The notes under the pieces were generated by a model. The model was given only the letters and a program-made list of their open reading frames with translations. It searched no databases and was not told where the DNA came from. A DNA stretch of 41,690 nucleotides. It comes from Bdellovibrionota bacterium (GTDB taxonomy: Bacteria; Bdellovibrionota; Bdellovibrionia; Bdellovibrionales; JAEYZS01). The stretch is from positions 1 through 41,690 of the forward strand of contig JAZKEU010000013.1 of the NCBI GenBank assembly GCA_040386775.1. Direction: 5' to 3'. Position 1 is the stretch's first letter. The number at the start of each line of letters is the position of its first letter. This document shows positions 1-41,690 of the stretch, piece after piece. The translations under genes and the position numbers were made by a program.

Positions 1-1
1 T

Positions 2-829
2 ATTTATATTTTGAAATTCCAAGATATGAGTATATTAAAGGTGGTTTTCTCGAGTCAAAGTCCTTCGGGGTTAGATAGAAATTTAAGAATTTTAAAAAAT
101 CTTACAGACAGAGATTATGCGCTTTTAAAAACCTATTTTAAAAATGTAAAGACTCTCAAGGTCAAGCAAGTGGAGCTACTGGCAAAGCAAAAGTCTCTCC
201 TTCTTTTGGAGCAACAAATTGGGGTCAAGGAAGCTCAGCTCAAACTTGGCAGTGAGAAAAAAAATAAAATGCTGGCAGATATCGACAGTCAAAAATCAAA
301 GCTTTTAATTAAGCTCAAAGAGATCCGAACAAAGAAAACTCAGAGTAAAGATGACATTAAAAAAGAAGAGTTCTTGTCTGTTCTATTTGAGCCATTATTT
401 TTTGAAAAGAAGGGCAAGCTTGCTTATCCAATTCAAGGCAGCATATTTCAAAAATATGGATATTTTTCTCATCCTAAATACAAAACTCAGATTAGGCATA
501 AGGGGTTATTCATAAGCTCAGACGCAGGAGCAGAAGCAAGATCCGTGGCCAAGGGCAAGGTCGTTCACCTAGAAAAAAACAAGAGCAGTGGATACACATT
601 GGTAGTTGATCATTCTGATCACTATTATTCAGTTTATTCTTACATAGGGAATCCTACAGTAAAATTGAACGATAAAGTTATTGAAGGGCAAGTGTTAGCA
701 AAGTCTGTTCAGAGTCACCCGTTCTTTGGTGAAGGTTTGTATTTTGAAATGAGACATTTCTCTGAACCGGTAGATCCTATTGCATGGCTGGAACCTAAAA
801 ATAGAAGTATAGCAAGGAGCACAAGATGA
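2..829 (+). CDS. EnvC-like murein hydrolase activator (degenerate M23/LytM), 5' partial
   Basis: The frame is open to the left edge, so the N-terminus, including any signal peptide, lies outside the window; the first start-like codon is a TTG at 11. The visible part has a Lys/Glu-rich coiled coil (about residues 25-115) followed by a LytM/peptidase M23 fold beginning near GKLAYPIQGSI and ending near DPIAWLEP. In active M23 enzymes zinc is held by HxxxD and HxH motifs. Here the first reads HKGLFIS and the second YSVYSYI, so the metal ligands are lost. That is typical of EnvC, which activates periplasmic amidases during septum splitting instead of cutting peptidoglycan itself. Its stop overlaps the start of the S41 protease by 4 bases (ATGA), a common envC-ctpA arrangement. 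NlpD-like activators are an alternative, but the coiled coil favours EnvC. Confidence 0.8.
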   Translation: MYILKFQDMSILKVVFSSQSPSGLDRNLRILKNLTDRDYALLKTYFKNVKTLKVKQVELLAKQKSLLLLEQQIGVKEAQLKLGSEKKNKMLADIDSQKSKLLIKLKEIRTKKTQSKDDIKKEEFLSVLFEPLFFEKKGKLAYPIQGSIFQKYGYFSHPKYKTQIRHKGLFISSDAGAEARSVAKGKVVHLEKNKSSGYTLVVDHSDHYYSVYSYIGNPTVKLNDKVIEGQVLAKSVQSHPFFGEGLYFEMRHFSEPVDPIAWLEPKNRSIARSTR

Positions 830-2163
830 AAAAATGGAAGTGGTTACTGCTCGTAGTTGGAATTTTTGTGATAACGGAAATCATTTCCCGATCAGATATG
901 AAGTCTTATGCAGAAGAAAAATATAAAGACCTTCAGATCTTTGCGAAAGTTTTAAATCTTATACAGCGTTACTATGTGGAAGATGTGGATGCAGCCAAAC
1001 TCATTCAAGGTGGTATCAAGGGCATGCTCAGCGAGCTTGATCCGCATACTAACTATTTACCTCCAGATATTTTTAAAGAATTTCAAGACGAAACAAGTGG
1101 AGAATTTGGCGGTTTTGGTATTGAAATCAGCGTTCAGGACGAAATCCTCACTATCATTTCTCCAATCGAAGATACACCTGCGTGGAATGCGGGTCTCAAA
1201 GCTGGCGACAAAATTGTCACTATCAATGGCGAATCCACAAAAGGCTTAAGCCTCGTTGAAGCAGCTCAGAGAATGAAGGGCAAAATGGGCGAAGTGATTC
1301 ACCTAGGTATTATGAGAAAAGATTTTGATAAATCCAAAATCTTTGACGTAAAAAGAGGAACCGTCCGTATTAAATCTGTAAAATCAACGGACATGCTAGA
1401 TGGATATCTGTATGTCCGCCTTACAAGTTTCATAGAAAATACGCATTCTGATTACGATAGAATTGCAAAAGCTCACATTCAAAAATATGGGAAGATCAAG
1501 GGACTCATTATTGACTTAAGGAACAATCCGGGAGGATTGCTGGATCAAGCAGTAAAGATGGCAGATACCTTCTTGGATGAGGGAACTATCGTCAGCACTA
1601 TGGGAAGAGATCCAAAACAAAAAGAAGTGATCGAAGCTAAAAAAGACAAAGAGTCAGATGATTTCCCAATGATTTTGGTATTGAATGAATATTCAGCAAG
1701 TGCCAGCGAAATTTTGGCGGGCGCACTTCAAGACAATAACAGAGCGCTCGTTCTTGGCCAAAGAAGTTTTGGCAAAGGTTCTGTACAATCTGTTGTAAAA
1801 CTCGGTGATGGTTCGGGCTTAAAATTAACGGTCGCAAGATACTACACGCCTAAAGGAACAGAGATCCAAGCCGAGGGAATCAAGCCTGACATCACTGTTG
1901 ACGATGTTGATCCAGAGGCGTACGAAAAAGCTTTAGTGAAAAGAAATGTAAAAAGAGAATCAGATATTAATCGTCATCTAAAAGGAAAAACAGAGAGAAC
2001 AAACATTGTAAAAGCTCCGCAAGTGGGAACTTTAAGTGGCAGAGACGAGTTGCTAAGTAAAGACTTCCAAATAGCACAAGCCTTCAACTATTTAAAGGCA
2101 TCAAGAGTATTTAGAAAAGCAGAAGGATCGTCACCCAATCCTCCGGCAACACTTAAGAAATAA
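826..2163 (+). CDS. ctpA: S41 family carboxy-terminal processing protease (CtpA/Prc type)
   Basis: This is a periplasmic, membrane-tethered serine protease that trims or degrades proteins from their C-termini, usually in envelope and peptidoglycan turnover. Residues 1-22 form an uncleaved-looking signal anchor. A PDZ domain follows (about 95-175, with GFGIEI and AGLKAGDKIVTING), then the S41 core. The catalytic Ser/Lys pair is S292 in SASASEI and K317 in SFGKGSVQ, with the usual 25-residue spacing, and Q321 matches the conserved Gln. The conserved RNNPGG segment is also present. The ATG at 826 overlaps the upstream stop and has AGGAG six bases before it. Length (445 aa) is normal. Coupling to the EnvC-like gene suggests joint control of cell-wall hydrolase activity. 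Confidence 0.95.
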   Translation: MKKWKWLLLVVGIFVITEIISRSDMKSYAEEKYKDLQIFAKVLNLIQRYYVEDVDAAKLIQGGIKGMLSELDPHTNYLPPDIFKEFQDETSGEFGGFGIEISVQDEILTIISPIEDTPAWNAGLKAGDKIVTINGESTKGLSLVEAAQRMKGKMGEVIHLGIMRKDFDKSKIFDVKRGTVRIKSVKSTDMLDGYLYVRLTSFIENTHSDYDRIAKAHIQKYGKIKGLIIDLRNNPGGLLDQAVKMADTFLDEGTIVSTMGRDPKQKEVIEAKKDKESDDFPMILVLNEYSASASEILAGALQDNNRALVLGQRSFGKGSVQSVVKLGDGSGLKLTVARYYTPKGTEIQAEGIKPDITVDDVDPEAYEKALVKRNVKRESDINRHLKGKTERTNIVKAPQVGTLSGRDELLSKDFQIAQAFNYLKASRVFRKAEGSSPNPPATLKK

Positions 2164-2171
2164 CTGCTCGA

Positions 2172-3479
2172 CTACTTAATATCTTTTAGTTTTTCTTTCG
2201 GAACTTCATTCACTTTTGCTTTGGAGGTGATGAACTCAATCACTTTTTCTTCTGTGATGGTGTTCATTAATCTTTTGCGGTTTTCTGGTTGATCGTAGAT
2301 TTGTTTTACTCTTGCTTCTTCGATTCCAGTTTGCTTGATGTAGAATTCGATTTTCTTATTCACATCTTCGCTCGAAGCATTTAATTTTTCTTGATCGGCA
2401 ATTTTATTTACAAGGTAGCTAGACTGCACGATAAAAGTTGCTGTCTCCGCAAAATCGCTATCCCACTTCGATGCGTAATCTTTGAATTGCTCTTCATTCA
2501 TGCCCATTTGTCCCATTCTCTGGTGCATGTCTTGCTTCAAGGCTTCCTTCTGTCTATCCAAAAGTGTCGTTGGGACTTCCATTGGATTTGCCAAAGTTAA
2601 TTCTTTTAAAAGACGATTTTTGAAATCTTCTTGAATTCTTTTTTCTTCGCTAGTGGTGTAATCTTTTAGAATTGCTGCTCTGAGATCTTCTAAAGTTTTA
2701 AAGCCAATTTTTTCTACGAATTCAGAATTCAACTCTGGTAATTCGTGTTTTTTTATTTCGTTCAATTTTATTTTGAACTCAACTGGCTTTCCAGCAATTG
2801 CAGCAACATGATAAGTTTCTGGGAATTTCAAGTGTGCTGTCTTCTCAGAGCCAACTTTCATACCAACTACGGCCTCTTCAAATCCTTCGATAAAAGATTT
2901 TGAACCTAATTCCAGAGGATGGTTTTCGCCTTTTCCGCCTTCAAGTGGTGCGCCATCAACAGATCCATCAAAGTTCACAATGGCCACATCGCCCATCTGT
3001 GCCGGACGGTCTTCTAAGACTGTCACGGTTTGCGCTTGGTTTTTTCGGATATTTTCTAGTGTTTTATCAACATGTGAAGTGTCTAGGTTTAGTTTTTCTT
3101 TTTGAACTTCTAAACCTTCATATTTTTTCAGTACGACTTCAGGATGAACTTCGAAAGTGAGAGAGAACGTGAAAGGCTTTCCTTCTTCAAGAGGTTTCAT
3201 GTCCAACTGCGGTTGATTGATTGGATCTAGGTTTGACTCATCAAGCGCTTTGAAGAAATTTTCCTCTACGAGAGATTGAATGACGTTGGATTGTGCTCTA
3301 TCGCCATAAAGTTCTTTAACTTTCGTCATTGGAACTTTGCCTTTTCTGAATCCTTTGATTTCCACGTTTTTTTGAAGCTCTCTATATGACTTCTCAAAAG
3401 CTTTTGCTACCTCTTCAGGTGGGATTTGGAAAGACATTTTTCTTTCTAACTTAGACACATTTTCAACCGTAGGTTTCAT
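2172..3479 (-). CDS. tig: Trigger factor, ribosome-associated chaperone and prolyl isomerase
   Basis: Trigger factor binds at the ribosome exit tunnel and shields nascent chains. The ribosome-binding signature GFRKGKVP lies at residues 43-50. The FKBP-type PPIase domain covers roughly 155-240, starting near GDVAIVNFDG. The long helical C-terminal domain runs to the end. Length (435 aa) is typical. A GAGGAG Shine-Dalgarno sits six bases before the ATG at 3479. In many bacteria tig is directly followed by clpP-clpX-lon; here it stands alone, convergent with ctpA (8-base gap), and the clp/lon genes lie about 11.5 kb away on the other strand. Confidence 0.97.
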   Translation of the reverse strand: MKPTVENVSKLERKMSFQIPPEEVAKAFEKSYRELQKNVEIKGFRKGKVPMTKVKELYGDRAQSNVIQSLVEENFFKALDESNLDPINQPQLDMKPLEEGKPFTFSLTFEVHPEVVLKKYEGLEVQKEKLNLDTSHVDKTLENIRKNQAQTVTVLEDRPAQMGDVAIVNFDGSVDGAPLEGGKGENHPLELGSKSFIEGFEEAVVGMKVGSEKTAHLKFPETYHVAAIAGKPVEFKIKLNEIKKHELPELNSEFVEKIGFKTLEDLRAAILKDYTTSEEKRIQEDFKNRLLKELTLANPMEVPTTLLDRQKEALKQDMHQRMGQMGMNEEQFKDYASKWDSDFAETATFIVQSSYLVNKIADQEKLNASSEDVNKKIEFYIKQTGIEEARVKQIYDQPENRKRLMNTITEEKVIEFITSKAKVNEVPKEKLKDIK

Positions 3480-3585
3480 TCGAATTCTCCTCTATTTTCA
3501 AAGGCTTCGACCGTATGCGAAAACGTTTTAAAAATCAAGAGGAATAGCTGCCATTTTCCTTACAGTGGCGTCATAATCAGAAGCT

Positions 3586-4518
3586 GTGGAAAATGACAAT
3601 TCAGAACAACAACCTAGACAATATAAACCTATTATTTTCATTTCCGGCAAAGGCGGAGTGGGAAAATCCGTTGTAGCTGCTAGCCTTGCCCATCATCTTA
3701 CAAAAAAAGGGAAAAAAGTGCTGCTGGTTGAGCTTGGTGAGAAGAGCTTTTTTGAGAAATTTTTTCAACTCGATAGAGAAGGGAAAACTGTAAACTACAA
3801 AGCTCAAGAGATTCGACCCAATTTATTCATAGCCATTTGGGATTTCAAGGCTTGTTTAAAAGAATACGTTAGCTTCTACATCAAGTCTGAAAAACTGTAC
3901 GATCTGTTTTTTGGAAACCAAATGATGCAAAAATTAATTCAAGCAGCTCCCGCACTAAAAGAACTAGCACTTTTAGGCAAAGCAACAAGTGGCCCGCGCC
4001 ATGTGGGACCAAAGTTAGAATACGATCATATCATTATTGATTCTTATTCGACGGGCCACCACAGAGCTCTTCTCAAGGCCCCCAAAGGAATCGCGCAAGT
4101 TATTAAAAAAGGTCCTATGGGCGTTCAAAGTGAAAACATGATGCAGGTGATTCAAGATCCTCATCTTTGTCAGCAAATCATTGTGATTAAGCCGGAGGAT
4201 TTGCCTACGGTAGAGGGCTTAGAGCTCAAAGATAATCTCAAAAAAGACTTAGGTTTAAACTCTACGATTGTGTGCAATCAAATTTTGAATTTCCCAATCT
4301 CTGAAAAAGAAATGTTCAATGAAGCAGAAAATACTACTGGATCCAATAAAGAATTATTAGAGTACTTTGCAAAAATATCTAGTGAGCAGGCTGCTTGCGT
4401 AAAACAAGTTGCAGATAAAGATCCAAATTATATTCCGATAGAATTTTGTTTTCACAATTCAAATAAATATGAATTCATTGCAGAGCTGGGGAAAAGCTTT
4501 GGAGGAACCTCAAAATGA
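3586..4518 (+). CDS. ArsA/GET3-family ATPase, first of a tandem pair (divergent switch II)
   Basis: The protein is a soluble P-loop ATPase of the anion-transporting ATPase (ArsA/GET3) group. The deviant Walker A GKGGVGKS is at about residues 21-28. The switch II signature, normally DTxPTGHTLR, reads DSYSTGHHRALL here (near residue 152). The TGH core remains but the Pro is lost, so ATP handling may differ. GTG at 3586 is the only reasonable start: an in-frame TAA lies at 3574 and no ATG precedes the P-loop. The gene overlaps the next ATPase by 4 bases. Tandem ArsA-like pairs in actinobacteria (Rv3679/Rv3680 type) form heterodimers, and the same is inferred here. No arsenic-resistance genes are nearby, so arsenite export is unlikely. 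Confidence 0.8.
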   Translation: MENDNSEQQPRQYKPIIFISGKGGVGKSVVAASLAHHLTKKGKKVLLVELGEKSFFEKFFQLDREGKTVNYKAQEIRPNLFIAIWDFKACLKEYVSFYIKSEKLYDLFFGNQMMQKLIQAAPALKELALLGKATSGPRHVGPKLEYDHIIIDSYSTGHHRALLKAPKGIAQVIKKGPMGVQSENMMQVIQDPHLCQQIIVIKPEDLPTVEGLELKDNLKKDLGLNSTIVCNQILNFPISEKEMFNEAENTTGSNKELLEYFAKISSEQAACVKQVADKDPNYIPIEFCFHNSNKYEFIAELGKSFGGTSK

Positions 4519-5603
4519 TTGAAGGCCTCTTTAAAAGTAAGATTCTAATCTGTGCCGGAAGTGGCGGAGTAGGAAAGACGACTGTTTCCTCCACTCTTGC
4601 TTACAAAGCAGCAGAGATGGGTAAGAAAGTTTTGGTATTTACGATCGATCCGTCCAAGAGACTGGCAACATGTTTGGGATTAGATCATTGGAATGGAAAT
4701 GAAATACTAGTTAAAAAATTCGACCAATCATCTTCTGGTGGTGAGCTTTGGGCAGCAATGATTGAGCCAAAAAAGATTTTCGATGAATTTGTTCACGAGA
4801 ACTCATCGACAAAAACCGAAGCACAGACAATGCTGGATAATCGTCTTTACCAGGAGCTTTCAACTTCGTTAAGTGGCTCTCAAGAATTCACTTCGCTTCA
4901 GGCGCTGAACAAGGCTTTCAAGAGTGGGATTTATGACCTTATTGTTTTAGATACGCCACCAGCGCAACATACTCTGGACTTTATTCAATCTCCAGAGGTC
5001 ATTTTCAATTTGTTTAAAGGACCCATCGTCGATTGGTTTATGAAAATCTATGACAAGAAACAAAGCGGAATGTTTTCTTTCATCGGAAAGGGAACTGCCG
5101 TTGCAATCAATGTACTTGAGCGTTTGACTGGAGCAGAGTTTATTTCTGAGCTCCAGGTTTTCTTCGCCACGGTTTCTGGCTGGAGAGAGGCGATACAAAA
5201 AACCGTAATCGATACGCAGAATTTAATGATGGGCAATGATACTCAATTTGTTATCGTTACGAATATTGATGACTCAAAACTTCTAGAAGCAGAGGAAGTG
5301 GTTCGTGAATTTAAAAAAAGAGGATTTCAAGTTCATCACATTATCATCAATAAGGTCTTGCCAGAATGGACAGATTTAAAGCCAGCAACCGGCAATCAAG
5401 AAAAACTTATTTCGTTTTATAACTCTTTAAAAGAATTTTATAGCTCGCAGATTCAAAGACTGATGCAAAAAGAAGTGCGTGGCTTTAGAGCGGTGGAGTT
5501 TTGGAGTCTTCCGCAGATTACACAAGAACAAGACGAGCTTATGTCTTTAGAAAAATTATCAAAATTATTTAAAGGTATGAATTTTATGGATGGAAAATTA
5601 TGA
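4515..5603 (+). CDS. ArsA/GET3-family ATPase, second of a tandem pair (canonical motifs)
   Basis: This second anion-transporting-ATPase-like protein (362 aa) has the deviant Walker A GSGGVGKTT near residues 15-23, an IDPSKRLA switch I region and a near-canonical switch II, DTPPAQHTLDF, near residue 150. It therefore looks like the catalytically competent partner of the upstream paralogue. ATG at 4515 overlaps the previous stop (ATGA) and is preceded by GGAGG. Its own 3' end overlaps the lipoprotein gene the same way, so the three are translationally coupled. Family members target tail-anchored proteins (GET3), drive arsenite pumps (ArsA) or have unknown roles. The lipoprotein and membrane-protein neighbours point to an envelope-linked role, but the substrate is unknown. 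Confidence 0.85.
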   Translation: MIEGLFKSKILICAGSGGVGKTTVSSTLAYKAAEMGKKVLVFTIDPSKRLATCLGLDHWNGNEILVKKFDQSSSGGELWAAMIEPKKIFDEFVHENSSTKTEAQTMLDNRLYQELSTSLSGSQEFTSLQALNKAFKSGIYDLIVLDTPPAQHTLDFIQSPEVIFNLFKGPIVDWFMKIYDKKQSGMFSFIGKGTAVAINVLERLTGAEFISELQVFFATVSGWREAIQKTVIDTQNLMMGNDTQFVIVTNIDDSKLLEAEEVVREFKKRGFQVHHIIINKVLPEWTDLKPATGNQEKLISFYNSLKEFYSSQIQRLMQKEVRGFRAVEFWSLPQITQEQDELMSLEKLSKLFKGMNFMDGKL

Positions 5604-6637
5604 AAAATTTTTTGCTAGTGGGATTAGTATTTTTAAATTCATGCACGTCAACTCCAGAGTCAAAAATCACTGAAAAAAAACATGAAATTTCTAGATCTGC
5701 TCAGACCTTGGATGAATTGTATCAAAGGGGTAAGTCAGAACGTATTCAGGGATCGCCAAAAGAATGTTTAAAAACATTTTCTAAAGTCATTGATCTCAGA
5801 AAAACAGTGCAAGACAGCCTCTTTGCTTATTCGCTCTATCAATCTGGCCTTTGCCATGAAATGCTAGGTGAGTATGAGAGGGCCATTGCTGTTTATCAAG
5901 ATGCCTTGAGAGTAAAAGCAATTGTAAACTCTGAGCTAGCGCTTCTTGAGATTCCATCGAGATTAGCAATTTCTTATGAAAGAGTTCAAGATGTAGCCAC
6001 TGCAAACAATTACTATCTTATTGTAAAAAGATACATTGATGATCTTAAGAAAAACAAAAAATCATTCAACTCCAAAAAAGAATACTATGCCGAAACTTTA
6101 TTCCAAATGGGAACGATTGCTAATAACTATCAACCTACGAAGTCTAGTGATCCAGGCATCCTTGCCCAGGATTTTTCTAGCTACTTAAAATCTATCAGCT
6201 ATGCCCAAGAGTATTTGATGTTGGTATTAGAACTAGAAGTTCAGCCTTATACTGAGTACGCACTTAAACAGATGGTGACAAATTTCCAAAGTAGTTTTGA
6301 ATTCATTAAAAACATCGGTCTTGATTCGGGAGACGATGAAGTTGTCGCTCAAAGAGATAGGCAGATGAGACAAAAAGACATGAGTACAATTCTTGCTCAC
6401 CACATCGACGAATTTGAAACAGAGTCTTCAGTTCAGAAAAAATCAAAGCGCAGTGACTACAAAGAGATTTTCTCAAAACTTAAGGAAATTAAAACAGGAT
6501 TGGATGCCATCATCAATGAACGGCCCATTGGTGAAGGTTTAACCCTAGAAGCGCAAAAACTTCAGGATCCTAAAAAAGAAGGACGATTTGTTCCTATAAA
6601 GAATGAGGCGAACGAAGATGAAAAGAATGGTCAGTAG
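5600..6637 (+). CDS. TPR-containing lipoprotein, function unknown
   Basis: A short lipoprotein signal is visible: MKNFLLVGLVFLNSC, with the lipobox Cys at residue 15. The body is helical, with TPR-like repeats at about residues 40-140 (for example LYQRGKSERIQGSPKECLKTF and SLYQSGLCHEMLGEYERAIAVYQDAL) and a charged tail. TPR lipoproteins usually act as scaffolds for envelope complexes such as BamD-like or Tol-linked assemblies; BamD itself is usually shorter, and the match is not specific. The gene is coupled by a 4-base overlap to the ArsA-like pair. Its end overlaps or abuts the start of the EI24-like membrane protein, suggesting that the four products work together. Confidence 0.7.
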   Translation: MKNFLLVGLVFLNSCTSTPESKITEKKHEISRSAQTLDELYQRGKSERIQGSPKECLKTFSKVIDLRKTVQDSLFAYSLYQSGLCHEMLGEYERAIAVYQDALRVKAIVNSELALLEIPSRLAISYERVQDVATANNYYLIVKRYIDDLKKNKKSFNSKKEYYAETLFQMGTIANNYQPTKSSDPGILAQDFSSYLKSISYAQEYLMLVLELEVQPYTEYALKQMVTNFQSSFEFIKNIGLDSGDDEVVAQRDRQMRQKDMSTILAHHIDEFETESSVQKKSKRSDYKEIFSKLKEIKTGLDAIINERPIGEGLTLEAQKLQDPKKEGRFVPIKNEANEDEKNGQ

Positions 6638-7361
6638 ATTCAAGAATGGAGTTACGTCATTCTTGGAAGGCATAAAGCTTTTAAAGAATGATAAAAATAT
6701 GCGGGCCCTGGGAATTGTTCCTGCGTTGATGTCGCTCACATTATTTACTGTGGGATTGGTTGTGGGCATGATGTATGTTGATGACATTTTGTCTTGGGTC
6801 ATTAAGGCTAATCTCAATGATTATAATGTTTTGCTAAAATCATTAGTGTATGTCCTATCTTTTATTTTATTAGGATTTATTTTGTATTTTGCGACTTTCT
6901 TTGTGGTTTCAATTTTGGCTATACCTGTGTGCACATCTCTTTCTCAAAAAGTTCTTATTGAGTCAGGATACTTGTCTTCAGCTAAAAAAGGACTTAAAGA
7001 GAACATATTCACTTTTGCAAAAATGCTAAGAGTTTCGCTATTAAAGCTTGGATTTATCTTAGCAATATCTGCGATGCTTTTTATTGCATCTTTTATTCCA
7101 ATTATTTCGCCAATAGCCCTTTACTTTAGTTTAATGATACTCACATTCGATTGCATGGATTACGCAATGGAACACGACGAACAGGGTTTAAGACAAAGAT
7201 TTAAATTTTTCTTTAGTCATTGGATCGAGTTCAGCGGGTTTGCGCTTTGTATGGCAGTCATAGTTGTTATTCCATTTATTCATTTTATTTTACTGCCTGC
7301 TGCGGTGTTGGGATCTTCTGTGCTCTATATTAGAATCCAATCGGCAAAAAAATTAAAATAA
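6618..7361 (+). CDS. EI24/CysZ-like integral membrane protein
   Basis: The protein has several hydrophobic helices at about residues 27-50, 75-105, 130-170 and 205-235. It has the layout of the EI24 domain family (CysZ and relatives), including the FLEGIKLLKND start, the FDCMDYAMEH segment and a basic cytosolic stretch after it (LRQRFKFFFSHW). CysZ imports sulfate in E. coli, but many EI24 proteins have no known role and no cys genes are present here. I chose the ATG at 6618 because GAGG lies nine bases upstream; an in-frame ATG at 6603 is possible but lacks a good ribosome site. The gene overlaps the end of the lipoprotein gene and sits 23 bases before gshA. Confidence 0.7.
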   Translation: MKRMVSRFKNGVTSFLEGIKLLKNDKNMRALGIVPALMSLTLFTVGLVVGMMYVDDILSWVIKANLNDYNVLLKSLVYVLSFILLGFILYFATFFVVSILAIPVCTSLSQKVLIESGYLSSAKKGLKENIFTFAKMLRVSLLKLGFILAISAMLFIASFIPIISPIALYFSLMILTFDCMDYAMEHDEQGLRQRFKFFFSHWIEFSGFALCMAVIVVIPFIHFILLPAAVLGSSVLYIRIQSAKKLK

Positions 7362-7384
7362 GCAAAAAATTAGATAGGTAAAAA

Positions 7385-8620
7385 ATGATTCAAAAACAAA
7401 TACATGATTTAATTTGTAAGAACTGTGAAAAAATCGACAGCTGGCTCTCTAGTAAAAAGAAAGAACTCCAGCTGCCATTCTATACAAGTATAGATATCAG
7501 AGACTCCCATCATAAAATCGTAAGCGTTGATGCGAATATTTACCCGGCGGGTTTCAATAATATTTGCCCTACAGATAAAGAGCATGCACCAGAAATCACA
7601 AAGGCATACTTGGATTCTTACTACGGCGGAAAAGTAAAAAAAATTGCCCTGCTCACAGAAGAACACACTAAAAATCCTTATTATTGGGAAAATGTAAGAT
7701 GGATTTTAAAAATGGTGGAGGATGCAGGCTATGAAATAAGAGTTTGTTTGCCACAAGTTTTAGACAATGAGGTACAAGTAGACTCTTCCAGTGGGAATAA
7801 AGTTACAGTTCATCCATTTAAAAAAATTGACGGTGAGCTCATTGGAACAGATGGATTTAAGCCCGATCTCATTATCAGTAATAATGATTTCTCAAATGCC
7901 TACGAAGCTTGGGCGGAGGGATTAAAAACTCCAATCAATCCTCCGCGAGAATTGGGATGGCATCAAAGAAAGAAAAGCGACCACTTTAAATATTTCAATC
8001 AGCTCGCTACAGAGTTTTCAGACATCATCGGAATTGATCCTTGGATTTTAACGGTAGAAACAGAAGTGGCTCCCGATTTTGATGTGAACGACGTGGACTC
8101 AAGAGAGGCTGTTGCACTTAAAGTGGAAGCAATGCTTAAACGCATTCAAGAAAATTATGACAAACGAGGAATTAAAGACAAGCCGACTGTATTCGTAAAA
8201 AATAATTCCGGAACTTATGGCCTCGGAGTAATGAGAGCGTTATCTGGTGATGACATTCGTATGTTGAACAGTAAGGGTCGCGGAAAAATGAACGCAGCCA
8301 AAGGCGGCGGAGATGTAACAGAAGTCATCCTCCAAGAAGGAGTTCCAACGGCAGTCATGGCTGAGGGAGTGGTCGCTGAACCTGTAGTTTACATCGTAGG
8401 CTGCGATCTTGCCGGAGGATTCTTCAGAACTCACAGTGAAAAAGGTCCAGACGATAGCTTAAACAGCCCAGGAGCCGTTTACAAAAAAATGTGCGTATCA
8501 GATCTAAAAGTAGATCAAGGCGGATGCCCCATCGAAAACGTCTACGGCTGGGTAGCAAAACTCTCATCCCTAGCAATAGGATACGAAATCAAACAACTAA
8601 ACCTAAAAATAAAAAGGTGA
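7385..8620 (+). CDS. gshA: Glutamate-cysteine ligase, proteobacterial GshA type
   Basis: The enzyme catalyses the first step of glutathione synthesis, joining L-glutamate to L-cysteine with ATP. The sequence matches the GshA family first seen in Acidithiobacillus and other proteobacteria, not the E. coli type. Supporting segments are the N-terminal DANIYPAGFNNICP stretch, the middle PTVFVKNNSGTYGLGVMRA, which resembles ATP-grasp nucleotide-binding loops, and the C-terminal PGAVYKKMCVSDLKV. Length (411 aa) is as expected. The start has an AGG-containing site about seven bases upstream. No gshB is in the window. The stop codon lies inside the left arm of the palindrome at 8613-8688. Confidence 0.88.
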   Translation: MIQKQIHDLICKNCEKIDSWLSSKKKELQLPFYTSIDIRDSHHKIVSVDANIYPAGFNNICPTDKEHAPEITKAYLDSYYGGKVKKIALLTEEHTKNPYYWENVRWILKMVEDAGYEIRVCLPQVLDNEVQVDSSSGNKVTVHPFKKIDGELIGTDGFKPDLIISNNDFSNAYEAWAEGLKTPINPPRELGWHQRKKSDHFKYFNQLATEFSDIIGIDPWILTVETEVAPDFDVNDVDSREAVALKVEAMLKRIQENYDKRGIKDKPTVFVKNNSGTYGLGVMRALSGDDIRMLNSKGRGKMNAAKGGGDVTEVILQEGVPTAVMAEGVVAEPVVYIVGCDLAGGFFRTHSEKGPDDSLNSPGAVYKKMCVSDLKVDQGGCPIENVYGWVAKLSSLAIGYEIKQLNLKIKR

Positions 8621-8688
8621 GCCGCACCTTTTCCACACATCTGCGTTATACGTGACGCACACCTTTGGAAAAGGTGCGGCTCACCTTT
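8613..8688. repeat. Nested palindrome: 23-bp perfect inverted repeat, REP/BIME-like, likely bidirectional terminator
   Basis: Arms at 8613-8635 and 8666-8688 are perfect reverse complements separated by 30 bases. Each arm is also a small hairpin by itself (AAAGGTG, five-base loop, CACCTTT), and the central loop holds a further short match (TGCGT/ACGCA). The stop codons of both convergent flanking genes (TGA at 8618 and, on the other strand, TAA at 8687-8689) lie in or at the arms. T-runs at the stem bases suit termination in both directions. The two-inverted-copies design resembles BIME/REP elements. Confidence 0.75.
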
Positions 8689-9322
8689 ATTCCCAGGACA
8701 TGGTTACGGGGATTTTTGAGAGAGTGTAGATTTCTCTTCTGTCGATGATCACTTCGCGGCTGGAGTGATTTGAATGGGAGAATTGGACTTTTGAAAGTAC
8801 CCAATAACCTGGCCACATTTCAGAGACATTTCTGAATGAGAACGAAGCTTTTGGATTCACTTCAAAACTTATATCCGTATCGTCTGGAGTTAATTTGTAA
8901 ATATCTTCCACTGGAATTGTAATAGGGACGGGAAGATTTGTTTTGGCAGAAAGTTCGCAAGGTGAAGTGATAACCATGGTTGGTCTTTCTCCGCTGGAGG
9001 CCATGCCTTCTGCTTCAAATGTTAATGTGTAGGAATCAAAATATTCGCAAAGGCGTTGGCTGTTCTGTTCATTCTTCACTAAAAAATTTCTAACATTGAT
9101 TTGGAAATTTCTTTCAGCCTTCGCAACTTGAATACTCGTAACTATATCTTTATGTAAGGCAGTTTGAAGAGCGTCGCCTTTATCAAAGAAATTAAAAAGA
9201 TTTTGATTCTCAACGGCAGCGGGCGATCTATTGTGAATAAATAAACGAGATGCGCACCAAGAGAGCAGGCACAATCCCACTAAGAAGAAAAAATATTTTT
9301 TGGAACGATAATATGTTTTCAT
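8687..9322 (-). CDS. Membrane-anchored or exported protein, function unknown
   Basis: I do not recognise this 211-aa protein. The N-terminus (MKTYYRSKKY, then a hydrophobic stretch to about residue 29) is a signal anchor or signal peptide. The LLSWC segment is a poor lipobox because Trp precedes the Cys. The remainder looks like a beta-rich periplasmic domain with two Cys (in LCEYFDSY and SPCELSAK) that could pair. It is transcribed away from the clan CD peptidase gene region and has no close operon partner; the upstream gene on the same strand ends 97 bases away. It converges on gshA across the palindrome. Confidence 0.6.
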   Translation of the reverse strand: MKTYYRSKKYFFFLVGLCLLSWCASRLFIHNRSPAAVENQNLFNFFDKGDALQTALHKDIVTSIQVAKAERNFQINVRNFLVKNEQNSQRLCEYFDSYTLTFEAEGMASSGERPTMVITSPCELSAKTNLPVPITIPVEDIYKLTPDDTDISFEVNPKASFSFRNVSEMWPGYWVLSKVQFSHSNHSSREVIIDRREIYTLSKIPVTMSWE

Positions 9323-9418
9323 TGTTTGTCTTAATTAATTCCCAATTAAATAAATACCTTACATATACTGTTTCGGTTTGATTCTTACACAAGTTTAATT
9401 TCACGGCAGATTACTGGA

Positions 9419-10918
9419 CTAAGGTGTGGATTTTGGGATGCTGTCTGCTAGAGGTTTTAGTTTGGCTACTAAGGGTGCCAGTTCTGATTGGCGAGGATTC
9501 GCCGACGATCGCATCTTATCATACAGAACCTTGAACATCTGATTGGAATCCTTTGTTTGATAACCATAAAGTTTCATCATAAAGGACTCCGTTACGAAGG
9601 CATTCTTGGCAAGGGAACTGGTGAGTGTGCGTTTAAAATCTGCTAAATCTCTCACTGATGTAGGGGCCTCTCCTTCATACTTTACGTAAGGTTCAGTTAA
9701 TTTTTTTATGCTCTCATTTGTAATTATATTTTCAGCAGCAATACTGGTTCCGAATAATTTTTTGTAAGTTGTGTAATAATCAATTTTTACAAACAAGCCA
9801 ACTCTTGGTGTATTGATCTCATCCCCTAAAAAGGATTTAAGTTGATCGCTATTCTTCATAAGTGCAGAGGCCTCACGCGCGTAAGGTCCTTGCATAAGCT
9901 CAGAAAGAGCGTTGAAGTTTTCTGCTACTAATTTTTTATCAGATAAAATTTTCTTTAAGACCTGTATTCTTTCTGCAGGGTCTTTGGGAAATTTTAATCT
10001 ACAACCTAATTCTCTAGCTTTATACAGCAGCGGATTTTTACGGGCAGAAGACTCAAAAGATTTTAAACCTTTTGCTAACGGGGCATGTTTTTCCCAACCA
10101 GCAATCGAGACGTTCTCGCAATTGTCCCAATCTGGTTTTTGAATCATATTTAAAATGGCTGTGGCATACTCAACGGCATTTTCCCGGGATATTTCTTTTG
10201 TAGGATCAGTATATGTTAATGAAGGGTTATTAATTTTAGCCATATGGACAATATGGTAAAGCAAAGAAGTTTCGCTTTTTTTTAATACTCCAGGAGCGCT
10301 ATCGATCCACCCAAACATAGTTGCTCTTGGGAATATTTTTAAATACCTGGCTGAAAGCGGGTTGCTCTGAGATAAAATATTGGTAAACCCATAGTTAAGA
10401 TTTTCGGTACCATCTTCTTCGATACTGTCCACAGCCGCCAAACTGTTTATTCGTGAGGTATGATCATTTGGATTATTAGATTCGATCTTTCCAGTTCCCG
10501 CAGTTCGGCATCCCTGAAGATGGAAAGAATTTAAATTTTTAAACCAGTGGGCATATTTTGGATTACAAGACATCTTCTCTAGGAAATTAATTCTTAAGGC
10601 CCCTTCGGCGCTAGCACCTTCCCATTCACCGTAGTGATGGCCTGAGATAACTAATCCATCGCATTTTGCATTTTGCTGGACCATTTTTTCAAAAGCTGCT
10701 TCAGGATCATCTCCATCAGGCATGTATTCCAAAACCTTGATATCGGAACCGATCTGCTGATTGATTTTGTCGGCAAAAGTCTTCATGTACTCTTTTTCTT
10801 TGCGGTTATTGAGCGAGAAATAGCATACGGTGCCCTCGCGCTTTTCAGCGAAAGCCTTCAAAGATATTAAAAATGTCATCAAAACCAGCAAAAATCTCAT
10901 GCCTATACATCGGCGCAT
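9419..10918 (-). CDS. Exported caspase-like (clan CD) peptidase candidate
   Basis: A signal peptide is evident (hydrophobic residues 8-23, likely cleavage after AFA). The mature N-terminal half has the layout of clan CD cysteine peptidases. A hydrophobic strand leads to the His motif LVISGHHYGEW (H94/H95), and a second strand leads to FHLQGCRTAG with C137. The 42-43 residue His-to-Cys gap matches the caspase spacing. Family members cut after Asp, Arg, Lys or other residues, and no specificity can be read here. The C-terminal part (about 280-499) is helical and unrecognised. An in-frame ATG at 10900 could be the true start. The gene is divergent from a clostripain-family gene, another clan CD member. 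The fold call is by motif only. Confidence 0.6.
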   Translation of the reverse strand: MRRCIGMRFLLVLMTFLISLKAFAEKREGTVCYFSLNNRKEKEYMKTFADKINQQIGSDIKVLEYMPDGDDPEAAFEKMVQQNAKCDGLVISGHHYGEWEGASAEGALRINFLEKMSCNPKYAHWFKNLNSFHLQGCRTAGTGKIESNNPNDHTSRINSLAAVDSIEEDGTENLNYGFTNILSQSNPLSARYLKIFPRATMFGWIDSAPGVLKKSETSLLYHIVHMAKINNPSLTYTDPTKEISRENAVEYATAILNMIQKPDWDNCENVSIAGWEKHAPLAKGLKSFESSARKNPLLYKARELGCRLKFPKDPAERIQVLKKILSDKKLVAENFNALSELMQGPYAREASALMKNSDQLKSFLGDEINTPRVGLFVKIDYYTTYKKLFGTSIAAENIITNESIKKLTEPYVKYEGEAPTSVRDLADFKRTLTSSLAKNAFVTESFMMKLYGYQTKDSNQMFKVLYDKMRSSANPRQSELAPLVAKLKPLADSIPKSTP

Positions 10919-10991
10919 TATTTATCTAATTTTATGAATTGGCTTGTCTTTCTAGCCCACTCTTTTAGCATATTTAAGTGACTAGACCATG

Positions 10992-11020
10992 GTCCAGTTC
11001 TGAAATGGAACTGGACTTTT
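10992..11020 (+). terminator. Hairpin with T tract in the leader of the C11 peptidase gene
   Basis: Arms GTCCAGTTC (10992-11000) and GAACTGGAC (11008-11016) form a perfect 9-bp stem with a 7-base loop, followed by TTTT. It has the form of an intrinsic terminator read on the plus strand, yet no plus-strand gene lies immediately upstream. It may attenuate transcription into the downstream peptidase gene, end a small RNA, or act as an operator between the divergent genes. Confidence 0.5.
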
Positions 11021-11096
11021 AGTTAGGGAATTCGTGGGGAAGCAACCTAACATTTATGACGAGTTAAAAAGTCACATTCATCCGGGGGGAATGATA

Positions 11097-12323
11097 ATGA
11101 AGAAGATTTTGTATGTTCTTATTGTAGCATTGTTGGTTTTAATCCAATTACAAACATCAGATGCAACGGCTAAAGTAACCGCGCCGAAAGAAGCTAAAGA
11201 ATGGACCTTCTTAATCTTTATGAACGGCCATGACGAAATGCTGTCTCCTTATACAGACTCGAATCTCGAATCGATCGAAAAAGTAGGCTCAACGGAAGAC
11301 ATTAATATTGTCGTACAAGTTGCTTCTTTGAATAGACAGCAAACAGAAAGAGTTTATGTAAACAAGGGCAGTCACGATATTATCCAAAAACTTCCTCGCG
11401 TTGACATGGGCGACTACAAAGAACTCAATAAATTTATCGCATGGACTGTAGAGAACTATCCTGCAAAAAAATACTTCATCAACGTTTGGAATCACGGAAC
11501 AGGTTGGCACAACATCCATTTAAATATGGAAGGTTCAAGACCTAGCGCATTTGAAACTCATGACGTTTCTTTTGATGGCATAACTGGAAATTTTATTTCT
11601 ACGGAGCAAATGGGTCAGGTCATGAAGAAATTCGCATCTCTAATTGGGCACAAAGTTGATCTTTACGGAAACGACGCGTGTTTAATGTCGATGATTGAGG
11701 TTGCAGCTGAATTCACGGATTCAGTATCGTTCTTTGCAAGTTCACAAGAAAACGAACCTTTGGCGGGATGGCCTTACGATAAACTCCTTGCAAGATGGGT
11801 AAAAAATCCAACAATGGATGGCGGAGAAGTGGGTTCAATCTTAACCGAAGAATATTTAAAACTTTATCCAGACGACGAAGTAAATCCTCATGGCACAACT
11901 TTTTCGACTATTGATATGAGTAAGCTGGATATCTTGATTACTTCCTTAGCAAACCTTCGCAATGAACTTATGGGACTGGGTGCGGAAAAAACAAAAGCTC
12001 TATTTACAGTAGCTAGCGGAACGCACAACTTTGCGGGCGGACCTGATTATAAAGACATTTATGATTTCATTTCTAGATTGGAAAATAGCTCTGCATTGGG
12101 TGTAAATAAATCTGTACTTACAGATGTAAAAAGTGCCTTTAATGAGGTTGTTATCAAGAATGTTCATTCCGCAGAAGAAGCGCGTGCGCATGGATTATCT
12201 GTGTGGTTGCCGACTTATGAGTTGTACTACAGTGACCACGTATCTCGATACAAAAATCTAGAGTTCAACAAGAAGACAGGCTGGGCCGATCTTCTTGATT
12301 TATTTTTTAATAACAAAAAATAA
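11097..12323 (+). CDS. Exported clostripain-family (C11) cysteine peptidase
   Basis: This is a clan CD cysteine peptidase; clostripain-like enzymes commonly cleave after basic residues. Counting from the chosen start, a signal peptide covers about residues 1-25 (MKKILYVLIVALLVLIQLQ). The domain opens with WTFLIFMNGHDEML. The catalytic His is H133 in VWNHGTGWH, and the catalytic Cys is C195 in YGNDACLMSMIE. I chose the ATG at 11097 because a G-rich ribosome site (GGGGGGA, 11084-11090) lies seven bases upstream; an in-frame ATG at 11091 is too close to it. It is divergent from the caspase-like gene and convergent with 12324-12725 with no gap. Roles in prey protein digestion or zymogen processing are possible but inferred. 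Confidence 0.88.
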   Translation: MKKILYVLIVALLVLIQLQTSDATAKVTAPKEAKEWTFLIFMNGHDEMLSPYTDSNLESIEKVGSTEDINIVVQVASLNRQQTERVYVNKGSHDIIQKLPRVDMGDYKELNKFIAWTVENYPAKKYFINVWNHGTGWHNIHLNMEGSRPSAFETHDVSFDGITGNFISTEQMGQVMKKFASLIGHKVDLYGNDACLMSMIEVAAEFTDSVSFFASSQENEPLAGWPYDKLLARWVKNPTMDGGEVGSILTEEYLKLYPDDEVNPHGTTFSTIDMSKLDILITSLANLRNELMGLGAEKTKALFTVASGTHNFAGGPDYKDIYDFISRLENSSALGVNKSVLTDVKSAFNEVVIKNVHSAEEARAHGLSVWLPTYELYYSDHVSRYKNLEFNKKTGWADLLDLFFNNKK

Positions 12324-12725
12324 TTAGCGTGTTTTAGAAAGCAGAATGCCACTGAACCAGATCACATCAACACCTTTGTACTTGATGTGAGATGGAGTGC
12401 TTCTGTTTGCACAATCAAAATTTTGTCCAAGTGATGTAATGTATTTTGAAAGATCAGAATCAGGCAGAGAAAGAATGTTCATATCATTAAGATGAGCGCT
12501 CAATTTTTCTCTGCTTGTGTAACACTCGTAAACTTCAGCTTGAGCTCCACCTGGTAAAGCCGGGCAAGGGCGAATTGAAGAACGAACCCAAAGATCATTT
12601 CCTTGCACAACAACAAGTTCAACGGGCTGAACTGCCATTGAAGCACCGTTATCGTACATTTCGATATTAGAAGCGAATGCTCCACTTGCAACAAATAGAG
12701 TTGCGATAGCTAAAAGTAATTTCAT
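12324..12725 (-). CDS. Small exported protein, function unknown
   Basis: This is a 133-aa protein with a clear signal peptide (MKLLLAIATLFVASGAFAS, cleavage after AFA). The mature part, about 115 residues, has three Cys in RPCPALP, YECYTSRE and NFDCANRS that could form disulfides. I recognise no family. The start is supported by a G-rich site (AGGGGGA) five bases upstream, similar to those of the two exported-enzyme genes at 11097 and 19573. The stop codon abuts that of the convergent C11 peptidase gene. Convergent position alone gives no evidence of shared function. Confidence 0.65.
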   Translation of the reverse strand: MKLLLAIATLFVASGAFASNIEMYDNGASMAVQPVELVVVQGNDLWVRSSIRPCPALPGGAQAEVYECYTSREKLSAHLNDMNILSLPDSDLSKYITSLGQNFDCANRSTPSHIKYKGVDVIWFSGILLSKTR

Positions 12726-12781
12726 TATTTCCCCCTAGGAATAGTATTTGTAGGGTTTTCTAACAAAAGATTACTGGTGAT

Positions 12782-13207
12782 TCAACTGCGGCCTGATATT
12801 TGGGACAGTGCAAATGCAAACAACTTAATCTGCTTGATCATGGAAGCGAGTCCGTTAGCTCGGGTTTGAGATAAATGCGTGTTAAGACCTAGTTTTTCCA
12901 TAAATTCCGCATTGGACTGCATAATCTCTTGAGCTGTTTCTCCAGAATATACTCGCAGGGCCAAAGCTACGAGTCCCTTCACAATTGCGGCATCACTATC
13001 GCCCTGATAATAGATTTTTCCATCTTTCATTTCGGCAAACATCCAGACAGAAGACTGACAGCCTTTTACTTTGTACTGATCAGTTTGATATTTAGGATCA
13101 ATACGACAGTCTTTTCCGATTTTAATGAGGTGAGAATATTTCTCTTCCCAAGAAGGAAATTTCTCAAACTCCTCAACAATATATTTTGATTTTTCTGTGA
13201 TGCTCAT
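12782..13207 (-). CDS. sufE: SufE-family cysteine desulfurase sulfur acceptor
   Basis: SufE takes persulfide sulfur from the cysteine desulfurase SufS and passes it to the SufBCD scaffold for Fe-S cluster assembly. The protein is 141 aa, as expected. The active Cys is C50 in YKVKGCQSSVW, almost the same position as in E. coli SufE (C51). The C-terminal GLNTHLSQTRANGLASM stretch is also diagnostic. The gene overlaps the end of pepA by one base (TAATG), so the two are translationally coupled. No sufS or sufBCD is in the window. CsdE is the close alternative and cannot be separated by eye. Confidence 0.92.
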   Translation of the reverse strand: MSITEKSKYIVEEFEKFPSWEEKYSHLIKIGKDCRIDPKYQTDQYKVKGCQSSVWMFAEMKDGKIYYQGDSDAAIVKGLVALALRVYSGETAQEIMQSNAEFMEKLGLNTHLSQTRANGLASMIKQIKLFAFALSQISGRS

Positions 13208-14766
13208 TATTTGTGTTGTTTCGCAAGTTCAACAAATGTGCGCACGATAACTCCCGAGGCCCCTTTTGCAGGTGTATAAGGAAGTCTATGGCCATTATTA
13301 TAAGCAGTTCCTGCAATATCAAAGTGGGCCCACGGAATATCCTTTTCAACAAACTCACCTAAGTAAATTGCACCTTGCGCGCTACCTGCGCCACGTCTTT
13401 GAGAAACGTTTTGTAGATCTGCGTAGGTGCCTTTCATATCTTTTAGATGTTCTTCATGCATTGGCATTTCCCAAAGGGTTTCCCCAGAAGCTGCTGCTGC
13501 TTTTGCAATTTTTTGAGTTAACTTTGTGTCACGAGAAAAGAATCCGGTGTGCACATCACCCAGTGCCATCACCATGGCGCCTGTCAATGTGGCAGCATCA
13601 ACGATGAATTCTGGTTTTTGTTCTGAAGCATAAACAAGTGCATCAGATAAGATCAATCTACCTTCCGCATCGGTGTTGTTTACTTCAGTTGTTTTTCCGT
13701 TTCTGGCAGTAGTGATATCGCCCGGCTTATTTGCAAATGGTCCTGGCATGTTTTCAGAAGATGGAACAATCCCGATCACATTTACTTTGAGTTTTAATTT
13801 TGCAATGGCAAGCATTGTTGCAATGACGGCAGCTCCGCCCATCATGTCGTATTTCATTTCTTCCATACCTGCGCCGGGTTTTAAAGAAATACCGCCCGAG
13901 TCAAAAGTTAATCCTTTTCCAACAAAGCAAATTGGTTTTTTAGACTTTGCTCCACCTTTGTATTCCATAATGATCAAGCGTGGATCTTCTCCGCCGCCGA
14001 GCGAAACTCCGTGCAGATTTCCCATTTTTTCTTTTTTAATTCTAGCGCCATCCCAAATTGTAACTTTGAGTCCTGTGCCAGTGGCTGCTTTTTTTGTAGT
14101 CTCTCCAAGGATGGGAGGATTCATTTGGTTTCCTGGAGTATCACCAATTGTTCTCGCGAAGTTTACTGCCTCCGAGACAATGCGGGCTTCTTTTTCTGCG
14201 TTTTTAGCAGAAGTTGCAGTTCCAGCTAATGAAGTTAAAATATTCACTTTCATTTTTGCAAAATCTTTTGCAGTATCTGATTTATTGGGTGAAGATTTAT
14301 AAATATCAAAAGTATATTCGCTCAAATAAAAACCTTCGAACACAGCTTTTAAATTTTCTTCTTTAGTTTTTGTAGTAAGAGGAAGTGTTTCAATAGCGAT
14401 AGTTACAGACTTTGCTGAGTTTGCCTTTAAATTTTTGAAAGCATTCGAAGAGGCTCTTCTAATTACCTCATGAGTAACTCTTTTTGCATCTCCTAAGCCA
14501 ACAAGAAGTAAATTTGTAAAACCTAGGAAGGCATATTGTCTAAAAAATAAAGATTCACCAAGGGCGCCTTTGAACGGAGCGTACGTTAATGCCTCAGACA
14601 TATTTGCCTCCCAGTCCTTTGGTAAACCTTTCAAATTGAGACTGATCTTTTTTGTCTTCCCGAAGTCATTTGTGAAGATGACCAAAGTCGAGTCTTGGGC
14701 TTGTGTAATATTTTTATTCATCTGACTGTTAATCTGGGTGGTAATAAATGAGAATTCGAGTGCCAT
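13207..14766 (-). CDS. pepA: Leucyl aminopeptidase (M17)
   Basis: This cytosolic, two-metal aminopeptidase removes N-terminal residues from peptides. The C-terminal catalytic domain (from about residue 215) carries the family signatures: FVGKGLTFDSGGISLKP with the metal-binding Lys and Asp, MKYDMMGGAA, and the strict NNTDAEGRL motif. The first 200 residues form the less conserved N-terminal domain. Length is 519 aa, within the usual range. It is the first gene of a two-gene unit with sufE. Peptides released by ClpXP and Lon, encoded just upstream on the other strand, would be its natural substrates, though no co-regulation is shown. Confidence 0.95.
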   Translation of the reverse strand: MALEFSFITTQINSQMNKNITQAQDSTLVIFTNDFGKTKKISLNLKGLPKDWEANMSEALTYAPFKGALGESLFFRQYAFLGFTNLLLVGLGDAKRVTHEVIRRASSNAFKNLKANSAKSVTIAIETLPLTTKTKEENLKAVFEGFYLSEYTFDIYKSSPNKSDTAKDFAKMKVNILTSLAGTATSAKNAEKEARIVSEAVNFARTIGDTPGNQMNPPILGETTKKAATGTGLKVTIWDGARIKKEKMGNLHGVSLGGGEDPRLIIMEYKGGAKSKKPICFVGKGLTFDSGGISLKPGAGMEEMKYDMMGGAAVIATMLAIAKLKLKVNVIGIVPSSENMPGPFANKPGDITTARNGKTTEVNNTDAEGRLILSDALVYASEQKPEFIVDAATLTGAMVMALGDVHTGFFSRDTKLTQKIAKAAAASGETLWEMPMHEEHLKDMKGTYADLQNVSQRRGAGSAQGAIYLGEFVEKDIPWAHFDIAGTAYNNGHRLPYTPAKGASGVIVRTFVELAKQHK

Positions 14767-14978
14767 TTGTGCTCCTAGTTAGTTCCTGCTGTAATTGCCT
14801 AGTTTTCGATCGTTAGACTGTAAATTTAGCTTACTAGACCTAAGTTTAACTCCGACTCATCACGTCTATCAACCTACTATTCAAAGGACAAGATGATTTT
14901 AAGTAGGAGCCATTTATAAACATCTGGCGGATTTATCCGATAGAATAAATGTGGGTTAGATATTGGGTTGCCAAAGCC

Positions 14979-14987
14979 TGATATAGT
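14979..14987 (+). promoter_or_regulatory. Candidate extended -10 promoter for clpP-clpX-lon
   Basis: TGATATAGT (TG, one base, then TATAGT) lies about 45 bases before the clpP start and fits an extended -10 element; no strong -35 is seen. An overlapping pair, GTTGCCA at 14967 and CCACATTA at 14990, weakly resembles a heat-shock sigma site but the 16-base gap is long. A short palindrome, CGGATTTATCCG, lies further upstream near 14928-14939. The rest of the 267-base gap shows nothing else I can support. Confidence 0.3.
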
Positions 14988-15033
14988 GACCACATTAAAC
15001 GCGTGAAGTTGGACATCTTTGAAGGAGTTTTTA

Positions 15034-15636
15034 ATGCCGTTAATCCCTATGGTCGTAGAGCAGACATCTAGAGGTGAAAGAAGTTTCGATATTTATTCTC
15101 GTCTATTAAAAGAGAGAATCATCTTTATCGGAACCCCCATCAACGACGAGATCGCAAACCTAGTGGTTGCGCAGTTGTTATTCCTCGAAAGTGAAAACCC
15201 GGAGAAAGATATTCAAATCTATATCAATAGCCCGGGTGGAAGTGTGAGCGCTGGTCTAGGTATCTATGACATTATGCAATTCGTGAAGTGCGATATCGCT
15301 ACATACTGTATTGGTATGGCTGCAAGTATGGGATCACTTCTTTTAACTGCAGGAACAAAAGGCAAACGCTACGCTATGCCACATTCTCGAGTGATGATTC
15401 ACCAACCGTTGATTTCTGGTCACGGTATCAGTGGCCAAGCAACAGATATAGAAATTCACGCTAGAGAAATGTTGAGAATTAAAGAAATGTTAACTGATAT
15501 TTACGTTCATCATTCAGGCAACAAGAAAGATTTTCTTCATTTATCAATGGAACGAGATCATTTCTTAAGCCCGGAACAAGCAAAAAGTTATGGGCTTATC
15601 GATCACGTTGTAGACTTTAGAAAAGAAAAGAAATAA
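15034..15636 (+). CDS. clpP: ATP-dependent Clp protease proteolytic subunit
   Basis: This is the tetradecameric serine peptidase core that degrades proteins fed by ClpX or ClpA. The protein is 200 aa from the ATG at 15034, which has AAGGAG six bases upstream; a TTG at 15019 would only add five residues and overlaps that site. The catalytic triad is visible: S98 in GMAASMGS, H123 in VMIHQP and D175 in MERDHFLS. The first gene of clpP-clpX-lon, it lies 25 bases before clpX. Sequence and length are fully ordinary. Confidence 0.97.
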
Positions 15637-15661
15637 GCAGAAAAGAGAAGAAGGATAAATA

Positions 15662-16963
15662 ATGAGCATAAACAAGAAGGCACCTACTGGATTATCTTGC
15701 AGCTTTTGTGGAAAGAGTCAGAAAGAAGTTAAAAAACTGATTGCGGGCCCTGGTGTGTACATCTGTGACGAGTGTATTGATCTATGTAATGACATCATTG
15801 CCGAAGAAAGAGAAAAAGAAGTTCACGTTGAAGGCGAAGGATTCAAAGTTCCAAAGCCACAAGAAATCAAAGAATTCCTTGATGGATATGTGATTGGTCA
15901 AGATGGAGCGAAAAAAGCTTTATCTGTAGCTGTTCATAATCATTATAAGAGAATCAATTCTGCTTCCAAAAAAGACGAAATCGAATTGCAAAAATCAAAC
16001 ATCATGCTCATTGGTCCAACCGGAACTGGTAAGACACTACTTGCCCAAACAATAGCTAGACATTTGAACGTTCCATTTGCCATGGCCGATGCAACGACAT
16101 TGACTGAAGCTGGCTATGTAGGGGAAGACGTAGAAAACGTAGTGTTAAATTTATTACAAGCTGCGGATTATGATGTAGAGAAAGCACAACGCGGAATCAT
16201 TTATATCGATGAAATTGATAAGATTTCTAGAAAATCAGAAAACCCATCAATCACAAGAGACGTGAGCGGTGAAGGTGTGCAACAGGCTCTTTTAAAAATC
16301 TTAGAAGGTACAGTTGCGAATTTACCTCCAAAAGGTGGTAGAAAGCACCCTCAGCAAGAATTTATTCAAGTAGATACTAGAAACATTTTATTCATCTGCG
16401 GCGGGGCTTTCGTCGGGCTTGAAAAAATTATCGAAAACAGAATGACGCAAAAATCTATTGGTATTGCGGCTTCAATTCCATCGATGAAAGATCAAACAAA
16501 AAAGATCGATGAATTGTTCCAACAAGTACAACCAGACGATTTAGTGAGATTCGGTTTAATCCCTGAATTCATTGGACGTTTGCCGGTTGCAGCCGTACTA
16601 GACCAGTTGTCAGAAGCAACATTGATAGATATTTTGACAAAGCCAAAGAACTCTTTGGTTAAACAATATCAAAAATTAATGTCTTATGAAGGTGTTGATT
16701 TAATCTTCACAGATGAAGCACTCAAGGCTATAGCCCAGTTATCACTCAAAAGAAAAACTGGAGCGCGTGGACTACGTAGCGTTATCGAAACTGCAATGAT
16801 GGATGTTATGTACGAAATTCCTTCCATGAAGGGTGTTAAGAAATGTATAATTGATAAAGAAGTCATAACTGATGGGAAGGCCCCTAGTTATAAACTTAGC
16901 CAAGATGGCCAAGACGACGACGTAAAAACCGACGTTAAGAAAATCAAGGAAGAGTCCGCGTAA
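15662..16963 (+). CDS. clpX: ClpX, ATP-dependent unfoldase of ClpXP
   Basis: ClpX is an AAA+ hexamer that unfolds tagged substrates and feeds them into ClpP. The N-terminal zinc-binding domain has C13, C16, C35 and C38. Walker A is GPTGTGKT at 118-125, and Walker B is IIYIDEIDK. The C-terminal domain holds the [11 protein letters not shown] sensor 2 region. Length (433 aa) is normal; the Lys/Asp-rich tail is slightly extended. It sits between clpP and lon and is presumably co-transcribed with both. Confidence 0.98.
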
Positions 16964-17006
16964 CTTCTAAACAAGCCTTCCCTCCTATGACCAGAAAGGA
17001 ATTTCT

Positions 17007-19454
17007 ATGGCTCAAGAGGGAAGTAAGAAGGACGCAAAATCGTTACCACTGTTACCGCTCAGAGATCTCATCGTTTTTCCGCACATGATGATGCCACTAT
17101 TCGTAGGTCGTGAAAAGAGTATCAATGCTCTTGAACACGCTATGAATCAGAGAACGGATATCATTCTAGCAGCGCAAAAAGATGCAAAAACAAACTCACC
17201 AGAAGCTGAAGACATTTATGAAATCGGTACACGCGGCAGTATCATTCAGCTTCTTCGTTTACCAGACGGAACTGTAAAAGTTCTTATCGAAGGTAAAGGC
17301 AGAGTAAAAATTAACAAATTCGTAGCGAATGAAAATTACTTCCAAGTAGATTTCGAAGATCTTCCAGAAAAAATCGATAACAAAGTTGAAGCTAACGCTT
17401 TGATGAGATCGGTGAAGACAACTTTCGAAACATACGTGAAATTGAACAAGAGAATTCCGCCAGAAATCCTAATGAGAGTTTCAACTATCGAAGCTCCAGG
17501 AGAGTTAGCAGATATCATCGTTGCTCAATTGAACTTGAAGCTCGAAGATAAGCAAAAAATCCTAGAGATCAATGATCCTGCGTTGAGATTAGAAAAACTT
17601 CTTAACTTAATGACTGGTGAAATTGAAATCTTAGAAGTAGAAAGAAAAATCAGAAACAGAGTTAAGAAACAAATGGAACGTTCTCAAAAGGAATACTATT
17701 TGAATGAGCAAATGCAAGCCATTCAAAAAGAACTTGGCGAGAAAGATGATTTCCAACAAGAAGTTCGTGAACTAGAAGAAAAGCTCAAAACTAAAAAAAT
17801 GAGCAAAGAAGCGCACGAAAAAGTTAAGAAAGAAATTAAGAAATTAAAAATGATGTCACCTATGAGTGCTGAAGCCACTGTAGTTAGAAACTACATTGAC
17901 TGGGTACTTGGTCTTCCATGGTACAATTACTCCGAAGTGAAGCATGATATGGCTTTCGCTGAAGAAATTTTAGATGAAGATCACTGGGGATTAGAAAAAG
18001 TAAAAGAAAGAATCTTAGAACATTTAGCTGTTCAACAGATGACTGGTAAACTTCAAGGTCCAATCCTTTGTTTAGTTGGTCCTCCAGGTGTGGGTAAAAC
18101 TTCTCTTGGTAGATCGATTGCAAAATCACTCAATAGATCGTTCGTAAGAATTTCTTTGGGTGGTGTTCGTGATGAAGCGGAAATCCGTGGTCACAGAAGA
18201 ACATACGTTGGAGCAATGCCAGGGAAATTAATCCAAGCTTTAAAGAAAGCAGATACAGGAAACCCGTTAGTTCTTTTAGATGAAATCGATAAAATGAGTA
18301 ACGATTTCAGAGGCGATCCAGCTTCTGCAATGCTTGAAGTTCTAGATCCAGAACAAAACGCTACTTTCCAAGATCATTATTTGGAAGTGGAATACGATTT
18401 ATCGCAAATCATGTTCATCACAACTGCAAACTCTCTTCACACGATCCCAAGACCATTACTTGATCGTATGGAAATCATCCAATTGGGTGGATACACTGAA
18501 AACGAAAAATACTTCATCGCAGAAAAGTATCTTGCTCCTAAGCAATTAGAGAAGCACGGTTTGACTGACGATAAAGTAGAATTCACAGAAGCAGGCTTAA
18601 GATTCTTGGTTCGTCACTATACGCGTGAAGCGGGTGTGAGAACTCTAGAAAGAGAAATTGCAAGTGTTGCAAGAAAGACTGCGCGTGAACTTTTAAGAAC
18701 AGACAAAGCGAAAGCAAAAATTAAAATTCCTAAGCATGTAAAAGGAAAACCATTCCAACTTACACCAAAAGTGATCACTGACCTCTTGGGTGCGGAAAAG
18801 TACAAACATGGAAAGATCGAAGAAGGAAACGAAATCGGTCTTACAAATGGTATGGCTTGGACAGAAGTGGGTGGAGATCTTTTAGTGATGGAAGTTACGA
18901 TGGTTCCTGGAAAAGGGAAGTTCACAGTGACTGGCCAATTGGGTGATGTGATGAAAGAATCTTGTTCTGCGGCGATGAGCTATGTGAGATCACGTGGACC
19001 ACTCTTCGGCTTAGACAAAGAATTCTTTGCTAACATCGATATCCATATCCATGCCCCAGAGGGCGCAATTCCTAAAGACGGACCGTCGGCAGGTATCGCG
19101 ATCACTACTTCAATCGTTTCTGCAATCATGAGAATTCCAGTGAAGAGAACAGTTTCGATGACAGGTGAAGTGACATTGAGAGGAAGAGTTCTAGCAATCG
19201 GTGGTCTAAAAGAGAAAATCTTAGCGGCACACAGAGGCGGAATTAAGACGATCATTTGTCCTAAGGAAAATGAAAAGGATCTTAAGGACATTCCAAAAGA
19301 AGTTCTTAAGGAATTGAAAGTGATTTTAGTGGATCACGTGGATCAAGTGCTTGTAAACGCTCTTGATATCTCGAAGCCACAAGATCTTTTCAAGATGAGA
19401 AACGACAAGGTATTTGGGCTTAAGGCACAATTTACAGGTCACTCATTCCACTGA
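17007..19454 (+). CDS. lon: Lon protease
   Basis: Lon is an ATP-dependent AAA+ serine protease of the cytosol that removes misfolded and regulatory proteins. The N-terminal substrate-binding domain begins near [19 protein letters not shown] coiled coil precedes the ATPase domain, with Walker A GPPGVGKT at 358-365. The C-terminal protease domain has the Ser/Lys dyad S694 (KDGPSAGIA) and K737 ([11 protein letters not shown]), with the standard 43-residue gap. Length is 815 aa. Lysine-rich coiled-coil segments ([18 protein letters not shown]) are prominent. The gene ends the clpP-clpX-lon unit and is followed by a strong intrinsic terminator. Confidence 0.98.
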
Positions 19455-19480
19455 CCCGGTAATTAAAATAGTAGACACAC

Positions 19481-19514
19481 AAAGCCAGGGAGAAATCTCT
19501 GGCTTTTTTATTTT
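19481..19514 (+). terminator. Intrinsic terminator after lon
   Basis: AAAGCCAGGGA (19481-19491), GAAA loop and TCTCTGGCTTT (19496-19506) form an 11-bp stem with one G-T wobble, followed by a T-rich tail. This is a textbook rho-independent terminator, 27 bases after the lon stop. Confidence 0.95.
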
Positions 19515-19519
19515 GATTT

Positions 19520-19548
19520 TTGACATAAGTAAATAATCAGGGTTTTAT
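19520..19548 (+). promoter_or_regulatory. Sigma70-type promoter for the protein-glutaminase-like gene
   Basis: TTGACA (19520-19525), a 17-base spacer and TTTTAT (19543-19548) form a good housekeeping promoter directly after the lon terminator. The start point would fall near 19555, giving a short leader that contains the G-run ribosome site GGGGGGA (19560-19566), seven bases before the ATG. Confidence 0.75.
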
Positions 19549-19572
19549 CTCGCACATCCGGGGGGATAATTC

Positions 19573-20334
19573 ATGAAGCAAGCGATCTTATTTGTTCTAC
19601 TTTTAAGCATATTCAGTATCAATGTATCAGCGCAAGTTTCTGCTATAAGACATCCAGATCAAGACTACCAAGATGCTGCAAGAAAAGTATTCAATCTTCG
19701 AAATCTAAAACATAAATTTTTAAAAAATACAGATGCTTATTCTGCAAGAACTTCAGAAATCATTATGTCTTCCGTAGCACCTTGGAGCCATGGAGATATC
19801 AACAAAGCTTTTTCCGAAGTTCGAGACGAAAGATTTATGAGAGACGACACAGGATTTGCCAGAAGACCAACTTGGCTCTATCCATACGATGGTTGTTATG
19901 CGAGAGCAGAAGTAGCTGCGCAAAGATTAGAACTTAAAGGATTTTCAAAACCTTCGAAGGTTTTTATTTTTGGAAACTTGGTTGTAGAATCAAAGAATTC
20001 ATCTCAAGGGGTAGTCACTTGGTGGTACCATGTTGCCGTTGCTTACGGTCACCAGGGAACGATTTATATTTTTGATCCTGCCCTTGAGCCTAATAATCTT
20101 TTAACGGTTCAGCAATGGTCTGCTCTTATGGGGCCAGCAAAAAAACAATTTTCAATTTGCGATGATGCAGCTTTTGATCCGTATTCTCCATGCGAAGGAG
20201 GGGCTCAACTTTCTTATGAGCAGGCTCAAGAACATCAAGAGGATTTTTTTAATGCAGAAAAAGAAAATCTAATGTTATTAGGCAAGAATCCAGCAGAAGA
20301 GCTAGGTGACTTGCCTGTTTGGAAAAGAGAGTAA
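19573..20334 (+). CDS. Exported protein-glutaminase-like protein deamidase candidate
   Basis: A signal peptide covers residues 1-20 (cleavage after VSA). The mature protein carries the spaced triad of the protein-glutamine glutaminase fold: C108 in YDGCYARAEVAA, H153 in TWWYHVAVAY and D168 in YIFDPALEP. Characterised members from Chryseobacterium deamidate glutamine side chains in intact proteins using the same Cys-His-Asp order. The extra C-terminal segment (about 180-253) has two Cys (ICDDAAF, SPCEGG). The protein is exported, so substrates are likely envelope or external proteins. The gene has its own promoter and is not obviously in an operon with the regulator that follows. A transglutaminase-like or papain-like protease role cannot be excluded. 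Confidence 0.7.
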   Translation: MKQAILFVLLLSIFSINVSAQVSAIRHPDQDYQDAARKVFNLRNLKHKFLKNTDAYSARTSEIIMSSVAPWSHGDINKAFSEVRDERFMRDDTGFARRPTWLYPYDGCYARAEVAAQRLELKGFSKPSKVFIFGNLVVESKNSSQGVVTWWYHVAVAYGHQGTIYIFDPALEPNNLLTVQQWSALMGPAKKQFSICDDAAFDPYSPCEGGAQLSYEQAQEHQEDFFNAEKENLMLLGKNPAEELGDLPVWKRE

Positions 20335-20371
20335 TTTAGGATTATAAGTTGAAGGTGTGGGGTAGGGACTG

Positions 20372-21496
20372 ATGTCTAAGATTTTAGACTCTAAAAATTT
20401 AGAACAGGATTACGAGTTAGGAAAGCTATATAGAGATCGTGGTGATTTTGATAATGCTATTGCTAAATTTGAACCTTTGTCTCAGGATTATTTCGAATCC
20501 AAAAGATATGATGATTATTTAAAGTGTCTAAATGATCTATTAAGAATTTACGCAGAACAAGAAGATGCGGCAAAAATTCAATCTACAAAAGAAAAACTTC
20601 AAGACATTGCAATGAATGATGATTTTGAAATGTCATCTTATACCTACTACACGCTGGGCATTTGTGGTGCCTACAAAGGGCAATACGACATAGCTTTAGA
20701 TTATTTCCAAAAAGCACTGACTCTAGGCCTTCAAAATGAAAACAAAAAAGACATGTGTTATGCTATAGCTGGCCTTGCAATTACTTATTCTCAATTGGGA
20801 AAATATCAAGAGGCTCTCCAGGAACTTTACAATCTAAAAGTATTTTTTGAAGTATTGTCTCTTCCAGAACTCAAAATCTCATCCCAAATTTTAAATGGTG
20901 TAATCTTAAGAAAAACAGGAAGGCATGAACAATCTCTAGAGGTTCTCTGGGAGTGTTACGACTATTTGAAAACAGAAAAGAATCATTATTTCTATTTACA
21001 GCTTTTGTATGCCATTGGCGTGACTTACAAAGAACAAGGCGACGTGGAGCTTGCAAAAATTTATTTGCAATTGCTTAAAAAATCTATCGATGCGAATAGT
21101 TTTGTTCGTTTAGCAAAAGATACTGAAAAAAGATTGTTGGAAATAGGTGTGTCTAATCAGGACGAATACGATTTGATTTTTGATCTTATCAGCAACTCAG
21201 TCACTGAAAGAAAAAAAGGGAAAGTAGACTTCAACAACCAATTTATCCTTTTAGAGCTTCTTCACCTCTTTATGAAATATCCAGGAGAGACCTTCTCTAA
21301 GGAAGCCATTGTTAAGAAAATTTGGAATCAAGAATATTCTCCTGTAATCCATGACAATAAGATTTACGTTACCATTAAAAGATTAAGAAAAATGATTGAG
21401 CCAGACTATAACAAGCCGAAGTATATATTTCGCGCAAAGAGTGGATACTTTTTCAACAAAGCATCCCGAGTAAGATTGAATGTAGAGGAGAGATGA
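20372..21496 (+). CDS. TPR protein with C-terminal winged-helix DNA-binding domain
   Basis: Residues 1-240 contain successive TPR-like helical pairs, such as YELGKLYRDRGDFDNAIAKFEPL, YYTLGICGAYKGQYDIALDYFQKAL and AIGVTYKEQGDVELAKIYLQ. The C-terminal part (about 275-365) matches the OmpR/PhoB-type winged helix: a helical start NNQFILLELLHLFMKYPGETFSKEAIVKKIW, a recognition-helix region DNKIYVTIKRLRKMIEP, and the final wing YIFRAKSGYFF. There is no receiver domain, so TPRs probably sense a protein or peptide partner. The gene overlaps the next exported-protein gene, which is likely its operon partner. Targets are unknown. Confidence 0.8.
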   Translation: MSKILDSKNLEQDYELGKLYRDRGDFDNAIAKFEPLSQDYFESKRYDDYLKCLNDLLRIYAEQEDAAKIQSTKEKLQDIAMNDDFEMSSYTYYTLGICGAYKGQYDIALDYFQKALTLGLQNENKKDMCYAIAGLAITYSQLGKYQEALQELYNLKVFFEVLSLPELKISSQILNGVILRKTGRHEQSLEVLWECYDYLKTEKNHYFYLQLLYAIGVTYKEQGDVELAKIYLQLLKKSIDANSFVRLAKDTEKRLLEIGVSNQDEYDLIFDLISNSVTERKKGKVDFNNQFILLELLHLFMKYPGETFSKEAIVKKIWNQEYSPVIHDNKIYVTIKRLRKMIEPDYNKPKYIFRAKSGYFFNKASRVRLNVEER

Positions 21497-21498
21497 TT

Positions 21499-21990
21499 AT
21501 GAAGTTGTTTATTATTGCTGTTGCTATCTCGCTGATGAGTTCACTAAGTTTTGCGCAGAGGACATCTGGCGGAGATATGCCATTTCCGATTGGTAAGGTT
21601 ATCGATTTCCCAAAAGATGACGGTAAAGGAGTTTGGAAAGATGAGCTCAAGAAAAAAATCTTTAGATTGAGACCGCTTAAGGGTGTATTAGAAGATGGGA
21701 CTATCCTTGTTCAAATGCTCGGCTTAAATAAAAAAGTTATTGCAGATGGATTGGGCGTTGTGGGGAGCGACAAAGTTCTTACGGCAAACCTAAGATATAT
21801 TGCCGATCCGACAAACTATGTAGAGATTAAAATCGCCAATTTATGTTCAGACGCTTTATTTGATAACAGCACTGACTTCTCAGAGCTTTGTAAAACTCAG
21901 CAGATGTGGGCATCCGTAAGGGTCCTAGATAGCAATGATAAGCTTTCTCCTCCGCAGCCTTTCGTTATTAAGAAAACCAGAGAGAGATAG
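21499..21990 (+). CDS. Small exported protein coupled to the TPR regulator, function unknown
   Basis: The protein (163 aa) has a signal peptide, MKLFIIAVAISLMSSLSFA, with cleavage after SFA. The mature part looks beta-rich, with two Cys (NLCSDALF, ELCKTQQM). No family is recognised. I chose the ATG at 21499, eight bases after AGGAG; an ATG at 21493 is in frame but too close to that site. The coding region begins within 3 bases of the regulator's stop, so the two are almost certainly co-expressed. A hairpin without a T tract follows at 22017-22055. Confidence 0.65.
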   Translation: MKLFIIAVAISLMSSLSFAQRTSGGDMPFPIGKVIDFPKDDGKGVWKDELKKKIFRLRPLKGVLEDGTILVQMLGLNKKVIADGLGVVGSDKVLTANLRYIADPTNYVEIKIANLCSDALFDNSTDFSELCKTQQMWASVRVLDSNDKLSPPQPFVIKKTRER

Positions 21991-22016
21991 TAAATATACG
22001 TATTTATTAGACTTTA

Positions 22017-22055
22017 CATGATTTGAGGGGAATCTTAATTTTCCTTCAAATCATG
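22017..22055. other. Long stem-loop without T tract downstream of the exported protein
   Basis: Arms 22017-22032 and 22040-22055 (CATGATTTGAGGGGAA and its partner) pair over 16 bp with two G-T wobbles and a 7-base AT-rich loop. No T run follows on either strand, so it may be a mRNA 3' end stabiliser, a processing site before the tRNA, or a rho-assisted terminator. Confidence 0.5.
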
Positions 22056-22131
22056 CTCGACAATTGAGAGGATTTATCTTAAAACTCTCTTTCCTAATTA
22101 GCGCCTAACAATCTTTTTAGATGCTTATTTC

Positions 22132-22207
22132 AGGGGATTAGCTCAGTTGGTAGAGCGCCACCCTTACAAGGTGGATGTCGTCGGTTCGAGCCCGGCATCC
22201 CCTACCA
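22132..22207 (+). tRNA. tRNA-Val (anticodon TAC)
   Basis: A full 76-nt cloverleaf is visible. The acceptor stem AGGGGAT pairs with ATCCCCT, the D stem is GCTC/GAGC, and the anticodon stem CCACC/GGTGG holds loop CTTACAA with anticodon TAC. The T arm GTCGG-TTCGAGC-CCGGC follows, and CCA is encoded. A start codon lies only 24 bases after the CCA with no terminator between, so the tRNA may be processed from a transcript that continues into the next gene. Confidence 0.97.
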
Positions 22208-22230
22208 TTTTCCCGTCGCAGGAGATTTCC

Positions 22231-22650
22231 ATGCCTAAATTATTTTTAATCATTTTTTTAGTGTTTCCTTCTTTCGGTTTTTCTCAGGACGCCATCCCGC
22301 AGCCAGCAAGGGATTTGAAAAGCGTGATGAAAGAGATTGGACCAATATTTAGAGTTATTTCACAGACTGTCGCTGATGCGAGCAAAAATCCCGAAACCAT
22401 TCAGAATCTTAAAGATTTGGAAAGCCTCGTTTATGAGGCGCTTTCACTGCGTCCACCGATGATCGCTAGTATGCCGGAGTCAAAACAGAGAAAAGCGGAG
22501 CTGAGATATCTCCACTTAGTTTTAGAATTACAGCTGGCCATCGTAGATGCACAAACAGCATTGCTTAATAGTGATCAGAACACTGCCCAATTAGCCGTTA
22601 AAAAGATGTCTACTCTTCGAATAACTGGGCATGGCGAATTTTCCGAATAG
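22231..22650 (+). CDS. Cytochrome b562-like periplasmic protein
   Basis: A signal peptide (residues 1-18, cleavage near GFS/Q) is followed by an all-helical protein of about 120 residues. It lines up end to end with soluble cytochrome b562. DLKSVM supplies M33, corresponding to the Met haem ligand (DLEDNM in E. coli), and LRITGH near the C-terminus supplies H134, corresponding to the His ligand (TRNAYH). The Met-to-His distance is 101 residues against 95 in E. coli. Start: ATG at 22231, with GGAG seven bases upstream; longer frames would run back through the tRNA. If correct, it is a four-helix-bundle electron carrier. Non-haem four-helix relatives are the main alternative. Confidence 0.65.
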   Translation: MPKLFLIIFLVFPSFGFSQDAIPQPARDLKSVMKEIGPIFRVISQTVADASKNPETIQNLKDLESLVYEALSLRPPMIASMPESKQRKAELRYLHLVLELQLAIVDAQTALLNSDQNTAQLAVKKMSTLRITGHGEFSE

Positions 22651-22854
22651 CAGAATATAGAGATAGGCTAGTCCTTTCATAACACTGCTCCGAACTCTCT
22701 TACTGTTAGTACGCTCCCAAACGGATTTAATTTAAGCATATTTGGTTAAAACTAGGCTTTAGCCAAGCTCTCTTGACAAAAGACAGTATCAACAGCGAGA
22801 GTGAAGAGATTAGGATATTAAGAATATAGAAAAGTAAATCAGAGAAGGTAGATC

Positions 22855-23220
22855 GTGGCACGTAAAATTCTTTTGGTAGAAGATAATGCAACAAATATTG
22901 CTATTATGACAGAGTTTCTCACAGATGAGAATTTTGAGATTCTGTTTGCAAAAGATGGGGAAGAGGCTGTTGCAGTCGCTGAGAGTGGAAAGCCAGATCT
23001 TATTCTCATGGATATAAATTTGCCAATCATGTCTGGAATTGATGCCACAAAAAAAATTAGATCAAATCCAAACACAAAAGATATTCCTATTATCGCTCTG
23101 ACGGCAGGAATTATGCCTGACCAAAAGAAACAAGCCATGGACGCTGGATGCAATGATTTCCACGGCAAACCAATTGATTTTATGCTTTTGATTGATCTAA
23201 TGAATAAATATCTTAAATAA
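22855..23220 (+). CDS. Single-domain response regulator (CheY/DivK-like)
   Basis: This 121-aa protein is a lone receiver domain with no output domain. The acidic pocket is LLVEDN, the phospho-acceptor is D53 (LILMDINLP), and T83 (ALTAG) and K105 (HGKPI) complete the set. The phrases MDINLPIMSGI and ALTAGIMPDQKKQAMDAGCNDFHGKPI are of the DivK or hybrid-kinase receiver style. The start is GTG at 22855 with AAGG upstream. It converges on the yfiR-like gene and sits in the same locus as a hybrid kinase, so it could receive phosphate from that kinase, but this is inferred from proximity. Confidence 0.92.
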   Translation: MARKILLVEDNATNIAIMTEFLTDENFEILFAKDGEEAVAVAESGKPDLILMDINLPIMSGIDATKKIRSNPNTKDIPIIALTAGIMPDQKKQAMDAGCNDFHGKPIDFMLLIDLMNKYLK

Positions 23221-23225
23221 AAATA

Positions 23226-23783
23226 TTAAATTAATTTTGCTAACTTTAAAAGTTGAGAGCTAACCTTTAGCTTTTCAGACTCGATTCGTTCTCTGTTCAT
23301 TTCAAATCTTAGTTTACCGTCTTCTAGGAAAAAATTAATCATAGAACCTTTTTCGGCAAACCCTTTTTCTTTGCTAATAATAAGAGTAGAAGATCCTTTG
23401 GTTTTCTTCACCAGAGAGGTTAAAATTTTCTCTTCGGTGAAAACCAATATGACCAATTGACTGTCTTTGAGGTCGGCTAAACTTTGAGCTTGGTGTAAAT
23501 TGATTTTTTTGTCTCTAATTTTTTTATTCTTAGAAATTTCCGATAAGTGCTGAAAGATAGACGAGTTTCCGAGTACCGTGATATTGAAATCCGCACTCTC
23601 TTCTTTCTTCGACTCTGGCCATTCAATGTAGTTTGTAAATTGGTAAATGAACGCGGCTTGCACTCTATCGAGATCTGCTAGGCTTTCCGCACGTATTTGT
23701 GAACTCGATACCATAGCAATAAACAAAACAAAAAAAATGTATGCTGTGCGAGTTACAAAAGATTTTTTTATGCTGGATTTCAA
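23226..23783 (-). CDS. YfiR-family periplasmic protein (DUF4154)
   Basis: YfiR-type proteins are periplasmic regulators; in Pseudomonas, YfiR represses the CHASE8 diguanylate cyclase YfiN. Here a signal peptide (to about residue 32) precedes the domain signature VQAAFIYQFTNYIEWP and the closing GFAEKGSMINFFLEDGKLRFEMN. The mature sequence has no Cys, so the redox-sensitive disulfides reported in YfiR are missing. It lies 27 bases downstream of the TonB-dependent receptor gene on the same strand (likely an operon). The hybrid kinase encoded divergently has a CHASE8-like sensor, the probable partner. Confidence 0.88.
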   Translation of the reverse strand: MKSSIKKSFVTRTAYIFFVLFIAMVSSSQIRAESLADLDRVQAAFIYQFTNYIEWPESKKEESADFNITVLGNSSIFQHLSEISKNKKIRDKKINLHQAQSLADLKDSQLVILVFTEEKILTSLVKKTKGSSTLIISKEKGFAEKGSMINFFLEDGKLRFEMNRERIESEKLKVSSQLLKLAKLI

Positions 23784-23810
23784 AACAGATCTCCCAATTT
23801 TTATAAAATT

Positions 23811-25862
23811 CTACAGACGAGCTTCAAGATTTAGCATAAATTCGCGTTCATAGGCTGGCATTGGTGCATGCCCACCATAATAAGGTTGAACCAAAAGGTA
23901 ATCCTCATCAAAGATATTATGCACGGTGAATCTCAAGTCAATGTCCTTGGCCACTTCGCGCCAGTTGATGCTAAGGTTGGTCAAGATAATAGCATCAAAG
24001 GATCTATAGCTGAAATCGGTGTTACCGCTGTTTGCAGATACTTCAGTTTGCCCATAGCGAGTTGATAAATATGTCAATGAAGGACCGAATTGAAAGTCAT
24101 TCCAAATATAATAAGCACCTAAATTTAATTTTAAATTCGGTAAACCCAAAAGATGCTCTTTGTCCGCTGTGATATAGGCAGAAGAACTTTCAGATCGTGG
24201 TTGTACATAAGAGAAATTGAAAAAACCTCCGACATTAGGAAGGCGATACTGCACTTCACCCTCAACGCCTTCGCTTATCATTTCCCCTTGGTTCGCATAT
24301 AGATTTTGTGCGCCAACGTAAGTGATTACATCTTTAACTTTTAAATAAAAAATATTAAGTTTTGCTGAAAGGTTTTTTTGTAATAAATAACCCAGTTCGT
24401 ATTCCCATGTTTCTGAGCTTTCTGGATTTAGAGCATTGGGATCTGTAGCACTTAATCTTGTATACGCCTGGAAGGTTAGAGGAACGCGGTAGGATTGGCC
24501 ATAGAGTAATTTAGAGTTGAAATCACCATCAGTATAGGTAACTCCTACTCTAGGAGCAAAGGCATCTCCAAAGACAGTGTCCTCGTAACGTCCGCCTGCT
24601 GTTAAATTAAATTTCCCCATCGTCTGAAGCCACTGTGCAAAAGCATAATTTGATTCATTGCCCACTTCGAATTTATTTTCTGTTGGTGAAGTGTGAAGTC
24701 CTGGATCTCCATTTGTGCTGATACTTTCGGCCCAATCCATGGCGTATCCTGCGCCGATAGATAGTTGTGAGTCTTCATGGTCGTAGTTGGCTTTTAATTC
24801 GGCCTTATAGTTTTTTATAGTATTGCCTGGGCCATTAAACTCTTGTACCGCGGGATCCAATTGGATATTTGGGTGAGTCGCAGCTCCCATGGGCACCCCC
24901 TCCATGTAGGTGAGTGTGGGTATAAGACTGATTTTAGAGTTAACGGGTATTGTGTACTGAATATCCAACCCTTGATTCACGACATTCAATCTCTCGGTAT
25001 ACATTCCGTTTAGAGGCGGAACGACGGCACCATAGCCACTTTGAGATCCAAAGTCTAAAGAGAATTGATTGTAACGAATGGTAAGGTTGTCTTTAAACTT
25101 CATTTCGGTAATGAGATGCTGCCAATAACGACCGCTGTTTGCCGTGTCGAGATCGATACTGCCCCCATAAAAATCACTCCATTTTTTGCTTGAAAAAGGA
25201 CGCATAGACTTACCAAAATGGAGTGAGTATTCCATGTCCTCTGTTTTTTTACCATAGGCTAGATTTCCACTCTTAGTAAGCTCGCCTCCCATGGATCCCA
25301 TGTTCGCATTGACAACTACGCCATCAAGGTCCTTTCCTGAACGTGTGATAACATTGATTACGTTGGCTTCTGCTAGACCTCCGTACACGGCGCTGCCGGG
25401 TCCGCGAATGATTTCAACCTTTTCAATTATTGCGGCTGGGAAAGTACTCAAAAAATTCACGTTGCCATAGCCAAGATCGTTAGCCATAACACCATTAATC
25501 ATAATGAGCGCTTTTCCTTCATGAACCCATAGTCCACGAGAACCCAATCCTACGTTCGCAAAACTATCCATACCAAATTCAAAGCCGGGGACAAGTCTCA
25601 AAACATCAGAGAGGTCTCTCATTCCGTAGAGCTCAATATCCGCTCTAGTTACAATCGAGACAATTGCGGCTGCGTTTTGTTGAGACTGTTTTTTTTTAGA
25701 TGGTAGAGCTACTTCAATTTTCATAAGGTCTTCCAGCGAAAGGGCGCTGAAATCATCAGCAGCTGCAGTAGGAGGACTTGCCGGGGCTTCGTCCTGAGCG
25801 TAAGTGGCTGTTGAAAACAAACTCATAAATAACAAAACATTAAATACAATTCTAAAATTCAT
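23811..25862 (-). CDS. TonB-dependent outer-membrane receptor
   Basis: The protein is a 22-strand-type barrel with an N-terminal plug. A signal peptide (cleavage after TYA) is followed by a SLEDLMKIEVALPSKKKQ segment and the plug (AAAIVSIVTRADIELYG, VEIIRGPGSAVYGGLAEANVINVITR). The barrel ends in FMLNLEARL. The start at 25862 is preferred because GGGAG lies six bases upstream; the in-frame ATG at 25874 has no ribosome site. The SLEDLMxIEV-SKKxQ head is typical of receptors found next to DUF4154/YfiR genes. Ligand unknown: no siderophore, cobalamin or sugar genes are adjacent. TonB and ExbBD would have to come from elsewhere. Confidence 0.93.
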   Translation of the reverse strand: MNFRIVFNVLLFMSLFSTATYAQDEAPASPPTAAADDFSALSLEDLMKIEVALPSKKKQSQQNAAAIVSIVTRADIELYGMRDLSDVLRLVPGFEFGMDSFANVGLGSRGLWVHEGKALIMINGVMANDLGYGNVNFLSTFPAAIIEKVEIIRGPGSAVYGGLAEANVINVITRSGKDLDGVVVNANMGSMGGELTKSGNLAYGKKTEDMEYSLHFGKSMRPFSSKKWSDFYGGSIDLDTANSGRYWQHLITEMKFKDNLTIRYNQFSLDFGSQSGYGAVVPPLNGMYTERLNVVNQGLDIQYTIPVNSKISLIPTLTYMEGVPMGAATHPNIQLDPAVQEFNGPGNTIKNYKAELKANYDHEDSQLSIGAGYAMDWAESISTNGDPGLHTSPTENKFEVGNESNYAFAQWLQTMGKFNLTAGGRYEDTVFGDAFAPRVGVTYTDGDFNSKLLYGQSYRVPLTFQAYTRLSATDPNALNPESSETWEYELGYLLQKNLSAKLNIFYLKVKDVITYVGAQNLYANQGEMISEGVEGEVQYRLPNVGGFFNFSYVQPRSESSSAYITADKEHLLGLPNLKLNLGAYYIWNDFQFGPSLTYLSTRYGQTEVSANSGNTDFSYRSFDAIILTNLSINWREVAKDIDLRFTVHNIFDEDYLLVQPYYGGHAPMPAYEREFMLNLEARL

Positions 25863-25958
25863 GAAAGCTCCCATGCTTTTATTTTTTGATAAATAAATTT
25901 TCGAGAAGAAACTCTAATTAAGCAAACAATTTCTTAAATAACTTTAAAAATGTCTTTG

Positions 25959-25976
25959 GCGGGATATTTGTCCCGC
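25959..25976. promoter_or_regulatory. Inverted repeat in the divergent receptor/kinase intergenic region
   Basis: GCGGGA, six bases, TCCCGC stands out as the only GC-rich block in a 240-base AT-rich gap between the divergent receptor and kinase genes. It could bind a regulator of both units or form a leader hairpin. An imperfect repeat TTTTATTTAAA (twice, near 25998-26030) lies next to it. No promoter is clear. Confidence 0.35.
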
Positions 25977-26092
25977 TTCAAAAGTCTAACCCAATATCTT
26001 TTATTTAAATATATAAATTTTATTTAAAGGTTTATGTAGACCTCACTACCTTTTTAAAGAATAATTAAGCATTAATTAAAAGGATTTTCAGT

Positions 26093-26114
26093 TGAGTAAA
26101 GCATGAGTAAAGCA
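26093..26114 (+). repeat. 11-bp tandem duplication across the kinase start
   Basis: TGAGTAAAGCA occurs twice in direct succession (26093-26103 and 26104-26114). It creates two possible starts. A TTG at 26092, with AGGA seven bases upstream, now reads only four codons before TGA. An ATG at 26103 overlaps that stop and lies 18 bases from the same ribosome site. Confidence 0.9.
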
Positions 26115-28325
26115 AGTAGCTTGCAAGTTAGACTTATCAGGATGCAGCTCCTGAACGTATTGGTTGTAATATTATTTATTTCAACAGTTGCCGTATATTA
26201 CATTGTTAATGAAGTCTCCAGTCTCTACGAAAAGCAGATTAATGCAACTGTCAAGATTGTCGCACATAACTTAAAGACTCCCATGATGTTCAATGACAAT
26301 GATGAAATACAGAATACTCTTTCTGTATTGAATGCTGACCCTAACTTTCTGGGAGCGGTTTTAGAAAAAAAATCTGGAGAAAAAATAACTTACCTCGAAG
26401 ATTTTAGGGGCGATGGAAAAGTAAATCAAATCAATGAACAAGACTTTATATTTTCTGAAAAAATCAAAGCTTTAAATGACGAGCTTGGGACGCTTTATAT
26501 CAAGTATACAAAAAAATATTTGCATGACATATACCTTTCAATTGCTATGTTTACTTTTGCAGTATTTGTTTTTGCAGTGGGGATATCTGTTTTGTTGGCT
26601 AGATTTTTTCAAAAAGACGTTACAGGGCCAATCAATAGCTTATTAAAATTCATCAGCAAAATTACTGCACATAGTGAGTGGCAAAATATTGCAAACATAC
26701 CAATTTCAAGCTCAGAGATTTCGGAAATATTGAATTTAAAAATTGAGTTTAAAAAGATGGTCGAGGTTATTAAAAAGCGTGAAGAAGAAACTACGAGTGC
26801 CAAAAATGCCGCAGAAAAAGCCAACGAGGCAAAGTCTGAATTCTTATCTAATATGAGCCACGAACTGAGAACCCCGATGAACGCAGTTTTGGGGTATACG
26901 CAATTACTCAGAAGATCTTTCCATAAAAAAGGAATTTTGGATTATCAAAAAGATCTTGGCGAGATTGAGAAGGCCGGGAAGCACCTTTTGTCGTTGATCA
27001 ATGATGTTCTAGACATCGCTAAAATTGAATCAGGGAAAGTTGAGCTTTATGTTGAAAATTTTAATTTAGAAAAAGAAGTTGAAGAGATAGTTTCGCTGAT
27101 TAAACCATTTGCTGCGAGTAAAAATAACCAAATGAGCGTAGAGATAGAAAAGTCTCTAACAGAAATGACTTCCGATGTTACTAAGTTTAAGCAGGTTTTA
27201 TTAAATTTGATCAACAATGCCTGCAAATTTACAGAAAACGGAACGGTAGCGTTAAAAATACTTCCTGAGGTTATCAATGGGTTGCCTGCCGTAAGAATTT
27301 CCGTTTCGGATACGGGAATCGGTATTACTGCTGAGCAGATTGCTAAATTATTTAACCCGTTCACGCAGGCCGATACTTCAACCACAAGGAAATACGGAGG
27401 GACTGGGTTAGGATTGCATATCAGTAAAAACTTTGTAGAACTGATGGGCGGAAAAATATTTGTGGAAAGTGAGTTGGGCAAAGGCGCTACATTTACTATG
27501 ATACTGCCATTGTCTTTGGATCATCACTTAAAAAATAAAATTGAAAACAAGGGCAGCTCAAAAGATGATTTACAAAAATTTAAAATTCTGATCATCGATG
27601 ACGAAGCTTTTGTCCATGACCTTTTTACTAAGAATCTTGAAGAATTTAGAGTAGAAATCTTAAGTGCTTATAATGCGAAAGAAGGAATTGAATCAACCCG
27701 AAAAAATAAACCTGATCTTATCCTTTTAGATATTACTTTGCCGGATTTAAGCGGGTGGGATGTTATGTCTATTTTAAAAAGCGACAAAGAATTGGCAGGC
27801 ATTCCTATTATTATTAGCACTACAACGGAAGAAAAGAATAAAGCTTACACGATAGGTGCTGCTGACTTTTTACAAAAACCTGTCGATAACGAAAGGTTTT
27901 TACGATTGCTTCTTAACTACAGATGCAAAAACCCCCCGTGTTTGGCCTTGGTGGTAGATGACAATGAGAATAACAGAAAAGTTATGGAAAGATCTCTTGT
28001 TCAAGAGAGTTGGAATGTAAAAACTGTTGATAGTGGAGCAGAGGCGCTTGAATTCTTAAAAAGTAATAAACCTGAAATTATATTCTTGGATTTAATGATG
28101 CCAGATATGGATGGATTTGAAGTTTTAGATAAAATCAAAAGCCATGAGGCCTGGTTAGATATTCCTGTAATCATAGTGACAGCAAAGGACCTGACCGAAG
28201 AAGATAAGAAAAGACTTAATAATAAAATGGAAAGTATCCTAACCAAGGAAAATTTTAGTAGTGAAAAAGCAAAGCACGAAATTTTAAGAATTCTTGGTAA
28301 ATCAAAAGTAAAAGAGAGCCTTTAG
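26103..28325 (+). CDS. Hybrid sensor histidine kinase with CHASE8-like sensor and two receiver domains
   Basis: Order of domains: TM helix 16-36; periplasmic CHASE8-like region about 40-140 (ATVKIVAHNLKTPMMFND, a LNADPNFLGAVL core and LGTLYIKY); TM helix 144-168; HAMP-like linker; HisKA with phospho-His H253 in NMSHELRTPMN; HATPase with NNACKF, DTGIG and GTGLGL boxes; then two receivers with D543 (LLLDITLPD) and D663 (FLDLMMPD). No output or Hpt domain is present, so phosphate likely passes to a separate protein such as the lone receiver at 22855. The start is unusual because of the 11-bp duplication. The pairing with YfiR and a TonB-dependent receptor suggests sensing of a periplasmic state or imported ligand. 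Confidence 0.93.
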   Translation: MSKASSLQVRLIRMQLLNVLVVILFISTVAVYYIVNEVSSLYEKQINATVKIVAHNLKTPMMFNDNDEIQNTLSVLNADPNFLGAVLEKKSGEKITYLEDFRGDGKVNQINEQDFIFSEKIKALNDELGTLYIKYTKKYLHDIYLSIAMFTFAVFVFAVGISVLLARFFQKDVTGPINSLLKFISKITAHSEWQNIANIPISSSEISEILNLKIEFKKMVEVIKKREEETTSAKNAAEKANEAKSEFLSNMSHELRTPMNAVLGYTQLLRRSFHKKGILDYQKDLGEIEKAGKHLLSLINDVLDIAKIESGKVELYVENFNLEKEVEEIVSLIKPFAASKNNQMSVEIEKSLTEMTSDVTKFKQVLLNLINNACKFTENGTVALKILPEVINGLPAVRISVSDTGIGITAEQIAKLFNPFTQADTSTTRKYGGTGLGLHISKNFVELMGGKIFVESELGKGATFTMILPLSLDHHLKNKIENKGSSKDDLQKFKILIIDDEAFVHDLFTKNLEEFRVEILSAYNAKEGIESTRKNKPDLILLDITLPDLSGWDVMSILKSDKELAGIPIIISTTTEEKNKAYTIGAADFLQKPVDNERFLRLLLNYRCKNPPCLALVVDDNENNRKVMERSLVQESWNVKTVDSGAEALEFLKSNKPEIIFLDLMMPDMDGFEVLDKIKSHEAWLDIPVIIVTAKDLTEEDKKRLNNKMESILTKENFSSEKAKHEILRILGKSKVKESL

Positions 28326-28396
28326 ATAAGCGTTGAAATATTACAATTTGAGAGTTGCAAGTTGCGTGATTTTTGAGTTGGAATTATGTTTGGCAT

Positions 28397-28657
28397 ATGA
28401 AAGCTTTGGGGTTGATTTTTGGTTTGCTAATTTGCTCTGTTTCTTATTCGGCCCTGCCGGATGCTAAATATCATTGCGAAGACGAAAGTACTCTTGATCT
28501 CAAAAAAATGAAAGCTCAGTTCCATGATATTTCTAATCAAGATAAAGAGGTCAGCGGACTTTCTATTCTAAACTCTGGAAAAGCCATCAAATTAAAATTT
28601 GATAATGGATCTTCAGTTCTTTGCCACAAATCTAAAGTTGAAATTCTTTTTCTCTAA
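28397..28657 (+). CDS. Small exported protein, function unknown
   Basis: This 86-aa protein has a signal peptide (MKALGLIFGLLICSVSYSA) and a mature region of about 67 residues with two Cys (YHCEDES and VLCHKSK) that could form a disulfide. The pattern is that of small periplasmic beta proteins; I recognise no family. The ATG at 28397 gives a sensible signal peptide, but its ribosome site is weak, and an in-frame TTG at 28373 exists. The stop overlaps that of the convergent DUF1904 gene. Confidence 0.5.
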   Translation: MKALGLIFGLLICSVSYSALPDAKYHCEDESTLDLKKMKAQFHDISNQDKEVSGLSILNSGKAIKLKFDNGSSVLCHKSKVEILFL

Positions 28658-28983
28658 AAATTTTTTTCGTTCTCAAAATAATCTGATTTTTCAATGGGGA
28701 TATAGACTACAACGATGTCTTTAGCCTTTGTTAGAGCTTTGATTTGGTCTGTAATGATCTTTGTGGATTTCACTTTAATGTCTTGTGATCTTTCAAACCA
28801 ATGCACTTCTATAAATGGATACGATTTTGTAGATTTGCCGTTCGTATAGAAAGTATTGGGAACCAGCTCAAAAGAAAAATTATCTTCACTGGTATCCATG
28901 GCCCTAGCTAGTTCTTTGGGTAAGGTTTTACTTAAACTTTTAACATTTTTTTCAGAAATACATTTTAAACGAATGTGTGGCAT
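28654..28983 (-). CDS. DUF1904 family protein
   Basis: The protein (109 aa) matches DUF1904, small tautomerase-like proteins. The N-terminus is MPHIRLKC, the middle has YPFIEVHWFERSQ, and the C-terminus ends in SDYFENEKNF, all characteristic. Pro2 after the initiator Met is the catalytic residue in true tautomerases; activity in DUF1904 has not been established to my knowledge. It is coupled to the upstream papain-like gene by a one-base overlap (TAATG), although one product is exported and this one is cytosolic. Confidence 0.78.
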   Translation of the reverse strand: MPHIRLKCISEKNVKSLSKTLPKELARAMDTSEDNFSFELVPNTFYTNGKSTKSYPFIEVHWFERSQDIKVKSTKIITDQIKALTKAKDIVVVYIPIEKSDYFENEKNF

Positions 28984-29774
28984 TATTCGATATCACGATC
29001 TCTAAGGACATTCACTTCGATCATTTCGTCTACGATTGCTGGCTGGAAACCAGGGAAATCTTCAGATAGATAGAGTTCTAAACCTTTTTTAGATTTTTTA
29101 AATGGGGTCTCGATCACTTTATTCGGGTAGTTTGGATCGGAGATGTAAATGATTTCATTTTTTTTATCAATTTTTAGAGCAACCACAGTGTGGCCCTCTT
29201 CACCATTCTCACTCAACATTCCAAGAACACGAAGTTTCCAAGAGTAATTTTTGAATTGAGTAGGATCTAAATCCACTTTTTTATCCGTATAATCAAGTCG
29301 GATAATTCCATCCAAACCATGCTCCTCAAGAACCTCTTCTGTGTATTTATCAACATCCGAAAGAAATGCTCCTTCGTAGCGAGGGTCTTGAACCATAAAT
29401 CGTCTAGCTTCTTCGATGATCTCAAATAAAAAATAATCAGGTCTTTGGAGGAATTTACTTTTTGAAACGCCATAGTACTGGCTTACAGCTTGTATGGCAT
29501 TCACTTGAGCTGTGAAGGCACAAAGGCCGCCGTTTCTTTTTAGAAGTTTTCTTTTTTTAAGGCGAATATCAGTTTGGTGGATGAGTTTTTCTCTTTCCAT
29601 CAATTCTAAATATGAATTTAGGAGACTTGGGCTATCAGTCTTAAGAGCTCTGATATCATCAATGCGCGCAGAGCCCCAGCCGAGCACCGGGCAGAGTAAT
29701 AGAATGTATACGAGAATTGTCCCCACAAATTTCATTAGGGTGAAGCTATTTAAGAGGCGTATTTGAGTCAACAT
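28983..29774 (-). CDS. Exported papain-fold (C39-like) protein candidate
   Basis: The N-terminus has a hydrophobic segment (about residues 14-31) ending near LGWGSA, consistent with a signal peptide; an in-frame ATG at 29735 would give a more classic one. The rest shows a papain-like triad layout: C85 in NGGLCAFTAQ at the start of a helix, H195 in EEGHTVVALKI and D213 in YISDPNYPN. The His-strand-Asp-Pro pattern is shared with C39-type and related cysteine peptidases and with protein glutaminase-like proteins. No overall family is recognised, so substrate and reaction are unknown. It is translationally coupled to the DUF1904 gene. Confidence 0.5.
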   Translation of the reverse strand: MLTQIRLLNSFTLMKFVGTILVYILLLCPVLGWGSARIDDIRALKTDSPSLLNSYLELMEREKLIHQTDIRLKKRKLLKRNGGLCAFTAQVNAIQAVSQYYGVSKSKFLQRPDYFLFEIIEEARRFMVQDPRYEGAFLSDVDKYTEEVLEEHGLDGIIRLDYTDKKVDLDPTQFKNYSWKLRVLGMLSENGEEGHTVVALKIDKKNEIIYISDPNYPNKVIETPFKKSKKGLELYLSEDFPGFQPAIVDEMIEVNVLRDRDIE

Positions 29775-29840
29775 TATTGTAGATATCTTAATAGGTAAAT
29801 TTTTGTTGTAGCTTTTATCCCAGTAGGATTAATAAAAAGT

Positions 29841-31055
29841 ATGAAAATATATATGCTTTATCTATATATCCTTATTCTCTTAATTACAGTGCCAGGCTTT
29901 GCATCTTTTGACAGACAATATGAATATCGATCTTTTTCCGAAAAAGAGATGGAAGTACCTGATTATTTTGACAAAATAGACTCAGAATACACGTCAGATA
30001 TACTGACATATTCCATTACGCCTACAGAAGAAGTTTTGTTCCAAGAAACCGATAAGCAGTTCCTAATCTCACTCGGATCGTTAAGTCGTAGAGAGTTTAT
30101 GAAAGATGCGCGCCTAAAGGTTAAGCAAAAATTAACGGATAAGATTGATTTCAAATACAACTATTTAGAACAAAAAGACTTCGAAAATTCTCAAGCTCAT
30201 TCAGTAGCAGAATTTGTTATTAAGCCCTTACAGAAAATCCACTTTTCAGCTTTTGCAGAGTTAGATTTTTCTAAAGTGAATGACAACGTTGGATTTTCTT
30301 TTTCCTATCTGCCTCAACTGAATCATGAAGTTAAATTTTTTTATAACATGGTACAATTTGATCGAAATAAAAGGAACTCTCAAGATGATAGATTCAATAA
30401 GAAACCCTATACATTTGGATTTGTAGGTCGCTACACAAAAGAGAAATTTGGAAAAATAAAATATTTCGAATATGGTTTTCTCAACGAGACTTCCGTGGAA
30501 TGGATATTTCCTACTCAAGATATAAATTACGAATATCAAAGATGGATGGGCACTTTGCGATATCTTAACCCCATCAGTGAATCTGAAACTCTCGCTTTAT
30601 TTTATCAGTTGGATCATCGCAACGACCTCAAGGAGGTATTATCAACGGATACTCCCATAAGCACTCTCGATTTAAAGCGTAATCAACTACAATTGAATTA
30701 TAACAATATAAACTTTGAACAATTTGAATTGGATTCAGGTTCCTATATTGTTTATCGAGATGCTAATTTATTAACGGGTATTGCTCGATATTTGGATGTG
30801 GTTCCCTACGCCACTTTTCACTTTAATAAAGACAAAGACTCCGCGGGATTTTGGTCTCTCGGCTATGACATTGATATTCATCATACAGATAAAAAAGATC
30901 CTGTTTCGAAAAAAGATACAGAAATCAATCATCGTGGGAATGTATTCTGGACCGCTAGATTTAATTCCCAAGCTTATTTAAAGTTGGCTGGAACCTTAGA
31001 TGTCGACGACCTTTCTTGGGAAGGTGGTAACGGAAAATTTGTGATGGAGTTTTAA
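29841..31055 (+). CDS. Outer-membrane beta-barrel protein, function unknown
   Basis: A signal peptide (about residues 1-21, ending PGFA) is followed by a region of alternating polar and aromatic residues typical of barrel strands (IDFKYNYLEQ, IHFSAFAELDFS, ETLALFYQLDHR, AGFWSLGYDIDIHH). The C-terminal residue is Phe (KFVMEF), the usual signal for BAM-dependent insertion. At 404 aa it could form a barrel of roughly 14-18 strands. No porin, LptD or transporter signature is recognised. It is divergent from the papain-like gene across a 66-base gap; an AGGA site lies about 12 bases upstream of the start. Confidence 0.6.
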   Translation: MKIYMLYLYILILLITVPGFASFDRQYEYRSFSEKEMEVPDYFDKIDSEYTSDILTYSITPTEEVLFQETDKQFLISLGSLSRREFMKDARLKVKQKLTDKIDFKYNYLEQKDFENSQAHSVAEFVIKPLQKIHFSAFAELDFSKVNDNVGFSFSYLPQLNHEVKFFYNMVQFDRNKRNSQDDRFNKKPYTFGFVGRYTKEKFGKIKYFEYGFLNETSVEWIFPTQDINYEYQRWMGTLRYLNPISESETLALFYQLDHRNDLKEVLSTDTPISTLDLKRNQLQLNYNNINFEQFELDSGSYIVYRDANLLTGIARYLDVVPYATFHFNKDKDSAGFWSLGYDIDIHHTDKKDPVSKKDTEINHRGNVFWTARFNSQAYLKLAGTLDVDDLSWEGGNGKFVMEF

Positions 31056-31092
31056 AGATAGACATTTTTAAAGATTAATTAATAATAGAGTT

Positions 31093-31494
31093 ATGAAGTG
31101 GGTGAGCAGAATTCCATACAATGAATTTACTTTCGAGTTTGCCAGAAGTGGTGGGCCAGGAGGGCAGCACGTCAATAAAACTAATTCTGCGGCAATCTTG
31201 CGCTGGGATGTAGATGCAACTCTTGCTTTCTCCGAAGATCAAAAAGTAAAACTACAAACTAAACTCAAATTGAATCAAGAATCGGAAGTTGTTATTCGCT
31301 CGGAAGAACACCGTGACCAAGAAAAAAACAAAAAAAGATGTTTAGAAAAATTAGATTCCTTAATAGAAAAAGCTCTTTTTGTGCATAAAAAAAGGAAGCC
31401 CACTAAGCCTTCGCGGTCTCAAAAAGAAAAACGAATCAAATCCAAGAAAATTAGATCTGAAGTGAAAAAATCTAGAACCAATAAAGATTGGTAA
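31093..31494 (+). CDS. arfB: ArfB-type ribosome rescue peptidyl-tRNA hydrolase
   Basis: ArfB (YaeJ) frees ribosomes stalled at mRNA ends by hydrolysing peptidyl-tRNA without a stop codon. The RF1-like catalytic motif is present: RSGGPGGQHVNKTNS, with GGQ at residues 23-25. There is no codon-recognition domain. The C-terminal tail (about 95-133) is dense in Lys and Arg, as needed to occupy the mRNA channel. Length (133 aa) is right. It is convergent with the phospholipase-like gene with no gap. Other short GGQ proteins (RFH) lack this basic tail. Confidence 0.92.
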   Translation: MKWVSRIPYNEFTFEFARSGGPGGQHVNKTNSAAILRWDVDATLAFSEDQKVKLQTKLKLNQESEVVIRSEEHRDQEKNKKRCLEKLDSLIEKALFVHKKRKPTKPSRSQKEKRIKSKKIRSEVKKSRTNKDW

Positions 31495-32304
31495 CTACTT
31501 CAGGCCTTTGATTCTCTTTAAGCATTTGTTTGAAACTTGCACCTCAGAAAACTTATTCATGCTTTTAGAGTAAGCATAATCTTGCTTGCAAGTTTTAGGG
31601 TTTGTTTTGCTTGTAAAATGAAACTCTAGTGCATCGTCACAGATATCTAAACCAATTTTGATCACGTAAGTTGATCCGATTTCAAAATCATCAAATTTTG
31701 TCACGGTCGTTTGACGAGTAAGGATGGGCGACAAATGATTGATGATTTCTTCTTCGCAGAATGAATATGGGAATGGTGAGACATAGTTATAGTTTTCAGG
31801 GATAACGACTGGGAATTTATTTTCACTGATTTCTTTTTTAAGAGTTTGAAGGTTTTCGCCGTACATCGCATAGGCCATATTTTTTTCTTCGGTTGTCAGA
31901 GTTTTGTAATCTCGAACTCTATTCCATCCAAAGCCCCAGCGATAAGTGTTTTGCCCCAATGGACCGCCACCCGCTCTTGTTCCTAAATACATAATTCTTG
32001 CAGGAGAAGAATCTCCAGTAGCCTTAATGCAAGCAAAAAAATCTTGATCTACTTTTAATCTTTCAGCCTCTGTCCCGCCCAACCAATAAGAAGCATCGTG
32101 GTCTATGCAGCAATGTTGCCAGAGAGTAGGGTTTTCTTTTGTTCCATCTTTATATTTTGTACAGCCATCAGTAGCGAAAGGATTTAATTCTAGCTGAAAT
32201 GGACTCGATTTATTCTCTACAGAAAAAGTATAACCCACCAAGTTCTGTGCCTGCAAATTTTGAACAAACATCGTTGCTAGAATAATTAAAAGAAATTTAG
32301 CCAT
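31495..32304 (-). CDS. Exported phospholipase A2-like protein
   Basis: A signal peptide (MAKFLLIILATMFVQNLQA) is followed by a region with the phospholipase A2 active-site form: DGCTKYKDGT, then WQHCCIDHDASYW with C65, C66, H69 and D70. In secreted PLA2 the His-Asp pair in CCxxHD activates water, and a Gly-rich loop binds calcium. Here the loop equivalent would be around DGCTKYKDG, which is less certain. Extra C-terminal Cys (SFCEEE, LDICDD, PKTCKQ, NKCLKR) suggest disulfides. If active it would release fatty acids from phospholipids, for example of host or prey membranes (inference). The start is supported by AAGGA eight bases upstream of 32304. Confidence 0.65.
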   Translation of the reverse strand: MAKFLLIILATMFVQNLQAQNLVGYTFSVENKSSPFQLELNPFATDGCTKYKDGTKENPTLWQHCCIDHDASYWLGGTEAERLKVDQDFFACIKATGDSSPARIMYLGTRAGGGPLGQNTYRWGFGWNRVRDYKTLTTEEKNMAYAMYGENLQTLKKEISENKFPVVIPENYNYVSPFPYSFCEEEIINHLSPILTRQTTVTKFDDFEIGSTYVIKIGLDICDDALEFHFTSKTNPKTCKQDYAYSKSMNKFSEVQVSNKCLKRIKGLK

Positions 32305-32321
32305 TCGTAGAATCCTTTATT

Positions 32322-33038
32322 TTATAGTTCTTCGAATGAAGGTATCCCGTTTTCTGAGACGAATGCAAGGCTGTAATGGGCAGGTAAAAACCATGACAAA
32401 GCTTGTAAAATTCCCTCATGTTCTTCAGCCTTTGGACTTCCAAAAGATTCAATGGAGAAGCAGAGATCAAATTTAACCTTGTCTGGAGAAATCATAATGA
32501 TTTTAGGAGCCATAACTCCCTGTTGTTTTAAAAACTCTCTTAAGACCGTGCGTACAGGCTTGGGTAAGAATCCTTCGCTTGGAGCGCCTATATAAAACTC
32601 TACGCCAGCTTCAATACTTTGTTCTTGTTCATGAGAGTGACCATGATTGCAATTCGGTCCGTGTTTGTGATTTGGATCATGACTATCACTATGAGCGTGC
32701 GCTTTTGGAAGAGAGTTCTCTAGGAAAAGTCCATTTTTAATATAATTCCAAATCATTCCATAAGTCAGAACGAAATCAGGAAAGCTTTTTGTAGGATTGA
32801 TAGCGAGGCCGATTCCATTTTCGGAAATCCACTTCAAGAGATTGATGGCAGGCTCTGTGCTATCCTCTTTGATTTCAATAAACATATAAGGAAATTGATC
32901 GGGTCCAGCTTGAGGTGCTTGGGCCATCAAAGAAATATTTGCAGCTGGAAGGGTTTTAAGAAAATTAGCTTCCCATTGAATATCTCTATCCTTATGGGGA
33001 ACGGACAACATCTCGAGTATTTGTTTTTGACTGCTCAC
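32322..33038 (-). CDS. Cytosolic protein with His-rich insert, function unknown
   Basis: The protein has no signal peptide. Two folded halves (about 1-115 and 150-238) flank a roughly 25-residue linker with eight His and one Cys (from KAHAHSDSHDP through NHKHGPNCNHGHSH), a likely metal-binding or metal-storage segment. The first half contains FPYMFIEIKEDS and GLAINPTKSFPDFVLTYGMIW; the second FLPKPVRTVLREFLK. I do not recognise the family. I chose GTG at 33038 because GGAG lies nine bases upstream; a TTG at 33053 would add five residues but lacks a site. It follows the PilZ gene closely on the same strand. Confidence 0.55.
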   Translation of the reverse strand: MSSQKQILEMLSVPHKDRDIQWEANFLKTLPAANISLMAQAPQAGPDQFPYMFIEIKEDSTEPAINLLKWISENGIGLAINPTKSFPDFVLTYGMIWNYIKNGLFLENSLPKAHAHSDSHDPNHKHGPNCNHGHSHEQEQSIEAGVEFYIGAPSEGFLPKPVRTVLREFLKQQGVMAPKIIMISPDKVKFDLCFSIESFGSPKAEEHEGILQALSWFLPAHYSLAFVSENGIPSFEEL

Positions 33039-33070
33039 GCGAACTATCTCCAATTAGGGAGATAGGACTA

Positions 33071-33505
33071 TCATTCTTCTTCGCTAGTTACAACAGAGCT
33101 TGGCAGAAGATCAAAAAGACATTCTCTCCAGTATTCCGGCGCGTCTTGAGAAAAATCGACGGCGATTTCAAATATTCCTTTGCCCACATATCTTGTTCTA
33201 GCAATGTGGCCATTGATTTCAAGTTCCATCGGATTGATCATCAGCATAATTGGCTCTCCCTCAATGGATTGAAGGGAGAGGTTTTGTCTTAAGCCTTTGG
33301 GCACCAAATCTTCTCTATCAATAAGTATTAAGAACCCTGTGGAGGAAGCATCTATAAGATGTCCAAACCTAGCAATCGACTCGAAATGAGATAAGTTCGT
33401 AAGGTTAGAAACCGGGATTGAGCCCACCTGTTTTCTTTTGGCTACTCTGCCAGGAGAGTCGTTAAGTGGGGTTGACTTCTTTTTTTGTGCTGCTGTTTTC
33501 TTCAT
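33071..33505 (-). CDS. PilZ-domain protein, c-di-GMP receptor candidate
   Basis: This 144-aa protein begins with a Lys-rich tail and then shows the two c-di-GMP motifs in the expected order: RxxxR (R20-VAK-R24) and DxSxxG (D52-ASSTG). Further PilZ-like strands follow (IMLMINPMELEINGHIARTRYVG, FEIAVDFS). The C-terminal YWRECLFDLLP is unusual and may be lineage-specific. PilZ proteins control motility, adhesion and secretion in response to c-di-GMP; the local target is unknown. It is the first gene of a small minus-strand unit with the His-rich protein, 115 bases after nadA on the same strand. Confidence 0.65.
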   Translation of the reverse strand: MKKTAAQKKKSTPLNDSPGRVAKRKQVGSIPVSNLTNLSHFESIARFGHLIDASSTGFLILIDREDLVPKGLRQNLSLQSIEGEPIMLMINPMELEINGHIARTRYVGKGIFEIAVDFSQDAPEYWRECLFDLLPSSVVTSEEE

Positions 33506-33620
33506 TACTTACCTCAAACTTGTACTATGTTTCTCTACACATAAAGCTTATCGGCCAGCCTAGACCAAAGTTAAGAGCCTGTCTTAAAATGATTTGATTA
33601 ATTTGGTTAAGATTTGGTGA

Positions 33621-34565
33621 TCAGTCCCAAGTGACTGATTTTCCTTGGGTGATATCTACCATTCTTTGAAGTGAAACCCTCGCGTTTTTAATCATTTCTG
33701 GCGCTAGTTTTACTTCTGGGGATAATGTTGCAAGACTGTTTCTTATTTTCTCTAAGGTATTGAGTTTCATGTAAGGACATTGATTACAGGCGCAGTGAGT
33801 TCCTGTCGGGGCTTGAATCAGTTCTACATCTGGACGCAATTTTTTCATTTGATGGAAAATTCCATCCTCTGTCGCCACTATAAATTTCTTCGCAGGGTTT
33901 GTTTCCACTTCTTTGAGTAATCTTGATGTGGATCCTATAACCTCAGCGTATTCCAATACATCAGGATTGCATTCTGGATGTGCAATGACCACGGCATCTG
34001 GATTTTCAGTTTTTAATTTATAAAGTTCTTTAGCTGTAAAGAGAACATGCACTTCGCAAGTCCCTTCCCAGAGCTCCATGGGCCGACCATATTTTTTAGA
34101 TAACCATCCCCCAAGGTTCTTATCAGGTCCAAAAAGAATAGTTTTATCTTTAGGAATAGCTTTCAAAATTTTCTCGGCATTAGAAGACGTACATATAACA
34201 TCAGAGATTGATTTTACTTCGGCACTTGAGTTGATGTAAGTCATCATTACAGAGTTTGGGTGAGCATCTTTCCAGGCTTTGTATTTGGCAAAAGGAGAAG
34301 AAGTTACAAGCGAACATCCTGCCTTTAAATCTGGAACAATTACTTTCTTGTCAGGGGAAAGGATCTTTACACTTTCACCCATGAAAACCACACCAGCCAA
34401 AAGAATAATATTTGCATCACTATTCATCCCAGTCTCAGCCAAAAAATAACTATCGCCCACATGATCCGCAAGCTCTTGAATTTCTCCATCCTCATAGAAG
34501 TGCGCTAAGATTAAGGCACCCTTTTCTTTCTTGAGATTTAAAATTTCTTGTCTAATGTCCAACAT
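33621..34565 (-). CDS. nadA: Quinolinate synthase
   Basis: NadA condenses iminoaspartate with dihydroxyacetone phosphate to form quinolinate for NAD synthesis, using a [4Fe-4S] cluster. Conserved segments are AHFYEDGEIQELAD, the VMMTYINSSAEVK helix, the cluster Cys regions DVICTSSNA, AHPECNPDVL and HCACNQCPYM, and TGTHC. Length (314 aa) suits the shorter NadA group. No nadB or nadC is in the window. It sits 28 bases after mglA at the end of the dnaX-ybaB-recR-mglA cluster and may be part of that operon. Confidence 0.96.
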   Translation of the reverse strand: MLDIRQEILNLKKEKGALILAHFYEDGEIQELADHVGDSYFLAETGMNSDANIILLAGVVFMGESVKILSPDKKVIVPDLKAGCSLVTSSPFAKYKAWKDAHPNSVMMTYINSSAEVKSISDVICTSSNAEKILKAIPKDKTILFGPDKNLGGWLSKKYGRPMELWEGTCEVHVLFTAKELYKLKTENPDAVVIAHPECNPDVLEYAEVIGSTSRLLKEVETNPAKKFIVATEDGIFHQMKKLRPDVELIQAPTGTHCACNQCPYMKLNTLEKIRNSLATLSPEVKLAPEMIKNARVSLQRMVDITQGKSVTWD

Positions 34566-34593
34566 AGATTACCTATCTTTAGGATAATTCCGG

Positions 34594-35184
34594 CTAGGCT
34601 TCGTTCCCTTTAAGGATGGTGACGATTTTTTTGGCTATAGTCACAAATGTTTCTTCTACACCTTCTCCAGTTGAGGCCACGGCTTCAAAGTCAGGAGAGT
34701 TGTAAAGATTGAGTGCGTATCTTAACTCCTGAATTGGAACTGCGTTCGTAAGGTCTCTCTTATTGTATTGAATGACAAGTGGAACTTTTTCAATGTCATA
34801 GCCTTGTTGCTTTAGATTTGTTTTGAGGTTTTTGATAGACTCAATGTTCTCTTCCATGCGTTCTTTTTGAGAATCAGCTACGAAAACAATGCCATCTAAA
34901 CCTTTTAAGATTAGCTTTCTCGAGGCATCGTAAACCACTTGTCCGGGGACGGTGTAGATATGAAATCTTGTTTTGTAACCATTAATATCGCCTACATTGA
35001 GAGGTAGAAAGTCAAAGAACAAAGTCCTCTCATTATTTGTGTTGAGAGTGATGAGCTTATTTTTTTGTTCGGTTTGAGTCTTGTGGTAAATCCATTGTAC
35101 GTTAGTAGTTTTGCCACCCAGAGAAGGGCCGTAATAAACTATTTTGCAGTGAATTTCCTTAGCTTTCTTATTGATGAACGACAT
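34594..35184 (-). CDS. mglA: MglA-family small Ras-like GTPase (polarity/motility switch)
   Basis: MglA controls front-rear polarity and motility in Myxococcus; its Bdellovibrio homologue, together with RomR, is linked to prey invasion. The P-loop is GPSLGGKTTN (19-28), the switch II region is YTVPGQVVYDASR with the family-typical Pro-Gly-Gln, and NKRD supplies the guanine specificity motif. Length (196 aa) matches MglA. The start overlaps recR by one base (TAATG) with GGAG five bases upstream. A cognate GAP (MglB, roadblock fold) is not in the window. Its place in a recombination/replication operon is notable. Confidence 0.93.
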   Translation of the reverse strand: MSFINKKAKEIHCKIVYYGPSLGGKTTNVQWIYHKTQTEQKNKLITLNTNNERTLFFDFLPLNVGDINGYKTRFHIYTVPGQVVYDASRKLILKGLDGIVFVADSQKERMEENIESIKNLKTNLKQQGYDIEKVPLVIQYNKRDLTNAVPIQELRYALNLYNSPDFEAVASTGEGVEETFVTIAKKIVTILKGNEA

Positions 35185-35789
35185 TAAAGCTCCACGCGAT
35201 TCTCAATGGCCTTACCCAAAGTTCTTTTATCAATATAATCAATATCGGAGCCAAAAGGAACTCCGTAGGCAAGTCTTGTCGCTTTAACTTCTTTAGCGTG
35301 CAAAAGTTTAGTGAGATAAAGAGCTGTTGTGTCGCCCTCGATATCCGCATCTAAAGCCAAAATCACTTCTTGGATTTTGGTAGAAGATTTATCGATTCTT
35401 TCCATCAATTCTCTGATCTTCAAGTGATCAGGTTGCACGCCTTCTAGGGGGGCAATCGTTCCGTGAAGAACATGGTAGAGACCGTGGAAAGACTGTGAAG
35501 ATTCAATTTTCATGATGTCGAAAGGCTCTTCGACCACACAAATTTTTGTAGAATCTCTTTTTTGATTTTCACAAATGTTACAGAGACTTTCGCTTTCCGT
35601 AAAACTAAAGCACTGGTGACAGGTATGGATCTGTGTTTCTACTTCTTGAATAGCTTCTACAAAAGATTGAGAAAAGACATTTCCCTTCTTTAGAACAAAG
35701 TAAGCCAATCTCTGAGCTGTTTTTTCGCCGATGCCCGGAAGTTTTGAAAATTCATTGATGAGTCTCTTAAGAGATTTTAATTCTGTCAT
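35184..35789 (-). CDS. recR: Recombination mediator RecR
   Basis: RecR works with RecF and RecO to load RecA on gapped DNA. It has the N-terminal helix-hairpin-helix (KLPGIGEKTAQRLAYF), a four-Cys zinc finger (CHQCFSFTESESLCNIC) and a Toprim domain (ICVVEEPFDIMKIE, ILALDADIEGDTTALYL). Length (201 aa) is standard. It follows ybaB by 7 bases, as in the widespread dnaX-ybaB-recR order, and is coupled to mglA downstream. Confidence 0.97.
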   Translation of the reverse strand: MTELKSLKRLINEFSKLPGIGEKTAQRLAYFVLKKGNVFSQSFVEAIQEVETQIHTCHQCFSFTESESLCNICENQKRDSTKICVVEEPFDIMKIESSQSFHGLYHVLHGTIAPLEGVQPDHLKIRELMERIDKSSTKIQEVILALDADIEGDTTALYLTKLLHAKEVKATRLAYGVPFGSDIDYIDKRTLGKAIENRVEL

Positions 35790-35796
35790 GAGTGTA

Positions 35797-36120
35797 TTAG
35801 AACATTCCTGGGATTTTCATTCCACCAGTAAGTTTAGACATTTCGTCTTCGGTTGTTTTATTTGCAGTTTTTAAAGCATCATTTGCTGCCGTGATCACGA
35901 GATCTTGAAGCATTTCGGCATCACCGTCTTTAAAAACAGCAGGGTCAATGATTACTGAGGTGAGTTGGTAAGACCCATTGGCCTTTACTTTAACCGCTCC
36001 GCCACCCGCGGTGCCGTCAAACTCACGTTCTTTGAGTTCATTTTGTACTTTTTCAGCTTTATTTTGCATTTGCTGAACTTGCTTCATGAAACTTTGCATT
36101 CCACCTGGGAAATTCTTCAT
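35797..36120 (-). CDS. ybaB: YbaB/EbfC nucleoid-associated protein
   Basis: This is a small DNA-binding dimer (107 aa) with the family signature: a long N-terminal helix (FMKQVQQMQNKAEKVQNEL), strands around GGAVKVKANGSYQL and a C-terminal helix with LQDLVITAANDALK. Its position between dnaX and recR is diagnostic. The start has AGGAG seven bases upstream and lies 11 bases from the end of dnaX. Members are thought to influence nucleoid structure and gene expression. Confidence 0.95.
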   Translation of the reverse strand: MKNFPGGMQSFMKQVQQMQNKAEKVQNELKEREFDGTAGGGAVKVKANGSYQLTSVIIDPAVFKDGDAEMLQDLVITAANDALKTANKTTEDEMSKLTGGMKIPGMF

Positions 36121-36131
36121 CTGGATATCTC

Positions 36132-37907
36132 CTATAATTCTCGAATGTTGTGTATTTTGCCTTTAAAAGTTTTTTGTAAGTTTTGAATTGCGGGATGGTT
36201 TTCAACCTGTTCTCGGGTTTGTTGGGCGCTAGTTTTCTCTTGTTGTATTTTCACAGCCTGAGGGGAGACTGTTGTCGCCTCAGTTTCCACATGAGTTTGC
36301 ACTGTCAAATGAACATTCAAATTCCAGATTTTTTGTACTAAATCTTTCACCTTGAGTGCTTGTTTTGAATCCTTCAATTGTTCGTAGAAGAATTTTTCTT
36401 TTTCGGGAACACTCAAAACCATTCTATTCCCATCAAGATAAGAAAGAGCCGAGTGTTCAAGCAAGGCCCCAACGCTAGGAACAATTTTTTTCGATCTCTC
36501 AACAAAAGAAATCCAATTCTCAGACAATGATTTATCTTTGTTAAAAACGATGGAAGTTTCGGATGTTGGAGTGCCAACATCCGATCTTTTAGAATCCCCA
36601 AGGTCGGGCGTTAGTACTCTAACGTCCGAAACCAAGGTCGACGAAGATAGAGTAGAATGTGATTTTTTAACTTCGACCGCGGAAGCCTTAGTAGCCTGAA
36701 GTGCCTGCGCAATCGCTGATTTACTATCTACAGGTTTATGCTCTACGCGTGTTGGTCCTGAAGGTTTTGTGATGGGTTTATCTTGTCCACCAGAAACAAA
36801 GCTATCAATATCTTCAATTCTCGGCGCCTGGGCCATTCTCATAAGTAACATCTCAAGAACAATTCTTGGGCTCTGAGCGCGCATAAGATCTTGAGCACCC
36901 TTCAGGCACATATCAAAAAGAAGATGAACATCTTCTTGAGAAACGTTTGAACTTAATTGCTTTAAACTTTGAATTTCACCATCCGACAAATCCAAAAGCT
37001 CCGTTGGCTTTTCGGAAACTTTCACGAATAATAAGTGTCTAATTTCTTCTAAGAGATTCTGACAGAATACAATAGGATCATAGCCAGATGAAAAAATCTT
37101 TTCGATAGTTTGCACAATCGCACTGAGATCACGATCGATTAAAGATTTTAGAGTGGAAGCCAAAAGATTTCTATCTGTGATTCCTAGCACGTCCGTTACT
37201 TTTTCTAAAGTCACTTGAGCGTTTGTAAAGTTAATCACTTGATCTAGTAAGCTCAAAGAATCTCTCATTGAGCCATCTGCAAGTCTTGCAAGTGTCCAAA
37301 GAGCTTCTTGATCAAACTTCACATTCTCAGCCTTACATATTTTTTCAAGGTGGCTTTGAATGAGTCTTGTAGAAATTCTTCTAAAATCAAATCTCTGGCA
37401 TCTAGATAAAATTGTAATTGGAATTTTCTGAGCTTCTGTTGTCGCCATGATGAAAATCACATGAGCAGGAGGCTCTTCGAGAGTTTTTAAAAGTGCGTTG
37501 AAGGCACTCGTCGAAAGCATGTGAACTTCATCGATGATGTAAACTTTAAACTTTCCACTCGATGGCATATATCCGACGGTCTCACGAAGTTCGCGAATTG
37601 AGTCCACACCGTTGTTGGATGCTCCGTCAATTTCAATAACGTCCATGTGAGAGCCGTTAGTGATATCTTGGCAGGCAGTACATTGATTACAAGGTTTGAA
37701 ATCTTGAGAATTGGGACAGATCAAGGTCTTGGCTAAAACACGAGCTGAAGAGGTTTTTCCAACTCCGCGTGTTCCAGAAAACAAAAGTGCGTGCGGAAAG
37801 CGGTCAGCTTTTAAAGCATTGATTAAAGTTTGACTGATGTGATCTTGACCAACTAGATCTTGAAAGGACTGCGGACGATATTTTCTTGCAATGACTTGAT
37901 AAGACAT
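36132..37907 (-). CDS. dnaX: DNA polymerase III subunit tau/gamma
   Basis: DnaX is the AAA+ clamp-loader ATPase that also organises the replisome. The start chosen is the ATG at 37907 (MSYQVIARKYRPQSF), with AGGA six bases upstream. The frame can be extended to 37982, but that would run into the ffs RNA end. Walker A is GTRGVGKTSS, the zinc-binding Cys cluster is CPNSQDFKPCNQCTAC, and Walker B is YIIDEVHM. Domain III ends near residue 370, followed by a Ser/Thr/Lys-rich linker and a C-terminal tau-specific region. Two palindromes lie in the linker (36559-36629). No A-rich slippery heptamer was seen beside them, so a frameshifted gamma form is not supported. Confidence 0.97.
   Translation of the reverse strand: MSYQVIARKYRPQSFQDLVGQDHISQTLINALKADRFPHALLFSGTRGVGKTSSARVLAKTLICPNSQDFKPCNQCTACQDITNGSHMDVIEIDGASNNGVDSIRELRETVGYMPSSGKFKVYIIDEVHMLSTSAFNALLKTLEEPPAHVIFIMATTEAQKIPITILSRCQRFDFRRISTRLIQSHLEKICKAENVKFDQEALWTLARLADGSMRDSLSLLDQVINFTNAQVTLEKVTDVLGITDRNLLASTLKSLIDRDLSAIVQTIEKIFSSGYDPIVFCQNLLEEIRHLLFVKVSEKPTELLDLSDGEIQSLKQLSSNVSQEDVHLLFDMCLKGAQDLMRAQSPRIVLEMLLMRMAQAPRIEDIDSFVSGGQDKPITKPSGPTRVEHKPVDSKSAIAQALQATKASAVEVKKSHSTLSSSTLVSDVRVLTPDLGDSKRSDVGTPTSETSIVFNKDKSLSENWISFVERSKKIVPSVGALLEHSALSYLDGNRMVLSVPEKEKFFYEQLKDSKQALKVKDLVQKIWNLNVHLTVQTHVETEATTVSPQAVKIQQEKTSAQQTREQVENHPAIQNLQKTFKGKIHNIREL
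36559..36629 (-). repeat. Two 26-bp palindromic repeats within the dnaX linker
   Basis: Repeat A is 36559-36584 and repeat B is 36604-36629; each has 11-bp stems (one wobble in B) and a 4-base loop. They start 45 bases apart, an exact codon multiple, and agree at 17 of 26 positions. Two paired positions differ in a compensatory way. They encode two SDV-starting peptides (about residues 427-450) in a disordered-looking linker. Confidence 0.85.
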
Positions 37908-37965
37908 CTTTGTCCTTTTAAGATTGGTGCCACTAATATTTAGTACTAAATAATGTTTAGTAAGT

Positions 37966-38057
37966 GGCTGGCCCCGTATCACATGACGTCTCTATTACCG
38001 TTGCTTCCTTCCGGACCTGGCGGGTTTCATAGAGTCGTGCATTGTACAGGACCAACC
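37966..38057 (-). ncRNA. ffs: Small signal recognition particle RNA (4.5S type)
   Basis: The reverse strand carries the SRP core sequence AGGTCCGGAAGGAAGCA, which forms the conserved tetraloop and Ffh-binding region. The ends pair: GGTTGGTCCTGT at the 5' end with ACGGGGCCAGCC at the 3' end, giving a 92-nt hairpin. The ends are set by this pairing and could be a few bases off. SRP RNA directs ribosomes making membrane proteins to the translocon. ffs upstream of dnaX-ybaB-recR is also the arrangement in Bacillus. Confidence 0.95.
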
Positions 38058-38063
38058 AATTGA

Positions 38064-38093
38064 CATATATTCAAGAATATTTGGACCTGTCAT
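38064..38093 (-). promoter_or_regulatory. Sigma70-type promoter for ffs
   Basis: On the minus strand, ATGACA (38088-38093), an 18-base spacer and TATATG (38064-38069) precede the predicted SRP RNA 5' end (38057) by six bases. The spacing fits a housekeeping promoter and supports the chosen RNA start. Confidence 0.7.
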
Positions 38094-38123
38094 TAATTAT
38101 TAGAGAGATGCGATAGCGTTAAA

Positions 38124-38933
38124 ATGAAGCTGCGCATCAGGGTGAAAATGAGTCTTAAAAGCGAAGTAAAAATCAACCTAAAAATCAAACTCGAAAGAGT
38201 GCCTCGCATGAGGGGCTTTAAGGTCTCAATTCTGCCCAATTCGACGGTAGTAGTGAGGCTTGGAAAATCGGAAAATCTTTCTCGCGTACACGGTTTTATT
38301 GATAGCAACCAAGCTTGGTTAAAAAAGTGTTTAGAAAAAACAATTTTTATTCAATCTCAGTACCCTCAACTGAGTTTTATCGAGGGAGAAGCTTATAGAT
38401 TTTTGGGCGAAAATTATTTTCTAAAGTACGAAAAAACAGATGGAAAATTCGGTGTTGAAATTAAAAAACCTTATTTAATCCTCAAAGTTCCTACAAAAAT
38501 TTGGAAGGATGATTTTGCAAAATACCCACATCCTCAATTCCGAAAAAACATTCTTAAATTTTATCAAGAAGCTGCTGAAAGGGTTTTGCCAAAAAGAGTG
38601 AAAGAACTTGCTGAAATCACAGGTCTTAAGCCGACCAAGGTATCGCTCAGAAAACAGCGCACTCTTTGGGGAAGCTGTTCGCCGTCGGGCAGTATTCAGC
38701 TAAACTGGAAACTCATTTCAGCGCCCATCAATGTTATTGATTACGTAGTAATCCATGAACTTGCGCATTTAAAACATCCGAATCATTCAAAGCGTTTTTG
38801 GAATGAAGTTGCTATATTTTGCCCAGATTATAAGCAACTAAAGCTGTGGCTTAAAAAGCACTACTACAGTTTTGATCACTTGAACGAAACGTCGGAGCTG
38901 CACAGCACAAAATGGAAGTCCGATCTTCGATAG
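38124..38933 (+). CDS. YgjP-like (DUF45/M48-related) zinc metallopeptidase
   Basis: The catalytic region is clear: RTLWGSCSPSGSIQLNWKL, then VIDYVVIHELAHLKHPNH with HExxH and a further His, and FWNEVAIFCPDY. This is the DUF45/YgjP family (SprT-like minigluzincins), soluble zinc peptidases of largely unknown role. The first 25 residues are unusual, alternating basic and hydrophobic (MKLRIRVKMSLKSEVKINLK); the true start could be the in-frame ATG at 38148. The gene is divergent from ffs, with promoter signals of the two overlapping. Confidence 0.85.
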   Translation: MKLRIRVKMSLKSEVKINLKIKLERVPRMRGFKVSILPNSTVVVRLGKSENLSRVHGFIDSNQAWLKKCLEKTIFIQSQYPQLSFIEGEAYRFLGENYFLKYEKTDGKFGVEIKKPYLILKVPTKIWKDDFAKYPHPQFRKNILKFYQEAAERVLPKRVKELAEITGLKPTKVSLRKQRTLWGSCSPSGSIQLNWKLISAPINVIDYVVIHELAHLKHPNHSKRFWNEVAIFCPDYKQLKLWLKKHYYSFDHLNETSELHSTKWKSDLR

Positions 38934-39141
38934 CTGATTTTTGCGCTGGATGATTTTTGCTAAATGTTTCACTCTTTAGAATCAAACCTTGAATTTTATT
39001 GTGGAATGTTTCATCTTAATCTCTACATGACAACGAAATGATAGGGCAAATTTACAGAGCATATTCGGAGCTCATAACTTCGACTGCAATTTTGCGCGGA
39101 CAAGGGTCGCACATTTTAGATTTATGCTTTGAGGAGCAACG

Positions 39142-39633
39142 ATGATTACAAAAAATCCACATGCAAACTGGACAGGGATGATTGCTTTTATTGGATGTAT
39201 GGCAGCCACAACAGTATTTTTTATTTACGTTTTAGCATTTCAGCCAGGACCAGTAGATCAAACCAAAACTCCTGCGATCGGTCTTACAAAAGAACAATAT
39301 ATTGAGAGAAAAGAAGTTTGGATCAAGAGCACTCCTGAGGCTATCGCTCGCGGAGAAGCAAGCTACAAACTGAATTGTGCATTCTTCTACCAAGAGGGAA
39401 AAACAGATAAATTTTTAGAAATGTTTAAGAGCGGAGATCTCCCTAACAAAGGAACTGAGCTCGAAATTTTCAGAATGATTTCAAAGGGAAATACTGAGCA
39501 AGGGATCATGAAGATTGATCACATCAGAGAAGACGAAAGATGGGATATCGTACATTACTTAAGATCGCTCAATACAAATCTTCCTTCAACTTCAAGATCG
39601 GACTGGAAGCAATTTTTCAAAGAAGGCGCGTAA
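39142..39633 (+). CDS. Membrane-anchored cytochrome c-like protein lacking the haem-binding motif
   Basis: The N-terminus has one TM helix (about 11-33) followed by a cytochrome c-like domain: GEASYKLNC at the usual haem helix, GIMKI in the place of the axial Met loop, and the C-terminal helix DERWDIVHYLRSL. However, the CxxCH motif is missing: residues 79-83 read C-A-F-F-Y, so only the first Cys remains. Covalent haem binding of the usual kind is therefore unlikely. The frame is intact and there is a good GAGGAG site six bases before the start, so this is not an obvious pseudogene. It is first in the cox operon, which suggests an assembly or structural role in the oxidase. Confidence 0.75.
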   Translation: MITKNPHANWTGMIAFIGCMAATTVFFIYVLAFQPGPVDQTKTPAIGLTKEQYIERKEVWIKSTPEAIARGEASYKLNCAFFYQEGKTDKFLEMFKSGDLPNKGTELEIFRMISKGNTEQGIMKIDHIREDERWDIVHYLRSLNTNLPSTSRSDWKQFFKEGA

Positions 39634-39642
39634 TTTAAAAAC

Positions 39643-40497
39643 ATGAAAAAACTATCGTCGGCCCAACATTTTAAGGTTTTTGTAGCAGTGTCTCTCGCTG
39701 CTTCAAGCTTTGCATTTGCAGAAAATGCTAATGCTCCTTGGAAGCAAGTTGGCGCGGTATCCAATGAAGTGCCAAGAGAATTAGAAAACGTTGGAATCAA
39801 AGAGCAAAACGGTGCAACAGTGGATCCAGGATTAATTTTTACGGATGACACTGGCAAAAAAGTAACATTGGGTGACTATTATAATAAGGATAAGCCAATC
39901 ATTTTATCTTTGGTTTATTTTAACTGTCCAAGTCTTTGCAATATGCACTTGAATGGATTGAACGACGGGCTCAAAGGTTTGGACTGGGCTGTTGGGGATA
40001 AATTTGAGGTACTGTCTGTTTCTATTGAGCCTAAAGAAGACTATAAATTAGCAGCAGGAAAAAAAGAATCTTATATAGAGGCTTACGGTAGAAAAGAAAG
40101 TGCATCGGGATGGCATTTTTTAACTGGTGAGGACTCGCAGATTAAGGCTTTAGCAAAACAAGTGGGCTTTGGTTATAAGTGGGATGAGGCTTCTCAGCAA
40201 TATGCCCACTCTTCGGCAGCCATCGTGCTTACTCCTGAGGGCAAAATTTCTCGCTACCTTCATGGAATATCTTTTGATCCAAAAACAATTCGACTTTCAA
40301 TGGTAGAAGCATCCAGTGGTAAGATCGGTGAGATCGTAGATCATTTGGTATTGATGTGCTTCAAGTACGATCCAAATAAAAGAACATACGCGTTTTATGC
40401 ATTTAATATTATGAAATATGGAGCAGCTATTTGCTTGCTCATTTTTTTAGCTTTCTTAATTCCAAACTGGAGAAGAATGCTAAAGGAATCTAAGTAA
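39643..40497 (+). CDS. SCO1/SenC-family copper chaperone
   Basis: SCO proteins deliver copper to the CuA site of cytochrome c oxidase subunit II. A signal peptide (cleavage after AFA) precedes a thioredoxin-like fold. The copper ligands are C95 and C99 (FNCPSLCNM) and H189 (QYAHSSAA). Unlike the usual N-terminally anchored SCO, the protein has a C-terminal TM helix (about 256-276, YGAAICLLIFLAFLIP) with a basic cytosolic tail. It lies 9 bases after the cytochrome c-like gene and 15 before coxB, the gene of its expected client. Confidence 0.93.
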   Translation: MKKLSSAQHFKVFVAVSLAASSFAFAENANAPWKQVGAVSNEVPRELENVGIKEQNGATVDPGLIFTDDTGKKVTLGDYYNKDKPIILSLVYFNCPSLCNMHLNGLNDGLKGLDWAVGDKFEVLSVSIEPKEDYKLAAGKKESYIEAYGRKESASGWHFLTGEDSQIKALAKQVGFGYKWDEASQQYAHSSAAIVLTPEGKISRYLHGISFDPKTIRLSMVEASSGKIGEIVDHLVLMCFKYDPNKRTYAFYAFNIMKYGAAICLLIFLAFLIPNWRRMLKESK

Positions 40498-40512
40498 GGG
40501 AGAAATTCAGTA

Positions 40513-41433
40513 ATGTCTTACATGCCGATACAAGGATCGACGATCGCAAAAGAAGTAGACTTGTTATTCGACTTCACAGTTTGGTCGAGTGTGCTTGCCT
40601 GCATAATTTTGCTAGGTGGAATGACTTTTTTCATCATTAAGTACCAGCGTCGTTCTGATAACGATAAAACAGCGCACATTTCGCACAACCACTTGCTGGA
40701 ATTTATCTGGAGCTTCATACCTCTTGTTATATTCTTAGGTATGTTCTATTGGGGCTGGCACGTTTACAGCAAAATGAGAACATTCCCTGCAGATGCGATG
40801 GAGATCAGTATCACAGGAAGGCAGTGGGCATGGGACATGACTTATTCTACTGGGAAAAAAGTAACTAATGAATTGGTTATTCCTGTAGAAACGCCAGTGG
40901 TTCTGAACATGACTTCTGTCGATGTAATCCACAGCTTCTACGTTCCAAGTTTCCGCGTGAAACAAGACGTGGTTCCTGGAAAGAGATCTAAGATGTGGTT
41001 TCAGTCAGATAAGCTTGGAGATTACGAACTATTCTGTACAGAGTTTTGCGGTACTGCCCATTCAGGCATGATCGGTAAAGTTCGTGTAGTGACTAGAGCG
41101 GAATACGATGTTTGGATTAAAAAAGATAAATCAACAATGACTCCTGCAGAGCTTGGTAAAGATCACTTTGTTTCTAAAGGCTGTGTGGCTTGCCACTCAA
41201 CTGATGGCTCAATTAAAGTGGGTCCTTCCCTTAAAGCAGTTTGGGGATCGACGGTAAAACATTCTGATGGTTCATCTGCATTGGTTGATGAAGGCTACGT
41301 TCGCAGCTCTATATTAAATCCTCAGGAAAAATATGTAGCCGGATTCCAAGGCGTGATTATGCCTTCATTCCAAGGCTTGATTACAGAAGATGAGATTAAT
41401 GAAATTGTCGAATATTTAAAGACGTTGAAATAA
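40513..41433 (+). CDS. coxB: Cytochrome c oxidase subunit II with fused cytochrome c domain (caa3 type)
   Basis: Subunit II receives electrons at the binuclear CuA centre and passes them to subunit I. Two TM helices (about 17-40 and 60-83) are followed by the cupredoxin domain with CuA ligands H140 (DVIHSF), C175 and C179 (CTEFCG) and H183, plus the Met in HSGM. A C-terminal class I cytochrome c domain carries CxxCH with C224, C227 and H228 (GCVACHS); an axial Met may lie in GVIMPSF. This fusion defines caa3-type oxidases, which take electrons directly from soluble cytochrome c. The next gene, coxA, starts 13 bases on. Confidence 0.97.
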   Translation: MSYMPIQGSTIAKEVDLLFDFTVWSSVLACIILLGGMTFFIIKYQRRSDNDKTAHISHNHLLEFIWSFIPLVIFLGMFYWGWHVYSKMRTFPADAMEISITGRQWAWDMTYSTGKKVTNELVIPVETPVVLNMTSVDVIHSFYVPSFRVKQDVVPGKRSKMWFQSDKLGDYELFCTEFCGTAHSGMIGKVRVVTRAEYDVWIKKDKSTMTPAELGKDHFVSKGCVACHSTDGSIKVGPSLKAVWGSTVKHSDGSSALVDEGYVRSSILNPQEKYVAGFQGVIMPSFQGLITEDEINEIVEYLKTLK

Positions 41434-41446
41434 GGAAGAGGCTAAA

Positions 41447-41690
41447 ATGGCACACGGTCACGTAGAAGGTACAAATTACCTGAATGCAGAAAAAGGTTTG
41501 TGGTCTTGGTTAACAACTCTCGATCATAAGAGAATTGGAATCATGTATTTCATCACAGTGATGCTTTTGTTTTTTATCGGTGGAATGTTCGCTCTATTAT
41601 TGAGATTGGAATTGATGATGCCAGGGACGCAGTTCATTTCTCCTGATGTTTACAATCAGGTGATGACACTTCACGGATCGGTGATGGTCT
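41447..41690 (+). CDS. coxA: Cytochrome c oxidase subunit I, 3' truncated by window
   Basis: Only the first 81 codons are present. The protein starts MAHGHVEGTNYLNAEKG and shows the subunit I landmark TTLDHKRIGIMYF, then the first TM helix (ITVMLLFFIGGMFALLLRLEL) and the region before the second (YNQVMTLHGSVMV), including the His of TLHG that binds low-spin haem a. The start is preceded by AAGGAAGAGG. It follows coxB as usual; coxC and others presumably lie beyond the edge. Confidence 0.96.
   Translation, partial: MAHGHVEGTNYLNAEKGLWSWLTTLDHKRIGIMYFITVMLLFFIGGMFALLLRLELMMPGTQFISPDVYNQVMTLHGSVMV

Follow-up and report, generated by a model that had tools for sequence, protein, structure and literature searches.

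A cytochrome c-like protein lacking CxxCH at the head of a Bdellovibrionota cox operon: a probable haem-free subunit of the caa3 oxidase

The Cox Operon and Its First Gene

The stretch of DNA analysed here (41,690 nucleotides, referred to as the window) comes from an uncultured relative of the predatory Bdellovibrio and ends within a cox operon. The first gene of this operon, at 39142–39633 on the forward strand, is an intact open reading frame running from an ATG at 39142 to a TAA at 39633, with the sequence GAGGAG a few bases 5′ of the start codon. From the reading frame and its family membership, the product of 163 residues is predicted to be a haem-free, cytochrome c-like membrane protein. 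It is followed on the same strand by the copper chaperone SCO1/SenC (39643–40497, PF02630) and, as identified from sequence and Pfam, by CoxB (40513–41433), subunit II of a caa3 oxidase with a CuA site and a C-terminal haem c domain carrying CVACH, and by CoxA (41447–41690), subunit I, which continues beyond the window end. Beyond CoxA, the genome encodes CoxC, a COX4_pro subunit IV that is normal and has no cytochrome attached, and a member of the UbiA family, probably CtaB. Scans of 38850–39700 for promoters and terminators found none. Just past window position 41690, coxA (L170 1233–1565, G000:C13) is split by a short run of N and a change of frame, so that each half appears as a match of its own; the interruption is probably an assembly gap or a masked stretch, not a broken gene.

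Two parts can be distinguished in the first protein, both encoded on the forward strand. The N-terminal transmembrane (TM) module, residues 1–45 (39142–39276), follows the pattern NxxGxxxF...FFxY...QPGPVD, contains a modelled helix at residues 6–33, and is the sole part retained in the truncated relatives described below. The degenerate cytochrome c domain, residues 62–146 (39325–39579), contains modelled helices at 65–81, 88–97, 106–115, and 130–143. In the alignment the haem-binding CxxCH is replaced by CAFFY (C79-A-F-F-Y83, encoded by TGT GCA TTC TTC TAC at 39376–39390), so that both the second Cys and the proximal His are gone. The distal-ligand position is occupied by I122-M123 (39505–39510); the family axial Met aligns with I122, and M123, which had been read as axial-Met-like in the initial annotation, lies one column off. 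The same domain carries D135 (39544–39546), at a position taken up below.

Pfam PF00034 recovers the C-terminal part of a cytochrome c in this protein at 16.7 bits, against a cut-off of 21.3. AlphaFold2 modelling with seven sequences produced a long helix at the N-terminus and four further ones in a cytochrome c-like arrangement, with modest confidence (pLDDT 74.8, pTM 0.59). The best Foldseek matches were ActE chains, Kustc0458, and cytochromes c6, none of them below an E-value of 0.001 and the best PDB match being ActE at E = 0.049, while a profile search gave Kustc0458 (6h5l), ActE (6f0k), and CcoP as the best solved relatives. The model thus agrees with, though it does not prove, a retained cytochrome c fold.

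Loss of the Haem Site in Close Relatives

Within the order, a profile search matched the family in 121 of 141 genomes; a handful of the lowest-scoring matches span only the cytochrome domain of other proteins. Searching the named genome contigs with the single protein gave no match, and an alignment-based scan of genome contigs returned 17 loci, mostly distant. The window protein carries the N-terminal TM module typical of the family, NxxGxxxF...G(P)VD, as well as the position before SCO, and can be aligned over its whole length with its counterparts in G001 (E = 1.9e-42) and G002 (E = 3.9e-34), two genomes of the same family as the window genome (G000). From the fetched loci, 111 distinct full-length sequences were aligned, one of which is a fusion protein (L036). 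The C, C, and H of the motif are present in 108 of these 111; the three exceptions are the window protein with CAFFY, that of G002 with LSFLV, and that of G006, a genome from another family, in which the motif is deleted. The closest haem-type relative is the G001 protein, which bears CAYCH and is 44–46% identical to the window protein.

Position 135 also separates the two types. A small residue occupies it in all 108 haem-type proteins (102 Ala, three Gly, two Ser, and one Thr), and the three degenerate proteins carry Asp, Asp, and Asn. Among the six close genomes, this association would arise by chance in 1 of 20 cases, a figure to be read with the non-independence of the relatives in mind. 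The family axial Met, found in 97% of haem-type relatives, is replaced by Ile, Arg, or Leu in the three degenerate proteins. The CxxCH-bearing proteins of G001 (L003), G004 (L005), and G010 (L007) have also lost this Met and share HRF near the ligand position, which makes a Met-to-His ligand switch a candidate explanation; they likewise lack most of the loop residues that are otherwise conserved (G84, R93, W100). Since these haem-type proteins have the same changes, those of the Met and of the loop are not tied to haem loss, and CxxCH and A135 are the sole residues that separate haem-type from degenerate proteins. All three degenerate proteins keep the anchor and fold residues N9, G12, F16, W60, G71, G98, G116, R133, and W134. 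The pattern is apparently one of a haem site lost while the anchor and the fold were retained.

Anchor-Only Relatives and the Number of Losses

In eight genomes, the product of the gene directly upstream of SCO is reduced to the TM segment plus a short tail and measures from 49 to about 90 residues. These stubs belong to four lineages (G003, G011, and G016; G007, G014, and G023; G042; G136), and the TM segment alone is significant in whole-genome searches, with E-values of, for example, 1e-13 for G023, 1.3e-12 for G014, 1.5e-11 for G007, and 1.7e-9 for G136. The CxxCH of CoxB itself is retained in the window genome, in G002, and throughout the eight stub genomes. Upstream of SCO, no family member was seen in G076 and G101, so the gene does not occur in every genome.

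In a tree of SCO and CoxB, the stubs fall in four places: f2, part of f6, G042 next to the haem-type G030, and G136 next to haem-type congeners. Each degenerate full-length protein stands beside a haem-type one in this tree, some nodes of which are weakly supported. An eleven-gene tree (3061 amino acids) joins G000 and G001 at 100% support with G002 outside, which implies independent losses of the motif in G000 and G002 unless the gene of G001 was replaced. The tree of the short cytochrome gene itself favours pairing G000 with G002 (AU p = 0.81) but remains compatible with the pairing in the species tree (p = 0.23). Counted on these trees, the haem site or domain was lost at least six times, four times by truncation and two or three times in place. 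This count takes the full haem-type form as ancestral, because haem-type homologues exist outside the order and haem-type genomes are nested around the stubs.

These comparisons confirm that a cytochrome c relative without CxxCH opens the cox operon, as initially annotated: it has relatives along its whole length, and SCO, CoxB, and CoxA follow. The same annotation had left to an alignment of orthologues whether the loss is conserved, and had regarded orthologues with a normal CxxCH in otherwise identical strains as evidence against it. Conservation does not extend throughout its own family, in which G001 carries CAYCH, and normal orthologues thus exist between genera. The comparison covered one genome of the window genus. 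The normal orthologues do not overturn the loss, because other lineages show it again, some of them having deleted the haem domain altogether.

Link to the Oxidase and Comparison with Known Systems

In other Bdellovibrionota families, outside the order, the same domain occurs inside proteins of 254–389 amino acids that begin with oxidase subunit IV; such fusions are known from these sister groups and not from Bdellovibrionales. Pfam detects COX4_pro (PF03626) together with cytochrome c in L192, L198, and L036, and the same arrangement was recognized by eye in L194, L195, L196, L199, and L200. CoxC adjoins several of the fusion proteins. For the fusions themselves, this architecture argues well for a cytochrome that functions within the oxidase, and the sister-group link of this domain to subunit IV makes the window protein a probable caa3 subunit too. 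The family TM segment resembles the third subunit IV helix, a similarity that is no more than suggestive. In contrast to these haem-type fusions, in which the homologous domain is joined to a whole subunit IV, the Bdellovibrionales form is encoded by a gene of its own and has a single TM segment.

The respiratory setting of the window genome includes alternative complex III (ACIII; ActD and an ActE-like protein with neighbours at C17), a cbb3 oxidase, and a Cytochrom_C_asm protein, the last of which indicates that haem c can be made. As CoxB has both CuA and CVACH and the genome encodes ACIII, electrons can plausibly bypass the window protein. A parallel is provided by ActE, the analogous small monohaem subunit of Flavobacterium johnsoniae, without which electrons still flow to cytochrome aa3, its loss slowing growth (PMC8552683).

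The closest known system is the Bdellovibrionales monohaem cytochrome c of the cox operon, G001 with CAYCH being the nearest example. The window protein shares its operon place, TM module, and fold residues, and like the G001 protein has no family axial Met, but differs by the absence of the second Cys and the proximal His. ActE (PDB 6f0k, 6btm) is likewise a class I cytochrome c domain tied to an aa3/caa3 oxidase; however, it belongs to the act operon, has an intact CxxCH, and in F. johnsoniae is held by a lipid anchor (PMC8552683), whereas the window protein has a TM anchor and lies in the cox operon. Identity with ActE was rejected on these grounds and on the presence of a separate ActE candidate (L002) next to ActD at G000:C17. 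CcoP/FixP of cbb3 oxidases also combine a TM anchor with one or more cytochrome c domains, and were rejected too, since 15 family members gave no match to FixP_N (PF14715) and the operon is cox, not cco; the window genome has its own CcoP elsewhere, with FixP_N and CxxCH. A literature search for oxidase cytochrome subunits without CxxCH found no precedent, which does not prove that none has been published.

Interpretation and Alternative Explanations

The reading that best accounts for these results, with a probability of roughly 0.6, is that the window protein serves the (ACIII-)caa3 oxidase as a haem-free subunit with a structural or docking role, derived from a conserved Bdellovibrionales monohaem family, with electrons passing directly to CoxB. 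The ancestor would have been a small monohaem cytochrome c, anchored in the membrane as a subunit of the caa3 oxidase, which probably works with ACIII. In the window lineage, the covalent haem would then have been lost, the TM anchor and the apo cytochrome fold being kept as a structural or docking subunit, and electrons would go straight to the haem c domain of CoxB. We infer the absence of haem, the physical membership of the oxidase, and the structural role from sequence comparison. The repeated loss of the haem-carrying part points to a structural job beyond electron carriage, which most likely resides chiefly in the TM module. An apo-domain with a structural role, one of the options raised in the initial annotation, is accordingly the most likely reading, in keeping with the repeated loss and the retained anchor and fold residues.

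Several other explanations deserve consideration. The haem c of CoxB may have made the small cytochrome superfluous, leaving a functionless protein that is heading for deletion as in the lineages without the domain. Such decay would fit the repeated loss of the domain and the lower conservation of this gene between G000 and G001 (44% identity) than of SCO (64%) or CoxB (67%), but it is unlikely in view of the intact reading frame with its good ribosome site and operon position, the fold residues and TM module kept in all three degenerate proteins, and the recurrence there of Asp or Asn at position 135. Moreover, the gene has not vanished entirely from the stub lineages, which retain its TM part. 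The location directly upstream of SCO in the same operon, which recurs in those relatives whose neighbourhood was read, would also suit an assembly factor that helps SCO to load CuA, for instance, or serves as a chaperone of CoxB. Against this rather improbable role stand the ancestral form, a normal haem c protein, and the sister-group counterpart fused to subunit IV, a resident subunit of the oxidase.

Haem might instead be bound in an unusual manner, either by way of Cys79 alone or without a covalent bond, M123 or H127 acting as a ligand. All three residues are present, and the HRF that stands in place of the family Met in the CxxCH relatives G001, G004, and G010 indicates that ligation may vary in this clade. 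Known c-type variants with a single Cys (A/FxxCH), however, retain the proximal His, which is lost here. At this place, the degenerate proteins of G002 and G006 lack Cys altogether, and D135 puts a charge where every haem-type relative has a small residue. Either mode of binding, of which attachment through one Cys had been put forward initially, is thus very improbable. Least probable by far is a sequencing or assembly error at 39379–39390: the assembly consists of 26 contigs and has a short N run just past the window end, yet an error would need to have altered two or more codons without disturbing the frame, A135 is also changed, and the motif is missing from two more genomes, each time in another way.

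Returning to the haem-free structural or docking subunit, a wider version of this proposal can be put forward more tentatively, with odds slightly below even. In Bdellovibrionota, the TM module would serve the ACIII-linked caa3 oxidase as a hitherto undescribed accessory subunit, which may have originated from the third helix of a subunit IV–cytochrome fusion. Its structural job would have been kept throughout, with an optional haem domain that was lost at least six times and that left some lineages with a folded apo-cytochrome. A lineage without the haem site, found beside anchor-only lineages and complete relatives, offers a ready-made comparison for asking whether, in ACIII systems, the small monohaem subunits that stand between complex III and oxidase are electron carriers or hold the complexes together. 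It also suggests that haem proteins may be overcounted when they are called by fold or operon place alone.

Other Observations in the Window Genome

The gene directly upstream of the cox operon (38124–38933, forward strand) encodes a YgjP-like metallopeptidase, and it keeps this position in the close relatives for which the neighbourhood was read. In the cbb3 oxidase genes (L179 2189–3220 and L171, G000:C8), CcoN is apparently fused to CcoO, the C-terminus of COX1 being followed by FixO in one frame. Elsewhere in the window, the reverse-strand gene at 31495–32304 encodes a predicted secreted protein with the motif CCIDHDASYW, which by eye resembles the active site of phospholipase A2.
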